In this document: piece by piece, positions 1 through 64,000 of the stretch
How positions within the stretch are numbered: the stretch's first letter is position 1
Layout of the letters: each line of letters begins with the position of its first letter
Notes under the pieces: generated by a model
Database searches by the model: none
Seen by the model: the letters and a program-made list of their open reading frames with translations, nothing else
Told to the model about the DNA's origin: nothing
Program-made: the position numbers and the translations under genes
NCBI RefSeq assembly: GCF_017183135.1
Contig: NZ_JADDXW010000004.1
Span: forward strand, 62,001-126,000
Length of the DNA: 64,000 nucleotides
Source: Aurantimonas marina
GTDB lineage: Bacteria > Pseudomonadota > Alphaproteobacteria > Rhizobiales > Rhizobiaceae
Direction of reading: 5' to 3'

Positions 1-2
1 CC

Positions 3-289
3 GTATCGGATGCTCGCGCGGACGAAAGCGGCCATGGGGAGCTGTGTTTCGAACTCGCCAACACCTCGCTCCATGTCCTTTCCAACGCGTCATTGGTCGA
101 AAACTACGGCGTCGAGCAGGACGCGCCTGGCGGGCTCTCAGTTCGCGGCATTGTGCTGAACGTCGCGGACATGGCCGCGCCCCGTGCCTGTCTTGCCGCC
201 GGCGGCTATTCGGCCAAGATGACCGGCGGACGCCTCGTCGTGCCGTTCGGCGCAAATGGCAGCTTCATCGCATTCGAGGAATCGCCCGC

Positions 290-293
<4 letters not shown>
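3..293 (+). CDS. VOC (glyoxalase-like) family protein, C-terminal part
   Basis: This is the 3' end of a gene that begins before the window; the frame is open from the first complete codon. The visible 96 residues fit the last beta-alpha-beta-beta unit of a glyoxalase/bleomycin-resistance (vicinal oxygen chelate) fold, ending FGANGSFIAFEESPA. The stop overlaps the kdsA start as ATGA, so the two are probably co-transcribed and translationally coupled. A VOC gene next to kdsA and eno is a familiar arrangement in rhizobial genomes. The substrate cannot be deduced, and the metal ligands of the N-terminal half lie outside the window. Confidence 0.6.
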
Positions 294-2487
<2,194 letters not shown>

Positions 2488-2518
2488 GCCGCCTGCTGCC
2501 TCGACATCAGTCGGCTTG

Positions 2519-2550
2519 GCACCGGCGGATAGCATCCGCCGGTGCGTCTT
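2519..2550. terminator. Hairpin terminator between eno and the FNT gene
   Basis: A perfect 12-bp inverted repeat (2519-2530 with 2534-2545) has a three-base loop, followed on the plus strand by a modest T-rich stretch (GTCTTTCATT). It sits between two convergent genes and probably ends both transcripts. Confidence 0.75.
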
Positions 2551-2553
2551 TCA

Positions 2554-3453
2554 TTATTTCTTCTCGTCCAGCTCGTCGGCGACCTGGCCGTAGCTGATCA
2601 GGGCGAAGAGCGTCGCGCCGCCCAGCACATTGCCGATGAGGGCCGGGACGTAGAAGCCGGTCACCGCATCGACAAACGACAGCTGACCGGAAAAGACCAG
2701 GGCCATCGCCTCGACCGACCCGGCCACCACATGGGACAGGTGGAACAGGGCGATGAGATAGGTCAGGAGCGCGATCACCAGGAAGCTGGATTTATCGGCC
2801 GAAGGCAGTAGCCAGACCACCGTCGCCATCAGCCAGCCCGCAGCAACGCCACGCAGCAGTGTATGACCGAAGTCCGGTTCTATGATGGCTTCCTGCGAAA
2901 TTTCGATCGCGGCCTTGGTGATGTCCGGCAGATTGAGGACGTCAAAGGCGATCGCCGCGCCAAAGACGGTCGTTCCCACCATGTTGGCGGCGAAGACGAT
3001 CATCCAGAGGCGGGCGATCGCGAGATGGCCGCGCCAGCTCGGCCGCGCCAGGACCGGCAGCGTCGCCGTCAGCGTGATCTCGGTGAATAGTTGCTGACGC
3101 CCGAGAATGACGATCAGGAAGCCGACCGCGTAGCCCCAGGAATCCACTAGGGGACGCCAATCGGTATCCGGAAGGTTGGCGCGGATCGCCGCTTGAGCGA
3201 AGACCGAAAAGCCGATCGACAGGCCGGCCGCCAAACCCGACCACCAAAGGCTGCTTGTCGGGCGCGACAGTTCGTCTTCGCCTTCCTGGCGAACCAGCTC
3301 GTAGACGGCGACCGGCCGCAATTTCAGCCGATCCTCGATTTGATGCCGCTCGCTATGGCTCAGCGGCGAGCCCTCTTTTTCCAACCGCTCCTCGGTCGCG
3401 TCGTTCGAATGCCGGTGCTTGCCTTCGGTGCCTTCGTGATCCGCTCGGTCCAT
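2554..3453 (-). CDS. Formate/nitrite transporter (FNT) family membrane protein
   Basis: The 299-residue protein has about 75 charged, soluble N-terminal residues followed by six hydrophobic segments typical of the pentameric FNT channels. Family-like stretches include SIGFSVFAQAAIR, ILGRQQLFTEIT in the second half of the first repeat, LFHLSHVVAGSVEA and VTGFYVPALIGNVLGGATLFAL. It resembles the YfdC-like branch with a long N-terminal tail rather than FocA or NirC, so the substrate is uncertain. No formate or nitrite enzyme genes are nearby. It is a single gene, convergent with eno. Confidence 0.85.
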   Translation of the reverse strand: MDRADHEGTEGKHRHSNDATEERLEKEGSPLSHSERHQIEDRLKLRPVAVYELVRQEGEDELSRPTSSLWWSGLAAGLSIGFSVFAQAAIRANLPDTDWRPLVDSWGYAVGFLIVILGRQQLFTEITLTATLPVLARPSWRGHLAIARLWMIVFAANMVGTTVFGAAIAFDVLNLPDITKAAIEISQEAIIEPDFGHTLLRGVAAGWLMATVVWLLPSADKSSFLVIALLTYLIALFHLSHVVAGSVEAMALVFSGQLSFVDAVTGFYVPALIGNVLGGATLFALISYGQVADELDEKK

Positions 3454-3605
3454 TGCCCAACCGCCTGTTGCTCGGATTGTGGAACCTAGGGCACCGGCGC
3501 TACGGCGGAAATACCGGCCACGATCTATGCCTGGAAAAGCCTCTGTCCGGTCTTGGTTTACGCTCTCTTAAGCGTGGGCTGCGATGGTGCGGGCGAGGAG
3601 CTAAG

Positions 3606-3914
3606 ATGCGCACTATTCAAAAGCGGCAGAGCCATATTGGCCGGTTGATCGTGCCGGCAATCACCGTCAGCTTTTTGGCCTATTTCGCGATCCACGCCCA
3701 AAGTGGACGCTATAGCCTCGAGGCGAAGGCCGCATTGAGCCGGGAACTGGCCGAGCGCGGCGCCAGGCTCGACGAGGTGAAGCGACTTCGCGAGAGGCTC
3801 GAGCAGCGGGTGCAACTCCTGCATGACGGAACGCTGGAGCGCGACATGATCGACGAGCGTGCGCGTCGGGCGCTCAATGTGACGACCGACGACGAGATCG
3901 TCATCCTTCGCTGA
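3606..3914 (+). CDS. ftsB: Septum formation initiator FtsB/DivIC family
   Basis: This 102-residue bitopic membrane protein is a likely partner in the divisome FtsB-FtsL-FtsQ subcomplex. A short basic N-terminus precedes one transmembrane helix (about residues 13-32). A coiled coil follows (LSRELAERGARLDEVKRLRERLEQRVQLL), then the conserved segment ERDMIDERARRALNV. The start at 3606 has a good Shine-Dalgarno (GAGGAG) and places the membrane helix where the family has it. The gene precedes pdhA, as in many rhizobia, but the 257-base gap holds a separate promoter. Confidence 0.9.
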   Translation: MRTIQKRQSHIGRLIVPAITVSFLAYFAIHAQSGRYSLEAKAALSRELAERGARLDEVKRLRERLEQRVQLLHDGTLERDMIDERARRALNVTTDDEIVILR

Positions 3915-4092
3915 CGCCCGCGAATGCGTTAGCCAAAGGACCACCATTGGTGCACTGCAAGGGCTCCCCAGCGCCGCTTTCGGCATCGGTGGCATATACA
4001 CACCCAAGACCGAACAGCAGATTAACGGATTTATCGTTAATTTGCCGCATAGCAGCAATTAAACAAAAAATCAGTTAAACAGGCCCGTCTCG

Positions 4093-4121
4093 CTTGATGA
4101 CGGCTGCGCGCCGTCTATACT
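4093..4121 (+). promoter_or_regulatory. Predicted sigma-70-type promoter of the pdh operon
   Basis: A -35 box CTTGAT (4093-4098) and a -10 box TATACT (4116-4121) are separated by exactly 17 bases, close to the alphaproteobacterial housekeeping consensus. They lie 50 bases upstream of the pdhA start. The region just upstream (about 3990-4085) is unusually AT-rich, as expected for an UP-element or regulator-binding zone. Confidence 0.65.
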
Positions 4122-4171
4122 AACCTAAGGATTTGAGGCCGCGCGTCGGCAGGTCAAGACCGGGAGGCACC

Positions 4172-5290
4172 ATGGCGGCCAGGCAGAAGAAATACCCCGC
4201 GGCGAAGGATGCAGGCGGAGCGAGCGCCCAACAAAAGGGCAAGCCGGCGGATTCCTCCGCAGAAATCGTCAAGACGCTCGAACATTTCGATCCGCCCAAG
4301 CCGGCATCCTTTTCCAAGGATAGCGAGTTGCAAGCCTATCGCGACATGCTGCTCATTCGTCGCTTCGAGGAAAAGGCCGGGCAGCTCTACGGCATGGGCT
4401 TCATCGGCGGTTTCTGCCATCTTTATATCGGCCAGGAGGCCGTGGTCGTCGGCATGCAGATGGCCTTGAAGGAGGGCGATCAGGTCGTCACCGGCTATCG
4501 CGATCATGGCCATATGCTCGCGACCGGGATGGAAGCGCGCGGCGTGATGGCCGAGTTGACCGGACGCCGCAGTGGCTATTCCAAGGGCAAGGGCGGCTCG
4601 ATGCACATGTTCTCGAAGGAGAAGAAATTCTTCGGTGGACACGGCATCGTGGGGGCGCAGGTATCGATCGGCACCGGGCTCGCCTTCGCCAACCGCTACA
4701 ATGGCACCGACGCGGTCGCAGTGACCTATTTCGGCGACGGCGCCGCCAACCAGGGCCAAGTGTATGAGAGCTTCAACATGGCCTCGCTGTGGAAGCTGCC
4801 GGTGATCTACGTCATCGAGAACAATCGTTACGCGATGGGAACTTCGGTCAATCGCGCCTCGGCCGAGACGGATTTTTCCCATCGCGGCCTTTCGTTCAAG
4901 ATTCCGGGCATTCAGGTCGATGGCATGGACGTGCGGGCGGTGAAGGCGGCGGGCGATCTTGCCGCCGAACATTGCCGCAAGGGCGACGGGCCGATCATCC
5001 TGGAGATGATGACCTACCGTTATCGCGGCCACTCCATGTCCGATCCGGCGAAATATCGCAGCCGCGATGAGGTGCAGAAGATGCGGTCGGAGTCCGATCC
5101 CATCGAGCAGGTCAAGCGCCGGCTCATGGAAGACCACGCCATGTCCGAGGACGACGTGAAGGCCATCGACAAGGAAGTCCGCGAGATCGTCGCCGACGCT
5201 GCGGACTTTGGCCAGAACGATCCGGAGCCGGATGTCTCCGAGCTATGGACCGACATTTACGCGGACGAGATTCCGCAGGCGGCCGAGTAA
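4172..5290 (+). CDS. pdhA: Pyruvate dehydrogenase E1 component, alpha subunit
   Basis: With PdhB it forms the thiamine-diphosphate-dependent E1 that decarboxylates pyruvate and acetylates the lipoyl groups. The 372 residues include the TPP-binding motif beginning GDGAANQGQVYESFNMAS and ending in ENNRYAMGTS, and the E1-alpha loop HGLSFKI/YRYRGHSMSDPAKYRSRDE that contains the conserved serine region. An alanine- and lysine-rich N-terminal extension of about 45 residues precedes the catalytic domain. The ATG at 4172 is preferred because of GGGAGG seven bases upstream; the frame is open further 5'. pdhB follows 12 bases after the stop. Confidence 0.96.
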   Translation: MAARQKKYPAAKDAGGASAQQKGKPADSSAEIVKTLEHFDPPKPASFSKDSELQAYRDMLLIRRFEEKAGQLYGMGFIGGFCHLYIGQEAVVVGMQMALKEGDQVVTGYRDHGHMLATGMEARGVMAELTGRRSGYSKGKGGSMHMFSKEKKFFGGHGIVGAQVSIGTGLAFANRYNGTDAVAVTYFGDGAANQGQVYESFNMASLWKLPVIYVIENNRYAMGTSVNRASAETDFSHRGLSFKIPGIQVDGMDVRAVKAAGDLAAEHCRKGDGPIILEMMTYRYRGHSMSDPAKYRSRDEVQKMRSESDPIEQVKRRLMEDHAMSEDDVKAIDKEVREIVADAADFGQNDPEPDVSELWTDIYADEIPQAAE

Positions 5291-5302
5291 GGGGACCCGA
5301 CG

Positions 5303-6730
5303 ATGCCGACTGAAATTTTGATGCCCGCCCTGTCCCCGACCATGGAAGAGGGCAATCTGGCTAAATGGATCAAGCAGGAGGGAGACGACGTCGCGCCAGG
5401 CGATGTGATCGCCGAGATCGAAACCGACAAGGCGACGATGGAGGTGGAGGCCGTCGATGAAGGCAAGCTTGGCAAGATCCTGATCGAAGCCGGCACCGAG
5501 GGTGTGAAGGTCAATACGCCGATCGCGCTGTTGCTGGTCGACGGCGAGGACGCGAGCGCGCTCGGCGGCGCATCGTCCGGCGGCGGCCCCGTGCAAGAGC
5601 GCGACGAGGTGGCGGCCGAGTCCGGAGCGAGCGAACCCACGGGCGACGGCGTCGAGAATCGACGCGTACCGGCCGAGGGCAAGGTCCATCCCGAGCCGGA
5701 GGACGATACCGGCGGGTTCGGCCAGGAGATTCCCGAAGGCACCGAAATGGTGGCGACGACGGTGCGCGAAGCGCTGCGTGACGCGATGGCCGAGGAGCTC
5801 CGCCGCGACGAGACCGTCTTCGTCATGGGCGAGGAGGTCGCCGAGTATCAGGGCGCTTACAAGATCACCCAGGGGTTGCTCGACGAATTTGGCGCGCGGC
5901 GCGTCGTCGATACGCCGATCACCGAGCACGGTTTCGCCGGTCTTGGAGTTGGCGCCGCCTTCGCGGGGTTGCGGCCGATCGTCGAGTTCATGACTTTCAA
6001 CTTCGCTATGCAGGCGATCGACCAGATCATCAATTCGGCCGCCAAGACGCTTTACATGGCCGGCGGTCAGATGGGCTGCCCGATTGTCTTCCGTGGGCCG
6101 AATGGCGCGGCTGCGCGCGTTGCCGCCCAGCACAGCCAGGACTACGCCGCCTGGTATAGTCATATACCTGGCCTCAAGGTGGTGCAGCCCTACACCGCTG
6201 CCGACGCCAAGGGACTTCTGAAATCCGCGATCCGCGATCCCAATCCGGTGATTTTCCTCGAGAACGAAATCCTCTACGGCCAGTCCTTCGACATTCCGAA
6301 GATCGACGACTGGACCGTGCCGATCGGCAAGGCCCGCGTCCACAGGAAGGGCGCCGACGTCACCATCGTGTCTTTCGGCATCGGCATGACCTATGCGGTG
6401 AAGGCGGCCGAGGAACTCGCCAAGGACGGGATCGACGCCGAGATCATCGATCTTCGCACCATCCGGCCGATGGACATCGACGCGGTCGTTCGCTCGGTGA
6501 AGAAGACCAATCGCTGCGTCACGGTGGAAGAGGGCTGGCCGCAAGGTTCAGTCGGCTCCCACATTGCATCCGAGCTGATGGTCCGTGCCTTCGATCACCT
6601 CGACGCACCGGTGCTGAAGATCTGCGGCAAGGACGTTCCGATGCCCTATGCGGCCAATCTGGAAAAGCTGGCGCTGCCGTCGGTCAAAGAGGTGATCGAC
6701 GCGGTCAAGTCCGTCACTTATCGGGATTGA
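5303..6730 (+). CDS. pdhB: Pyruvate dehydrogenase E1 component, beta subunit with lipoyl domain
   Basis: The 475 residues comprise an N-terminal lipoyl domain (about 1-80, lipoyl lysine 43 in [11 protein letters not shown]), an acidic linker rich in Ala, Glu and Gly (about 85-145), and the transketolase-like E1-beta domain. The catalytic part shows [33 protein letters not shown] and a C-terminal transketolase domain ending near [13 protein letters not shown] lipoyl domain on E1-beta is a known feature of rhizobial and some other alphaproteobacterial complexes. Its first 80 residues are clearly paralogous to those of PdhC. The next gene starts four bases after the stop. Confidence 0.96.
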
Positions 6731-6734
6731 CGCG

Positions 6735-7217
6735 ATGCATGCCGAGACCGCGAACATCGGATCGAAGGAGGCTGGCGACAGCCTCTTGATCGTCCAGGAT
6801 GTCGACGTCTCGCCGGCCTCGGTGTGGGAGTGCCTGACCAAGCCCGAATGTTTCAAGAGCTGGTGGCGCGAGGAGTTGGAATTCGAGCCAAAGCACGGCG
6901 GTCGCTTCCTGGAACCCTGGAAAGATCCGTCGGGACGGCAACGAACTACGCGCGCGAAGGTCACGGCCTATCATCCCCCACGCGGCTTCGTCATGGTCTG
7001 GGCCGACGAAGACTGGGAGTTCGACACGGTGGTGTCGGTAACGCTCGAACAGCGGGGCAGCGGCACCCGCGTCACGATCGAACATCAGGGCTGGCACGCG
7101 GCGCCGGAAGCCGAGCGCGCCACGCTGCTGCTCGACCATCGCAGCGGCTGGTCGGCGCATGTCGCCGCGCTGGCAGCCCACGCACAAGAACACGACGCCC
7201 GGCGTAAGGGCCATTGA
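6735..7217 (+). CDS. SRPBCC/AHSA1-type ligand-binding domain protein inside the pdh operon
   Basis: This 160-residue protein has the START-like SRPBCC fold signature of the AHSA1 group: [17 protein letters not shown] near the N-terminus, [16 protein letters not shown], a central [17 protein letters not shown] and [11 protein letters not shown] before the last helix. Such proteins bind hydrophobic ligands or co-chaperone Hsp90; the specific role here is unknown. It lies four bases after pdhB and 13 bases before the pdhC start, so it should be translated from the pdh message. A ligand-binding or assembly role for the complex is speculation. Confidence 0.85.
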
Positions 7218-7230
7218 GGAGACGTTCCGG

Positions 7231-8637
7231 ATGCCGATCAACGTGACGATGCCCGCGCTCTCACCGACCATGGAAGAGGGCAACCTCGCCAAATGGCTGG
7301 TCAAGGAGGGCGACCAGGTGTCCTCCGGCGACATCATCGCCGAGATCGAGACCGACAAGGCGACGATGGAGGTCGAGGCCGTCGACGAGGGCACTGTCGC
7401 CAAGATCGTCGTCGCGGCCGGTACCGAGGGCGTCAAGGTCAACGAGATCATCGCCATCCTGGCCGCTGACGGCGAGAGCGCCGAGGACGCGGCAGCTGGC
7501 GGTGGCGCCTCGAGTGGGGCTACGGCGCCTCAGGGCGATGGACAGGCCGGCGCGATCAAAGCCGATCCGCAAGCCGACGCCGCGGCGACGGGTTCTGAGG
7601 CCGATGCGAAGGACGCCGCGATGCGCGCCGACAGTCGCGCTTCGGGCGGAGCGGAACCAGCGGCGTCCGATGGCGCCAAGGGCGAGCGCGTCTTTGCCTC
7701 GCCGCTGGCGCGGCGTTTGGCCAAGGACGCGGGCATCGATATTGGCACCGTCGAAGGCTCCGGCCCCCATGGCCGGGTTGTGAAGACTGATGTGGAAGCC
7801 GCGGCGAAGGGCGGTGCCAGGAAGGCGGCTCCGGCGGAAACGGGCGTGGCGGCCGCGCAACCGACGGCGGCACCGATGGCCAAGGCGGCTAGCGACGAGT
7901 CCATCCTCAAGCTCTTCGAGGAAGGCTCCTACGAAAAGGTGCCGCACGACGGTATGCGCAAGACCATCGCCAAGCGCCTCGTCGAGGCGAAGACGACGAT
8001 CCCGCATTTCTATCTGACGATCGACTGCGAACTCGATGCGCTGCTGGCGCTGCGCAAACAGCTCAATGATGCTGCGCCGATGATCAAGGGCGAGGCCGGC
8101 GACCGCCCTGCCTATAAGCTGTCGGTCAACGACATGATCATCAAGGCGATGGCGTTGGCGCTGAAGGCGGTGCCGACAGCCAACGTTTCGTGGACCGACG
8201 CCGCCATGCTGCAGCACCAGCACGCCGATGTCGGCGTCGCGGTGTCGATCGAAGGCGGTCTGATCACCCCGATCATCAGGCGGGCGGAGGAGAAGACCCT
8301 TTCGGCGATTTCCAACGAGATGAAGGACATGGCCAAGCGCGCCCGCACGCGCAAACTGAAGCCGGAAGAGTATCAGGGCGGCACCACGGCAGTGTCCAAT
8401 CTCGGCATGTTCGGCATCAAGGACTTTGCGGCGGTCATCAACCCGCCGCATGCGACGATCCTGGCCGTGGGAGCCGGTGAGCAACGGGCGGTGGTCAAGA
8501 ACGGCGCGGTCACGGTCGCGACGATCATGAGCGCGACGCTCTCCACTGACCATCGCGCAGTCGACGGTGCGCTCGGCGCACAGCTCATGGCGGCGTTCAA
8601 GCAGCTGATCGAAAACCCGATGTCGATGCTGGTGTGA
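7231..8637 (+). CDS. pdhC: Dihydrolipoamide acetyltransferase (E2) of pyruvate dehydrogenase
   Basis: E2 forms the core of the complex and moves the acetyl group from lipoamide to CoA. The 468 residues contain one lipoyl domain (1-80, Lys43), a long Ala/Asp-rich linker (about 85-145), a peripheral subunit-binding domain (about 150-185: [12 protein letters not shown]...[13 protein letters not shown]), a second linker, and the catalytic domain. The active-site motif [14 protein letters not shown] is near the C-terminus. The ATG at 7231 is chosen because it gives the same N-terminus as the PdhB lipoyl domain (M-P[20 protein letters not shown]) and has GAGGAG upstream. Confidence 0.96.
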
Positions 8638-8701
8638 CGATGCGCAGCCACTTCTTGAAGCAATCGTCCCGAGGAACGACATCCAAGTTTCGAGGCCGCC
8701 G

Positions 8702-9397
8702 ATGAAAACCGTCCTGTGCTATGGCGACTCGCTGACCTGGGGCTACGATTCCGCGACCGGTCTGCGTCACGGCTTCGACGACCGCTGGCCGAATGTGCTC
8801 GCCAAGGCACTCGGTGATGATTTCGTGGTTATCACCGACGCGCTGAACGGCCGCACGACGGCCTTTGATGACCATACAGTCGCGGTTGAACGCAACGGAG
8901 TAAAGACCTTGCCGACGGCACTCGGCGCGCATCAGCCGCTCGATCTCGTCGTTGTGCTTTTAGGAACCAACGATCTGAAGCGTCACACCGGCGGCGGGCG
9001 GGTGTTCGAGTCGCGGCAGGGGCTGGAACGGATCGTCGAGATCATCCAGACCTTTTCCTATCAGCGCGGCTATGAAGCGCCGGAGATCCTGCTTGTCGCG
9101 CCACCGACCTTTTCGGAAACCATGGAGCCGGATTTCGCGCTTCTGTTCGGCGATGGTGTCGAGGAATCGCAGCATTTCCGCTCCGCCGTCACCAAGGTCG
9201 GCGAGGAGTATGGCTGCGCGGTCTTCGATGCGGCGGAAGTCTGCGAAACCGTGACACTCGATGGCGTCCATCTGGACGCGACACACACGCGCGCTCTGGG
9301 CGAGGCGCTGGTCGAGCCAGTGAAAGCGATCTTGCGCGGAGCTGTCGACGGCTCGGCTGACCAATCTCATCCGAGCGAGGAGACGAAGCATGGCTGA
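8702..9397 (+). CDS. SGNH/GDSL-family hydrolase (arylesterase-like)
   Basis: The 231 residues carry the four SGNH blocks: GDSLTWG near the N-terminus (nucleophile serine), a downstream glycine region, LLGTNDLK (asparagine block III) and the C-terminal D-x-x-H pair in DGVHLDATHTRALGEAL. No signal peptide is evident, so it is probably a cytosolic esterase or acyl hydrolase. It sits between pdhC and lpdA and overlaps the lpdA start by eight bases, which implies translational coupling. Homologues occur at this place in other rhizobial pdh operons, but a function in the complex has not been assigned to my knowledge. Confidence 0.85.
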   Translation: MKTVLCYGDSLTWGYDSATGLRHGFDDRWPNVLAKALGDDFVVITDALNGRTTAFDDHTVAVERNGVKTLPTALGAHQPLDLVVVLLGTNDLKRHTGGGRVFESRQGLERIVEIIQTFSYQRGYEAPEILLVAPPTFSETMEPDFALLFGDGVEESQHFRSAVTKVGEEYGCAVFDAAEVCETVTLDGVHLDATHTRALGEALVEPVKAILRGAVDGSADQSHPSEETKHG

Positions 9398-10844
9398 TAC
9401 CTACGACATTCTCATCATCGGCGGCGGACCAGGCGGCTACGTCGCGGCGATTCGGGCGGCGCAGCTTGGTTTCAAGACCGCCATCGTGGAACGCGAGCAC
9501 CTCGGCGGCATTTGTCTCAACTGGGGCTGCATCCCGACCAAGGCGCTCCTGCGCTCGGCGGAGATCTTCCACTATGCCGAGAATGCCAAGGACTACGGGT
9601 TGACGATCGACAAGCCCGGCTTCGACATCGCCGCGGTGGTCAAGCGCTCGCGCGGCGTTTCGGCGCAGCTGAATGGCGGCGTCGGCTATCTGATGAAGAA
9701 GAACAAGATCGACGTCATCTGGGGCGAAGCGAAGATCGCCAAAGCCGGTAAGGGCGTTCCCGCCGAGGTGTCGGTCGGCAAGATGAAGAAGCCGGCGGTG
9801 GAACCCCAAAATCCGGTGCCCAAGGTTGTGCTCGGGGAGGGGACCTACAAGGCCAGGCATGTGATCGTCGCCACTGGCGCGCGGCCGCGCGTTCTGCCGG
9901 GCATCGAGCCCGACGGCGATCGCATCTGGACCTATTTCGAGGCGATGAAGCCGGCGGCGATGCCCAAGTCTCTCATCGTCATGGGATCGGGTGCTATCGG
10001 CATCGAATTCGCCTCCTTCTACCGCACGATGGGTGCCGAGGTAACGGTCGTCGAACTGCTACCGCAGATCATGCCGGTCGAGGATGCCGAGATCGCGGGC
10101 GTCGCCCGCAAGCAGCTGGAGAAGCAGGGAATCAAGATCCTCACCGACGCCAAGGTGTCGAAGGTGACGAAATCCGGGCAGGGCGTCGAGGTGACAGTCG
10201 AAGCCAAGGGGGGCAAGACCGAGACGCTGAAGGCCGAGCGACTGATCTCTGCGGTCGGCGTTCAGGGCAATATCGAGGGCCTGGGGCTCGAGGAATCCGG
10301 CGTCGCGATCGAGCGCGGCATCGTCAAGATCGACGGTTTCGGCCGGACCAGTGTCGAAGGAATCTACGCAATCGGCGATGTCGCCGGCCCGCCGATGCTC
10401 GCTCACAAGGCAGAGCACGAAGGCACGATCTGCGTCGAAAAGATCAAGGGGATGGACGTCCATCCCATGAAGACGACGCAGATTCCCGGCTGCACTTATT
10501 GCCAGCCGCAGGTCGCATCGGTCGGCCTGACGGAGGCCAAGGCCAAGGAGGCCGGCCGCGAGGTCAAAATCGGCCGCTTCAACTTCAAGGGTAATGGCAA
10601 GGCGATCGCGCTGGGAGAGCCCGAGGGGCTGGTGAAAACCGTCTTCGATGCCAAGACCGGCGAATTGCTCGGTGCCCATATGGTCGGCGCGGAAGTGACC
10701 GAACTCATCCAGGGCTTCGTCATCGCCATGGGGCTGGAAACCACCGAGGAAGAACTGATGCACTCCGTCTTCCCGCATCCCACCCTTTCGGAAATGATGC
10801 ACGAAAGCGTACTCGACGCTTATGGCCGGGTTATCCACATGTAA
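9390..10844 (+). CDS. lpdA: Dihydrolipoyl dehydrogenase (E3)
   Basis: This flavoprotein reoxidises dihydrolipoamide with NAD. The 484 residues show the FAD-binding GGGPGGYVAAIRAAQLG, the redox-active disulfide in GGICLNWGCIPTKALL, the NAD-binding segment GSGAIGIEFASFYRTMGAEVT, the second FAD motif GIYAIGDVAGPPMLAHKAEHEG, and the C-terminal His-Glu pair in HSVFPHPTLSEMMHE. An insert of about 25 residues rich in Lys, Pro and Val follows VSVGKMKKPAVEPQNP and lengthens the FAD domain slightly compared with classical E3. As the last gene of the pdh operon it most likely serves this complex. Confidence 0.96.
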   Translation: MADTYDILIIGGGPGGYVAAIRAAQLGFKTAIVEREHLGGICLNWGCIPTKALLRSAEIFHYAENAKDYGLTIDKPGFDIAAVVKRSRGVSAQLNGGVGYLMKKNKIDVIWGEAKIAKAGKGVPAEVSVGKMKKPAVEPQNPVPKVVLGEGTYKARHVIVATGARPRVLPGIEPDGDRIWTYFEAMKPAAMPKSLIVMGSGAIGIEFASFYRTMGAEVTVVELLPQIMPVEDAEIAGVARKQLEKQGIKILTDAKVSKVTKSGQGVEVTVEAKGGKTETLKAERLISAVGVQGNIEGLGLEESGVAIERGIVKIDGFGRTSVEGIYAIGDVAGPPMLAHKAEHEGTICVEKIKGMDVHPMKTTQIPGCTYCQPQVASVGLTEAKAKEAGREVKIGRFNFKGNGKAIALGEPEGLVKTVFDAKTGELLGAHMVGAEVTELIQGFVIAMGLETTEEELMHSVFPHPTLSEMMHESVLDAYGRVIHM

Positions 10845-10993
10845 TACGGATCATCATGTTTTCCTTGGCAAACTTCCTATAACGTCGTTCCTGCGCGATA
10901 GTTTCAAATGAATTTTTTGTTTTTATTGGATCTTGCCGGAAGGATTCGCGGCCCAATTTCTAAGTTCAGTTGTCTCGTTGATAGGAGAGTGAC

Positions 10994-11254
10994 ATGGAAA
11001 TAAATGGTGTTGGCTGGATCGCCGCGATCATTATCGGCGGCTTGGCCGGCTGGCTTGCCGAGAAGTTCATGAAGAGCGACATGGGTCTCGTAATGAACAT
11101 TATCCTCGGAATTGTGGGCGCGATCGTCCTCAACGCCATTCTGGCGCTGTTCAATCTCGGGTTTACCGGATGGTTTGCCTACTTGGTTATTGGTTTCATT
11201 GGCGCCAGTTTGTTGATCGCGATTTTCCGCATGTTTCGCGGTCGTGGGACCTAG
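10994..11254 (+). CDS. GlsB/YeaQ/YmgE family stress-response membrane protein
   Basis: This 86-residue protein has three hydrophobic segments and the family pattern GWIAAIIIGGLAGWLAEKFMK, MGLVMNIILGIVGAIV and GFIGASLLIAIFRM. Members are inner-membrane proteins of the old 'transglycosylase-associated' family and are often induced by general stress, but their biochemical role is unknown. AGGAGAG lies seven bases upstream of the ATG. The 149-base upstream gap is AT-rich and has a run of T residues near 10914-10927. Confidence 0.88.
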   Translation: MEINGVGWIAAIIIGGLAGWLAEKFMKSDMGLVMNIILGIVGAIVLNAILALFNLGFTGWFAYLVIGFIGASLLIAIFRMFRGRGT

Positions 11255-11296
11255 GAACCGTTTGCACGCAGCGGCTGCTGGAACTAGATTGGGCCT

Positions 11297-12271
11297 ATGG
11301 TCACCGTGCTCGATAACCGCCTGCCGGCCGGGGGGGCTCCCCGGCCGCGGCATCCCGAAAAAGCCCATCGTCCGGATCAGGCGGCTAGTCTGAAGAAGCC
11401 GGACTGGATACGCGTCAAGGCGCCTGTGTCCAAGGGCTATTACGAAACCCGCGAAATTACCCGTTCAAATAATCTCGTGACGGTCTGCGAGGAGGCTGGC
11501 TGCCCCAATATCGGGGGTTGCTGGGAAAAGAAGCACGCGAGCTTCATGATCATGGGCGGGATCTGTACCCGGGCCTGTGCTTTCTGCAATGTCGCGACCG
11601 GTTTGCCGAAGGCGCTGGACGAAAGCGAACCGGAGAGCGTTGGCCGCGCCGTTGCGGCGATGGGACTGGCCCATGTCGTTATCACCTCAGTCGATCGCGA
11701 CGATCTGCCCGACGGGGGCGCGGAACACTTCGTCAAGACGATCCGCGCCATCCGCGCCATCGCGCCGGGAACGACGATCGAGATTCTGACGCCGGATTTC
11801 CTGCGCAAGCCGGGCGCGCTCGAAGCGGTGGTGGCCGCCAAGCCCGACGTCTTCAACCACAATCTGGAAACGGTGCCGTCGAACTATCTGACCGTTCGGC
11901 CTGGAGCCCGCTATTTCCATTCGATCCGGCTCTTGCAGCGGGTCAAGGAACTCGATCCGACGATGTTCACCAAATCGGGCATCATGGTCGGCCTCGGCGA
12001 GGAAAGGAACGAGGTACTGCAACTGATGGACGACCTGCGGACCGCCGACGTCGATTTCCTCACCATCGGGCAATATCTGCAGCCGACGAAAAAACATCAC
12101 GCTGTGATGCGCTTCGTGACTCCGGAAGAGTTCGCGTCCTTTGAGACTGTGGCCCTGTCCAAAGGCTTCCTCGTTGTCGCGTCCAGTCCGCTGACCCGCT
12201 CGTCGCATCATGCCGGAGAAGATTTCGACCGGCTCAAAGCGGCGCGTCTTGCCCGCGAGGCCGCAGCCTAA
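11297..12271 (+). CDS. lipA: Lipoyl synthase
   Basis: This radical-SAM enzyme inserts two sulfurs into protein-bound octanoyl groups, making the cofactor needed by the PdhB and PdhC lipoyl domains encoded upstream. The 324 residues contain the auxiliary cluster cysteines in [14 protein letters not shown] and the radical-SAM triad in [13 protein letters not shown]. Further conserved stretches are [27 protein letters not shown] and [13 protein letters not shown]. The C-terminal [11 protein letters not shown] holds the conserved arginine-serine segment. A Pro/Arg-rich N-terminal extension is normal for the family. The COQ10-like gene follows 12 bases later. Confidence 0.97.
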
Positions 12272-12283
12272 TATTGCGGGATC

Positions 12284-12766
12284 ATGGCAAAGTTCGAAAC
12301 GACGCGCCATGTGCGCCATAGCCCCGACGAAATGTTCGCGCTTGTCGCGGATGTTGAGACATATCCGGAATTCCTGCCGCTCTGCCAGCAGCTGATCGTT
12401 CGCTCGCGACGCGAAAAGGACGGCAAGACCTTGCTCGTGGCCGATATGACGGTCGCTTACAAGATGGTTCGGGAAACATTCTCGACCCAGGTCTTGCTCA
12501 AGCCCGCCGAACGCCGGATCGACGTCAAATATGTCGACGGACCGTTCCGCTATCTCGACAATCGCTGGAACTTCAAGACGGCCAGAGACGGCGGCTGCGA
12601 CGTGAATTTCTTCATCGATTACGAATTCAAGAGCCGGACACTCGGCCTTTTGATGGGATCGATGTTCGACTATGCCTTTCGCCGGTTCGCCGCAGCATTC
12701 GAGGAGCGCGCCGATGCAATCTATGGTCTCGATACCCGCGCGGCCGATTCTCAGCAGGTCGGCTGA
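12284..12766 (+). CDS. COQ10/RatA-type SRPBCC protein (ubiquinone-binding)
   Basis: This 160-residue START-fold protein is homologous to mitochondrial Coq10 and bacterial RatA. Characteristic segments are the N-terminal HSPDEMFALVADVETYPEFLPLC, VADMTVAYKMVRETFSTQV, and YVDGPFRYLDNRWNF. Alphaproteobacterial members are thought to bind ubiquinone and assist respiration; the ribosome-toxin role described for E. coli RatA is not evident from sequence. It follows lipA closely and probably shares its transcript. Its 3' end overlaps the convergent cinA-type gene by 16 bases. Confidence 0.9.
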   Translation: MAKFETTRHVRHSPDEMFALVADVETYPEFLPLCQQLIVRSRREKDGKTLLVADMTVAYKMVRETFSTQVLLKPAERRIDVKYVDGPFRYLDNRWNFKTARDGGCDVNFFIDYEFKSRTLGLLMGSMFDYAFRRFAAAFEERADAIYGLDTRAADSQQVG

Positions 12767-13260
12767 TCTCTCACCGCTTCCAGCAACAGATCGAGCCCGA
12801 CGCAGACGCTGGCACTCCGGATCGCGGCGCGGCCAAGGTCGCCGAAGCGCATCTCGACATGAATATCGTCGCGAGGGCTCGCGCAGGCGAAGTGGACGAG
12901 GCCGACGGGCTTTGTCGCCGAACCGCCACCCGGGCCGGCGATGCCAGTAACGGATATGGCGACATCCGCGTTGGAGGCCCGCAAGGCGCCGCCGGCCATC
13001 TGCCGGGCCACGGCTTCCGACACGGCACCGTCGGCCATCAGACTTGCCGGATCAACACCAACCATCGCGATTTTAGCTTCGTTCGAGTAGGTCACGAACC
13101 CGCGTTCGAAAGCAGCCGAAGACCCGGCGATATCCGTCAGTGCCGCCGCGATCATCCCGCCCGTGCAGGACTCGGCAGTGGCGATCTTCAGGCCGAGCGC
13201 AGCGTAGGCCTCGATGACCCTGCGAGCCTTGTCGGCGTTCTCGTCCGCCTTTTCCGTCAC
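12751..13260 (-). CDS. pncC: CinA C-terminal family protein (nicotinamide-nucleotide amidohydrolase)
   Basis: The 169-residue stand-alone CinA C-terminal domain hydrolyses nicotinamide mononucleotide to nicotinate mononucleotide in NAD salvage. It shows [21 protein letters not shown] with the active-site serine region, FVTYSNEAK and [21 protein letters not shown]. The GTG start at 13260 overlaps the ispDF stop (GTGA), which fits the family N-terminus and indicates coupling. The open frame continues upstream, but that part is antisense-like sequence over ispDF. pncA, another deamidase of NAD salvage, is at 58.7 kb. Confidence 0.9.
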
Positions 13261-14450
13261 GCGTTTTCTCCGTAGGCGACGCTCGCCGTGGCGATCGCCG
13301 CGATGCCCTCCTGTCGCCCGACGAAACCGATCGTTTCGTTGGTCGTCGCCTTGACCGATATCCGGTCGAGGTCGATCCCGGTCATCTTCGCGATCGCCTG
13401 CCGCATCGTCTCGCGATGCGGCGCGATCTTCGGCGCCTCGCAGATCAGCGACACATCGGCATTCATGATCCGTCCGCCCTTTACACGGACGATTTCCACA
13501 GCCTTGGCGACGAAGAGATGCGACGGCGCACCGCGCCATTGGGGATCGCTCGGTGGGAAATGGTCGCCGATGTCGCCCGCCCCGCAAGTGGCGAGCAAGG
13601 CGTCGGTAAGCGCGTGCAACCCGACATCGGCATCGGAATGTCCGGACAGTGCGCGATCATGGGCGATCCGCACGCCGCACAGGGTCACATGGTCGCCATC
13701 GACCAGCCGGTGGACGTCATAGCCATTGCCGGTTCTGACATCGATCATGCCCTGGGCACCCCTCAATCGTTCATCTGCCAGGGCGATATCACGCGCGGTC
13801 GTCAGTTTCACATTGTCGGGCGAGCCGCCGACGAGTCGCACGACAAGCCCGGCCCATTCGGCGATCGAGGCGTCGTCGGTGAAATCGGTGCGGCCGGACC
13901 GGGCCGCCCGTTCGTGCGCGTCGCGGATCGGGACGAAATGAAAGCCCTGCGGCGTCTGGGCGGCAAAGAGTTGCCGCCGGTCGACCGTCGCGGCGATCAG
14001 GCCGGTCTCGGCGCCAAGTTTCAGGGTGTCGGCGACGGGCAGCGCCGGGATGGCACCGGCAATATCGGAAAGAGCCGCCAGCGTCCGGTCGATCAGCGCC
14101 GCGTCGACGAAAGGCCGGACGGCATCGTGGATGAGCACTCGATCCGGCGGGGTCTCGGCCAGAGCAGCCAGTCCAAGACGGACCGATTCCTGGCGCGTCG
14201 GACCGCCGATGACGATTTGCAGGTCGTCACTGCCATCGGTCCCGAGAGCCTTGCGCAGCAGGTCTGTGTCGTCGGGGTGGATGACCAGAACGACGCGATC
14301 GATAGCTGGATGCGAACGCAGTCTGTCGAGGGTCCAGGCCAGAACGGGTCGTCCTGCGATGCAGCGGTATTGTTTCGGCCCTTCATGGGATTGGCCGGCC
14401 CGTTCGCCGCGCCCCGCAGCGACGACGACCGCCGCGACAGTGGATTTCAT
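13257..14450 (-). CDS. ispDF: Bifunctional IspD/IspF (MEP isoprenoid pathway)
   Basis: One 397-residue polypeptide combines 2-C-methyl-D-erythritol 4-phosphate cytidylyltransferase (about 1-230) with 2-C-methyl-D-erythritol 2,4-cyclodiphosphate synthase (about 235-397). The IspD part begins with the nucleotide-binding [12 protein letters not shown] and has [12 protein letters not shown]. The IspF part shows [28 protein letters not shown] with zinc ligands, and [17 protein letters not shown] near the C-terminus. The fusion is typical of alphaproteobacteria. It starts 108 bases from the divergent dusB gene. Confidence 0.96.
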
Positions 14451-14520
14451 TCTGGCGATCCCTCCCTTGTGTCGTCCCAGTCTGGATCACAGATGAGAAT
14501 GACTTCGCAAGTGCAATATG

Positions 14521-14549
14521 CTTGTCATTTGAGCACGCCTCGATAAAGT
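14521..14549 (+). promoter_or_regulatory. Possible promoter upstream of dusB-ntrBC
   Basis: CTTGTC (14521-14526) and TAAAGT (14544-14549) are 17 bases apart in the ispDF/dusB divergent gap. If used, transcription would begin only a few bases before the annotated dusB ATG. That would give a nearly leaderless message or mean the real start is further in. Support is moderate. Confidence 0.35.
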
Positions 14550-14558
14550 GCAGTCCTA

Positions 14559-15659
14559 ATGATGCGAGAATCGACCCATCCTGGAAAGAGCTCCGAAACC
14601 GGCGCTTCGCGGGCCCATCCGCACGGTCTCGATCAACCGCTGTCGGTTGGGCTGAACCGCTTGGGAAACCGCGTCTTCCTGGCGCCTTTGTCAGGCGTTT
14701 CCGACGTTCCATTACGCCGCCTCGCGCGCCGATTCGGCGCCGGGCTAGTTGTATCCGAAATGGTCGCCAGCGGCGAATTCGTCAAAGGTTGCGACGCGAG
14801 TGCGATGCGGGCGATGCGGGACGGATCGGGCACCCACGCCGTCCAGCTCGCCGGCCGCGATCCGAAGTGGATGCGCCAGGCAGCCGAACGGCTGGTGCAC
14901 CTCGGCGCCGACATCGTCGACATCAACATGGGCTGTCCGGCGAAAAAAGTCGTCGGCGGATTGTCTGGCTCGGCGCTGATGCGCGAACCTGATCTCGCCT
15001 TGCGGATTGTCGAAGCGACGGTCGCCGGTGCCGGCGATGTTCCGGTGACGTTGAAGATGCGGCTCGGTTGGGATCGCGCCTCGATCAACGCTCCTGAACT
15101 TGCGGCGAGGGCCGAGGCGGCGGGCGTGCGGATGATAACCGTGCATGGGCGAACCCGCGCCGATTTCTATGACGGAAAAGCCGACTGGCCGGCGATCGCG
15201 GCAGTGCGGGACGCTGTCACCGTGCCGGTCGTCGCCAATGGCGACCTCACCCATTCGCATCAACTGGAACCGATGCTGACATCGAGCCGGGCCGATGCCG
15301 TCATGGTCGGTCGCGGGGCGCAGGGACGGCCCTGGCTGCCGGGACTTCTCGCCGGCAGGGTCGGCTTGAAGGACCTGTCCGCCATCCGCCTGTTCGATCT
15401 CGTCGAGGAGCACTACGATATGATGCTGGCCCACTACGGCTTGAAGGTCGGCGTCCGCCATGCGCGCAAGCATCTGGGCTGGTACCTCGACCGTTTCGGC
15501 GCCGGCGTCGGACCGATCCCGGCGGCGGATAGAGCGTCGGTCATGGCGGGCCGTGAACCGGCGGCTATCGTCGTCTGTCTGCGGCGCCTGTTTGGCGACG
15601 CCCGCCTGTCCGATGTGGAGCCGATCGTCCAGCATGATTTCCTACGCGATGCGGCCTGA
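14559..15659 (+). CDS. dusB: tRNA-dihydrouridine synthase (DusB / NifR3 family)
   Basis: This FMN enzyme reduces uridines in tRNA D-loops. The 366 residues show FLAPLSGVSDVPLRRLARRFGAGL, the catalytic-cysteine motif NMGCPAKKV, KMRLGWD and VHGRTRADFYDG. The phosphate-binding segment VVANGDLTHSHQL comes next, then VMVGRGAQGRPWL. About 33 residues precede the core, somewhat more than usual, so the start could be internal, but no better in-frame ATG or GTG exists. It lies three bases before ntrB, the arrangement that gave the family its old name nifR3, and is probably in one operon with ntrBC. Confidence 0.93.
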   Translation: MMRESTHPGKSSETGASRAHPHGLDQPLSVGLNRLGNRVFLAPLSGVSDVPLRRLARRFGAGLVVSEMVASGEFVKGCDASAMRAMRDGSGTHAVQLAGRDPKWMRQAAERLVHLGADIVDINMGCPAKKVVGGLSGSALMREPDLALRIVEATVAGAGDVPVTLKMRLGWDRASINAPELAARAEAAGVRMITVHGRTRADFYDGKADWPAIAAVRDAVTVPVVANGDLTHSHQLEPMLTSSRADAVMVGRGAQGRPWLPGLLAGRVGLKDLSAIRLFDLVEEHYDMMLAHYGLKVGVRHARKHLGWYLDRFGAGVGPIPAADRASVMAGREPAAIVVCLRRLFGDARLSDVEPIVQHDFLRDAA

Positions 15660-15662
15660 CCT

Positions 15663-16805
15663 GTGACAATCCCACTTGAATCCCCGGCTGTTGCGTCGGA
15701 ACACACGCGCATCCTGAATGCCTTGCCGCATCCCGTCGTCGTTCTCGATAGCGATGGACATTTTCGGTTCGCCAATTCCGATGCCGAGCAGTTCTTTTCG
15801 GCCGGTATGGCCAGTCTCGCCAAGCGGCGGATCCAGGACTTCGTGCCGGGGGATAGCCCGCTCTTCGCGCTGATCGAGCAGGTCCGGCAGCAGCAGGGGC
15901 GGATTAGCGAATACCGCGTCGACCTTTCCTCGCCGCGTCTTGGCGGCGAACGCCTGGTGGATCTGTACGTCTCGAACCTGCCGGACGAGTCCGATCTCGT
16001 CGTGGTAATGATCCAGCTGCGCTCCATTGCCGAGAAGATGGACCGCCAGCTAACCCACCGATCCGCCGCGCGGTCGGTTACCGGGCTGGCGGCCATGCTG
16101 GCCCATGAAATCCGTAACCCGCTATCCGGGATCAAGGGCGCGGCCCAACTTCTGGCTACTTCAGCCAGCGACGATGACCGAGGATTGACCCGGCTGATCC
16201 AGGAGGAGAGCGATCGGATCGTCAAGCTGGTCGACCGGATGGAGGTGTTCTCCGACCAGCGGCCGATCGAGCGATCGGCGGTGAACATCCATTCAGTCCT
16301 GGAGCATGTGAAGATGCTCGGCAAAAGCGGCTTTGCCCGGGACATCAAGATCGCCGAACTTTACGACCCGTCGCTGCCGGCGGTCCTGGCCAATCGGGAT
16401 CAGCTCGTACAGGTTTTCCTCAATCTGCTGAAGAATGCGGCGGAAGCCGTGGGGGATCGTGACGGCGGCGAAATTCGCCTTTGGACCGCTTTCAAGCCCG
16501 GCGTCCGCCTTTCGGTTCCCGGTACCAAGGACCGCGTCACCCTACCGTTGGAGTTCGCCGTTGAGGACAACGGCGCCGGTGTGCCGGAGGACATCCGCCA
16601 GCACATCTTTGATCCCTTCGTGACGACCAAGCCGAGTGGCTCCGGTCTTGGACTTGCGCTTGTCGCGAAGATCGTCGGCGATCATGGCGGGGTCATCGAA
16701 TGCGCGTCGCAGCCCGGGCACACGATCTTCCGCGTACTGATGCCTGCCTGGCGTGAAGCGCGAACTCCCGACGAGCCTGATCTGCTTGTCGGGACGGAAA
16801 TCTGA
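15663..16805 (+). CDS. ntrB: Nitrogen regulation sensor histidine kinase NtrB
   Basis: This soluble 380-residue kinase/phosphatase normally senses nitrogen status through PII and controls NtrC. An N-terminal PAS domain (about 15-125) precedes the HisKA dimerisation region with [19 protein letters not shown] (phospho-accepting His). The ATPase domain follows with the N-box [19 protein letters not shown], and [18 protein letters not shown]. No membrane segment is present. The start is GTG, three bases after the dusB stop. ntrC begins 10 bases downstream. Confidence 0.95.
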
Positions 16806-16815
16806 GGACACGAGA

Positions 16816-18261
16816 ATGAGTATGCAGATCCTCGTCGCCGACGACGACTCCGCGATCCGCACGGTGGTCTCGCAGGCCCTGATGCGCGCCGGCTTCGAGG
16901 TGCGCGTCACTTCGAACATTGCGACGCTATGGCGGTGGATTTCCGCGGGCGAGGGCGATCTCATCATCACCGATGTTCTCATGCCCGACGGCAACGCCTT
17001 TGACACGCTGCCGCGAATCAAGAACTCGCGACCGGACCTTCCGGTGATCGTCATGAGTGCACAGAACACGTTCATGACGGCGATCAAGGCGTCGGAGAAG
17101 GGCGCCTATGACTACATTCCCAAGCCCTTCGACCTGACCGAACTGGTCGCGATCGTGCGCCGCGCGCTGTCCGAGCCAAGGCCCGGTGCCAAGACGGGCG
17201 CGCCGGAGGACATCCAGGACTCGATGCCGCTGGTGGGCCGTTCGCCGGCGATGCAGGACATCTACCGCGCGCTCGCCCGGATGATGCAGACCGATCTCAC
17301 GGTGACGATCACGGGGGAATCGGGCACCGGCAAGGAGCTCGTCGCCCGCGCGCTTCACGACTATGGACGGCGGCGCAAGGGACCGTTCGTCGCCATCAAC
17401 ATGGCGGCCATTCCGCGCGAGTTGATTGAATCCGAGCTTTTCGGTCATGAGAAGGGCGCCTTTACCGGCGCGCAGGCGCGCACCAGCGGCCGTTTCGAGC
17501 AAGCCGAGGGTGGAACGCTGTTTCTCGACGAGATCGGCGACATGCCGATGGAAGCGCAGACCCGACTTTTGCGGGTGCTCCAGCAGGGTGAATACACCGT
17601 TGTCGGAGGGCGCACGCCGATCGCCACCGACGTGCGCATCGTGGCTGCCACCAATAAGGATCTGCGCCAATTGATCGGCCGCGGGCTGTTTCGCGAGGAC
17701 CTGTTCTACCGGCTAAACGTCGTGCCCCTGCGGCTGCCGCCGATGCGCGAGCGCATCGAGGATCTGGGTGATCTCGCAAGACATTTCTTCGCGCAGGCCG
17801 AAAAAGAGGGGCTGCCGCGAAAGACGCTGAGCCAGGGTGCGCTCGACGTCATGCGCCGCTACCCTTGGCCTGGAAACGTTCGGGAACTCGAAAACCTTGT
17901 TCGTCGCCTGTCCGCGCTCTACCCGCAAGACGAGATATCGGCCGAATTAGTCGAACACGAACTGTCCAATGATGCCCCCAGCTCTCCGGCTACCGACAGC
18001 GATGGCGGCAGGCCGATCGATCTCAGCGCGGCCGTGGAACGATATCTCAGTGATTATTTCGGCTCGTTCGGAGACGGTCTGCCCCCGCCTGGTCTGCATG
18101 AGCGGATCTTGCGAGACGTGGAATATCCGCTGATCGCGGCAGCTCTCGCGGCGACACGTGGAAACCAGGTGCGAGCGGCCGATCTGTTGGGCGTCAACCG
18201 AAATACCCTGCGTAAGAAAATTCGCGACCTCGATATTTCGGTCGTCCGTTCGATTAGATAG
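16816..18261 (+). CDS. ntrC: Nitrogen regulation response regulator NtrC (sigma-54 activator)
   Basis: The 481-residue activator has a receiver domain (DDDSAIRTV, phospho-acceptor in ITDVLMPDG), an AAA+ domain (about 140-375) and a C-terminal Fis-type helix-turn-helix. The AAA+ part contains Walker A GESGTGKE, the sigma-54-contacting GAFTGA in [19 protein letters not shown], Walker [13 protein letters not shown], and the arginine finger region [14 protein letters not shown]. The DNA-binding end reads [29 protein letters not shown]. The ATG at 16816 is preferred; a second ATG lies two codons later. Confidence 0.96.
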
Positions 18262-18341
18262 CTGGATATCTCCTGTTTTTCGTTGCAGATTAGACACAAT
18301 CCGTTGCGGCGTAGCAACGTGATCCTCATTTGCGGCGAACC

Positions 18342-20603
18342 ATGACGTCTCACCCGATGCAAACAGAAAGCGAGGTCCCGTTCCTCTTGGAGCGGCGGCG
18401 CTTTATGCTCGTTCCTGGCCTCCTGGCTGTGGTCGGAGCGCTGGTGACGGGCGCGATCTCGTTTGTCGTCCTCATGGGACTGACGCCGATTGCCCCGACG
18501 GACACCATTGTGACGATCGCGACCGTCGTGAACGGCGCCTTCGTGCTGATCCTATGCCTTTTGATCGGTCGGGAAGTCATGCGCATGGTCCGGGCGCGGC
18601 GGCAGGGAAAGGCCGCATCGCGTCTGCACGTGCGCATCGTCGCGCTGTTCTCCATCGTCGCCGCAGTGCCTGCGCTGCTGGTGGCTATCGTGGCCGGGAT
18701 CACGCTCGATCTCGGCCTGGATCGCTGGTTCGAGATTCGCACCCGCACGATCGTAGAATCCTCGATCAGCGTGGCGCGAGCCTATGTCAACGAGAATGCC
18801 CGCAACCTCCAGGGCTCGACTCTTTCGATGGCCTACGATTTGGACCAGCAACGTCGGTTGTTCGGTCTCGATCCGACCGGCTTTCAGAATCTGATGACCG
18901 ATCAGGCCAAGGGACGCTCCCTCTTGGGAGCGCAGCTGTTGCGGCCGGACGGCACACCATTCCTGGAGGCTGACGTCGCGGTCGAGCGGCCGCTTCCTGT
19001 TCCTCCCGCCGACGCACTGAAACAGGCAGCGGAAGGCAATCTCGTCTTTATCCCTCCCGGCGTGACCAACCTTGTTGGCGCGATCATCCAGCTGCGGCAA
19101 ATCCAGAACGCCTATCTCTACACCGTGCGCGCCGTCGATCCCGAGGTGATCGCTGCGTTGCGGCTGATGGAGGAGCGTTCGGCGGAATATTCCAGCCTCC
19201 AGTCCAATCGCTTCGGCCTTCAGGTCGCCTTTGCCCTTTTGTATCTCGGGATCACCCTGATTGTCCTGTTGTCGGCGATCTGGACCGGAATAGGCGTGGC
19301 CGATCGGCTCGTCCGACCGATCCGGATGCTGATGGGCGCTGCCGACGAGGTCAGCGACGGCAATCTGTCCATATCCGTTCCCGTGCGCGCGTCCGACGGC
19401 GACGTCGGATCCCTGTCGAACACGTTCAACAACATGATCCTGCAGCTTCGCAGCCAGCGTTCGGAACTGGTTCACGCCAAGGATGTTATCGACGAACGCC
19501 GCCGCTTCACCGAGGCTGTTCTGTCGGGCGTAACAGTCGGGGTGATCGGTGTGGAACGGGACGGTACGGTGACGATGGTCAATCCGTCGGCCGAGCGCAT
19601 TCTCGATGTGGAATCACAGGGCGTGGTGGGTCGGAATCTCCATGAGACGTTTCCACTCATCGGCAGGATCTACCGCGCCGCGTCGATCTCGTCTCGGCCA
19701 GAGTATCAAGAGGACGTCAAGCTGCGCATCCGCGACCGAGAAAGGACCCTGGCGATCCGGATCACGTCCTCCGAGGCAGCGGAGGGGGCCCAGTGGAGCG
19801 TCGTGACGATCGACGACATCACTGACCTTGTCGAGGCTCAGCGCTCCTCCGCCTGGGCTGATGTTGCCCGTCGCATTGCCCACGAGATCAAAAATCCGCT
19901 GACCCCCATTCAGCTTTCCGCCGAGCGCATCCGGCGCCGTTACGGCAAACGCGTCGAGGATGATCGGGAAGTCTTTGATCGGTGCATCGAGACGATTGTG
20001 CGACAGGTCTCCGACATCGGCCGCATGGTTGACGAATTCTCGACCTTCGCGCGCATGCCGAAGCCGAAGATGGAAGCCAAGGATCTCCGCGAGGCGCTGC
20101 GCGAGGCGGTCTTCATGCGTGAAATGGGCGACCACGGGATCACCTTCGAGGCCGATATTCCAGATCAGCCCATGCTCGGTTCCTATGACATCCGATTGCT
20201 CTCGCAAGCCTTCGGAAATCTGGTGAAGAACGCGGTCGAAGCACTTGAAGCGAACGAGGATGTTGATGGTCGGGTCATCATCCGCGCCGAGCCGGGCCAG
20301 GACCGTCACGTCGTTGAAATCATCGATAACGGCCGTGGATTTCCGCGCGAGGATCGAGATCGTCTGCTTGAGCCCTACATGACGACACGCGAGAAGGGTA
20401 CGGGGCTCGGTCTGGCGATCGTCCGGAAGATTATCGAGGATCACGGCGGAACGATTGCCCTCGACGATGCGCCGGATCAGCCTCAAGGGGCGTTGGTCCG
20501 TATCACCTTGCCGGCGATGGAGACCGCCGTCGAGCCGAACGAAGAAGAGACGGAAGAAAGGACAGGTGAGGCCGATGGCATCGGACATCTTGATCGTCGA
20601 TGA
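18342..20603 (+). CDS. ntrY: Membrane sensor histidine kinase NtrY
   Basis: This large sensor of about 753 residues is the partner of NtrX. It has hydrophobic segments near residues 25-55, 65-85, 105-130 and 290-315, a periplasmic region between the third and fourth, then HAMP (DRLVRPIRMLMGAADEV), PAS (about 385-490), HisKA with RRIAHEIKNPLTPIQLSAER and the ATPase domain with LVKNAVEALEAN, DNGRGFPR and GTGLGLAIVRKI. The start at ATG 18342 is chosen over a TTG 12 bases upstream. A small six-bp hairpin (18302-18319) lies in the 80-base gap after ntrC. The 3' end overlaps ntrX by 29 bases. Confidence 0.95.
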   Translation: MTSHPMQTESEVPFLLERRRFMLVPGLLAVVGALVTGAISFVVLMGLTPIAPTDTIVTIATVVNGAFVLILCLLIGREVMRMVRARRQGKAASRLHVRIVALFSIVAAVPALLVAIVAGITLDLGLDRWFEIRTRTIVESSISVARAYVNENARNLQGSTLSMAYDLDQQRRLFGLDPTGFQNLMTDQAKGRSLLGAQLLRPDGTPFLEADVAVERPLPVPPADALKQAAEGNLVFIPPGVTNLVGAIIQLRQIQNAYLYTVRAVDPEVIAALRLMEERSAEYSSLQSNRFGLQVAFALLYLGITLIVLLSAIWTGIGVADRLVRPIRMLMGAADEVSDGNLSISVPVRASDGDVGSLSNTFNNMILQLRSQRSELVHAKDVIDERRRFTEAVLSGVTVGVIGVERDGTVTMVNPSAERILDVESQGVVGRNLHETFPLIGRIYRAASISSRPEYQEDVKLRIRDRERTLAIRITSSEAAEGAQWSVVTIDDITDLVEAQRSSAWADVARRIAHEIKNPLTPIQLSAERIRRRYGKRVEDDREVFDRCIETIVRQVSDIGRMVDEFSTFARMPKPKMEAKDLREALREAVFMREMGDHGITFEADIPDQPMLGSYDIRLLSQAFGNLVKNAVEALEANEDVDGRVIIRAEPGQDRHVVEIIDNGRGFPREDRDRLLEPYMTTREKGTGLGLAIVRKIIEDHGGTIALDDAPDQPQGALVRITLPAMETAVEPNEEETEERTGEADGIGHLDRR

Positions 20604-21939
20604 CGAAGCCGACATCCGCGAGCTGGTAGCGGGGATTCTCGAGGACGAGGGTCATGAAACGCGTACGGCGGGCGGATCGGATGCGGCGCTTCAGTCGATC
20701 GCCGACAGGGTGCCGCGGCTTGTCTTCCTTGATATCTGGCTGCAAGGCAGCCGGCTGGACGGCCTTGATCTGCTGGACGCGATCAAGGTCCAGCATCCCG
20801 AAGTCCCCGTCGTGATGATATCCGGGCACGGCAATATCGAGACGGCCGTGTCTGCGATCCGGCGCGGGGCCTATGATTACATCGAAAAGCCGTTCAAGGC
20901 CGATCGCCTGATCCTCATCGCCGAAAGAGCCCTCGAGACGTCGAAGCTGAAACGCGAAGTCTCGGAGCTGCGTCGTCGCTCGTCCGATTTTGCCGAATTG
21001 ATCGGAAAGTCGCACCCAATGAACCAGTTGCGGACGCTGATGGAGCGGGTCGGCCCCACCAACAGCCGGGTGATGATCCTGGGCGCCTCGGGTTCCGGCA
21101 AGGAAATGGTGGCGCGCGCCATCCACGCCGGCTCGAGCCGCGCGGACGGCCCCTTCGTTGCTCTCAATGCGGCCGCCATCACCCCGGATCGGATGGAGGT
21201 GGAACTCTTCGGCACGGAGACGCCGCCGGGGGTCGAGCGCAAGGTCGGAGCCCTTGAGGAGGCCCATGGCGGTGTCCTGTATCTCGATGAGGTCGGCGAC
21301 ATGCCGCGTGAGACACAGAACAAGATCCTGCGAGTCCTCACCGAACAGACGTTCGAGCGGGTCGGCGGCTCCAAGCGGGTGAAAGTCGACGTCCGGATCA
21401 TCTCTTCAACCGCGCAGAATCTCGAATCGATGATCGCCGATGGCATATTCCGCGAGGATCTCTATCATCGGCTTGCCGTTGTCCCGATCGTCGTGCCGCC
21501 GCTCGCCGATCGGCGCCAGGACATTCCGCTGCTGATCGAGGCCTTCATGACGCAGATCAGTGAACAGACCGGCATCAAGCCGAAGGCCATTAGCCCGGAG
21601 GCGATGGCCGTACTGCAGTCCAGCGACTGGCCCGGAAACGTCCGGCAGTTGCGCAACAATGTTGAACGTCTGATGATCCTGTCGCGTGACGGCGATGCGG
21701 ACACCGCGATCTCGGCCGACATGTTGCCGCGGGAGGTGGGCGAAATGTTGCCGCGCACGCCGAGTCAGTCGGACGGCCAGATCCTGGCCCTACCGCTGCG
21801 CGACGCGCGCGAAGTGTTCGAGAAGGAGTATCTCGTCGCGCAGATCAATCGTTTCGGCGGCAACATCTCCCGCACGGCCGAGTTTGTCGGAATGGAGCGG
21901 TCGGCCTTGCACCGCAAGTTGAAATCGCTTGGCATCTGA
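20575..21939 (+). CDS. ntrX: Response regulator NtrX with degenerate sigma-54 contact loop
   Basis: The 454 residues hold a receiver domain (VDDEADIRELV, acceptor in FLDIWLQGS), an AAA+ domain and a Fis-type helix-turn-helix (RFGGNISRTAEFVGMERSALHRKL). Walker A is LGASGSGKEMVARAIH and Walker B is GGVLYLDEVGDMP. Between them, where NtrC has GAFTGA, NtrX has ETPPGVERKVGALEEA, so the sigma-54-interacting loop is missing. This agrees with alphaproteobacterial NtrX proteins that act as sigma-70-type regulators of respiration, envelope and cell-cycle genes. The ATG at 20575 is inside the end of ntrY. Confidence 0.94.
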   Translation: MASDILIVDDEADIRELVAGILEDEGHETRTAGGSDAALQSIADRVPRLVFLDIWLQGSRLDGLDLLDAIKVQHPEVPVVMISGHGNIETAVSAIRRGAYDYIEKPFKADRLILIAERALETSKLKREVSELRRRSSDFAELIGKSHPMNQLRTLMERVGPTNSRVMILGASGSGKEMVARAIHAGSSRADGPFVALNAAAITPDRMEVELFGTETPPGVERKVGALEEAHGGVLYLDEVGDMPRETQNKILRVLTEQTFERVGGSKRVKVDVRIISSTAQNLESMIADGIFREDLYHRLAVVPIVVPPLADRRQDIPLLIEAFMTQISEQTGIKPKAISPEAMAVLQSSDWPGNVRQLRNNVERLMILSRDGDADTAISADMLPREVGEMLPRTPSQSDGQILALPLRDAREVFEKEYLVAQINRFGGNISRTAEFVGMERSALHRKLKSLGI

Positions 21940-22110
21940 GGACGCGGACCTGGGCGCGGCATCTAACGGGGGAAGGCAGCGAGTTTTTCCCCAGAGGCTA
22001 ATATGCAAGATCGGGACGCTGCGGACCCGGCACCCTTTGCGCAAACCCTCTCAAGCCGATATGGACGCCGGTGATGATCGGCTTGCGGGTCGGCAAATGA
22101 GGCACATTTC

Positions 22111-23487
22111 ATGAGAGTGGTGATTTGTGGCGCGGGCCAGGTCGGCTATGGCATCGCCGAGCGCCTTGCATCCGAACGCAATGACGTGTCGGTGATCGAC
22201 ACGTCACGGTCGCTCGTCCAGGCGATTCGGGACAACCTCGATGCCCGCGGCTTCGTTGGCCACGGAGCTCACCCTGACGTTTTGGCCGAGGCCGGGGCCG
22301 AGCAAGCGGATATGATCATCGCGGTGACCTTGCATGACGAGGTCAACATGGTGGCGTGTCAGGTCGCCCACTCGCTATTCAACGTTCCGACCAAGATCGC
22401 GCGCATCCGCTCCCAGAGCTATTTGCGTTCGCATTGGCAAGATCTGTTCTCGACCGACAATATGCCCATCGACGTCATCATCTCGCCCGAAGTCGAGGTC
22501 GGAGAGATGGTGCTGCGACGGATCGCCCTACCTGGGGCCATGGACGCCGTGCGGTTTGCCGACGACACGATCGCCATGGTGGCGATCGAATGCCGCGACG
22601 ATTGTCCGGTGGTCGATACGCCTCTCGACCAGCTGACCGAACTGTTTCCCGATTTGAAGGCCACCGTGGTCGGAATCTGGCGTGGGGAGCGACTGTTCAT
22701 TCCGACCTCGAGCGACCAGATGGTGGCGGGTGACGTCGCCTATGTGGTCGCCGAACGCTCCCACGTGCGCCGGACGCTTGGTCTTTTCGGTCATGAGGAG
22801 CCGGAGGCCGGCCGCATCGTCATTGTCGGCGGCGGCAATATCGGGCTTTACGTCGCGCAGCAGATGGAACGCCGCAATCTTGGCGCCAAGGTTCGTGTTA
22901 TCGAGGCGGACCACGAGCGCGCGATGACCATCGCCGACACCTTGAAGCGGACCATCGTGCTGCACGGTAGCGGTCTGGATCAGGCGATCCTCAACGAGGC
23001 CGACATCAGGCAGAGCGATCTCCTGGTGGCGCTGACCAACGACGACAAGGTCAATATCCTCGCCAGCGTCATGGCGAAGCGGCTTGGGTGCAGCGGCAAC
23101 TTGACCTTGCTGAATAACCCCGACTACCAGAGTTTCACCCGGACGCTCGGTATCGATGCCTTCATCAATCCGCGGTCGGTGACCATTTCGCGGGTTCTCC
23201 AGCATGTACGGCGCGGACGGATCCGCGCGGTCCACTCGATCCAGAACGGCGTTGCGGAGGTGATCGAGGCCGAGGCGCTTGAGACATCGCCGCTGGTCGG
23301 CAAGCCGCTGCGTGAACTGGATTTGCCGGAGAACTTGCGGATCGGCGCAATCTATCGCAATGGCGAGTTTGTCCGACCTAGCGGGCAGACCAAGATCAAG
23401 GCGAAGGATCGTGTCGTGATCTTCGCGACCGCCAGTGCCGTCCGTCATGTCGAGCAGCTGTTCCGAGTGAGTTTGGAGTTTTTTTGA
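22111..23487 (+). CDS. trkA: Trk potassium uptake system peripheral protein TrkA
   Basis: The 458 residues consist of two repeated RCK units, each an NAD-binding Rossmann domain plus a TrkA-C domain. The first begins MRVVICGAGQVGYGIAERLA; the second begins GRIVIVGGGNIGLYVAQQMERR near residue 232. TrkA gates the TrkH/TrkG potassium channel at the cytosolic face; no trkH is in the window. Placement after ntrX is typical for the order. A 171-base gap separates it from ntrX and a terminator follows, so it may be its own unit. Confidence 0.95.
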   Translation: MRVVICGAGQVGYGIAERLASERNDVSVIDTSRSLVQAIRDNLDARGFVGHGAHPDVLAEAGAEQADMIIAVTLHDEVNMVACQVAHSLFNVPTKIARIRSQSYLRSHWQDLFSTDNMPIDVIISPEVEVGEMVLRRIALPGAMDAVRFADDTIAMVAIECRDDCPVVDTPLDQLTELFPDLKATVVGIWRGERLFIPTSSDQMVAGDVAYVVAERSHVRRTLGLFGHEEPEAGRIVIVGGGNIGLYVAQQMERRNLGAKVRVIEADHERAMTIADTLKRTIVLHGSGLDQAILNEADIRQSDLLVALTNDDKVNILASVMAKRLGCSGNLTLLNNPDYQSFTRTLGIDAFINPRSVTISRVLQHVRRGRIRAVHSIQNGVAEVIEAEALETSPLVGKPLRELDLPENLRIGAIYRNGEFVRPSGQTKIKAKDRVVIFATASAVRHVEQLFRVSLEFF

Positions 23488-23511
23488 TCCGGCGCCCCAC
23501 AGACGCGGGAT

Positions 23512-23534
23512 CTCGGCCAGGCGGCCGGGTTTTT
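23512..23534 (+). terminator. Rho-independent terminator after trkA
   Basis: A seven-bp GC-rich stem, including one G-T pair (23512-23518 with 23523-23529), with a four-base loop is followed by TTTTT. It isolates hfq-hflX from trkA, so hfq needs its own promoter in 23535-23667. Confidence 0.75.
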
Positions 23535-23667
23535 GTTACGGTCGAGGTTGCGAGGTGAAGCTCCGACACCGTAAGCGCTTCGGTAGAGACCGAGCGGGAC
23601 GCACGGATCGACCGCCGCAAGACGGTCGTTGCCGTTGCCAATAAGAATAGGAAAAGGACAAGGTTTG

Positions 23668-23913
23668 ATGCCTGAACGCACCCAAAATTTGCAAGATCTC
23701 TTTCTCAATACGGTCCGTAAGCAAAAGATTTCGCTGACCATTTTTCTGGTCAACGGAGTAAAATTGACCGGCGTGGTGACGTCTTTCGACAATTTCTGTG
23801 TCCTGCTGCGGCGCGATGGGCATTCCCAGCTGGTCTACAAGCACGCGATCTCGACCATCATGCCCTCGCAGCCCGTCAACATGTATGACGGCGACGAAGA
23901 TGGGAAGGCGTGA
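23668..23913 (+). CDS. hfq: RNA chaperone Hfq
   Basis: The 81-residue Sm-like protein pairs small RNAs with messenger RNAs. Sm1 ([41 protein letters not shown]) and Sm2 ([14 protein letters not shown]) are intact, as are the proximal-face residues. The short acidic tail DGDEDGKA is usual for alphaproteobacteria. The ATG at 23668 gives the canonical N-terminus [20 protein letters not shown] lies just upstream. hflX starts on the next base after the stop. Confidence 0.97.
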
Positions 23914-25314
23914 TTGGCCGAACATAAGGAATCCAGGCCAAAGGGGCCGATCGAACACGGCAGTGTGCTGACGCGCGCGGCGGTTTTCGTTCCGGTCTTC
24001 AAGCAGTTTCAATCGCGGGACGAGGCAAATCAGGGCAGCTCCGAGTTGGCGCGCCGGAGCGACGACGCGCGGCTGGAAGAGGCGATCGGCCTGGCCGCCG
24101 CGATCGGCCTCGAAATCGTCGCCAGCGGCATCATCAGCGGGGCTCGGCCGCGCCCGGCGACGCTGGTCGGCGCCGGCAAAGTCGAGGAACTGAAGGGGCT
24201 CGTGGCGAGCGAGGACATCGGCCTGATCGTCGTCGACCATCCGCTGACGCCGGTCCAGCAGCGCAACCTCGAAAAAGAACTTGACGCGAAAGTCCTCGAC
24301 CGGACCGGGCTCATCCTCGAGATTTTCGGCCAACGCGCCCGAACCAAGGAGGGCCGGCTTCAGGTCGAGTTGGCGCATCTGAACTATCAGCGCGGCCGGC
24401 TCGTACGCAGCTGGACCCATCTCGAGCGACAGCGCGGCGGCGCTGGATTTCTGGGTGGCCCGGGTGAAACGCAGATCGAATCCGATCGCCGCCAACTGCA
24501 GGAGCGCATCAAGCGGCTGGAAAAGGATCTGGAGTCGGTCCGGCGCACACGCCAGTTGCATCGCGCCAAGCGCAAGAAAGCGCCGCACCCGGTGGTGGCG
24601 CTGGTCGGCTATACGAATGCGGGAAAATCGACGCTTTTCAACCGGTTGACCGGCGCCGACGTCTTCGCGAAGGACTTGCTGTTCGCAACACTCGATCCAA
24701 CCCTTCGCCGCGCGGCACTGCCCCACGGAACCGAAATCATGTTTTCCGATACCGTGGGGTTTGTGTCCGACCTACCGACCCATCTCGTTGCCGCGTTTCG
24801 TGCAACCCTGGAAGAGGTGATCGAAGCTGAGATCGTCCTGCATGTACGCGACATGGCGGATCCCGATACCTTGGCGCAGGCCGAGGACGTGCGCAAAATT
24901 CTGCGTGACCTCGACATCGACGCCGACGACAGCGATCATGTCGTGGAGGTCTGGAACAAGATCGACCTGCTGGACGATTCCACCCGTCATCATTTGACAA
25001 CGGTTCGTGAGGGACAGCAATCGCCTCAGGCAGCATATCTGGTTTCGGCGACCACCGGCGATGGCGTGCCCGAGTTGCTGGCGGACATCGAGCGGCGCAT
25101 CGCCGGACGCCTCCGTGAAGTGAGCGTCGAGATCGCGCCGGACAGCATGAGTGTTCTGCCTTGGATCTACCAGAATTCATCGGTGATCGGCAGAGAGGAC
25201 CAGGAGGATGGCTCGGTAGCACTCAGCGTAGAGATGACCGTCCAGGCCCAGGCGGAGCTACGTCAGCTAAGCGAGCAATTAACCGGCATAGATATTCGAC
25301 AAGCCGAATTATGA
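23914..25314 (+). CDS. hflX: GTPase HflX (ribosome-splitting factor)
   Basis: The 466 residues have the HflX N-terminal domain with GARPRPATLVGAGKVEEL and VVDHPLTPVQQRNLEK, the helical linker with GPGETQIESDRR, and the G domain with GYTNAGKSTLFNRL (G1), DTVGFVSDLPTHLVAAF (G3) and NKIDLL (G4). It rescues stalled ribosomes under stress. Translation would start at a TTG that directly abuts the hfq stop; no better start keeps the full N-terminal domain. Coupling to hfq is likely and matches the conserved hfq-hflX pairing. Confidence 0.94.
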   Translation: MAEHKESRPKGPIEHGSVLTRAAVFVPVFKQFQSRDEANQGSSELARRSDDARLEEAIGLAAAIGLEIVASGIISGARPRPATLVGAGKVEELKGLVASEDIGLIVVDHPLTPVQQRNLEKELDAKVLDRTGLILEIFGQRARTKEGRLQVELAHLNYQRGRLVRSWTHLERQRGGAGFLGGPGETQIESDRRQLQERIKRLEKDLESVRRTRQLHRAKRKKAPHPVVALVGYTNAGKSTLFNRLTGADVFAKDLLFATLDPTLRRAALPHGTEIMFSDTVGFVSDLPTHLVAAFRATLEEVIEAEIVLHVRDMADPDTLAQAEDVRKILRDLDIDADDSDHVVEVWNKIDLLDDSTRHHLTTVREGQQSPQAAYLVSATTGDGVPELLADIERRIAGRLREVSVEIAPDSMSVLPWIYQNSSVIGREDQEDGSVALSVEMTVQAQAELRQLSEQLTGIDIRQAEL

Positions 25315-25463
25315 TAATCGATCAAACGTTCGTTTGCTCGTCTCGCCGACTTCTCCAGGCCAACGACCGGCACCGAGAGCAATCGGCCGCACCGCACCAA
25401 TCCTGCGGGCCGGGATATTCTGGCATGTGCGATATGTTGATGCGAGACCTGTAGCGGCTGGTG

Positions 25464-26981
25464 TTAAGCGCCGGTGGCAATCAGCATAAAGGCGGGAATG
25501 TCGTCGCCAAAGCCGACCGGAGCGTTGCCGTCGTCGGTACGCGTGCGATTAGCCGGCTGCACCGAACGGGAGCGGGGAGCGGCCGGTTTGGCGCGTTCGC
25601 CGTTGGTCCCGGACTGCTTGCGGCTTGTCCGGCTGCGTGCGGGTGCCTCGGATGCGGCGCTCTCCTCCGCGAGAGCATCGATCGGAACATCCAATTCTCC
25701 GGCCGCGGCGCGAATTACCGCCCGCTCTTCCACCGGTGCGGATTCAGATGCCAAAGCCGATTTCTCGCTGTTGTCCCGGCGGCGCGCACCGGTTGCGCGG
25801 CGACTGCCGCGCCGCGCTGGTTTGTCTTCCGACGAAGCATCGACAAGCGTCGCGACCGGCTCGCCATGCCAGGCGATTTCTCCGCCGATCAGCTTTTCGA
25901 TGGCGTCGAGATATTTCTTGTCGGATTTGGTAACCAGAGTGAACGCCTTGCCGGACCGCCCGGCGCGACCGGTCCGGCCGATACGGTGCACATAGTCCTC
26001 GGCATGAATCGGCACGTCGAAGTTGAAGATGTGGCTAACGGCCGGGATATCGAGGCCGCGGGCCGCGACATCGGAGGCGACCAGAAGCTGGATCTGGTTG
26101 TCGCGGAAGCTTTGGAGCATCGCCGTTCGCGAACGCTGGTCCATGTCCCCGTGCAACGCACCCGCCGAGAAGCCGTGTTTCTCGAGCGAGCGGAACAGCG
26201 TGGCGACGTCGCGCTTGCGATTGCAGAAGATGATCGCGTTGCTCAGGTCGTCCTGCTCGCGAATGACCGTGCGAAGGGTCTCTCGCTTCTCGAAATCGTC
26301 CTTTTTCGAAGCGATCAGCCTCTGGGTGACGGTGAGAGCGGCAGATGCCGGCTTCGCTACTTCGACGCGAACAGGATTCTGCAGGAACTGCTCGGTTAGC
26401 CGGGTGATCTCAGGTGGCATCGTCGCCGAGAAGAACAGGGTCTGCCGTGTGATCGGCAGCAGCTTGCAGATCCGCTCGATGTCCGGAATGAAACCCATGT
26501 CGAGCATGCGATCGGCCTCGTCGATAACGAGGACCTCGACAGCGGTCATCAACAGCTTGCCGCGCTCGAAATGATCGAGCAAGCGACCCGGTGTCGCAAT
26601 GAGAACGTCGACGCCGCGATCGATCTTCTTGTTCTGATCGCCGAACGAGACGCCACCGATAAGCAAGGCGATGTTGATCTTCTGGTCGAGGCCGTATTTG
26701 ACGAAGGATTCCTCGACCTGCGCCGCGAGCTCGCGCGTCGGTTCGATGATCAGCGTCCGCGGCATCCGCGCGCGCGCGCGGCCCTTTTCGAGTCGCGTCA
26801 GCATCGGCAGCACGAAGGAGGCCGTCTTGCCAGTGCCCGTCTGCGCGATGCCGAGCACGTCCCGGCCTTCAATCGCGTGAGGGATGGCCTGTTCCTGGAT
26901 CGGCGTCGGTTCACTGTATCCAGCTGCCTCGACGGCTGCCAGAACCTTGGCGCTGAGGCCGAGTTCGGAAAAGAGTTTCAA
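25464..26981 (-). CDS. DEAD-box ATP-dependent RNA helicase (RhlE-like)
   Basis: The 505 residues show the helicase core in order: Q motif with GYSEPTPIQEQAIP, AQTGTGKTASFVLPML (I), PTRELA (Ia), TPGRLLDHFERG (Ib), DEADRMLDMGF (II), SATMP (III), ARGLDIPAVSHIFNFD (V) and HRIGRTGRAGRSG (VI). From about residue 375 a tail of 130 residues is low-complexity, rich in Ala, Arg, Ser and Glu, and probably disordered, as in RhlE proteins that act in ribosome assembly or RNA decay. The start is TTG at 26981, fixed by the conserved F-S-E-L-G-L N-terminus. It is a single gene. Confidence 0.93.
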   Translation of the reverse strand: MKLFSELGLSAKVLAAVEAAGYSEPTPIQEQAIPHAIEGRDVLGIAQTGTGKTASFVLPMLTRLEKGRARARMPRTLIIEPTRELAAQVEESFVKYGLDQKINIALLIGGVSFGDQNKKIDRGVDVLIATPGRLLDHFERGKLLMTAVEVLVIDEADRMLDMGFIPDIERICKLLPITRQTLFFSATMPPEITRLTEQFLQNPVRVEVAKPASAALTVTQRLIASKKDDFEKRETLRTVIREQDDLSNAIIFCNRKRDVATLFRSLEKHGFSAGALHGDMDQRSRTAMLQSFRDNQIQLLVASDVAARGLDIPAVSHIFNFDVPIHAEDYVHRIGRTGRAGRSGKAFTLVTKSDKKYLDAIEKLIGGEIAWHGEPVATLVDASSEDKPARRGSRRATGARRRDNSEKSALASESAPVEERAVIRAAAGELDVPIDALAEESAASEAPARSRTSRKQSGTNGERAKPAAPRSRSVQPANRTRTDDGNAPVGFGDDIPAFMLIATGA

Positions 26982-27123
26982 GCTAGCGGTTCTCTTGAAT
27001 AGTTGGATTGGGGGTCGATAGCGTTTGAAAGCCCAGTCGACAGGGCGATAGGGTGACGCTCGTCGCGAGTCAACCGCAGCGCCGCATATGGGACGATTTC
27101 CGGCGATTTACAGGGTACAAAAG

Positions 27124-27858
27124 ATGAATCTGACACAGATCGTGATGATTCCGGGTCTGCTATGTACCGGCGATCTCTCGGGACCAGATCGCGGCCGCCC
27201 CACCCGACCGCGTCCTGGTTACCGACACGACGTCCGATCCGACCATCGCCGCGATGGCCGAGCGTCTGGCCGAGGCCACGCCGGATCGGTTCTTCCTCTG
27301 CGGCTTGTCGATGGGCGGTTGTGTGGCCCTCGAAGTCATGCGGATCGCAACCGAGCGCGTCACCGATCTCGTTCTGATGGCGACCAGCGCCAAGCCTGAC
27401 GCTGAACAGACGGCCAGGCGCCGGCGCCTGGTCAAATTGGCTCACGACAAGGGTATCGCGGCCGTCGCCGACATCCTTTCCGACCGACTGCTCGGTCCCA
27501 ACGGCCGCACCGATCTGGAGCTTCGCCGGCGTATCGTCATGATGGCGGAAGCGATTGGAGCCGACAGCTTCGCGCGTCAGCAGGAGGCCATCATCGGACG
27601 ACGGGACCAGACCTCGCTATTGCCGCATATCGGCGTCCAACGACGGTCTTGGCCGGGACGGATGATGAGATCATTTCGCCGGAGCGCCCCCGCGAAATGG
27701 CCGATGCCATGCCGGCCAGCACGCTTGATCTCTTCCACGGCGTCGGTCACATGGTGACGATGGAAGCGCCCGACGCCGCCAGTGCGATGATCCGAGGGCA
27801 TCTTCAACGGGATACCTCGGCCGCGCCTGATCAGTTGGTCGCGGGACCGAAGCTGTAG
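27124..27858 (+). pseudogene. Alpha/beta hydrolase interrupted by two frameshifts
   Basis: A complete alpha/beta-hydrolase of about 244 residues can be read only by changing frame twice. The first segment begins at ATG 27124 (MNLTQIVMIPGLLCTGDL). Near 27176-27182 homologous sequence moves to the next frame (RDQIAAAPPDRVLVTDTT). Near 27635-27640 it returns to the first frame (TTVLAGTDDEIISPERP). All three catalytic elements survive: nucleophile serine in GLSMGG, aspartate in AGTDDEI and histidine in GVGHMVTME. Decay is therefore either very recent or the shifts are sequence errors. The longest intact piece (27254-27757) contains only the nucleophile. The 3' end overlaps the convergent gene by 28 bases. 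Confidence 0.8.
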
Positions 27859-28424
27859 GGCTCGCCCGGAAAGAAATGCAGCTCGTAGGTCTCGGCAATC
27901 TCGCCGTCCTTGGGCAGTATGTCGAAGAACAGCGTCAGGCCGTTCGGCTGCTCTTCGCTCGGCTCATCGGCGCGATAGCCCACGACAGCGCCTTCGATCT
28001 GATTGATCTCCGCGACTTCCGTCGTCGCGCGCACGCTCATGTCGCTTCCCGCACCCTCGAGTTGCTGAACGAAGAAATGAAAGGCAGAATCGTCTGTCTG
28101 CGATTGCACCATGACCGTCCGCCAGACGCCCTCACTCGTACCGTCCGACCATGGTCCAACGATTTGGACATCCTGGACCTGCGGCGACAGGGCTTCAGCG
28201 GCCGCCTTTGCCTTGGCGGCGATCTCGGGATCGCCGGAGGCTGCCGGTGCCGCCTCGGACTCGGTGGGTTGTGCGGGCTCGGGGGGCGCCGGGACGTCGG
28301 CCGGTTGAGTGGCGTCTGGAGCCGTAACAGCGGCTCCGGCATCCGCCTGGGCGAGGGCAGGGGTCTGACTCACTGCCATGACGACGAATGCAGTGCAAGC
28401 AAGCCAGTGTCTGAGATGGGGCAT
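27831..28424 (-). CDS. Exported protein of unknown function
   Basis: I do not recognise this 197-residue protein. It has a signal peptide (about 1-26, hydrophobic core ACTAFVVMAVSQTPALAQ), a Pro/Ala/Glu-rich linker (about 27-75) and a compact C-terminal domain with many acidic residues (VQDVQIVGPW, DDSAFHFFVQQLEG, NGLTLFFDILPKDGEIAETYELHFFPGEPYSF). It should be periplasmic or secreted. GGAGG lies nine bases before the ATG. It is followed upstream in genomic order by parE on the same strand, but the 47-base gap does not prove an operon. Confidence 0.8.
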   Translation of the reverse strand: MPHLRHWLACTAFVVMAVSQTPALAQADAGAAVTAPDATQPADVPAPPEPAQPTESEAAPAASGDPEIAAKAKAAAEALSPQVQDVQIVGPWSDGTSEGVWRTVMVQSQTDDSAFHFFVQQLEGAGSDMSVRATTEVAEINQIEGAVVGYRADEPSEEQPNGLTLFFDILPKDGEIAETYELHFFPGEPYSFGPATN

Positions 28425-28471
28425 GGGGAATCCTCCGATTGAGTAATCGACGGCATTTCAGCGGTATCGGA

Positions 28472-30496
28472 TCAGATGTCCAGTTCCTCGACGAATGCGG
28501 CACGATCCTGAATGAAGCGGAAGCGGGCTTCCGGCTTGTTTCCCATCAATGCATCGACCGCGATCGACGTGCCCGATTCCGGCGCTTCATCCATAACGAC
28601 CCTAAGCAAGGTGCGCTTTTTCGGGTCCATGGTCGTTTCCTTGAGCTGCGACGGCAGCATCTCACCAAGGCCCTTAAAGCGCGAGACCTCGACCTTGCCG
28701 CGGCCGTTGAATTCTTTCGCGATCAACCGCTCGCGATCCTGGTCGTCGCGAGCGTAGAAGGATTTCCCCCCTTGCGTCAGCTTGTAAAGCGGCGGCACCG
28801 CCAGAAATAGGTGACCGCCACGGATCAACTCCGGCATTTCCTGGTAGAAAAAGGTGATGAGCAGAGAGGCGATATGGGCGCCGTCGACGTCGGCGTCGGT
28901 CATGATGATCACGCGTTCGTAGCGCAGATCCTCGTCACGGTATTTCGAACGGGTGCCGCAGCCCAAGGCCTGTATCAGATCGGCGAGCTGTTGGTTGGCG
29001 CCGAGCTTTTCGCGGCCGGCGCTCGCAACATTTAGGATCTTGCCGCGAAGCGGCAGGATCGCCTGCAGACGGCGATCGCGTGCCTGCTTGGCCGAACCGC
29101 CGGCTGAATCTCCCTCGACGATGAAAATCTCGGCCCCGGCAGCGCCGCTTTGCGAGCAGTCGGCGAGCTTGCCCGGCAGCCGCAGCTTGCGCGTCGCGCT
29201 CTTGCGGCTGACCTCCTTCTCCTGGCGGCGGCGTAGCCGCTCGTCGGCGCGCTCGACCACCCAGTCGATCAGCCGCGCCGCGTCCTGCGGCGAGGAGGCA
29301 AGCCAGATGTCGAAGGAATCGCGCATCGATTGTTCGACGATCCGCTGCGCCTCGGCGGTGGCCAGCCGGTCCTTGGTCTGGCCAACGAATTCCGGTTCCC
29401 GGATGAAGATCGACAGCATGGCCGAGGCCGTCAGCATCAGATCATCGCCGGTGATGATCGAAGCCCGCTTGTTGCCGGAAACCTCGGCAAAGGCCTTGAG
29501 GCCGCGCAGTAGCACCGAGCGCAGGCCCGCCTCGTGAGTGCCACCCTCGGGCGTTGGAATGGTGTTGCAGTAGGAGCGGATAAAGCCGTCTTCCGGCGTC
29601 CAGCTTACCGCCCACTCGACGGCCCCGTGGCCCGAGACTTTCTCGGTGCGGCCGGCGAAGATCTGCGCGGTAACGCGGTGCTCCTTGCCGAGCGTGACGT
29701 CGAGATAATCCTTCAGTCCGCCGGGGAAGTGGAATGTCTCGCGAGCCGGGATATCGCCACCGGGCACGAGCAGGCCCTGATCGCAGGACCAGCGAATCTC
29801 GACGCCGCCGAAAAGGTAGGCTTTCGAGCGAGCCATGGCGAACAGCCGCTCGGGACGGAACCTGGCGCCTACGCCGAAAATCTGCGGATCCGGCTTGAAC
29901 CGAACCCGCGTGCCACGGCGATTGTGAACCTCGCCGACTTCGTCGAGCGTCGAGGTCGCCAGTCCCCGCGCATAGGTCTGGCGGTAGAGCTTGCGATTGC
30001 GCGCCACCTCGACTTCGAGGGTCTCCGACAGGGCGTTGACCACCGACACGCCGACGCCGTGCAGGCCGCCTGAGGTCTCATAGACCTTCGAATCGAATTT
30101 TCCGCCAGCGTGCAGCGTCGTCATGATGACTTCGAGCGCCGACTTGTTCTTGTATTTGGGATGGGGGTCGACCGGAATGCCGCGACCGTTGTCTGCGACG
30201 GACAAGGTGCCGTCCGCCTCCAGCGCGACCTCGATGAAATTGGCGTGTCCGGCGGTCGCCTCGTCCATCGAATTGTCGATGACTTCGGCAAAGAGATGAT
30301 GCAGCGCCTTCTCGTCGGTGCCGCCGATATACATGCCGGGGCGGCGGCGAACCGGCTCCAGCCCCTCCAGCACCTCGATGTCGGCTGCCGTGTATTCGGC
30401 GGGCTGCGCTGAATTCTGCACCGGCGAAGGCTGGTCAGCCGGCCTGGACGATTTTGGCCGACGCGCCGCATTGCCCGAAAATAGGTCGTCGCTCAT
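28472..30496 (-). CDS. parE: DNA topoisomerase IV subunit B
   Basis: The 674-residue ATPase subunit decatenates daughter chromosomes together with ParC (not in the window). It shows the GHKL ATPase motifs EVIDNSMDEA, DNGRGIPVDPHPKYK and GGLHGVGVSVVNALS, then the transducer domain, the TOPRIM motifs IVEGDSAGGSAKQARDRR and MTDADVDGAHIASLL, and a short C-terminal tail. K-Y-K-N-K-S-A-L-E in the ATP lid and the shorter length separate it from GyrB. An N-terminal extension of about 35 Pro/Ser-rich residues is normal in rhizobia. Confidence 0.95.
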   Translation of the reverse strand: MSDDLFSGNAARRPKSSRPADQPSPVQNSAQPAEYTAADIEVLEGLEPVRRRPGMYIGGTDEKALHHLFAEVIDNSMDEATAGHANFIEVALEADGTLSVADNGRGIPVDPHPKYKNKSALEVIMTTLHAGGKFDSKVYETSGGLHGVGVSVVNALSETLEVEVARNRKLYRQTYARGLATSTLDEVGEVHNRRGTRVRFKPDPQIFGVGARFRPERLFAMARSKAYLFGGVEIRWSCDQGLLVPGGDIPARETFHFPGGLKDYLDVTLGKEHRVTAQIFAGRTEKVSGHGAVEWAVSWTPEDGFIRSYCNTIPTPEGGTHEAGLRSVLLRGLKAFAEVSGNKRASIITGDDLMLTASAMLSIFIREPEFVGQTKDRLATAEAQRIVEQSMRDSFDIWLASSPQDAARLIDWVVERADERLRRRQEKEVSRKSATRKLRLPGKLADCSQSGAAGAEIFIVEGDSAGGSAKQARDRRLQAILPLRGKILNVASAGREKLGANQQLADLIQALGCGTRSKYRDEDLRYERVIIMTDADVDGAHIASLLITFFYQEMPELIRGGHLFLAVPPLYKLTQGGKSFYARDDQDRERLIAKEFNGRGKVEVSRFKGLGEMLPSQLKETTMDPKKRTLLRVVMDEAPESGTSIAVDALMGNKPEARFRFIQDRAAFVEELDI

Positions 30497-30892
30497 CGCG
30501 GACCCGTCTGCGAAACGTGCGGGACAAACTCGTGTTGCAATGGATTCTCGCGCCCATCAGCCATAGGCCTTGCCTATACTTTCACGAAATGTTCTTCAAG
30601 AGTCGGATGGTTTTTCCCAGCGCATAACGCTTCCGCGACAGGTTTATCCACGGGTTCCGCACAGCCGTACGGCCACACGCACTAGACTTTGTCCATTCGG
30701 GGTGTGGTTTCGGTCAAGCGTGGTTCCATAGATGTCGAAGGAGATGGCGCGACGCTAGTGGCTGATCTCGACCCGGCTCCGCCTTCCTTGGACCGGCGGA
30801 GTACCTTGGTTTGGGGACAGTCGGTGAGGGCGAAGCCGCGTCGGCCACGGTCCCTCAAGCGAAAAGAGCTCCGGACGAATGCCCTGGGACGA
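30497..30892. other. Intergenic region between parE and the PilZ gene
   Basis: This gap of 396 bases lies between the 5' end of parE and the 3' end of the PilZ gene, both on the minus strand. The part next to parE should hold its promoter, but I see no convincing -35/-10 pair. A sequence one base off a DnaA box (TTATCCACG, 30641-30649) is isolated. Open frames here are short, arginine-rich and lack ribosome sites, so I call no gene. Confidence 0.5.
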
Positions 30893-31492
30893 TCAGCGCA
30901 AGCTGCGTTCGATCGTTTCGCGCGACTGCATCGCCGCGAACTCGATCGCGAACCCCTCTTCGAGGTGGCGGACGACACGCCCTTTCGTCGTGCCCAGCGT
31001 GATCCGCGAGCCGATGGCGGGTCGAATACGGCTTGTCACAGCGGCGCCGGACAGTGACAGGTCGATGATCCGAGCCTGATAGCGTCGACCGTCTTCGAGG
31101 ACCACGTCCACCAAAGGATTTTCCGGCTCCACGCGCTCATGGCGCCGATCTTCCGGCAGGTCGAGTTCACGACGGTTGGCGAACCAGGTCAACTGGGCAG
31201 CCAACTTTTCGCGCTTGCGCTCGCTGCTCTTGAGCGTGAGCACAAAACCGCCGTCGAAAACGCGAACCACCGTGCCCTCCAACCGACCGATATGATCGAT
31301 GTAGACGATGATCCGTTCGCCTTCCCTGGGACGGACGGCAGTGGTGATCGCGACGTCGCCTGGAGACATGTTTTCGGCGCGGCAGGGATATTCGGTTCGG
31401 TCTTCGCGCATGAACCGACCGAGAAGATTGACGTCAACACGATTGAAGCGGCGCCGCTCGTCCGATCCCACTTGCCGTGCTTCAGCCTGCAT
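30893..31492 (-). CDS. Protein with two PilZ domains (c-di-GMP binding candidate)
   Basis: The 199 residues split into two PilZ-like units. The first (about 10-105) has the arginine motif RRRFNR but a degenerate second motif (NMSPGD). The second (about 115-199) has RRHER and a canonical DLSLSG. Only the C-terminal unit therefore has both parts of the classical c-di-GMP site. No catalytic, receiver or membrane segment is attached, so it probably works as a stand-alone effector through protein contacts. The start ATG at 31492 faces the divergent region that ends in an orphan terminator. Confidence 0.85.
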   Translation of the reverse strand: MQAEARQVGSDERRRFNRVDVNLLGRFMREDRTEYPCRAENMSPGDVAITTAVRPREGERIIVYIDHIGRLEGTVVRVFDGGFVLTLKSSERKREKLAAQLTWFANRRELDLPEDRRHERVEPENPLVDVVLEDGRRYQARIIDLSLSGAAVTSRIRPAIGSRITLGTTKGRVVRHLEEGFAIEFAAMQSRETIERSLR

Positions 31493-31599
31493 AATCTCTC
31501 AACCGTCAATTCGCCACGGTCGCGGGCAACCGCGCTTTCCGGGACTTTTTACAGCCGGAAGCTTAACGATCTGTGCAGAAACGCGGTTCTTCAATCTGC

Positions 31600-31776
31600 C
31601 GTCGCGGCGTTAACTCTCACACGCAAATCCATTTGCCGGGCCTCGTTGGACACCGTAAAAGAGGCGAAGGACGGATTTCGGTCCTGATCGGCAGCACCCA
31701 CCTGTGCGCTTCCCTGGTTTTCCAGTTTAGATTCACGCAGACCTCTAACCGCCCCATGACATGGGGCGGTTTTTTT
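31600..31776 (+). ncRNA. Candidate small RNA or long structured leader ending at an orphan terminator
   Basis: No plus-strand gene precedes the very strong plus-strand terminator at 31747-31776, so something transcribed from this gap is being ended. Upstream of it are several short hairpins: 31641-31644 with 31661-31664, 31668-31672 with 31681-31685, 31694-31697 with 31704-31707, and CTGG-TTTT-CCAG at 31714-31725. The sequence does not match any RNA family I can name with confidence. The 5' end is a guess and no clear promoter was found. Alternatives are an antisense or divergent transcript from the PilZ promoter region. Confidence 0.4.
31747..31776 (+). terminator. Strong rho-independent terminator without an upstream gene
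   Basis: A perfect 11-bp stem (31747-31757 with 31761-31771) with a GAC loop runs into seven T residues. The T run is on the plus strand only, which sets the direction. The next plus-strand gene starts 76 bases downstream, so it must have its own promoter after this element. Confidence 0.9.
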
Positions 31777-31851
31777 CCGTTGGTGTCAGTCTTCATCCGG
31801 CGCCCCATGTTCGGCGGGTCGATGCATTGCCGTCAGGCCTGCCGGGCGGCA

Positions 31852-32640
31852 ATGGACACGAACCGAAATGAAGATGGAGCGCAAAGCGTGACCCCGCACC
31901 AATCCGGCCAACCGCACCACGAGGCCATTGATCGCAGGGCTCATCCCCCGGCGTTCAACGTTCCGGGAATCATCCTGGCCCTGATCGCGATTTTCGCGAT
32001 CATCCATGCGATCCGGGTATTCGTATTGGGTCCGGTCGCTGCGTCCGATGTGCTGCTCGACTTTGCCTTCATTCCCGGGTGCTACGGTGATCTCGATGAG
32101 ATCTGCAGGTTTCGTTCCACCGGCGCCGATTTCTGGTCGCCCTTCTCCTATGCGTTTCTGCACGGGGATTGGACGCATCTGGGGGTCAATGCGGTGTGGC
32201 TACTGGCTTTCGGAACACCGGTCGCGCGGCGGCTCGGGACCGTTCGTTTCATTGCCTTCTCGGGCGCTGGCGCGCTCGCGGGCGTGACTGCCTTCTCAAT
32301 CCTGAACCCGACCCTTGTCGCACCGGTCATCGGGGCATCGGGAATCGTCTCGGCGTTGATGGGAGGCGCCTGCCGCTTTGCCTTCGGCGGGCGGGGGGGG
32401 GCGCGGTTCAATCTCGCGCGGGCTGACATGCCGGTCGTGTCGATCGCCGATGCTTTGTCCAACCGAACCGTACTTGTCTTCATCGCGGTCTTTTTCGCTA
32501 CCAACCTGCTAATCGGCAGCGGTGTGGGCGGCGCGCTCGGCGGCGGAGCGATCGCCTGGGAAGCCCATCTTGGCGGGTTCGCGTTCGGATTTCTGGCATT
32601 TCGTCTGTTCGATCCCCTGTCGCGCGTCAGCGTACCCTGA
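31852..32640 (+). CDS. Rhomboid family intramembrane serine protease
   Basis: The 262 residues form a polytopic rhomboid domain. The catalytic serine lies in VIGASGIVSALMGG and the histidine in WEAHLGGFAFG. The first loop carries FSYAFLHGDWTHLGVNAVWL, a family hallmark. Hydrophobic segments begin with NVPGIILALIAIFAII near residue 42. Substrates cannot be deduced. A GTG at 31888 with GGAG nine bases upstream is a plausible alternative start that would remove 12 residues. The CBS gene follows after 77 bases on the same strand. Confidence 0.88.
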   Translation: MDTNRNEDGAQSVTPHQSGQPHHEAIDRRAHPPAFNVPGIILALIAIFAIIHAIRVFVLGPVAASDVLLDFAFIPGCYGDLDEICRFRSTGADFWSPFSYAFLHGDWTHLGVNAVWLLAFGTPVARRLGTVRFIAFSGAGALAGVTAFSILNPTLVAPVIGASGIVSALMGGACRFAFGGRGGARFNLARADMPVVSIADALSNRTVLVFIAVFFATNLLIGSGVGGALGGGAIAWEAHLGGFAFGFLAFRLFDPLSRVSVP

Positions 32641-32717
32641 CACGCACGCCTTGCCTCTTGCGGTTCCCGCCAGTCTGGCTCACCTTTCCAGATGATCACG
32701 AAGGGGAGGCTGAAGAC

Positions 32718-33149
32718 ATGTCCGTGCGCCAAATACTGGAAGAGAAGGGCCGGGAGGTCGTGACACTCCGGCCCGAGGCAACCTTGGAAGAGGCCGTCCA
32801 AATACTCGCGGGCAAAAAGATCGGTGCCATCGTCCTCGTCGATGCTCAGGGAGCGGTGGCCGGCATCGTATCGGAGCGCGATATCGTTCGCCTCATCGGA
32901 ACGTCTGGCGTCGCCAGCATTTCTCAGAGCGTGCGCGACGTTATGACAATGGCAGTGACCACATGTACGGAATCGACCTCGATCAACGAGGCGATGGAAT
33001 TGATGACCCACGGTCGCTTCCGCCACTTGCCCGTCTGCGAGGAGGATAGGCTGGTCGGGATCATTTCAATCGGTGACGTCGTCAAACGCCGGATCGAGGA
33101 GGTGGAACGCGAGGCGAACGAGATGCGCGAGTATATCGCGGCCGGCTGA
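32718..33149 (+). CDS. CBS-domain pair protein
   Basis: The 143 residues consist almost entirely of two CBS motifs (about 8-65 and 75-132) with the usual ends GIVSERDIVRLIG and GIISIGDVVKRRI, plus a short C-terminal helix. Such Bateman modules bind adenine nucleotides and regulate partners; without an attached domain the target is unknown. GGGGAGG lies upstream of the ATG at 32718. A hairpin follows the stop. Confidence 0.9.
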   Translation: MSVRQILEEKGREVVTLRPEATLEEAVQILAGKKIGAIVLVDAQGAVAGIVSERDIVRLIGTSGVASISQSVRDVMTMAVTTCTESTSINEAMELMTHGRFRHLPVCEEDRLVGIISIGDVVKRRIEEVEREANEMREYIAAG

Positions 33150-33201
33150 ACGAGCGCGAAAGGCGGTCGAGACAAAAGCGTCGGACCCGACGCGGCGGGT
33201 G

Positions 33202-33226
33202 GCGCTAGCCGACTGTCGGCTAGCGC
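33202..33226. terminator. Hairpin between CBS gene and convergent patatin gene
   Basis: A perfect 11-bp inverted repeat (33202-33212 with 33216-33226) with a three-base loop covers the stop codon of the patatin gene. No T run follows on either strand, so termination efficiency is uncertain; it may mainly protect 3' ends. Confidence 0.5.
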
Positions 33227-34218
33227 GCGCTTGCTCCGACAGCGGCATCAGTCATTCGTTCGATCTCGCCGATCCGGGTCTTCGTGGCTTCGTAACCGAG
33301 TGCGATGGCCTCCTCGGCCCGGAAGAACTCCGAAAGGCCGATGTCGCGCACGCGCGGCTGTAGGGAAAGATCGGGAGGATCGCCGGCAAGGCGGGCGCGC
33401 GAGATGCGGTCCTGGATGATGTTGAACGCATCGACCATGGAACGCGCGATGCTGAGTTTCTCTCTCCGCGGAGAGGCATCCTCCAACCTTGGCGTTACAA
33501 TATCAGTCAGCCCCAGTCCCTGCGGGGAGGCGTGTCCGTCATCTGCACGGTCATCCGCGACGGCCCGCATGCGAAGCACCGCCGCGCGGCCGAACAGGTC
33601 GTAGTGCAGATTCACGGCGACAACGAACTTTTCCTCGTTGACGCGGCACACATTCACCGGAACCGGATTGACGAGAGCACCGTCGAGCAGCTGCCGGTTG
33701 CCGCAGGAGACCGGCTCGAAAACGCCTGGAAGAGCATAGGACGCTCGCATCGCCAGTATCAGGGAACCGGAATCGATCCACACCTCGTGACCATTGTGCG
33801 CCTCGGTGGCCACGCAGACGAGGGGGCGGTCCAAATCCTCGATCTTGATCCCTTCTAGCGATTCCGACAGCCGCCGGCTGAGCCGCATCCCGCCGATCAG
33901 TCCACCGCCGCCGAAACGAAGATCGAGAAACCGCATCATTCCCCGTCGCGTCAGCGACAGTGCAAATGTTTCCAGATCGTCGAGTTTTCCAGCTAGGTAG
34001 CAGCCGCCCACGAGGGCGCCGATCGACGTGCCGGCGATCATGGAGATGCGAATGCCGTATTCGTCCAGTGCTCTGAGCACGCCGATATGCGCCCATCCGC
34101 GAGCAGCGCCGCCTCCAAGGGCCAGCGCGATGCCGGGCGGGGGCCGCGTCGCGGTCTCTTGTGGCGCGTAGCTGGCAGGGGGAGGTTCGGCCCCCCAACC
34201 GAAGACCCGATCAAGCAT
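33220..34218 (-). CDS. Patatin-like phospholipase
   Basis: The 332 residues contain the serine-aspartate dyad of the patatin family: oxyanion loop GGGAARGWAH, nucleophile elbow GTSIGALVGG and the aspartate in LLDGALVNPVPV. The N-terminal 25 residues are proline-rich and there is no signal peptide, so it is probably a cytosolic lipid acyl hydrolase of the RssA type. It lies 65 bases downstream of hisI on the same strand and may belong to the folE-hisI transcript. Confidence 0.9.
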   Translation of the reverse strand: MLDRVFGWGAEPPPASYAPQETATRPPPGIALALGGGAARGWAHIGVLRALDEYGIRISMIAGTSIGALVGGCYLAGKLDDLETFALSLTRRGMMRFLDLRFGGGGLIGGMRLSRRLSESLEGIKIEDLDRPLVCVATEAHNGHEVWIDSGSLILAMRASYALPGVFEPVSCGNRQLLDGALVNPVPVNVCRVNEEKFVVAVNLHYDLFGRAAVLRMRAVADDRADDGHASPQGLGLTDIVTPRLEDASPRREKLSIARSMVDAFNIIQDRISRARLAGDPPDLSLQPRVRDIGLSEFFRAEEAIALGYEATKTRIGEIERMTDAAVGASAR

Positions 34219-34283
34219 CTTGCGTCGTCCCGGTTGTTCTCCATCTGTCTCGGTGATGCTACGGCAAAGGTCTGATCATCCAA

Positions 34284-34724
34284 TTAAGAGGCGGCGGGAT
34301 GACCGGTCCTGTCGCGCACCGTAAGATTCCGCCCATCGTCCGCAACGACACGATAGAAGCAGGTCGTGCGGCCGGTATGACAAGTGTCTTCCGGTTTGGC
34401 GACGGCGACTTTCAGCCAGACGGCGTCCTGGTCGCAGTCGACGCGGACCTCGCGAACGTTCTGCAGGGCGCCCGACGTTTCGCCCTTCTTCCAGAGCCTG
34501 TTGCGCGAACGCGACCAGTAATGCGCCACCCCTGTCGACAGGGTCGCTTCAAGTGCCTGATCGTTCATATGCGCGACCATCAGGAGTTCGCCGGAGGCAT
34601 GATCGGTTACGGCGGCGGTCACGAGGCCGTCAGCGTCGAACCGCGGCCGAAGCCGTGTTCCTTCCTCCTGTTCGCTCGGGTCGGCTGACGGGCGATCAAA
34701 CACCGGCTTGTCAGATATCGCCAT
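34284..34724 (-). CDS. hisI: Phosphoribosyl-AMP cyclohydrolase
   Basis: This enzyme performs the third step of histidine synthesis, opening the purine ring of PR-AMP. The 146 residues show [23 protein letters not shown]-like [20 protein letters not shown], and the zinc/magnesium-binding [11 protein letters not shown] and [14 protein letters not shown]. It is the stand-alone HisI form, separate from HisE and from other his genes. The ATG at 34724 is two bases after the folE stop, so the pair is an operon; the frame is open further upstream over folE. Confidence 0.95.
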
Positions 34725-34726
34725 CC

Positions 34727-35350
34727 TCAACCCCGGTGGCCGGTCAGCGAGAAGAACCGCCCCTTCAACTCGGCATCTTCCGCAAAGACGCCCTGGAAGG
34801 ACGTCGTCACGGTCAGCGAGCCCTTGGACCGGATCCCGCGCATCGACATGCACATATGTTCAGCTTCGATCATCACCGCGATGCCCTTGGGCCGCAGCAT
34901 ACTGGCTATAGCCGTAGCGATCTGCGCCGTCATGGATTCCTGCGTCTGCAGGCGGCGACCGTAGATATCGACGACGCGCGCGATCTTCGACAGGCCGAGA
35001 ACGCGGCCCTCCGGAACATAGGCCACGTGCGCCTTGCCGATGATCGGCACCATGTGGTGCTCGCAGTGCGAATGAAAGTCCACGTCGCGGACCAGCACCA
35101 TGTCATCGTAGCCGGAAATTTCCTCGAAGGTGCGGCCCAAGACGTCACCGGCTTCCTGGCGGTAGCCTCCGAACAGCTCCTCATAGGACTTTACCACCCG
35201 GGCCGGGGTTTCGCGCAGGCCCTCGCGGGTCGGATCTTCGCCGACCCAGCGCAACAATGTCTCCACTGCCGCCTCCGCTTCCGCCCGGCTCGGCCGCTCG
35301 GTGCGCCTTTCGTCCGAAACGTCGGGAAATTTCTTGACGACAGCGTCCAT
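34727..35350 (-). CDS. folE: GTP cyclohydrolase I
   Basis: This zinc enzyme converts GTP to dihydroneopterin triphosphate for folate synthesis. The 207 residues include [20 protein letters not shown], the zinc ligands in [10 protein letters not shown] and the later cysteine in [11 protein letters not shown], and [20 protein letters not shown]. The start at 35350 gives the normal family N-terminus; the reading frame stays open for more than 300 codons upstream, but that is antisense to the next gene. hisI and folE use related ring-opening chemistry and are paired here head to tail. Confidence 0.96.
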
Positions 35351-35512
35351 CTTGTTTCGCTCCGTGCCAGTCGGAATTCGTGCGGCAATCCATAGGGAAT
35401 GTTGGTCGGGAGCCTGCGCCGGAGCGTCGTTACGGCTCGAAATCGATATTCTGTCCACACCTATCCCACTTCCGACGCCGTTGGGTCGCAACGATGCGAC
35501 CGAGGACGGCGA

Positions 35513-35541
35513 CTTTCGAACCAGCGCCCGAGCAACTATAT
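35513..35541 (+). promoter_or_regulatory. Weak predicted promoter of the NifU-like gene
   Basis: A -10 box CTATAT (35536-35541) inside the palindrome ACTATATAGT matches the alphaproteobacterial consensus. The -35 box 17 bases upstream (CTTTCG, 35513-35518) matches at only three positions. It lies 58 bases before the start codon, in the divergent gap with folE. Confidence 0.35.
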
Positions 35542-35599
35542 AGTTTCGGAAAAAGCGAAATGACAGGGCAAACGACCGAAGCCTACGGATGGTGCTGCA

Positions 35600-36046
35600 G
35601 TGATCGACGACGTGTACAATTCCCGCATTCTCGAGTTGGCGGGCAACATTCCGCGCATCGGACGCCTCGAAGACGCGGATGCGAGCGCGACGGCGCATTC
35701 CAAGCTTTGTGGCTCGACGGTGACGGTCGATCTGAAGCTCGCGGATGGCGTCGTGTCGGATTTCGCCCATGAGGTGAAGGCCTGCGCGCTCGGGCAGGCG
35801 TCGTCGTCGGTGATGGCCAGCCATATCATCGGGGCCGCGCCCGGCGAATTGCGGGAGGTCCGCGAGACGATGCGCCGGATGCTGAAGGAGAATGGAGCCC
35901 CGCCATGGGGCCGCTTCGAGGACCTGAAGTATCTGGAGCCCGTCCGCGACTACAAGGCCCGGCATGCTTCCACGATGCTGACGTTCGACGCCGTGGTCGA
36001 CGCGCTCGATCAGATCGCCCGCAAGGACGAGAGCGCGGCGGCATGA
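35600..36046 (+). CDS. NifU/IscU-like scaffold family protein lacking the third cysteine
   Basis: The 148 residues align with the IscU/NifU N-terminal scaffold fold: [29 protein letters not shown] and [14 protein letters not shown]. True scaffolds bind the nascent Fe-S cluster with three cysteines and an aspartate. Here only Cys37 and Cys62 exist; the third position falls in [10 protein letters not shown], with histidine 122, and the aspartate after the first cysteine is replaced (CGS). Cluster assembly on this protein is therefore doubtful. The start is GTG. It is divergent from folE and followed by yidD. Confidence 0.8.
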
Positions 36047-36094
36047 CGATCGAGCCGGGCCTCGGTGCCTTCCGTGCAGCGCGCTGGTCTGGTG

Positions 36095-36433
36095 ATGTGC
36101 AAGTCTGATCGAAAAGCCGAAAACGCGGCGTCCAAGGGTTTGCCCGATCGCAGCCGACCCTTGAGCCGCAATTACGACGGGCCGTGGCACCGGACGCCGG
36201 GCCGCCTGGTCGGAATGGCTCTCGTCCGTTTTTACCAGATCGTCTTTTCGCCGTTCGTGGGTGGCCATTGCCGGCATATCCCGACCTGCTCGGAATATGC
36301 CTATGAGGCGGTGGCGCGGCACGGGTTGCTGCGGGGCGGGTTCCTGAGCGCGCGGCGAGTTTCCCGGTGCGGCCCGTTCGGAACCGCGGGCCTCGACCCG
36401 GTGCCGACGGACGGGGCGGACGATACGAAATAG
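36095..36433 (+). CDS. yidD: Membrane protein insertion efficiency factor YidD
   Basis: This small, 112-residue protein of the YidD family has [35 protein letters not shown], of which RFYQIVFSP and the cysteine pair in [11 protein letters not shown] are diagnostic. YidD helps YidC-dependent membrane insertion and lies at the inner face of the membrane. The N-terminal 30 residues are basic and variable. The ATG at 36095 is chosen; a GTG at 36065 is in frame. In many bacteria the gene is next to rnpA-yidC, but rhizobia often have it near thrS as here. Confidence 0.9.
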
Positions 36434-36490
36434 ACCTTCGGGTGCCGGCCCGAAATCCGCCCACGCGAATGGTGGCGCGTTCCAGGCGTG

Positions 36491-36976
36491 TCAGAAGTCC
36501 CGGGGGATTCTTAACAGCTGTCCCGGAAAGATCAGGTTTGGATCGGCGATCAACTGTTGATTGGCGGCCTGAATAACCGGATATTTCGATGAATCCTCAT
36601 AATACCGGTTCGCCAGGGCCGAGAGCGTCTCGCCACCGACCACCGTGTGCTCCCAATACCCGACATATCCCGGAAGAATCATCGGTCCATAGAGAACCGG
36701 CACGGTCACGGTCGGCGGGTTGGGGCCGCCGGCGCTGTCGTCGGTGACGGTGACGAAGAGCCGGCTCAGCGTGAATGCGGCATCGGGCGGAATGTCGACG
36801 GCTGCCTGGAACTGACGAATGGACAGCGAACCAGCGGTGGCCGCGGCGGTCACCTCGTCATGTCCCTCGCTGATCCTGATCGTCAGATGCCCTTCGAACC
36901 CCACCGCGTTGCCGGCGATCAGGATGCGGCTTCCCACGAGATCGAAGGCCTTCGGCTGCAGAATTTCGATGTTCAT
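36491..36976 (-). CDS. Gmad2-like domain plus LysM domain protein
   Basis: The 161 residues have an N-terminal immunoglobulin-like beta domain (about 1-100; KAFDLVGSRILIAGNAVGFEGHL resembles the Gmad2 module of germination proteins) and a C-terminal LysM peptidoglycan-binding motif (about 110-159: EHTVVGGETLSALANRYY, PNLIFPGQLLRIP). No signal peptide is visible from this start, nor from in-frame extension, so export would need another route. The partner is unknown. It is convergent with yidD and divergent from thrS. Confidence 0.8.
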   Translation of the reverse strand: MNIEILQPKAFDLVGSRILIAGNAVGFEGHLTIRISEGHDEVTAAATAGSLSIRQFQAAVDIPPDAAFTLSRLFVTVTDDSAGGPNPPTVTVPVLYGPMILPGYVGYWEHTVVGGETLSALANRYYEDSSKYPVIQAANQQLIADPNLIFPGQLLRIPRDF

Positions 36977-37132
36977 GACTGCGGCTCCCTTGCATAGGCA
37001 CGCGCCCGTCAAATATATCGGCCGCGACCGTTGCGTGCAAATCACGAAGAAGCACCGCGATTTCGCGCCGAATCACCGGCAAATCAAACCACCCGCGTTC
37101 GTTGGCGGGACTGGATGAGAGAGTGACGTACT

Positions 37133-39097
37133 ATGGCTGACGCCGTTTCCCTGACATTTCCTGATGGCTCCGCGCGCGAATATGACTCGTCGACGCGCGG
37201 GACCGATATTGCCGTCGGTATCTCCAAATCGCTCGCCAAGAAGGCCGTCGCCTATGCGCTCGACGGCGAGGTGCGCGATCTGGCCGATCCGCTCGGGCAC
37301 GGTGGCGCGCTCGAGATCCTCACCCGCGACGATCCACGCGCGCTCGAACTCATCCGGCACGACGCCGCCCATGTCATGGCCGAAGCGGTTCAGGAGCTGT
37401 GGCCGGACACCCAGGTGGCGATCGGTCCGGTGATCGAGAACGGCTTCTATTACGATTTCGCCCGCGATACGCCCTTCACTACCGATGACCTGACGACCAT
37501 CGAGAAGAAGATGGCCGAGATCATCCGCCGCAATGCGCGCTTCACCAAGGAAGTCTGGCCGCGCGACAAGGCGCGTCAGGTGTTCGCCGACAAGGGAGAG
37601 GCCTACAAGGTCGAACTGCTGGATGCGATCCCCGAGGACCAGGACGTCAAGATCTACAGCCAGGGCGACTGGTTCGACCTGTGCCGTGGACCGCATATGG
37701 CTTCGACCGGCCAGGTCGGCGACGCCTTCAAGCTGATGAAGGTCGCCGGCGCCTACTGGCGTGGCGATTCGAACAATCCCATGCTGACCCGTATCTACGG
37801 CACGGCCTGGGCCAATCAGGAGCAGCTGAAAGCCTATCTCCACATGCTGGAGGAGGCCGAAAAGCGCGATCACCGCCGGCTTGGACGAGAGATGGACCTG
37901 TTCCATTTCCAGGAGGAGGGACCCGGCGTCGTCTTCTGGCACGCGCATGGCTGGCGGATGTTCCAGAACCTCGTCAGCTATATGCGCCGCCGCCTCGAAG
38001 GCACCTATGACGAGGTGAACGCGCCGCAGATTCTCGACAAGGCGCTGTGGGAGACCTCGGGCCATTGGGGTTGGTACAAGGAGCATATGTTCGTCACCGA
38101 GACCGAGGACGAGCGCGTCTTCGCGATCAAGCCGATGAACTGTCCCGGCCATGTGCAGATCTTCAAGCACGGTCTGAAAAGCTATCGCGATCTGCCTATT
38201 CGCTATGCGGAATTCGGCAACGTCCATCGCTACGAGCCGTCCGGCGCGCTGCATGGTCTGATGCGGGTGCGCGGCTTCACGCAGGACGACGCGCATGTCT
38301 TCTGCACCGAGGATCAGCTCGAGTCCGAATGCCTGCGGATCAACGATCTGATCCTGTCCACCTACGCCGATTTCGGCTTCGACGAGATCACGGTGAAACT
38401 GTCGACGCGGCCGGAAAAGCGCGTCGGCTCGGACGCCAACTGGGATCACGCCGAAAAGATCATGGCCGAGGTGCTCGAGCGGATCGCCGCGCAATCGGGC
38501 GGCAAGATCAAGACCGCGATCAATCCGGGCGAGGGGGCGTTCTACGGGCCGAAGTTTGAATATGTCCTGCGCGATGCCATCGGACGCGACTGGCAGTGCG
38601 GCACCACCCAGGTCGACTTCACTCTGCCGGAACGCTTCGGCGCATTCTACATCGACAAGGATTCCGACAAGAAGACCCCGGTGATGATCCACCGGGCGAT
38701 CTGCGGCTCGATGGAGCGCTTCCTCGGAATTCTGCTCGAGAACTATGCCGGGCATCTGCCGCTGTGGTTCGCGCCGCTGCAGGTGGTGGTGGCGACGATC
38801 ACATCGGAAGCCGACGACTATGCCGAGGAAGTCGCGGCCGAATTGAAGCGGACAGGTCTCAAGGTCGAGACCGACCTCAGAAACGAGAAGATCAACTACA
38901 AGGTCCGCGAGCACTCGGTGGCCAAGGTCCCGGTGATTCTCGTCTGCGGCAAGCGCGAGGCCGAGCAACGGACGGTCAATCTGCGCCGAATCGGCTCGCG
39001 CGACCAAACGTCGATGAGCCTGGCGGAGGCGGTCGCGTCGCTCCGCGATGAAGCCGTCCCGCCGGACCTTCGCCGGAAGACGGAAGACGCGGCCTGA
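37133..39097 (+). CDS. thrS: Threonine-tRNA ligase
   Basis: The 654 residues are full length: TGS domain (1-63), editing domain with [11 protein letters not shown] (about 77-240), the class II catalytic core and the C-terminal anticodon-binding domain. The core shows motif 1 around [12 protein letters not shown], zinc ligands in [18 protein letters not shown] and [12 protein letters not shown], and motif 2 [12 protein letters not shown]. The ATG at 37133 gives the standard N-terminus [14 protein letters not shown] hairpin follows the stop. No upstream T-box or leader peptide was seen, which fits a proteobacterium. Confidence 0.97.
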
Positions 39098-39107
39098 TGA
39101 CTGTGTT

Positions 39108-39142
39108 CGCCCGGAGCTCTTCCTACTGGGGAGCGCCGGGCG
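39108..39142 (+). terminator. Probable terminator hairpin after thrS
   Basis: A seven-bp outer stem (39108-39114 with 39136-39142) and a five-bp inner stem (39116-39120 with 39130-39134) surround a nine-base loop, 11 bases after the thrS stop. The following sequence has only short T runs. Confidence 0.5.
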
Positions 39143-39496
39143 TCGCGGTTTGCCGATCGTCTGCCAGGATTATCGACCGCCGGCCGACCGGTGGGCGCCG
39201 CATAATCCGATCAAGGGCAGGCCGCCTCGGCGCCATCGCGCGCCGCGCTATTCCGTATTGGCGCTTCGGACGATAAGGAAAGCTGGAAGCGGTTTGGAAG
39301 CGAAGGAAGCGTCGCCAGGAGCGTTGCCCGATCCCGATTGCGATCGATAAGGACCGGTGCTCGGTCGCGGACGGATCGACGAGGCGCAGGCGATGGATAG
39401 CGCGGGGCGGGAAGCCGACCCCGCATCGGTCTTCGCCGACCGTGATTGTGTCGTTACGGGTACGGGTTTCGTGCTCGAAGCCATCAGGAGAGACGC
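39143..39496. other. Intergenic region upstream of the ABC importer operon
   Basis: Beyond the thrS hairpin this stretch has no convincing gene; the open frames are arginine-rich shadows. The promoter of the importer operon should lie here, but I see no strong -35/-10 pair or obvious palindromic operator. Confidence 0.5.
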
Positions 39497-40696
39497 ATGA
39501 GAATAATCCGGAAGCTGGCAGTCGCCGCTGCCCTGTTGACTGCCATCTCGGGAGGCGCGGTCGCCCAGGAGTCGATCAAGATTGGCGATATCAACCACTA
39601 CAAGCGGATGGCGGCTTTCGCCGAGCCCTACAGGAAGGGCATCGAACTGGCGCTGAAGGAGATCAACGAAGCGGGGGGTGTTCTCGGCAAGCCGCTGGAA
39701 TTCATCTTCCGCGACGACCAGGGCAAGCCGGGCGAGGCGGTGAAGATCGCCGAGGAACTGATGACCCGCGAGGGCGCGGTGATGCTGACCGGGACGATCC
39801 TGTCCAATGTCGGCCTCGCGGTCTCCTCACTGGCGGCCGAGAAGAACTATGTGTATCTGGCCGCCGAACCGCTGGCGGACGCGCTGGTCTGGAGCTCGGG
39901 CAATCCCTACACGTTCCGGCTGCGTACCTCGACCTTCGTCCAGGCCGCCATGCTGGCCGAACAGGCCGCCAAGACCGATGCGGTCCGCTATGCGACGATC
40001 GCGCCGAACTATGCCTACGGCACAGACGCGGTCGAGGCGTTCAAGACCAATCTCAAGCGGCTGAAGCCGGAGGTCGAATTCGTCACCGAACAGTGGCCGG
40101 CGCTGTTCAAGATCGACGCCGGCGCCGAGGTTCAGGCCCTGGAAGCCGCCAAGCCCGACGCGATCTACAACGTCACCTTCGGGTCTGATCTCGCCAAATT
40201 CGTGCGCGAGGGCGGCACGCGAGGTCTGTTCGACGGCCGCAAGGTCTACGGGCTTTTGACCGGTGAGCCGGAATATCTGGAGCCGCTGGGCGATGAAGCG
40301 CCGGTCGGCTGGGTCGTGACGGGATATCCCTGGTACGCACTCAGCGATGGGCCGGGCAAGACGTTCGTCGACGCCTATACCGCCGAGACAGGCGAAACTC
40401 CGAAGAACGGCAGCCTTGTCGGCTACATGACCGCCCAGAGCGTCGCCGCGCTGATCGAAAAGGCAGGCTCCACCAAGACCGATGCCCTGCTCGAAGCGTT
40501 CAAGGGGCTGACGGTCGAGACGCCCGACGGCGAAATCACCTACCGCGCAATCGACAACCAGTCGACGATGGGGGCCTTCATCGGCACCACCACCGTCGAG
40601 GACGGCAAGGGGGTGATGGTCGACTGGGCCTATGTCGATCCGACCCCCTACATGCCGAGCGACGACGAGATCAAAGCCATGCGCCCGGCTGACTGA
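39497..40696 (+). CDS. ABC transporter substrate-binding protein (branched-chain amino acid/amide type)
   Basis: The 399-residue periplasmic binding protein begins with a signal peptide (KLAVAAALLTAISGGAVAQ, cleavage about residue 24). The mature part has the type I periplasmic-binding fold of the LivJ/LivK family: IKIGDINHYKRMAAFAEPYRKGIELALKEINEAGGVLGKPLEF near the start, then VMLTGTILSNVGLAVSSLA. Aromatic residues lining the pocket differ from LivJ, so the ligand is not assigned; amides, urea or aliphatic compounds are possible. AGGAGAG precedes the ATG at 39497. A hairpin separates it from the permease gene. Confidence 0.9.
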   Translation: MRIIRKLAVAAALLTAISGGAVAQESIKIGDINHYKRMAAFAEPYRKGIELALKEINEAGGVLGKPLEFIFRDDQGKPGEAVKIAEELMTREGAVMLTGTILSNVGLAVSSLAAEKNYVYLAAEPLADALVWSSGNPYTFRLRTSTFVQAAMLAEQAAKTDAVRYATIAPNYAYGTDAVEAFKTNLKRLKPEVEFVTEQWPALFKIDAGAEVQALEAAKPDAIYNVTFGSDLAKFVREGGTRGLFDGRKVYGLLTGEPEYLEPLGDEAPVGWVVTGYPWYALSDGPGKTFVDAYTAETGETPKNGSLVGYMTAQSVAALIEKAGSTKTDALLEAFKGLTVETPDGEITYRAIDNQSTMGAFIGTTTVEDGKGVMVDWAYVDPTPYMPSDDEIKAMRPAD

Positions 40697-40708
40697 CACC
40701 CGCCTTCT

Positions 40709-40754
40709 CGCCGGCGGCGGTTCCGGGATCGTCCCGGAATCCCGCCGGCGTTTT
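40709..40754 (+). terminator. Intercistronic attenuator-like hairpin after the binding-protein gene
   Basis: An outer nine-bp stem (40709-40717 with 40742-40750) and an inner eight-bp stem (40721-40728 with 40732-40739) form one long hairpin followed by TTTT. It lies between the binding-protein and permease genes of one operon, where partial termination or 3'-end protection would favour the binding protein. Confidence 0.75.
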
Positions 40755-40789
40755 GATCCGACCGCATCACGCGCGACAGAACGGACGCC

Positions 40790-42652
40790 ATGGGACTTTT
40801 TGCGGCACAGCTCCTGACCGGGCTTGCGAACGCGGCGGCGCTGTTCCTGGTCGCCTCCGGGCTGTCGCTGATCTTTGGCGTGACGCGCATCGTCAATTTC
40901 GCCCACGGCTCGTTCTACATGCTGGGGGCCTATATCGGCCTTTCGCTGATGGATATCCTTCCGGGGCATTTCGGCTTCTGGGGGGCGATCGTCCTTGCGG
41001 GAATAGCCGTTGGCCTCGTCGGCGTGGTCGTCGAAATCCTGGTGCTCCGCCCGATCTACCGGGCGCCGGAGCTGTTTCAACTGGTCGCGACCTTCGGTGT
41101 GATCCTCGTCATTCAGGATCTGGTGCTGATCATCTGGGGGCCGGAAGACCGCTTGGGGCCGCGCGCGCCAGGACTGAAATCCGTGGTGCGCATCATGGGC
41201 GAGCCGGTGCCGCAATATGACCTGGCACTGATCGCGATCACCCCCTTTGTGCTGTTCGGCCTGTGGTGGCTGATCAACCGGACACGCGTCGGCATCCTCA
41301 TGCGCGCCGCGACGCAGGATCGCGAGATGGTCGGCGCGCTCGGCGTCAACCAGGCCTGGCTGTTCACCGGCGTCTTCTTTCTCGGCTCGGCGCTGGCCGG
41401 GCTGGGTGGAGCGATCCAGCTGCCCAAGGGCGGCGCCGACCTCTTGATGGATTTCAATATCCTTGCCGCCATCTTCGTGGTGGTGGTGATCGGCGGTATG
41501 GGATCGCTGCCAGGGGCGTTTCTCGCCGCAGTGCTCATTTCTGTCCTGAATGTCTTCGGCGTCCTCTACCTGCCGCAAAGCACGCTGGTGCTGATGTTCG
41601 TCGTCATGGCCGTTGTGCTGATGGTGCGCCCCTACGGTCTCCTGGGACGCGAGGAGGTGGCCGGCGAGCAAGGGCAAGCGGGCGAGCCGGAACAGCCGAT
41701 GCGCCCCGCCGGAACGCGGGGCCGGTTGTTCGTCGCGGCGCTTCTCGCTGTGCTTCTGCTCCTGCCGGTGTTTGGTTCGAACTTCACCCAGGTGCTGGTG
41801 ACCGATATCCTCATCGTCTGCCTGTTCGCCGCATCGCTGCAATTCATTCTCAGCTGGGGCGGGCTGGTCAGCTTCGGTCATGCGGTGTTTTTCGGCGGCG
41901 GCGCCTATGCGGCGGCGCTGACGGTCGTCTACGTCGACGCCCCGATGGAAATCGCCTTTGTGATGGCGCCGCTGGGGGCCGGGCTGTTGGCGATCGTCAT
42001 CGGCTGGTTCTGCATCCGCCTCAGCGGGGTCTATTTCGCCATGCTGACGCTGGCTTTCAGCCAGCTCGTCTGGTCGCTGGTCTTTCAGTGGGGTGAGGTC
42101 ACCGGTGGCGACGACGGGCTGGTCAACATCTGGCCGGCCCAGTGGCTCTCCGACACCACGGCCTATTACTATTTCACGCTTCTGTTCGGCGTCGGCGGGA
42201 TCATCTTCCTGCGCCATATGACCCATTCGCCCTTCGGCTACGCGTTGCGCGCCTGCCGCGACAGTGCGCGCCAGGCCGCGGCGACGGGTATCAACGTCAA
42301 GACGGTGCAGTGGGTCGCCTTCGCGATTGCCGGCGCCTTGGCGGGCCTTGCCGGCGGTCTGTTCGTCTTCTCCAAGGGGTCGATCTTCCCGAACGAACTG
42401 GAGATCGCCAAGAGCTTCGACGCCCTGATCGTCGTCTTCCTCGGTGGGGTCAAAACCCTTTCCGGCGGCGTCGTCGGCGCGGCCTCGCTGGAAGCGGTGA
42501 AGGACTGGCTGACCCGGCTCCAATACTGGCGGCTGATCCTTGGCCTTTTGATCATCGCCGTGGTGATCGTAGCCCCCGACGGCATTGTCGGATCGCTCCG
42601 CAAACTGGGTGAGCGCCTCGGTTTGATCCGTGACAGGCAGGGCGTCTCGTGA
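40790..42652 (+). CDS. Fused LivH-LivM type ABC permease
   Basis: Both permease subunits of a branched-chain-type importer are joined in one 620-residue protein. The LivH-like half (about 1-290) shows LTGLANAAALFLVASGLSLIFGVTRIVNFAHG and the EAA-like loop GVNQAWLFTGVFFLGSALAG. A hydrophilic linker (about 283-305, GREEVAGEQGQAGEPEQPMRP) leads to the LivM-like half, which contains GLVSFGHAVFFGGGAYAAAL and a second EAA loop ATGINVKTVQWVAFAIAGALAG. Fusions of this kind fix the heterodimer stoichiometry. The livG-like gene starts at GTGA overlapping this stop. Confidence 0.92.
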   Translation: MGLFAAQLLTGLANAAALFLVASGLSLIFGVTRIVNFAHGSFYMLGAYIGLSLMDILPGHFGFWGAIVLAGIAVGLVGVVVEILVLRPIYRAPELFQLVATFGVILVIQDLVLIIWGPEDRLGPRAPGLKSVVRIMGEPVPQYDLALIAITPFVLFGLWWLINRTRVGILMRAATQDREMVGALGVNQAWLFTGVFFLGSALAGLGGAIQLPKGGADLLMDFNILAAIFVVVVIGGMGSLPGAFLAAVLISVLNVFGVLYLPQSTLVLMFVVMAVVLMVRPYGLLGREEVAGEQGQAGEPEQPMRPAGTRGRLFVAALLAVLLLLPVFGSNFTQVLVTDILIVCLFAASLQFILSWGGLVSFGHAVFFGGGAYAAALTVVYVDAPMEIAFVMAPLGAGLLAIVIGWFCIRLSGVYFAMLTLAFSQLVWSLVFQWGEVTGGDDGLVNIWPAQWLSDTTAYYYFTLLFGVGGIIFLRHMTHSPFGYALRACRDSARQAAATGINVKTVQWVAFAIAGALAGLAGGLFVFSKGSIFPNELEIAKSFDALIVVFLGGVKTLSGGVVGAASLEAVKDWLTRLQYWRLILGLLIIAVVIVAPDGIVGSLRKLGERLGLIRDRQGVS

Positions 42653-43422
42653 GCCCGATCCTGAAGGTCGAACATCTCGCCAAATCCTTCGACGGCGTCG
42701 ACGCCGTCAAGGATGTCAGCTTCGAGGTGATGCCGGGTGAGCTGAAGGCGCTGATCGGCCCGAACGGCGCCGGAAAATCCACCTGTTTCAACATGCTGAT
42801 GGGCCAGTTGAAGCCCAGCAGCGGCCAGGTGTTTCTGCGCGGCAAGCCGATCACCGGTATGCCGCCCCGGCGGATCTGGCGCATGGGAGTCGGGCGGACC
42901 TTCCAGATCACCGGAACCTATCAGAGCATGACCGTCGCCGAGAACGTGCAGATGGCGCTGATCAGCCATCATCGGCGACTGTTCGCGGTGGTTCCCCATG
43001 CCTACCGGCTCTACCGCGACGACGCTCTCGCGCTGCTGGAGCTTGTCGGGATGGCCGACCAGGCCGATCGTGCCTGCTCGATCCTGGCCTATGGCGACCT
43101 GAAGCGCCTGGAACTGGCCATCGCGCTCAGCCACCGGCCGGGCCTCCTGTTGATGGACGAGCCGACCGCGGGAATGGCGCCACGGGAGCGGGTGGCGCTG
43201 ATGCAGCTGACCGCCGATATCGTTGAGGAGCGCGGCATCAGCGTGCTCTTTACCGAGCACGACATGGACGTCGTCTTCACCCATGCGCACCACATCATGG
43301 TGCTCAACCGCGGTGAGCTGATCGCCGAGGGCACCGCAGCCGAAATCCGCGCCGACGAGCGGGTTCAGCAAGTCTATCTGGGTGGCGGAACGCTGTTCGC
43401 GCAGGATGGCCCCGATGCTTGA
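42649..43422 (+). CDS. ABC transporter ATP-binding protein (LivG type)
   Basis: The 257-residue ATPase has Walker A GPNGAGKSTCFNML, the Q loop in RTFQITGTY, signature-like LAYGDLKRLELAIALSHRPG, Walker B LLLMDEPTAGMAPRE and the switch His in LFTEHDMDVVF. The LivG C-terminal extension RADERVQQVYLGGG is present. The signature reads AYGDLKRLE rather than LSGGQ, which is normal for LivG proteins. Start GTG at 42649 overlaps the permease stop by four bases. Confidence 0.93.
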   Translation: MSPILKVEHLAKSFDGVDAVKDVSFEVMPGELKALIGPNGAGKSTCFNMLMGQLKPSSGQVFLRGKPITGMPPRRIWRMGVGRTFQITGTYQSMTVAENVQMALISHHRRLFAVVPHAYRLYRDDALALLELVGMADQADRACSILAYGDLKRLELAIALSHRPGLLLMDEPTAGMAPRERVALMQLTADIVEERGISVLFTEHDMDVVFTHAHHIMVLNRGELIAEGTAAEIRADERVQQVYLGGGTLFAQDGPDA

Positions 43423-44116
43423 AATCGAGGCGATCAACAGTTTCTACGGTAGGGCGCATATTCTGCACGATCTCAGCCTTTCGGTGAACGCCGGCGAGGT
43501 CGTGGCGCTGCTTGGCCGCAACGGGGCCGGCAAGACGACGACGATGAAATCCGTCATGCAGCTTGTCCGTGCCCGCTCCGGTCGGGTGCGGCTGGAGGGC
43601 GAGGACATCACCGGGTGGCCGGCGCACAAGGTGGCCCGCCACGGGGTCGGCTATGTGCCCGAGGAGCGGCGGATCTTCACCGATCTGACGATCCTGGAAA
43701 ATCTCGAAGTCGGCCGGCAGTCGGCCCGCTATGCGGCCCCGGCATGGACTGTCGAGATGCTGTTCCAGCTATTTCCCAACCTTGGCGAGCGCCGGCACAA
43801 TCGCGGCAAGACACTGTCGGGCGGCGAGCGGCAAATGCTGAGCATCGCGCGCACCTTGATGGGAAATCCGCGCCTGCTGCTGCTCGACGAGCCATCCGAG
43901 GGCCTCGCACCGCTGATCGTGGAGCAGATGGCCGCGACCATTCTACGCTTCAAGGCGGAGGGCCTGACGGTGCTGCTCTCGGAGCAAAACCTGCATTTCG
44001 CCCGGATCGTCGCCGACCGCGCGCTGATCATCGAAAGCGGCGAGAAGAAATTCGACGGCTCGTTTGCCGAGCTCGAACACCACCCCGAAATCCGCGATGC
44101 GCATCTTTCGGTGTAG
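43415..44116 (+). CDS. ABC transporter ATP-binding protein (LivF type)
   Basis: The second ATPase (233 residues) shows Walker A GRNGAGKTTTMKSVM, LivF-typical GYVPEERRIFTDLTILENL, signature TLSGGERQMLSIARTLM, Walker B LLLLDEPSEGLAPLIV and LSEQNLHFA. The ATG at 43415 is preferred for its AGGA eight bases upstream; ATG 43406 is in frame. It overlaps the livG-like stop by eight bases, so the four-gene importer is one operon ending here. It is convergent with the TRAP genes. Confidence 0.92.
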   Translation: MLEIEAINSFYGRAHILHDLSLSVNAGEVVALLGRNGAGKTTTMKSVMQLVRARSGRVRLEGEDITGWPAHKVARHGVGYVPEERRIFTDLTILENLEVGRQSARYAAPAWTVEMLFQLFPNLGERRHNRGKTLSGGERQMLSIARTLMGNPRLLLLDEPSEGLAPLIVEQMAATILRFKAEGLTVLLSEQNLHFARIVADRALIIESGEKKFDGSFAELEHHPEIRDAHLSV

Positions 44117-44215
44117 AGCGCCGGTGACGTCGTCGAATCGCTTGGATCGGCACTGTCGGCGCGCGCAGCGACAACGCCTTGCTCGGGCTGCCGCGGCGAC
44201 CCGCGGAAGGCCCGC

Positions 44216-45841
44216 TTACCGTGTGACGAGTTCCGGTCCCATCAAACTGTAAGGCAGCCAGGTCGACAGGATCGGCACATAGGTTACCAGGATCAGGAAC
44301 AGGAAGAGCACCCCGACGAAGGGCAGCGCCGCCTTGACCACCTGAACCAGACTCATCCCGGTAATGCCTGAGGTGACGAACAGGTTGAGCCCGATCGGCG
44401 GCGTGATCATGCCGATCTCCATGTTGACCACCATGACGATGCCGAGATGGACCGGATCGACCCCGAGTTCCATCGCGATCGGGAACACCACCGGCGCGAC
44501 GATCAGAAGCAGCCCGGAGGGTTCCATGAACTGACCGCCGAGGAGCAGCAGGATATTGACCGCGATCAGGAAGGTGAACCAGTTGAAGCCGGCATCGAGC
44601 ATCAGGGCGGTGATCGCCTGGGGAATGCGTTCGGCCGTCAGCACATGGGCGAACAGCAGCGCGTTGACGATGATGAACATCAACATGATCGTCGTGCGCG
44701 CCGCGTCGACGGTCACCTTGCGTGTGTCCTCGTTGAAGAACGCCCTGAAGAAGGAGCGCGCCGTCATTCCCAGGTTGCGGCCCCATATCGGCAGGCTGGC
44801 GGCCAGGTGCTTCGGCACGCCCGCCAGTCCCGCGCTTTCGCCGCGCCAGAGCGTGTAGGCAACGAGGATCGCCAAAGACAGCACAAGACCGACGGTGGCC
44901 CGCTCGCCGAAACCGAAGGTCGCGCCGCCGGGACCTGATGTCGCGAAAAAGGAGAGGATCATCCAGACAGAGAAGAAGGAGACGGCATAGACGACGGCCG
45001 AGAAGCCGACACGGGCGCGGGACGAGTCGGTCTCGCGCAGCCAGGGCTCGTCCTTGAGCGGTCCCATGTCGCGATAGATGAACAGGGCGACGAAGAACGC
45101 GTAGACCGCCGCCACCGCGGCCGCTTCCGTCGGGGTGAACACGCCGCCGTAGATGCCACCGAGGATGATGATGATCAGGAACAGGCCCCAGCCGGCGTCC
45201 TTGCCGTGGCGTGCGATCTCGTGGAAGCCGCGCCAGGGCTCGGCCGGAAGGTTCTTGATCCGCGCCATGATGTAGATCGCGATCATCAGCATCAGCCCGG
45301 CGACGATGCCAGGAACGACGCCGGCGAGGAACATGCGCCCGACGGACACGTCGGTGGCGGCCGAATAGACGACCATGACGATCGACGGCGGTATCAGGAT
45401 TCCGAGCGTGCCGGCATTGGCAATGATGCCGGCCGCGAACTCCTTGCTGTAGCCGACCTTGCGCATACCCGCGATGGCGATGGTGCCGATCGCGACGACG
45501 GTGGCCGGAGACGAGCCGGAGAGGGCGGCAAACAGCATGCAGGCCAGAACGGAGGCCATGGCGAGGCCGCCGCGAAAATGCCCGACCGTGGCGATGGCGA
45601 AGTTGATGAGCCGCTTGGCGACGCCGCCCGTCGACATGAAAGCCGAGGCGAGGACGAAGAACGGAATCGCCAGCAGCGTGTAGTTCTGCGAGGCGGTGAA
45701 CAGCTGCAGCGCCACCGACGACATGGAGTCGCTGGAGAAGAAGGCGATGGTGATGACCGAGGAGAGACCGAGCGAAATGGCCACCGGCGCGCCGAGGAAC
45801 AGCAGCCCCAGAACCAGAATGAAGAGGATGAGCGTTTCCAT
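44216..45841 (-). CDS. TRAP transporter large permease (DctM type) with an extra two-helix insert
   Basis: The 541 residues form the sodium-driven transport subunit of a TRAP importer. Family landmarks are FLGAPVAISLGLSSV, the scoop-motif region LACMLFAALSGSSPATVVAIG, NAGTLGILIPPSI, and ITPPIGLNLFVTSGI near the end. It is about 100 residues longer than MatM in this window. The extra part lies about 260-375 and contains two more hydrophobic helices (about 280-300 and 315-332). The small permease gene ends six bases upstream. The substrate is unknown. Confidence 0.92.
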   Translation of the reverse strand: METLILFILVLGLLFLGAPVAISLGLSSVITIAFFSSDSMSSVALQLFTASQNYTLLAIPFFVLASAFMSTGGVAKRLINFAIATVGHFRGGLAMASVLACMLFAALSGSSPATVVAIGTIAIAGMRKVGYSKEFAAGIIANAGTLGILIPPSIVMVVYSAATDVSVGRMFLAGVVPGIVAGLMLMIAIYIMARIKNLPAEPWRGFHEIARHGKDAGWGLFLIIIILGGIYGGVFTPTEAAAVAAVYAFFVALFIYRDMGPLKDEPWLRETDSSRARVGFSAVVYAVSFFSVWMILSFFATSGPGGATFGFGERATVGLVLSLAILVAYTLWRGESAGLAGVPKHLAASLPIWGRNLGMTARSFFRAFFNEDTRKVTVDAARTTIMLMFIIVNALLFAHVLTAERIPQAITALMLDAGFNWFTFLIAVNILLLLGGQFMEPSGLLLIVAPVVFPIAMELGVDPVHLGIVMVVNMEIGMITPPIGLNLFVTSGITGMSLVQVVKAALPFVGVLFLFLILVTYVPILSTWLPYSLMGPELVTR

Positions 45842-45846
45842 CGCGG

Positions 45847-46530
45847 TCAGTCTTTCAGGAGATCTTTGTTTTCCGCGACGAGGTCTTCCGCCTCGTGGCC
45901 GGCGATGATCAGTTCACGCTGGCCGGTCCAGATGTGGACCATCGCCTGCAGCGAACGATAGGCCAGGAGCGCAAGCCCGATCGGCAGCATCAGATAGGCG
46001 ATCCACCGCTGCACGCGCTCCTGAACGCCAAAGGTTTCCTGCACCCATTCGGGATAACGCACATCGTCGAGCCCAAGCCCGAGATTAAAGAACTTGGTCC
46101 AATAGAAGATGGCGCCGCCGGAGGAATCCGCCCCAAAGACCGACAGCCAGTCGGCCGACAGCAGAATGATCCCGTAAAGGGCGGTGCACAGTGCGCCAAA
46201 CAGGGCAGCGATCCGAAACGCGGGCCGGGGAAACAGCCGGATCGCGGCGTCCACCCCGAGGTGCAATCCCTGCTTCACGCCGTAGCCCATGCCGAACAGG
46301 ATCATCCAGGCAAAGAGGATGCGTGTGAGTTCAAGCGCGCCGGACCAGCCACTGTTGAAGCCGTAGCGCGCGACCACCTGCGAGAATGAGATCAACGTGA
46401 TGGTTGCCAGCAGGACCGCCAGGACGTTCTCCTCGAGCCGGGTAACCGCTGCAGCGTGCCGCCGTTCGACGAGATACAAGCCTATGATTAGGGCCAGTAT
46501 TGCCAGGTAGGGCCATAGGCCGGCCATCGC
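45847..46530 (-). CDS. TRAP transporter small permease (DctQ type)
   Basis: The 227-residue protein has four main hydrophobic helices in the DctQ pattern (ENVLAVLLATITLISFSQVVARY, LTRILFAWMILFGMGYGVKQGLHLGVD, FRIAALFGALCTALYGIIL, a C-terminal helix near YLMLPIGLALLAYRSLQ). A longer loop with Gly/Trp/Tyr-rich sequence lies between the last two. The start at 46530 is preferred because GGGGGA precedes it; an upstream GTG at 46575 would add 15 residues. It lies between the binding-protein gene and the large permease gene in one operon. Confidence 0.88.
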   Translation of the reverse strand, partial: AMAGLWPYLAILALIIGLYLVERRHAAAVTRLEENVLAVLLATITLISFSQVVARYGFNSGWSGALELTRILFAWMILFGMGYGVKQGLHLGVDAAIRLFPRPAFRIAALFGALCTALYGIILLSADWLSVFGADSSGGAIFYWTKFFNLGLGLDDVRYPEWVQETFGVQERVQRWIAYLMLPIGLALLAYRSLQAMVHIWTGQRELIIAGHEAEDLVAENKDLLKD

Positions 46531-46600
46531 ATATTCCCCCAGCACGAGGGCCCCCGTTGCGAGCAGCCCGTGCACTCACGTTGCGCAAAATAACGAAACA

Positions 46601-46629
46601 GGCCGGGCGCGCCTCAGGCACGCCCGGCC
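46601..46629 (-). terminator. Intercistronic hairpin between dctP-type and dctQ-type genes
   Basis: A nine-bp GC-only stem (46601-46609 with 46621-46629) continues through a G-T pair and three more pairs to a TGA loop, giving about 13 pairs. It starts ten bases after the binding-protein stop on the minus strand. The T tract beyond is short (TGTTTCG), so mRNA stabilisation or attenuation is more likely than full termination. Confidence 0.65.
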
Positions 46630-46638
46630 GTTTGACAG

Positions 46639-47649
46639 TTAGTTCGTCGGGTTCGTTGCCACTGCGGCGTCGATGACGTCCTGCCCGATGTCGTCCGTGA
46701 ACTTCTCCCAGACCGGCTTCATCGTGGAGACCCACTGGTCACGCTGCTCGGGAGAAAGCTCGCGAATCTCGCCGCCAGCGTCGATAATGTTCTGGCGGTT
46801 CTTGGCCTCGGTCGCGGCCACGTTGGCGTTGGCCTCGGCGGTCACCTCGTCGACGATCTTCATGAACTGGTCGCGGAATTCCGGCTCAAGCCCGTTCAGC
46901 CATTCGGTCGATGTCACCAGCAGATAGGCGAGCACCTGATGGTTGGTCTCGGTGATGCCGTCCTGCACTTCGAAGAACTTCTGGGTGTAGATGTTCGACC
47001 AGGTGTTTTCCTGGCCGTCCACAACGCCGGTCTGCAGCGCTCCGTAGACCTCCTTGAAGGCGAGCTTCTGAGCCGAGCCGCCCATCGCCTCGATCATCGC
47101 CTCGGCGACGTCGGAGGTCTGGATGCGGAACTTCAGACCGGACGCATCACTCGGTACGAGCAGCGGCTTGTTGGCCGAAAACTGCTTCAGACCGGAGAGC
47201 CAATAGCCAAGACCCGTATAGCCCTTGTCCTCCATCACGGTCAGCAGACCCTTGCCGGTCTCGCCGGTGTTGAAGGTCTCGACGCTTTCCAGGTTGGAGA
47301 ACAGAAACGGCAGGTCGTAGAGGCGATATTTCAGCGTGTAGGCCTCGAACTTCGACAGCGACGGTGCCGCGAGTTGGACGTCGCCGAGCAGCAGCGCCTC
47401 CAGCACCTTGTCGTCATCGAACAACGTCGAGTTGGGGAAGACCTCCATGCAGGCCTTGCCGTCCATCTCCTGGTTGACGCGCTCGGCGAGGAGTGTCGCC
47501 GCGTCGCCCTTCGGGTGGCCCGTCGCGGCGACGACGTGGGCGAATTTGATGACCATTTCGCCGTCGTCGCATCCGGCGGCCGCCGAAGCGCTCGATACGC
47601 CGGCGATGAGAGCGGCGGCGGAAATGGTGCCGAGAAGCAGATTTTTCAT
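46639..47649 (-). CDS. TRAP transporter substrate-binding protein (DctP type)
   Basis: The 336-residue periplasmic receptor has a signal peptide (LLLGTISAAALIAGVSSASA). The mature domain shows IKFAHVVAATGHPKGDAA at the start, the carboxylate-binding arginine region LKFRIQTSDVAEAMIEAMGG, and the hinge motif YGALQTGVVDGQENTWSN. This conserved arginine suggests an organic acid as ligand, as in most DctP proteins. GGAGG precedes the ATG. Permease genes follow on the same strand. Confidence 0.92.
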   Translation of the reverse strand: MKNLLLGTISAAALIAGVSSASAAAGCDDGEMVIKFAHVVAATGHPKGDAATLLAERVNQEMDGKACMEVFPNSTLFDDDKVLEALLLGDVQLAAPSLSKFEAYTLKYRLYDLPFLFSNLESVETFNTGETGKGLLTVMEDKGYTGLGYWLSGLKQFSANKPLLVPSDASGLKFRIQTSDVAEAMIEAMGGSAQKLAFKEVYGALQTGVVDGQENTWSNIYTQKFFEVQDGITETNHQVLAYLLVTSTEWLNGLEPEFRDQFMKIVDEVTAEANANVAATEAKNRQNIIDAGGEIRELSPEQRDQWVSTMKPVWEKFTDDIGQDVIDAAVATNPTN

Positions 47650-47930
47650 TGGTAGTCCTCCACTGCGGACGCAAACGGCGTCCGTTCAAAACGAGAGACG
47701 ATGCCAACCATTCGGCACCGTCGATTTGGTCACGCGGGAACGATGCGGTGCCGAGGCTGGACACATGCGGCAAGAGCGGCCGAAACAGGCGCTTCTGAAC
47801 TTTCCACCTGGCTTCGCCTCGCCGGCACGCTCCCGAGATTGCGCCGCGCCGACCTTAGCAAGCACCGCGCATGCCTGTCGAACGGATAGGCGCGTGATTC
47901 CGCGCCCTTATACTAACGTAGGATAGAAGA

Positions 47931-49151
47931 TTAGAAGAATGCTTGGAGTCCGGTCTGGGCCTTGCCGAGGATCAGCGCGTGAACGTCGTGCGTGCCCTCG
48001 TAAGTGTTGACCGTCTCCAGATTCTGGGCGTGACGCATGACGTGATACTCGCCCATGATGCCGTTGCCGCCGTGCATGTCGCGGGCGACACGGGCGATGT
48101 CGAGCGCCTTGCCGCAATTGTTGCGCTTGACCAGCGAGATCATCTCCGGCGCCATCTTGCCTTCATCGAACAGCCGGCCGACGCGAAGCGAGGCCTGCAG
48201 ACCGAGCGCAATCTCGGTCTGCATATCCGCGAGCTTCTTCTGGACGAGCTGGGTCGCGGCCAGCGGCCGGCCGAACTGGATGCGCTCCATCGTGTAGGCG
48301 AGGGACCGTTTCCAGCAGTCCTCGGCGGCGCCCATGGCGCCCCAGGATATACCGTAGCGTGCGCGGTTGAGGCAGCCGAACGGACCCTTGAGGCCGGAGA
48401 CGTTCGGCAGAAGGTTCTCTTCGGGGACAATGACCCCGTCCATGACGATCTCGCCGGTGACTGAAGCCCGCAAGGACAGCTTGCCCTCGATCTTTGGAGC
48501 CGACAGGCCCTTCATTCCCTTTTCCAGGATGAAGCCCCGGATCTGGCCGTCATGGACCGTCGATTTTGCCCAGACGACGAAGACGTCCGCGATCGGCGAA
48601 TTGGAGATCCACATCTTGGCGCCGGACAGCCGGTAGCCGTCGGAGATCTTCTCGGCCTTCGTCTTCATGCCCCCGGGGTCGGAACCGGCGTCGGGCTCGG
48701 TGAGGCCGAAGCAGCCGACATACTCGCCGCTCGCCAGCTTCGGCAGGTACTTCTTGCGCTGCGTTTCGTCGCCATAGGCGAAGATCGGATACATCACCAG
48801 CGACGACTGGACACTCATCATTGAGCGATAGCCGGAATCGACCGCCTCGACCGCCCGCGCGACAAGCCCATAGGAGACATAGGACGCACCCGCGCAGCCA
48901 TATTCTTCCGGAACGGTCAGGCCGAGCAGGCCGAGTTCGCCCATCTCGTTGAAGATCGCCCGGTCGGTGGTCTCGTTCTGATAGGCCTCGACGATCCGGG
49001 GACGCAGCTTTTCCTCCGCGAAAGCGCCGGCCGTGTCGCGAATCAGGCGTTCGTCCTCGCTCAGCTGATCCTCAATCCGAAATGGATCGGCCCAGTCGAA
49101 TGCGGCCATGGAGAGAGCGTGCGGGGAGGTCGCGGCGGGGGCAGTGGACAT
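47931..49151 (-). CDS. gcdH: Acyl-CoA dehydrogenase, glutaryl-CoA dehydrogenase type
   Basis: The 406-residue flavoprotein matches glutaryl-CoA dehydrogenase: [67 protein letters not shown], and the catalytic glutamate in [17 protein letters not shown]. It oxidatively decarboxylates glutaryl-CoA to crotonyl-CoA if the assignment holds. The ATG at 49151 has GGAAGAG upstream and gives a family-length protein; the frame is open 23 codons further. It lies 123 bases downstream of matB on the same strand and may be read from the malonate operon. Confidence 0.88.
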
Positions 49152-49274
49152 GGAACGCTCTTCCTTGTGTCTGACGCGCTGGCGCAGCTGGCCATAGTCG
49201 CCGATCATCGGTCTGACCACGGTCCTAAGAGCTTGCGGCCCGCTCGTCTACCGCATGACGATGCCTCGTCCGGT

Positions 49275-50804
49275 TCAGGCGTTGGACAGCAGATCGGCGA
49301 AACGATCGCGCAGGACGTTCTTCTGGACCTTGCCCATGGTGTTGCGGGGCAGTTCGTCGACGAAGACGATCCGCTTCGGCTGCTTGAACCGGGCGAGCCG
49401 CTCCTTCAGCGCTCCGGTCAGCTCCTCTTCCTTCAGGCCCGGGTCGCCCACGACAATCCCGACCACCCCCTCGCCAAAATCGGGATGCGGCACACCGATC
49501 ACCGCGCTTTCGACAACGCCGGGCAGTTCGTCCAGCACAAGCTCGACCTCTTTGGGATAGATGTTGAAGCCGCCCGAGATCACGAGGTCCTTGCCGCGGC
49601 CGACGATGGTCACATAACCGTCCGCATCGATCAGCCCGAGGTCGCCAGTGATGAAGAATCCATCGTCGCGAAATTCCGCCGCGGTCTTTTCCGGCATCTG
49701 CCAATAGCCTGCAAAGACGTTTGGCCCCTTGACCTCGATCACGCCGATCTCGCCTTGGGGGATTGCCTCGCCGGTCTCGGCATCGACGACTCTCAAGTCG
49801 ACACCGGGCAGCGGGAAGCCGACGGTGCCGGCCCGCCGTTCGCCGTCATACGGGTTCGAGGTCGACATATTGGTCTCGGTCATGCCGTAGCGCTCGAGAA
49901 TGCGCATGCCGGTTCGCTCCTCGAACGCCTTATGTGTCTCGGCGAGCAGCGGAGCCGATCCGGAGGTGAACAGGCGCATGTGGACCGTCGCCTCGCGGGT
50001 CAGGCGCTTATCGGCGAGTAGCCGGGTGTAGAAGGTGGGAACGCCCATCATCGCGGTCGCGTCCGGGAGGAAGCGGAACAGCTGCTCGACATCGAATTTC
50101 GGCAGGAAGATCATCGCCCCGCCAGCAATCATGGCGGTGTTCGACGCGACGAACAGCCCGTGGGTGTGGAAGATCGGCAGCGCGTGGAGGAGCACGTCCT
50201 TGTCGGTGAACCGCCAATAGTCCCGCAGCACTTCGGCGTTGGAGAGGAGATTGTTCTGGGTCAGCATGGCGCCCTTGGAGCGCCCAGTGGTCCCGGAGGT
50301 GTAAAGGATTGCCGCCAGATCGCCGGCATCCCGAGCGACCGTCTCGAATCTCGTCGGTGCCGCCAGGGCCTTGTCGCTGAGGCTGCCGGCGCTTTTGTCC
50401 GGCGCGGTCCAGACACCGAGGGTTTCGATCGTCGCGCCAGCCTTTTCGGCGATAGGAGCCAGCGCGTCACGCTTCGCCGGATCGCAGACGAAGACCCGCG
50501 GACCCGCGTCGGTGAGGAAATATTCGATCTCGGTTGGTGTGTAGGCGGTGTTGAGCGGCAGGAAGACGCCGCCGGCTCGCACCGTCCCGAGATAAAGCAT
50601 CAGCGCTTCGATCGATTTCTCGACTTGGACCGCCACCCGGTCACCGGGCTTGACGCCCGAATCGAGCAGGACATTGGCGAAACGCGCCGAAACCGCCTCG
50701 ACGTCCTGGTAGCTGTAGCTCCGTCCATCCGGAAGAATGGCGAAACGGCGCGCCGGTTCACGGCGCCCGGCTGCAAGGAGACCGTCAAAGAGCGGATTGG
50801 TCAT
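49275..50804 (-). CDS. matB: Malonyl-CoA synthetase (malonate-CoA ligase)
   Basis: This adenylate-forming enzyme activates malonate with ATP and CoA. The 509 residues show the AMP-binding P-loop ILYTSGTTGRSKGAMLTQ, the MatB-like substrate region MMGVPTFYTRLL, LERYGMTETNM, GYWQMPEKTAAEF, FITGDLG, and the catalytic lysine in NTMGKVQKNVL. The context with a malonyl-CoA decarboxylase and a TRAP importer supports malonate rather than another acid. It overlaps matA by four bases (ATGA). Confidence 0.92.
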   Translation of the reverse strand: MTNPLFDGLLAAGRREPARRFAILPDGRSYSYQDVEAVSARFANVLLDSGVKPGDRVAVQVEKSIEALMLYLGTVRAGGVFLPLNTAYTPTEIEYFLTDAGPRVFVCDPAKRDALAPIAEKAGATIETLGVWTAPDKSAGSLSDKALAAPTRFETVARDAGDLAAILYTSGTTGRSKGAMLTQNNLLSNAEVLRDYWRFTDKDVLLHALPIFHTHGLFVASNTAMIAGGAMIFLPKFDVEQLFRFLPDATAMMGVPTFYTRLLADKRLTREATVHMRLFTSGSAPLLAETHKAFEERTGMRILERYGMTETNMSTSNPYDGERRAGTVGFPLPGVDLRVVDAETGEAIPQGEIGVIEVKGPNVFAGYWQMPEKTAAEFRDDGFFITGDLGLIDADGYVTIVGRGKDLVISGGFNIYPKEVELVLDELPGVVESAVIGVPHPDFGEGVVGIVVGDPGLKEEELTGALKERLARFKQPKRIVFVDELPRNTMGKVQKNVLRDRFADLLSNA

Positions 50805-52159
50805 GCTACGTCCTTCATGGAATTGCCGGCGGCCCGTCCGGGCAAGAGACTGGTGACCACCCGGCTGGCCGCGATCTCGCCGTCCGCCGCATAGGCTTCA
50901 TGACGCTGCTCGACGCGCGGCAGATCATAGAGGTAGTTTACCATCAGCCCGTGCGCCTGCTTAAGGCCACTCGGTGAGGTGTCGCCGAGATGCATGACGC
51001 GGTTGAGAACGGCGCCATTTCCGAGATGGAACCGCGCCACCGGGTCGACCGGCCGGCCGTCGCCGCGTTTGGCGCGCAGGTAATAACGGGCACCGAGCGA
51101 GAGGAGACCGGGCCGGGCGGCTTCGACCTTGGCCGGGTCCGCCGACCACGTGGCTTCGCCGATGATCGCCAGCGCCCGCTTCTCGTTGACTTCCAGGCCT
51201 TCAATAGCGTCCGCCGGCAGTCCTTCGATCCAGGATGCGAAGCCCGGCGCCGGGGACAGGGTGACGAAGGTTTTCAGGCTCGGGACGGTCTCCTTGAGGT
51301 CCTCGGCCACTTGCTTGATCAGGAACGAGCCGAAGGATACGCCCGCTAACCCTTTGTGACAGTTGGATATCGAATAGAAGACGGCAGTCTGCGCCGCGTT
51401 TGGTGACAGGACAGTCCGACCGGGATCAAGCACCGTGGCGATACTGGCTGGAACGTCGTCGGTCAGGGCGACTTCCACGAAGATCAGTGGATCGTCTGGA
51501 ATCGAGGGATGGAAAAAGCCGAAGCAGCGTCTGTCGGCCGGGGCAAGACGCTGGCGCAGTTCGTCCCAGTTGCCGATGGCGTGGACGGCTTCGTAGCGGA
51601 TGATCTTTTCCAGAACGCTGGCCGGAGTATCCCAGTCGATTGGCTTCAGCATCAGGAAACCGCGGTTGAACCATGACTGGAAGAGATGGCGGAGATCGGC
51701 GTCGACGGCACCGAGCCGCTCCCTGTCGCTCCTCAGGAAGGGCAACAGCCGCTCACGGAGCTTGACCAACTCGGCCGTTCCTCCCGGCGCAAGATTCAGT
51801 CGGCGGAACAATTCCTGGCGCGGCGGTTCGGCGAGACGCTGAAGGTCGACGAGCGTTTCAGGACCCGGATCGCGTGCATAGGCACTTGCCGCGCCACGCA
51901 ACGCCTTGGTGTCCGGCGTGAACTCCTCCGCAAGCATGTGGAAGAAGCGTTTGGCGGTCTTATCGTCGAGCCCCCGGAATCCATGGAGGATTTCAGCGGC
52001 CAGCCGTACGCCGGTCGCTTCGCCGCGCGAGGAAACGAGCTTGTGGCAGAGCGCGGCAAGTTCCGGCAGGCTGACGGGTTTCGCGGGGCCCTCGCCATGG
52101 AACCAGGAGCCCGCGCCGATCGAGCCAAGCAGATCGGAAAGGAGGGATACCCGGGTCAC
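50801..52159 (-). CDS. matA: Malonyl-CoA decarboxylase
   Basis: It converts malonyl-CoA to acetyl-CoA and carbon dioxide. The 452 residues show both domains of the family: the N-terminal helical oligomerisation region (about 1-150) and the GNAT-like catalytic domain. Key segments are FGFFHPSIPDDPLIFVEVAL, SISNCHKGLAGVSFGSFLIK, FVTLSPAPGF and the catalytic histidine and asparagine in VARFHLGNGAVLNR. The start is GTG at 52159, overlapping the matM stop (GTGA). The order TRAP-decarboxylase-synthetase indicates one malonate operon. Confidence 0.94.
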   Translation of the reverse strand: MTRVSLLSDLLGSIGAGSWFHGEGPAKPVSLPELAALCHKLVSSRGEATGVRLAAEILHGFRGLDDKTAKRFFHMLAEEFTPDTKALRGAASAYARDPGPETLVDLQRLAEPPRQELFRRLNLAPGGTAELVKLRERLLPFLRSDRERLGAVDADLRHLFQSWFNRGFLMLKPIDWDTPASVLEKIIRYEAVHAIGNWDELRQRLAPADRRCFGFFHPSIPDDPLIFVEVALTDDVPASIATVLDPGRTVLSPNAAQTAVFYSISNCHKGLAGVSFGSFLIKQVAEDLKETVPSLKTFVTLSPAPGFASWIEGLPADAIEGLEVNEKRALAIIGEATWSADPAKVEAARPGLLSLGARYYLRAKRGDGRPVDPVARFHLGNGAVLNRVMHLGDTSPSGLKQAHGLMVNYLYDLPRVEQRHEAYAADGEIAASRVVTSLLPGRAAGNSMKDVA

Positions 52160-53484
52160 ATCTCCGCTCCCATGATCAGGTCAGGCAGGAACAGCGCGAT
52201 CTGCGGGAAGAACGACAGGGTGATGATGCCGAGGATCATGCAGATGACATAGGGAAGGGAGCCTCGCAGGATCTGGCCGAGCGTGATGTCCGGCGCTATG
52301 CCGTTGATGACGTAGAGATTCAGCCCGACCGGTGGGGTGATCAGCCCGATCTCCATGTTGATGGTCAGGATGACGGCGAACCAGTAGGGGTCGAATCCCG
52401 CGCCGATGATGATCGGCAGGAGGATCGGAGCGGTCATCAGAATGACGCCGACCGGCGGTAGAAAGAAGCCGGCGACAAGCAAGAAGACGTTGATCACGCC
52501 CATCAGCGCCCAGCGGTTGATCTCGAGTTCGGCGATATATTGGGCGATGGACTGGGTGATGAACAGCGAGGAGAGCGCAAAGGCGAAGAGTTCGGACGCG
52601 CCGATGATCAGCATGATCATCACGCTTTCCTTAAGCGTGTCGCGGAAGATCATGCGCATCTGCGAGAACTTCCAGGTTTTCGAGAAGATGCCGTAAATCA
52701 CAGCGACAAGGATGAGGCAGAACAGCGCACCAACGCCAGCGGCCTCGGACGGCGTGGCGACACCGCCATAGAGGACAAACAGCACGGCGACGATGATCGC
52801 CAGAAACGGCAGCACCCGCGGTAGCGCCTCGAAGCGCTCGCGCATCGAAAAGCTCTGGGTGAGTTCGGACAGCCCAAGCCCTTGGCGCTTGCAGGCGATG
52901 ATCGTCCAGATCATGAAATAGACGGTCAGCATGAAGCCCGGTAACAGCCCGGCGAGAAACAACCGTCCGATCGATGTCTCGGTCGCGATGCCGTAGACGA
53001 TCATTGTTACGGATGGGGGAATCAGAATGCCGAGGGTGCCGCCGGCCGCGATCGACCCAGCCGCGATCTCGGCCGGATAACCCCGCTGGCGCATCTCCGG
53101 AATGCCCATCTTGCCAATGGCGGCGCAGGTTGCGGGCGACGAGCCGGACAGGGCGGCGAAGATGGAGCAAGCGCCGAGGTTCGACAGGACCAGACCGCCC
53201 GGCACGCGGTTCAGCCAGCGATCGAGCGCCTCGTAGAGATCCTTGCCGGCAGGCGAGGAGGCGACGGCCGCGCCCATGAGGATGAACATCGGAATCGACA
53301 CGAGACTGAACGACGACAGCGCGCCGAAGAATTGTTCGCCGAGGGTTTCGAGGAAGAAGGCCCCGTAGACGGCGAACAGCGCCCCCATCGATACGAGCCC
53401 GAGCGCAAAGGCGATGGGCGTGCCGATCGCGAGCAACCCGAGCAGCGCGACGAGCATCGACAGGCCGGCCATCATCGGGCTCAT
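52156..53484 (-). CDS. matM: Malonate TRAP transporter large permease
   Basis: The 442 residues have the normal length and features of DctM proteins: FALGLVSMGALFAVYG, CSIFAALSGSSPATCAAIG, AAGGTLGILIPPSV and LITPPVGLNLYVINGIAP. About twelve hydrophobic segments are visible. Four-base overlaps with matQ upstream and matA downstream show translational coupling. Malonate as substrate is inferred from the operon. Confidence 0.9.
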   Translation of the reverse strand: MSPMMAGLSMLVALLGLLAIGTPIAFALGLVSMGALFAVYGAFFLETLGEQFFGALSSFSLVSIPMFILMGAAVASSPAGKDLYEALDRWLNRVPGGLVLSNLGACSIFAALSGSSPATCAAIGKMGIPEMRQRGYPAEIAAGSIAAGGTLGILIPPSVTMIVYGIATETSIGRLFLAGLLPGFMLTVYFMIWTIIACKRQGLGLSELTQSFSMRERFEALPRVLPFLAIIVAVLFVLYGGVATPSEAAGVGALFCLILVAVIYGIFSKTWKFSQMRMIFRDTLKESVMIMLIIGASELFAFALSSLFITQSIAQYIAELEINRWALMGVINVFLLVAGFFLPPVGVILMTAPILLPIIIGAGFDPYWFAVILTINMEIGLITPPVGLNLYVINGIAPDITLGQILRGSLPYVICMILGIITLSFFPQIALFLPDLIMGAEM

Positions 53485-54026
53485 GACCGGGCTCCCTTCG
53501 CGGTGTCGGAAAACAGCGTGTTGTCAGGTATGCCACGGCCGGCGTCGGGCTCTACGAATAACCGCATGACTTCAGCCACATACTGTAGGGCAAGCATGAT
53601 CGTGCCGACTGGCATCGGCAGCAGCGGCATCCAGAGCGGAACGGCCCAGACCGTCTCGCTGGTCCAGTTGTTTACCCAGGCTTCGTGATAATGGACCCAG
53701 CCGGCGTAGGCGAGCAGCACCACGAACAGGAGCGAAAAGAGCGCCGCGAGCACCTGCATCGCGATCCGCAACCGCGGACCGGCCGCGAGCTGCAGGATGT
53801 CGACATTGACGTGTCCCCGCTCGATCAAGACCCAGGGCGCTCCGAGGAAGGTCGCGGCGACGATCGCATAGGTCGTGTATTCGGTCTGCCAGACGGTCGA
53901 ATGGCCGAGCACATATCGCACGAAGACCATTTCGCTGACGGAGAGAACCGCCGATAGCAGGCACACGGCAGCGATGACGCCGAGAACGCGCGAGATCGCG
54001 GAAACGATCGCGATGATGAGTCGCAT
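53481..54026 (-). CDS. matQ: Malonate TRAP transporter small permease
   Basis: The 181-residue protein has the four-helix DctQ pattern: IIAIVSAISRVLGVIAAVCLL, SVSEMVFVRYVLGHSTVWQTEYTTY containing the typical W-x-x-E, APWVLIERGHVNVDIL, and a C-terminal helix around MPVGTIMLALQYVAEV. Its stop overlaps the matM start. A hairpin separates it from matP. Confidence 0.88.
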   Translation of the reverse strand: MRLIIAIVSAISRVLGVIAAVCLLSAVLSVSEMVFVRYVLGHSTVWQTEYTTYAIVAATFLGAPWVLIERGHVNVDILQLAAGPRLRIAMQVLAALFSLLFVVLLAYAGWVHYHEAWVNNWTSETVWAVPLWMPLLPMPVGTIMLALQYVAEVMRLFVEPDAGRGIPDNTLFSDTAKGARS

Positions 54027-54060
54027 GCGCGCTCCCTCGCTGGAGTTATTTAAGGTAAGC

Positions 54061-54088
54061 GGGCGGGCTCGGGTTCTCCGGCCCGCCC
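54061..54088 (-). terminator. Intercistronic hairpin between matP and matQ
   Basis: An eight-bp GC stem (54061-54068 with 54081-54088) is extended by three further pairs (54070-54072 with 54078-54080) around a five-base loop, 15 bases after the matP stop. No T run follows, so it probably protects the matP message or causes partial termination. Confidence 0.6.
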
Positions 54089-54103
54089 AGAATGACGTCG
54101 GCC

Positions 54104-55093
54104 TTACTGGACCGCGAGCGCGTCGTCGATCAGCTTCTGGCCGTTCGGAACCTTCTCGGCGAAGTTCTTGTAGGACGTCTCCTTGGCGATCGCGAGCCAG
54201 GCATCGTAGTTTTCCTTGGACATTTCGGTCACCTCGACGCCGGCCTTCTTGTAGACCTCGATCAGCTCGCCATCGAGTTTCTTGGCTTCGCCGGCAAAGT
54301 ACTCCTCCGCCTTTTCGCCCGCGGCGAGCAACGCCTTCTGCTGGTCCTCATTGAGACGCTCGAAGGAGCGCTTCGACATCAAAATCGGCTCGTACATGAA
54401 CCAAAGCGCGTTTTCACCCGGCGCCGTCAGGCACTTGGCGACTTCATAGATGCGATAGGAGACCAGCGAGCCAGACGACGTGTTGGCGCCGTCGAGGACG
54501 TTCTGCTGAATGCCGGTGTAGATTTCCGACGATGGCATCGAGGCGATCGATGCGCCGGCGCCGACCAGCATTTCCTCGAAGGCCGGCCCTGCCGCGCGCA
54601 AGGTCTGACCCTTGGCGCTTTCCGGCGTGGTGATGCAGTTTTTAGAAGAGACGAAGCCGCCCGCCAACCAGGCGTCGGACAGGACCATCGCACCTGCTCC
54701 GTCGATCGACTTCTTGATCTCGTCCATGAAGGGCGAATCGTTGAGCCGCGTCGCCCGTTCGTGGCTGCCGACGAGGCCAGGCATCAGGGTGGCGGAAAAT
54801 TCCGGATGGCGTCCCGATGCGTAGTCGAGCGGGAAGGCGGTAATATCGACTTGGCCCTTGGTGACGGCGCCCCACTGGTCTTTCGCCTTGAACAGCGACT
54901 CGCCAGGAAAGACCTGCATGGCCAGGCCGACATTGGCTGCCGTGATCTCCTTGCCGATCATTTGAACCATTTCGTCGCGCACGTCGCCCTTGCCGCCCGG
55001 CCACTGGTGCGATGCGCGAAGAGTTACGTCCTGGGCTAGGGCGGTGCCCGTCAGGGCGAGGCCGCAGACGGCCGACAGCAATATCGATTTCAT
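54104..55093 (-). CDS. matP: Malonate TRAP transporter substrate-binding protein
   Basis: The 329-residue periplasmic receptor has a short signal peptide (ILLSAVCGLALTGTALAQ). DctP-family features are VTLRASHQWPGGKGDVRDEMVQM at the mature start, QTLRAAGPAFEEMLVGAGAS with the ligand arginine, and EIYTGIQQNVLDGANTS. The ATG at 55093 is used because it gives a clean signal peptide and has GGGAGG upstream; the frame extends eight codons further. It is the first gene of the malonate operon, divergent from matR. Confidence 0.9.
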   Translation of the reverse strand: MKSILLSAVCGLALTGTALAQDVTLRASHQWPGGKGDVRDEMVQMIGKEITAANVGLAMQVFPGESLFKAKDQWGAVTKGQVDITAFPLDYASGRHPEFSATLMPGLVGSHERATRLNDSPFMDEIKKSIDGAGAMVLSDAWLAGGFVSSKNCITTPESAKGQTLRAAGPAFEEMLVGAGASIASMPSSEIYTGIQQNVLDGANTSSGSLVSYRIYEVAKCLTAPGENALWFMYEPILMSKRSFERLNEDQQKALLAAGEKAEEYFAGEAKKLDGELIEVYKKAGVEVTEMSKENYDAWLAIAKETSYKNFAEKVPNGQKLIDDALAVQ

Positions 55094-55137
55094 GGAAACC
55101 TCCCGTTGAGTGATCACGCCTCCCAGCGCATTCCTTT

Positions 55138-55182
55138 AAAACACCTTCTATTGCATGCCATGTCAACCGTATTGTATACGAT
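55138..55182 (-). promoter_or_regulatory. matP promoter region with GTATAC-centred palindrome (MatR operator candidate)
   Basis: On the minus strand a perfect TTGACA (55166-55161) could serve as -35 box. The matching -10 (TGTTTT, 55143-55138, 17-base spacing) is poor. The palindrome ATTGTATACGAT (55171-55182; 10 of 12 positions symmetrical) lies just upstream, centred about 45 bases before the predicted start and five bases before the matR ATG on the other strand. GTATAC cores are typical operators of FCD-type GntR regulators. The position fits activation of matP and control of matR itself. Confidence 0.6.
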
Positions 55183-55186
55183 TTAG

Positions 55187-55897
55187 ATGGACTCGTCGGA
55201 CCATTCCACCACGTCGATCGCCGACTCTGCGGTTTCGCCGTCAGTGCGGCCGAAGGCTGGCGAAATCCGCGACGTCCTCGAACAGGAGGTTGTCACCGGG
55301 ACGCTGAGCGCCGGCGATCGTCTGGACGAATCGGCGTTGGCCGCACGGTTCGGCGTCTCCCGGACGCCTGTGCGCGAGGCGATCAACCAACTCGCGTCGG
55401 CCGCGCTGATCGAACAGATCCCGAATCGGGGGGCCTTCGTGCGTCAGGTCGGTCTCGCCGAGCTCGTCGAGATGTTCGAGGTGATGGCCGAACTCGAGGG
55501 AATGGCTGGACGTCTGGCAGCGCGCCGGGCGGACGCAAAAGCGTTACGGAGCCTGAACCTAGCGCACGCGGCCTGCGCCGCGGCGGCGCGCTCTCGCGAC
55601 CCGGACGCTTACTATTACGAGAACGAGCGATTTCACCACCTGATCTACGAAACCTGCGGCAATGCGTTTCTCGTCGCCGAAGCGAAGCGTCTCCACCAGC
55701 GCCTGAAGGCCTATCGTCGCCTGCAGCTACGTGTGGCCCATAGGACACCGCAGTCACTCGCTGAGCATGAGCGGATCGTCGCGGCCATCGATGCAGGTGA
55801 CGGCGAGACAGCTGAACAGGAGTTGCGAGCCCACGTCACTGTGCAGGGGGAGCGCTTTGCGGACTTGGTGGCGAGTCTGAATCGTCCGGCACGATAG
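55187..55897 (+). CDS. matR: GntR-family (FCD) transcriptional regulator of the malonate genes
   Basis: The 236 residues have an N-terminal winged helix (about 24-92: DRLDESALAARFGVSRTPVREAI, then NRGAFV) and a C-terminal FCD ligand domain (about 100-230) with metal-binding acidic/histidine residues in YYENERFHHLIYETCGN and SLAEHERIVAAI. Divergent placement next to the malonate TRAP-matA-matB operon and the palindrome in the gap indicate a MatR-type regulator responding to malonate or malonyl-CoA. A strong bidirectional terminator follows. Confidence 0.88.
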   Translation: MDSSDHSTTSIADSAVSPSVRPKAGEIRDVLEQEVVTGTLSAGDRLDESALAARFGVSRTPVREAINQLASAALIEQIPNRGAFVRQVGLAELVEMFEVMAELEGMAGRLAARRADAKALRSLNLAHAACAAAARSRDPDAYYYENERFHHLIYETCGNAFLVAEAKRLHQRLKAYRRLQLRVAHRTPQSLAEHERIVAAIDAGDGETAEQELRAHVTVQGERFADLVASLNRPAR

Positions 55898-55981
55898 CGT
55901 CCGCGAATCAAGGTCGGTCGACACCCCCTCGGTCACTCTCGGCTATCGCCACGCCGGTATCTCGAAAGGCGCACGTCCGAA

Positions 55982-56009
55982 AAAAACCCGGCGCGAGAGC
56001 CGGGTTTTT
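55982..56009. terminator. Bidirectional rho-independent terminator after matR
   Basis: An 11-bp stem (55982-55992 with 55999-56009) has A5 on one side and T5 on the other, with a six-base loop. It ends matR on the plus strand and the convergent lipoprotein gene on the minus strand. Confidence 0.92.
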
Positions 56010-56050
56010 CGTCAATTCACTGCTTGGATGCTCTGCGGTCGATGTCTCAA

Positions 56051-56692
56051 TCAGGTATTCGCCTTCTTAAGAGCGTTGATATAGTTCTTCGGGAAGAGCA
56101 GCGGATTGACGGTCTCCAAGCCCAGATATTCGGCAATTTCATTGGTGTAGGCGCTGCAATTATAGAGCACGGCGTGCCAAACTGGACGGTTCGCCTTCAG
56201 GTAACGGATCTTGGCCGCAAGACCGCGATACTCCGCCTCAGTCAGGTCAATCCGGTAGTTCGCGGTCATGTAGGCGTTTTCGCTGTCGCCATCGCTGGCT
56301 CCGGTCTCGGAGGGGACAGGCAGAACATGGCCGATGGTATAGGGAATATTGCTTGTCGAGGCTGGCGCCAAGCCGGTGATCTCGGTCATGCTTGGAATCA
56401 GCACGCCGTTGGCATCGACCGGCACGCGGCCATTCTGGTCAAGCTTGCCAAATACCGCGAAGGTATGGCCATAGCTGAGCGCCGAACGGGCGCGGAATTC
56501 AACGAAATAAGGTTTCGCCCTATGAGCGACCACGCCGTCATCTGAGGGCGCATAAGCTGCCGGTGTCACGAGCGAGGATGCGGACGTCACCGGCGCGCCG
56601 GACGTCATCGTGTTGGAGCCGGTTGCCGAGCAGCCTGCGGCAGTTATGCCGAGCAAGGCGACAAAGGCAAATTTCAGAAGTGATGAAGCCAT
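56051..56692 (-). CDS. Lipoprotein of unknown function with His/Cys arrangement like permuted papain folds
   Basis: The 213 residues begin with a lipoprotein signal (FVALLGITAAGC, lipid Cys21). After a Ser/Thr/Ala-rich spacer comes a compact domain (about 60-210). His76 in LSYGHTFAVFG and Cys179 in VLYNCSAYTNEIAEYLGL appear in the order His then Cys, as in circularly permuted NlpC/P60-like or LRAT-like cysteine hydrolases. No other signature confirms this, and a structural protein is equally possible. No lysine-arginine cluster suggests an integral membrane role. Start 56692 is fixed by the signal peptide. Confidence 0.78.
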   Translation of the reverse strand: MASSLLKFAFVALLGITAAGCSATGSNTMTSGAPVTSASSLVTPAAYAPSDDGVVAHRAKPYFVEFRARSALSYGHTFAVFGKLDQNGRVPVDANGVLIPSMTEITGLAPASTSNIPYTIGHVLPVPSETGASDGDSENAYMTANYRIDLTEAEYRGLAAKIRYLKANRPVWHAVLYNCSAYTNEIAEYLGLETVNPLLFPKNYINALKKANT

Positions 56693-56792
56693 GGTCGGCC
56701 TTTCGAAATTGGAAAACCCGCCTTCGGGACGTATAGGCCGACGATAAATCGCCGCTGTCCCCACACGCGACGTTGTGTCAGCCAGAAAGGCG

Positions 56793-56826
56793 CTTGGGGG
56801 AAGCGTTATCCGACGCTTCCCCCAAG
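56793..56826 (-). terminator. Terminator after the 49-residue lipoprotein gene
   Basis: A perfect 14-bp stem (56793-56806 with 56813-56826) with a six-base loop begins about ten bases after the small gene's stop, followed on the minus strand by GCGCCTTTCT. It separates this gene from the larger lipoprotein gene downstream. Confidence 0.75.
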
Positions 56827-56835
56827 ATACAAGGA

Positions 56836-56985
56836 TCAACCCTTGGTGACGTAGGTCTGCTCTTCGACGACGACCGGAGCCGCGATCGGGGCCTTGCCCT
56901 TGCCCTTGCCGATGCCTTTGCCCATGCAACCGGCGAAGGTTGCGAGAGCGAAGACCGCGACCGATGCGATGACGATTTTCTTCAT
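56836..56985 (-). CDS. Very small lipoprotein (49 residues)
   Basis: This short gene encodes MKKIVIASVAVFALATF followed by the lipobox A-G-C (Cys20), then a Gly/Lys repeat (MGKGIGKGKGKAP) and a hydrophobic-acidic end (VVVEEQTYVTKG). Size and build resemble entericidin-like or other tiny envelope lipoproteins, without clear homology to a named family. A perfect terminator after the stop and a normal start support it as a real gene. The mature peptide would have only about 29 residues. Confidence 0.75.
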   Translation of the reverse strand: MKKIVIASVAVFALATFAGCMGKGIGKGKGKAPIAAPVVVEEQTYVTKG

Positions 56986-57363
56986 GATAACTACCTATCA
57001 GTCTCTGACGGTTTATGCCGCAGTTTAAGTTCCCGACGCTTATGCGGCCGGTGCGTCGGCAACCTGTTGTTTTTAGACGATAGGAGCAAGTGCGGAAAAG
57101 ACACAGCTGCTCCTGAACCTTTGATCTGGCGTGACCCTAAAGTTAACAGTGACTTGCACGTTTGACGTCAACGCTGATGGTTTCCCTGATATTCTCGGCG
57201 TTCCAGCGGACTTCACGCTCCCCAGCGTAGCTGCCAGATACTATGGCTATAGAGCCTCAACCTTCGTTAAATCGTGCAACGGAACGCGAGAAAGGCGACT
57301 ATCCGAGCTCGACGAGACGCGAAAACTCCCCCAGAGCGGCATCTGGGAGCTCATCGCGATGCC
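56986..57363. other. Intergenic region, partly AT-rich
   Basis: This 378-base gap lies between the small lipoprotein start and the 3' end of the next minus-strand gene. The half next to the lipoprotein should hold its promoter. On the minus strand GGAAC (57033-57029) and a CCGTC (57011-57007) resemble the -35 and -10 of the alphaproteobacterial general stress sigma factor EcfG, with imperfect -10 and spacing. A plus-strand open frame of 78 codons (57131-57367) has no ribosome site and unusual composition, and I do not call it. Confidence 0.45.
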
Positions 57364-57885
57364 TTAGAGTGCGGCGTCGGCGGTCACCGGACCGTTGATT
57401 ACGGCCTTTGCGTCCCGAACCGCGCGAATGTTCTGCTGAATTATTCGTGCTTGCTCCTCGCGCGCGAAAGCGGCGCCGTCGGCACCCGTCAAGACGTTGA
57501 TCTCGTCCTGCAGGCGTTGCCGCGTTGTCTCGCAATTGGCGTAGGCGAGGTAGGCGGCGGCGGTTTCGTCCTGCAAATCGACGGACGCCTTGACGCTTTC
57601 GTCGTAGTTGCAGAACGCGTCGGCGCGCAGCGCCTGATCAAGGGTCTCCGACGGCGGCCCAAACTGCTGTTCAATCGCTGCTTTTCGTATCGCATAGTCC
57701 GTCAAATAGGTCTTGCGAAGAGCCAACCGGCATTGCGCATAGACCAGTTCACCCGGCTGAATAAGAAGGCTGCGGCAGTGGGCGTCGTCCTCGGGCGCGG
57801 TCAATCGCAGCACATCGAGTTCATCGCCCCCGCTGACGCAGGCTGAGAGCGTGAACAATATCGCGATGGTCGCGGGAAGGCGCAT
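57364..57885 (-). CDS. Cysteine-containing lipoprotein of unknown function
   Basis: The 173 residues start with a lipoprotein signal (MRLPATIAILFTLSACVSGG, lipid Cys17). The rest is hydrophilic and probably helical, with three further cysteines (DAHCRSLL, YAQCRLAL, AFCNYDES) and a fourth in YANCETTRQRL, which could form two disulfides in the periplasm. I do not recognise the family. The start at 57885 is set by the lipobox; the frame continues upstream without a better start. Confidence 0.75.
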   Translation of the reverse strand: MRLPATIAILFTLSACVSGGDELDVLRLTAPEDDAHCRSLLIQPGELVYAQCRLALRKTYLTDYAIRKAAIEQQFGPPSETLDQALRADAFCNYDESVKASVDLQDETAAAYLAYANCETTRQRLQDEINVLTGADGAAFAREEQARIIQQNIRAVRDAKAVINGPVTADAAL

Positions 57886-58276
57886 GATTGGTGTCTTTCG
57901 CTCAGCGGACCGCATTGCGGAACTCATTGTCGACTTTTGCTGCATCGGGGCAGGCATAGCACAGCCATTGGCCCGTATCGAAACGGCCGCCGCCTGAGCT
58001 TTTCGGGCCACGAACCCCCCGAATTACCCTGTGAGGAGAAGAATTCCGGCTAAGGTGTGGCGAGATGGCGTTTTTGTGCTGCGTCGACCTTCTCTCTCGC
58101 TCTCCGCGGGGCAAGGCGGAACGTCGAATGACACGAGCGTCAGAGCCAGGATACGCCCGAAGCGCCGGACATCCTCCGCCCCCGCAGATTGTCATGGCTG
58201 CCATGCCATTGTGCGCCGCAGCAATCACACATAGCTTCCAATCCGGGAGGGCTGAAGATTTCGAAGGACCAGGATT
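57886..58276. other. Intergenic region between divergent exported-protein genes
   Basis: A gap of 391 bases separates the lipoprotein gene (minus) from the secreted-protein gene (plus). Both promoters should be here. I found no confident promoter, RNA structure or repeat, and the overlapping open frames are short and arginine-rich. Confidence 0.45.
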
Positions 58277-58624
58277 ATGAAGACCATTTTTGTTGCCGCA
58301 GCGCTCACCGTGGCAGCCCTTGGCGCTGCGCACGGTGCTGAGTTGAAGCCGCTGGCCGCCCAGAGCATCGAGCTCGGTCAGGTCACCGGCGCCGCTTACT
58401 ATACGGTCGAAGGCGACGAATTCCGAGTCGTTACGACACTCCAGGCGGGCGAGGCCGGAAGCGCCTTGCGTTTCGTCTCGATGCTCTCCGACGGTGAGGC
58501 TCTGACCATTCAGGTGCCCTCAAACCTTGGAAACCCCAGTACCGAGCTGGTCATCGAGCGGGCGGGCGACGCGGTGCGTGTGTCGCCAGCGGCGGATCTG
58601 CGCGCCTCGCTCGCGCTTCGCTGA
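58277..58624 (+). CDS. Small secreted protein of unknown function
   Basis: The 115-residue protein has a clear signal peptide (FVAAALTVAALGAAHGAEL, cleavage about residue 20). The mature 95 residues look all-beta, with alternating hydrophobic residues (AAYYTVEGDEFRVVTTL, LRFVSMLSDGEALTIQV, ELVIERAGDAVRVSP). No cysteine is present. I know of no named family; it may be a periplasmic or secreted beta-sandwich. A strong hairpin follows. Confidence 0.75.
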   Translation: MKTIFVAAALTVAALGAAHGAELKPLAAQSIELGQVTGAAYYTVEGDEFRVVTTLQAGEAGSALRFVSMLSDGEALTIQVPSNLGNPSTELVIERAGDAVRVSPAADLRASLALR

Positions 58625-58641
58625 TCCCCGCATACGACCAG

Positions 58642-58675
58642 GCGCCAAGGCCCGCCGAATTGCGGGCCTTGGCGC
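58642..58675 (+). terminator. Terminator hairpin after the small secreted protein gene
   Basis: A perfect 14-bp stem (58642-58655 with 58662-58675) has a six-base loop 18 bases after the stop. The downstream T content is low, so efficiency may depend on the stem. Confidence 0.7.
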
Positions 58676-58727
58676 TGTTCGCCGGCAGGCGCTTTGCGGC
58701 GTCGCGAAATGATGTCATCTTTTGCGG

Positions 58728-59381
58728 ATGACAACGGTCGATATTGCTCCCGCCGACGCACTGATCGTCGTCGACGTTCAGAATGATTTCTGTGCCGGCG
58801 GCGCGCTCGCGGTGCCGGATGGGGACGCCGTGGTGCCGTTGGTCAATCGTCTGGCCCGGCAATTCGGTGTCGTGGTCCTGACCCAGGACTGGCACACGCC
58901 CGACCATGCGTCTTTCGCGTCCACCCATAGCCGCGACCCGTTCCAGACGATCGGGCTGGCCTATGGTCCGCAGGTTCTGTGGCCTGACCACTGCGTCATG
59001 GGGACAAGGGGCGCGGCGTTCCATCCGCTCCTCGATGGGTCCGGCGCACAGATGATCGTACGGAAGGGCTTTCACCCGGCCGTCGATAGCTATTCCGCCT
59101 TTGTCGAAGCTGATCACGCCACCAAGACCGGCCTAGCGGGCTATCTCGCCGAACGCGCCGTCGAGCGCATCTTCGTCGTCGGGCTCGCCACCGACTTCTG
59201 TGTCGGTTGGACCGCTCTCGACGGGCGCGCAGCCGGGTTCGATGTTACCGTCATTGAGGACGCCTGCCGGGGGATCGATCTCGACGGCTCGCTCGAGCGC
59301 GCCTGGCGTGACATGGCAGCCGCCGGGGTGCGCCGGTGCGGCTCGCAAGAGCTTGCATTTTCCGGCGCCCTCCAGGACTGA
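58728..59381 (+). CDS. pncA: Nicotinamidase
   Basis: It hydrolyses nicotinamide to nicotinate in NAD salvage. The 217 residues contain the isochorismatase-like triad: aspartate in VVDVQNDFCAGGAL, lysine in IVRKGFHP and cysteine in GLATDFCVGWTALDG. The metal-binding D-x-H-x-x-H is seen as QDWHTPDHASF. The ATG at 58728 is used; a TTG two codons upstream is possible. The RraA-like gene begins 67 bases later. Confidence 0.94.
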   Translation: MTTVDIAPADALIVVDVQNDFCAGGALAVPDGDAVVPLVNRLARQFGVVVLTQDWHTPDHASFASTHSRDPFQTIGLAYGPQVLWPDHCVMGTRGAAFHPLLDGSGAQMIVRKGFHPAVDSYSAFVEADHATKTGLAGYLAERAVERIFVVGLATDFCVGWTALDGRAAGFDVTVIEDACRGIDLDGSLERAWRDMAAAGVRRCGSQELAFSGALQD

Positions 59382-59448
59382 GCCGCATTGACGCCGCTTC
59401 GGCCGGTGCTATCCCACATTTGCAATCGATTCACGGAGAGGCAGAGAC

Positions 59449-60147
59449 TTGAGCGACTCATCGGCCATCGCGGCATTTCGGTCGGTTACGACCGCGACCA
59501 TCACGACTATTCTCCTCAAACGAGGACTGCGAAATGTCTGGATGCGCGGACTCGTGCCCCTCGCGCCCGGGCAGGAAAGGCTCGTCGGTCGTGCCTTCAC
59601 CCTGCGCTTTGTGCCAGCGAGAGAAGATCTCGCGACACCCGAATCCTGGTCTTCCCCGACCTCGACCCGTGCCGCCATCGAAGCCATGCCCGAGGGCTGT
59701 ATCGCGGTCGTCGACGCGATGGGCGTGACCGATGCAGGGATCTTCGGCGACATTTTGTGCGCTCGCATGGGCAAGCGTGGCGTTACAGCCCTCGTCACCG
59801 ACGGGGTGGTGCGTGACGTGGCCGGTGTGATGGGAACGCGATTGCCGGTCTGGTGTGCCGGCGTGGCGGCCCCGCCCTCTGTGGCAGGACTCACCTTCGT
59901 CGGCTGGCAGGAACCGGTCGGCTGCGGGGGTGTCGCGATCTTTCCGGACGATCTGATCGTCGTCGACGACGATGGGGCAGTCGTCATTCCCGCCGCGATC
60001 GTCGAGGAGGTGAAGGATGCCTGTCTCGAACAGGAGCGCCTGGAAGCCTGGCTCATGTCCGAGGTGGACAAGGGCGTTCCGCTGCCGGGTCTGTATCCGC
60101 CCAACGCCGAGACGCGCGCGCGCTACGAGAAAAGCCGGGGCAGTTGA
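59449..60147 (+). CDS. RraA-like / HMG aldolase family protein
   Basis: The 232 residues have the RraA fold. The catalytic-site region [40 protein letters not shown] retains the G-D...R-D residues that bind metal and substrate in 4-hydroxy-4-methyl-2-oxoglutarate/oxaloacetate aldolases, so an aldolase or decarboxylase is more likely than an RNase E inhibitor. The C-terminal part ([17 protein letters not shown]) is typical of the longer, catabolic branch. The start is TTG at 59449. No pathway genes are adjacent. Confidence 0.85.
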
Positions 60148-60236
60148 ACCTCGTCCCGGTTGGGCCGAATCGCCGCGCCCGGCGGTCTGCTCATCAAGGA
60201 ACCAGATCGACGGCCCGTTGCCGAAAGGAGCTGAAC

Positions 60237-60644
60237 ATGGATGCCAAGCCCTATCCCGTGACACGAACCGACGCCGAGTGGCGTGACATGCTGACGCCGG
60301 AACAATATGCGGTGATGCGAGGCCACGGCACCGAGAGGCCAGGAAGTTGTGCGCTGCTCGACGAGAAGCGGGCAGGGACGTTCACCTGCGCCGGATGCGG
60401 CCAGCCGCTGTTCGTGGCCGGTCGGAAATTCGAGAGTGGTACCGGCTGGCCGAGTTTCGATACGCCGGTGGACGGCGCCGTGGAAACCACGGATGACCAC
60501 AGCCACGGCATGGTTCGCACCGAATGTCATTGCAGCCGCTGCGGCAGTCATCTTGGCCACGTGTTTCCAGATGGTCCGCCGCCGACCGGGTTACGCTACT
60601 GCATCAATGGCGTCGCCATGGATTTCGAGCCGGCGGGCGAGTAG
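60237..60644 (+). CDS. msrB: Peptide-methionine (R)-S-oxide reductase MsrB
   Basis: The 135-residue repair enzyme reduces methionine-R-sulfoxide. It has the two zinc C-x-x-C pairs (FTCAGCGQ and [14 protein letters not shown]), [12 protein letters not shown] and the catalytic cysteine in [12 protein letters not shown]. The ATG at 60237 has AAGGAG upstream. No signal peptide is present, so it acts in the cytosol. Confidence 0.95.
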
Positions 60645-60910
60645 GCGCGCTCGGGAAAAATCGCTAAAGGGGAATCGATGTCGATTTCCGGCGCGATCCA
60701 CTGCGATTCACGAAGTCATCCGGCAGATTCGCACGGTTTTTTCGGTGAGGCGGCGAAAGCGCGAGGCGGTCGCGGTCTTTCCTCCGCCAGAGGGAACATT
60801 TCCATGCAATTGTTCGGTTCGCGCCGGATCGAAGGCCGGACGCCTTGAATTCGTCCATGATCTGCGGTCAAGAGCCATGGGAAGGAGCGCAATCGTGAGG
60901 GGTCGCAGCA

Positions 60911-62053
60911 TTGTTCGTTGACGCACGTCTTTCGGCGATCATCGGCGCCCTGCTGCTGGCGAGCGTTCCGGGGGCGGCGCAGGACATCCCGATACCTTCG
61001 TTGCTCGACCGAAGCGTGGGCGGGCTCTTCAACGGAGGCGAACCACGCGAGCCCGGCGGGTACGTCTCCCCTTCGGCGACGGAACTGATCCCCGATTCCC
61101 GCGATGTCGGCGCCGCGCCGCAAGGGTCGCTACGCCGCTTCGAACCGATCGCCCTGCCATCATCCCTGGGGCGGCCAAGCGCGCCCGCCATCAGCCTTCC
61201 TGGACTGCCGGCCTATGCTCCGCAGAATATGCCGAGCAAGGACGTGATCACGCCTCGCGCGCCCCTGATTCTCGAGGCGCGGCTGACTAAGGACAGCGAG
61301 ACGATCCCGAACGGACTGATCTGGCGGCTGTTCTCGGCGATCCCGGCGCTCGACGGCAGACCGACGCTCATCGCGTCGTCGCAAAGCAGTATCGCTAATT
61401 TCGAAGTCCCGGCCGGCTCATATATCTTGCATGTCGGATTCGGCCGGGCCGGCATCATCAAGCGGATCGAGTTTTCCGGCGTCAGGACGCGTGAAACCGT
61501 CGTGCTCGGGGCGGGCGGGCTCAAGCTCGAGGCGATTGCCGCCGATGGATCGGCGATCGATCCGAAAAAGCTGAAATTCGACGTGTATACCGATGCGGAG
61601 GACGATTCCGATCGCGACCTCGTCGCCAGCGACGTTCCGCCCGACAAGGTGCTGCGGCTGAACGCCGATACCTACCATGTCGTATCCAGCTACGGATCGG
61701 TCAATGCTTCCGTTCGTGCCGACATCAGGGTGGAACCGGGAAAAATCACTGAGGCAAGACTGCAGCATCGGGCGGCGCTGCTGACGATGAAGCTGGTGCG
61801 CGAACAAGGCGGTGAGGCGATTGCCGATACCGCCTGGTCGATCACCACCGCCTCCGGCGACGTCGTGCGCGAGAGCGTCGGCGCCTTCCCGTCGATGGTG
61901 CTTGCAGCGGGCGACTATGTGATCGTGGCCAAGAATCGCGACAAGGTCTATCAGCGACAATTCGAGGTCCGTGCCGGCGAGAATACCGACGTGGAGGTTC
62001 TGGCCTCGGAAGTGGCGGCGGTCGTCGATCCGTCCGTGGGTTCGGGCGACTGA
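60911..62053 (+). CDS. Secreted protein with three tandem beta-type repeats, unknown function
   Basis: The 380 residues begin with a signal peptide (SAIIGALLLASVPGAAQ), then about 90 Pro/Ser-rich residues. Three repeats of about 80 residues follow (about 118-199, 203-288, 289-367). Each starts with a strand like LILEARL, LKLEAIA or LTMKLVR and ends with a unit of the form A-G/D-x-Y followed by R-x-x-F/I-x-V-x-x-G-x-x-T (PAGSYILHV, NADTYHVVS, AAGDYVIVA). This suggests a periplasmic or secreted string of immunoglobulin-like domains. The start is TTG; a GGGG ribosome site lies seven to ten bases upstream. No family name known to me fits. Confidence 0.75.
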   Translation: MFVDARLSAIIGALLLASVPGAAQDIPIPSLLDRSVGGLFNGGEPREPGGYVSPSATELIPDSRDVGAAPQGSLRRFEPIALPSSLGRPSAPAISLPGLPAYAPQNMPSKDVITPRAPLILEARLTKDSETIPNGLIWRLFSAIPALDGRPTLIASSQSSIANFEVPAGSYILHVGFGRAGIIKRIEFSGVRTRETVVLGAGGLKLEAIAADGSAIDPKKLKFDVYTDAEDDSDRDLVASDVPPDKVLRLNADTYHVVSSYGSVNASVRADIRVEPGKITEARLQHRAALLTMKLVREQGGEAIADTAWSITTASGDVVRESVGAFPSMVLAAGDYVIVAKNRDKVYQRQFEVRAGENTDVEVLASEVAAVVDPSVGSGD

Positions 62054-62137
62054 ACTCCGACTATTATAATTGGCGGGCAACGAAGCGTCCCGATATCCCG
62101 TGACCGTTCCACCTGATCGCTACCGAAAGATGGCCAC

Positions 62138-62722
62138 TTGACCGACTCGTTTACGCTCCTGTCCACGCGCCGTTCCATTCCCATTCCGATGCTGGCTGCG
62201 CCCGCGCCGGAGGGGGCGGACCTGGACGCGATTCTATCCGCCGCCGTGCGCGTGCCCGACCATGGCAAGCTCGCGCCCTGGCGCTTCATCCTCTATCGTG
62301 GCGAAGCGGCCGAGCGGATCGGCGCCGCGCTCGCCGCGCTGGTCGAGCGACGCGAGGGGGGGCCGTTGTCCGAGACGCGGCGGCGGGTCGAAGCCACCCG
62401 CTTCAGCCGCAGTCCATTGGTGATCGCCGTCGTTTCGACCGCGAAAGAGCATGTGAAGATCCCGATATGGGAGCAGGTGCTGTCCGGCGGCGCGGCGGCG
62501 ATGAATCTTGCCAACGCTGTTCACGCCAAGGGTTACGCCGCCAATTGGGTGACGGAATGGGTCGCCTATGACGAGCAGGCGAAGGCTATCCTCGGCATTC
62601 GGCGGGACGAGAAGGTCGTCGGCTTCATCCATGTTGGCACGCCGCAGGAACCGCCGTCGGAGCGTCCGCGCCCTGCATTGGCCGACGTCGTCAGCGAAGC
62701 GCGCGCCCCGGGTGACGGGTGA
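62138..62722 (+). CDS. Nitroreductase family protein
   Basis: This 194-residue FMN enzyme resembles the small YdjA-type nitroreductases: LLSTRRSIPIPML for the phosphate-binding start, PDHGKLAPWRFILY, and GGAAAMNLANAVHAKGYAANWVTEW in the dimer/FMN region. It probably reduces quinone-like or nitro compounds with NAD(P)H. The start is TTG at 62138. Its stop overlaps the next start (TGATG), so the two flavin-linked genes are coupled. Confidence 0.9.
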   Translation: MTDSFTLLSTRRSIPIPMLAAPAPEGADLDAILSAAVRVPDHGKLAPWRFILYRGEAAERIGAALAALVERREGGPLSETRRRVEATRFSRSPLVIAVVSTAKEHVKIPIWEQVLSGGAAAMNLANAVHAKGYAANWVTEWVAYDEQAKAILGIRRDEKVVGFIHVGTPQEPPSERPRPALADVVSEARAPGDG

Positions 62723-63345
62723 TGCTGTTCTACACGACCGATCGGAACGATCACGGCCTGTCTCATGACCCGTTCAAGGCGATCGTCGCGCCGCGGCCGA
62801 TCGGCTGGATCTCGACGCGGGCCAAGGACGGTTCGGTCAATCTCGCGCCCTACAGTTTCTTCAACGCGATCAGCGATCGGCCGAAGCTCGTCATGTTTTC
62901 CTCGGTTGGCATGAAGGATTCCGCCAGTTTCGCAATCGAAACCGGCGAGTTCGTCGCCAATCTCGCGACGCGTCAACTGGCCACGCAGATGAACCAGACG
63001 TCCGCGGTGGCCGAGCGCGGAACCAGCGAGTTCGGTTTTTCGGGCTTGACCGAAGCGCCGTCGAGGCTGGTTGCCGCCCCCCGTGTCGCCGAAAGCCCGG
63101 CGGCGCTGGAGTGCCGCGTGACCCATTCGTTCCGGCCGACCGGACTGAACGGGGAACCGTCGGAGAACGTCGTTGTGATCGGCCAGGTAGTCGGGATTCA
63201 CATCGACGAGGCGATTCTCAAGGACGGCGTGATCGACATGGCCCTCGCGGCGCCGCTCTCCCGACTCGGCTATCTCGACTATGCGGTGGCCGATCAGGTT
63301 TTCCAGATGGCGCGGCCCCGAAGCCCCGACGGCGGCGAGGTTTAG
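62722..63345 (+). CDS. Flavin reductase-like FMN-binding protein
   Basis: The 207 residues show the flavin-reductase-domain start MLFYTTDRNDHGLSHDPFKAIVAPRPIGWIST, LAPYSFFNAISDRPKLVMFS and the SFAIETGEFVANL segment. The family binds FMN in a split beta barrel and either supplies reduced flavin or acts as an oxidoreductase. The overlap with the nitroreductase gene suggests a joint redox task. A GTG one codon upstream is an alternative start. Confidence 0.9.
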   Translation: MLFYTTDRNDHGLSHDPFKAIVAPRPIGWISTRAKDGSVNLAPYSFFNAISDRPKLVMFSSVGMKDSASFAIETGEFVANLATRQLATQMNQTSAVAERGTSEFGFSGLTEAPSRLVAAPRVAESPAALECRVTHSFRPTGLNGEPSENVVVIGQVVGIHIDEAILKDGVIDMALAAPLSRLGYLDYAVADQVFQMARPRSPDGGEV

Positions 63346-63454
63346 ATGCCCCCGCGACAGCTTGAGCCGGGACGAGTCGCTATGGTGAACGAAACCTAAA
63401 CCTTTGCTGGCCAGTATCGACCGTGAAGTCGGTAGCGGAAGAGGTCGCGTTTCC

Positions 63455-64000
63455 CATGATCGTCCAGCGGTTCGTCAAATGGTGCGAGACGGCCAACAGC
63501 GCCCAGCGCGCGGAGGGCGCGACAATTCTTGCGCGCGCCTTCGTCGAGGGTCGCATCACGCCCGAGGAGCAGTCCGGGGCCGAGGCGGCCTTGACCCTTA
63601 TGCTCGACGATCCATCGCCGAAGGTCCGTCTGGCGCTCGCTGAGGGTCTTGCCGATGACAGTCGGGTTCCCCGCCCGGTGCTCCTCAGCCTCTGCGAGGA
63701 CAGTCCGGCGATCGCCGGCGTCGTCGCCAGCCGTTCTCCGGCGCTGCGTGACGACGAGCTGATCGACCTGGCGGCAAGCGGTCCCGCCGAGTTGCGCACT
63801 GCGATCGCCGCCCGGCGCAGGGTGTCGACGCGCGTTGCGGCGGCGATCGCCGAGGTGGCGGAACCGGGCAGTTGTATAACGCTGCTCGAGAACCAAGCTG
63901 CCGCGATCGCCGGCGTAAGCTTCCGGCGAATTGCCGAACGGCATGGCGCCAATGCGTCGGTACGCGGTGCGCTGCTCGATCGTTCCGATTTGCCGGCGAC
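63455..64000 (+). CDS. DUF2336 domain protein, N-terminal part
   Basis: The gene runs off the window; 182 codons are visible. Helical repeats rich in Ala, Leu and Arg (QRAEGATILARAFVEG, SPKVRLALAEGLADD, SPALRDDELIDLAASG, ELRTAIAARRRVSTRVAAA) are typical of DUF2336, a HEAT-like alphaproteobacterial family of unknown function. The ATG at 63455 has GAAGAGG upstream; an in-frame GTG at 63422 would add eleven residues. Confidence 0.82.

Follow-up and report, generated by a model that had tools for sequence, protein, structure and literature searches.

A strong transcription terminator that stands ahead of a rhomboid gene in Aurantimonas marina very likely ends a small RNA (sRNA) gene of about 109 bases with its own promoter. 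Taken jointly, the observations are best explained by a single-gene, noncoding RNA of about 109 nt that is transcribed from its own promoter, evolves fast and occupies, judging by gene order, the locus of the Brucella RNA BSR0739; we assign a probability of about 0.73 to this joint reading. An unannotated small RNA had already been proposed here from the letters of the window (the whole 64,000-nt stretch of DNA analysed) by a sequence-only reading. It is still the best reading, since the promoter and the transcript are kept in synteny and a Northern-confirmed Brucella RNA lies in what appears to be the same gap. In most of the family genomes examined the unit appears to precede the rhomboid gene, with a probable related form in other Hyphomicrobiales, and its predicted promoter geometry, ends, motifs, terminator and synteny are supported by comparison of genomes.

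The predicted gene and its flanks

The gene order is pilZ on the minus strand followed by the sRNA unit, the rhomboid gene and a gene of a CBS protein, all on the plus strand; on the far side of pilZ lies a gyrase-B/ParE-type gene. The rhomboid family is taken here to be peptidase family S54. The following features are referred to below.

30893-31492, minus strand: divergent pilZ gene (Pfam PilZ, 2e-17)
31610-31614, plus strand: TTAAC element, exactly 18 nt ahead of the TTG of the -35 box, in the conserved TTAA[CG]-N18-TTG geometry
31633-31638, plus strand: putative -35 box TTGCCG, from comparison of relatives
31656-31661, plus strand: putative -10 box TAAAAG, 17 nt past the -35 box, from comparison of relatives
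31668-31776, plus strand: predicted sRNA of about 109 nt, delimited by promoter spacing, a common AGGAC/CGGAC start and the terminator as its end
31669-31684, plus strand: 5' hairpin GGAC...GTCC of the predicted fold, 83.3% of cells paired in 20 sequences
31692-31697, plus strand: conserved CAGCAC motif, mostly paired in the predicted fold of the window RNA
31714-31725, plus strand: CTGG-TTTT-CCAG hairpin of the predicted fold, roughly where relatives have (C/T)TCCAG
31747-31776, plus strand: intrinsic terminator, from a consensus scan and from compensatory changes at 9 of the 12 pairs in 20 sequences
31888-32640, plus strand: rhomboid gene, the downstream flank (Pfam Rhomboid, 1.6e-21)

The pilZ gene has the opposite orientation to the unit, as the sequence-only reading stated, and its observation that no plus-strand gene stands upstream holds as well. 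The plus-strand frame there (31139-31687, 182 aa) runs antisense to pilZ, extends into the sRNA and is likely spurious, because it is broken by stops in the three closest relatives. The distance of 76 bases given earlier between the terminator and the rhomboid gene has to be revised to about 111 nt, since the rhomboid gene probably starts at GTG 31888, with GGAG ahead of it, and the upstream ATG 31852 is not conserved in these three relatives. Within this gap, CGCCCCATG at 31801-31809 repeats the 5' arm of the terminator; it is part of GCGCCCCATGTTCGGCG, a stretch kept in the same three relatives. An anti-terminator role for this copy was considered and rejected: the polymerase reaches it only after the terminator, and in locus L070 its pairing is not perfect.

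Promoter, terminator and fold of the predicted RNA

Relatives were fetched by means of PilZ, named loci of Aurantimonas, Jiella, Mangrovicella, Fulvimarina and Aureimonas being among them, and 20 loci, including the window, were chosen because the unit was visible; together with locus L138 they form the Aurantimonas-type set of 21. The gap is arranged alike in the 20 chosen loci: TTAA element, TTG, -10 box, an RNA of 91-112 nt (104 nt in L048) and terminator. The sequence-only reading had identified no promoter, and a sigma-70 consensus scan of the region likewise found none; comparison of relatives nevertheless reveals one. The TTAA[CG]-N18-TTG module, carried by the window at 31610-31635, is present in 20 of the 21 Aurantimonas-type loci, which were chosen for the unit (the miss, L071, has a spacing of 19), and its extension TTAA[CG]-N18-TTG-N20-TA in 19 of them (misses L071 and L078). 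Among PilZ loci that were not selected for the unit, the module was found in 11 of 13 from Aurantimonadaceae versus none of 32 from other families. The promoter spacing and the AGGAC/CGGAC start common to relatives place the predicted sRNA start at about A31668, and the start at 31600 assumed earlier thus lies too far upstream.

The terminator is the textbook plus-strand structure that had been described, with a perfect stem of 11 bp (31747-31757 and 31761-31771), a GAC loop and a run of seven T (31770-31776), two of which also belong to the stem count. A terminator-like site is in itself not rare: two were found by the consensus scan, while 2.8 weak ones are expected in 2.1 kb of shuffled sequence. 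The stems of the two sites have 11 pairs (31747-31776) and 5 pairs. The conservation of the first site exceeds chance, both in the alignment of relatives and in family regions compared with shuffles. Compensatory changes in the syntenic gap of relatives, a check suggested with the original proposal, were found at 9 of 12 terminator pairs in 20 Aurantimonas-type sequences, and at 9 of 11 pairs in 53 family members.

The predicted fold of the window RNA consists of the 5' hairpin, a small hairpin covering most of CAGCAC, the CTGG-TTTT-CCAG hairpin, which had been listed earlier among several short hairpins, and the terminator. The 5' hairpin is less certain: although 83% of its cells are paired, GGAC/GTCC shows no compensatory change over the 20 sequences. 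Compared with shuffles, and with the terminator included in every case, the fold of 31600-31778 has a z-score of -2.23 (1/200) and that of the predicted transcript -2.53 (2/200), the range being -1.53 to -4.38 across 14 members and -1.53 to -5.61 across 25.

The sequence between the promoter and the terminator diverges fast, as would be expected if the two merely insulated the divergent region and yielded no functional RNA product. This explanation is very improbable in view of the 25 folded members, whose scores include the terminator, and of two motifs retained far above chance: among 79 members, CAGCAC is present in 35, versus 1.6 expected from shuffles, and [CT]TCCAG in 22, versus 2.4 expected. 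It is harder still to credit that the unit is a gene of a small protein. The window copy does contain an 8-codon GTG frame and L068 a different 9-codon frame, but no frame of at least five codons both starts and stops inside the RNA in L069, L070, L072 or L075, and none of this length is common to the six members checked.

The noncoding RNA preferred here is probably a trans-acting pairing RNA. An activator, possibly CtrA-like in the wider family, would bind the TTAA element, the sRNA would be released at the terminator, and Hfq would bind its U tail. The sRNA would most likely pair in trans with target mRNAs, perhaps via conserved stretches such as CAGCAC or (C/U)UCCAG, and this pairing would alter their translation or stability. 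Of the features relevant to Hfq, the window contains the predicted U tail and, as the sequence-only reading had noted, a gene at about 23668-23913 (plus strand) that we take to be hfq, recognised by motif and recall rather than by a family search. The role of CAGCAC as a pairing seed is a weak suggestion and only a guess, because only 14 of its 36 sites are predicted to be open, with five or six of the six bases unpaired, and in the fold predicted for the window one of its six bases is unpaired.

Distribution in the family and beyond

Aurantimonas is placed by NCBI in the Aurantimonadaceae, Hyphomicrobiales, while the GTDB family of the window, referred to below, is presumably Rhizobiaceae in the wide sense. 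The rhomboid gene was searched for in 161 genomes of this family and found in 154; for 100 of these the sequence ahead of the gene was read. A strong sense terminator precedes the rhomboid gene in 72 of the 100 regions, with none antisense and a mean of 1.2 per 100 in block shuffles, these genomes sharing kinship, so that the counts do not represent 100 independent events. Some of the 28 regions with no strong terminator have one that is visible by eye and falls under the strength set by the rule (e.g. L147, L149, L156 and L158). The TTAA[CG]-N18-TTG module occurs in 69 regions in sense versus 2 in antisense orientation, and other spacings within 8-29 give 0-4, except 8 (15 regions) and 12 (60 regions), the latter peak being due to the second TTAA of TTAAGGTTAAC. 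The distance from the element to TTG was 23 nt in all 59 family units measured, under a rule that permitted 20-27. On the divergent side, tblastn found a PAS_5-like gene in 78 of the 100 regions, a PilZ-like gene in 14 and neither in 8.

The unit was not seen in five of these 28 loci, L146 (Aureimonas leprariae), L148, L150, L151 and L152, which points to its apparent loss in Aureimonas leprariae and four other genomes. In these loci (L146 belongs to the same genome as L079) pilZ lies close to the rhomboid gene, with no strong terminator between them.

Wide synteny with the rhomboid gene would suit a cis regulator, such as an attenuated 5' leader of the rhomboid mRNA in which signal-dependent read-through makes the rhomboid; this synteny is to be read with the choice of loci by rhomboid or PilZ in mind, by which units elsewhere would be missed. 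A leader is an unlikely alternative, weakened by the variable distance between the terminator and a position slightly inside the rhomboid match (44-219 nt in 72 regions), with a terminator-rhomboid distance of 322 nt in L100 and, measured to the gene start, about 270 nt in L075, by the five genomes that keep the rhomboid gene and lack the unit, and by Brucella BSR0739, which RT-PCR did not join to either flank (PMC4365724).

The consensus of the Sinorhizobium meliloti CtrA site is TAA-N7-TTAAC (PMC3616915). A relaxed box resembling it, TTAA-N7-TT[AT][AC], was found in 62 of the 100 family regions and in 2 antisense, spacings of 4-6 and 8-10 giving 1-13, and the strict TTAA-N7-TTAA in one. Both forms are absent from the window, which has the TTAAC half-site only. 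Since the N7 box is mostly relaxed in the family and a half-site in the window, CtrA might control the sRNA promoter in the family, and for this genome the suggestion is weak.

In close relatives conservation extends past the terminator, both the promoter and the transcript being kept in synteny. A DNA search of 100 relatives gave two clear homologues, in G006 and G004, and otherwise short matches. In the own genome, model R1, which was trained on this copy, found one strong copy at 87 bits, the next match having 27 bits. Run over 297 family genomes, it returned 77 with E<=0.05; the 12 matches of at least 49 bits were all already training loci, as was that in G044 (39 bits). Among the 22 R1 matches listed, three were training loci and L138 (32 bits) was the only new unit accepted, the others being, by eye and without annotation, for the most part terminator-bearing ends of other genes. 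Two weak matches, in the own genome (G000 C1:164187-164292, i.e. L115:1501-1606, minus strand) and in L143 (1501-1584, minus strand), have GGGCGTTTCCTCCCTAGACT before a terminator and TTGAC upstream of it; perhaps they are another sRNA with a CCTCC stretch, which we would liken to AbcR.

Model R2, based on 53 family members, found 14 of the 21 Aurantimonas-type units in place (9.8-22.5 bits), 8 of them through the terminator part alone, and missed 7, including that of the window. Homology between the two groups thus rests on synteny and the promoter rather than on transcript alignment. Because the models cross poorly between the Aurantimonas type and the wider family, what is claimed is a common locus and a putative common promoter, with a transcript that would have drifted.

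In other families, the TTAA[CG]-N18-TTG module precedes the rhomboid gene in 7 of 23 loci (antisense in one of 23; spacings 12-17 and 19-24 give 0-2), and, when the terminator rule is relaxed, 20 of the 23 have a sense terminator there (antisense in 3 of 23). Variants of GTTAACGTTAAATTAAC are present in L083, L099, L101, L081 and L082, some with a CTCCAG stretch, and most of these loci have a GGGGAGGGGTGGGGATG-like stretch ahead of the terminator; L101 has no strong terminator. The divergent neighbour in L101 and L099 encodes a PAS_5 protein.

Comparison with known RNAs

The Rfam covariance-model search that had been suggested as a check gave no family match for the stretch: at gathering and relaxed thresholds, nothing in the window or in 20 of the family loci scored above gathering. 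The best E-value belonged to GcvB (RF00022; 16.5 bits, E 0.26), which was rejected, its gathering score of 42 not being reached. The earlier dismissal of 6S RNA is borne out, as neither 6S nor other Rfam families were found by this search. GspR and PmaR were rejected as the identity of the unit on locus or distribution.

EcpR1 (SmelC291) of Sinorhizobium meliloti, as far as the available portion of its description goes, is likewise a terminator-bearing sRNA from Rhizobiales, about 100 nt long and linked to the cell cycle; it differs in its divK-pleD/rpmG locus and its SL1 loop UCCGCCGCAUCU, both absent from the window unit (PMC4414408). EcpR1 was rejected as the identity, the flanks here being pilZ and rhomboid and UCCGCCGCAUCU being absent, by eye, from 31600-31776. 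SmelC023, SmelC289 and SmelC671 are similarly wide in Rhizobiales, mostly syntenic and provided with terminators; unlike the window unit, the first two have polA/MarR and prolyl-tRNA synthetase neighbours and the third carries the CUCCCUGU motif (PMC3927594). SmelC165, a Rhizobiaceae RNA with complete microsynteny according to the available part of its source, is a possible identity. The literature searched by locus names and by rhomboid and sRNA, supplementary tables aside, contained no paper linking the locus across genera; in S. meliloti or Agrobacterium it may already have a published RNA number.

The available portion of the Brucella melitensis study places BSR0739 between the divergent BMEI0738 and the co-oriented BMEI0739 and describes a Northern-confirmed band, abundant in exponential phase, a predicted length of 160 nt, a promoter and a terminator predicted in the gap, and a level affected in an hfq mutant, outside the three most affected RNAs; BlastN conservation is given there for three other Brucella RNAs, and BSR0739 is assigned no family (PMC4365724). 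In a 2022 review, as far as available, it is listed without a function. MopJ is a single PAS_5 protein that acts in the CtrA circuit of Caulobacter and is induced by (p)ppGpp; BMEI0738, Atu1754 and SMc01000 are named as its orthologues in the available part of the source (PMC4432633). From similarly partial sources, SMc01001 is listed as peptidase S54 (PMC8175422) and a CtrA site lies upstream of the PilZ gene SMc00999 (PMC4414408), so SMc00999-SMc01000-SMc01001 matches the gene order of the relatives. By the same order, BMEI0739 would be a rhomboid gene.

By MopJ orthology and gene order, the window unit appears to be the locus of BSR0739. As far as the Brucella source is available, both have the same orientation, a gap before the co-oriented gene, and a predicted promoter and terminator, and the window has the same layout of a plus-strand unit directly before the rhomboid gene with a divergent gene opposite. 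They differ in predicted length (160 nt versus about 109 nt) and in the divergent flank, a mopJ orthologue in Brucella and pilZ in the window, where a divergent mopJ (PAS_5) gene is absent beside the unit. Because pilZ replaces mopJ, the same BSR0739-type locus is claimed rather than full membership. A search of the own genome for MopJ (PAS_5) gave one marginal match, in a 665-aa frame, and no clear gene; the sRNA unit may thus have outlived its usual neighbour, mopJ having presumably been lost by Aurantimonas.

The locus is already known as one candidate RNA in Brucella and is not in Rfam. Sequence searches and Rfam miss it because the transcript drifts fast, while promoter geometry and gene order reveal it; TTAA-N18-TTG with an orphan terminator in synteny is a mark that might guide the search for further fast-evolving sRNA genes. 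More tentatively, and with some doubt, there may be an order-wide sRNA family, divergent from MopJ and with a CtrA-controlled promoter shared with mopJ, which Aurantimonas kept after the loss of mopJ. If true, the circuit that governs cell cycle and starvation would include an RNA arm across Hyphomicrobiales. The Northern-confirmed Brucella RNA itself seems to represent a single version of a far more ancient locus and, if so, the function of the sRNA could be tested in harmless laboratory rhizobia.
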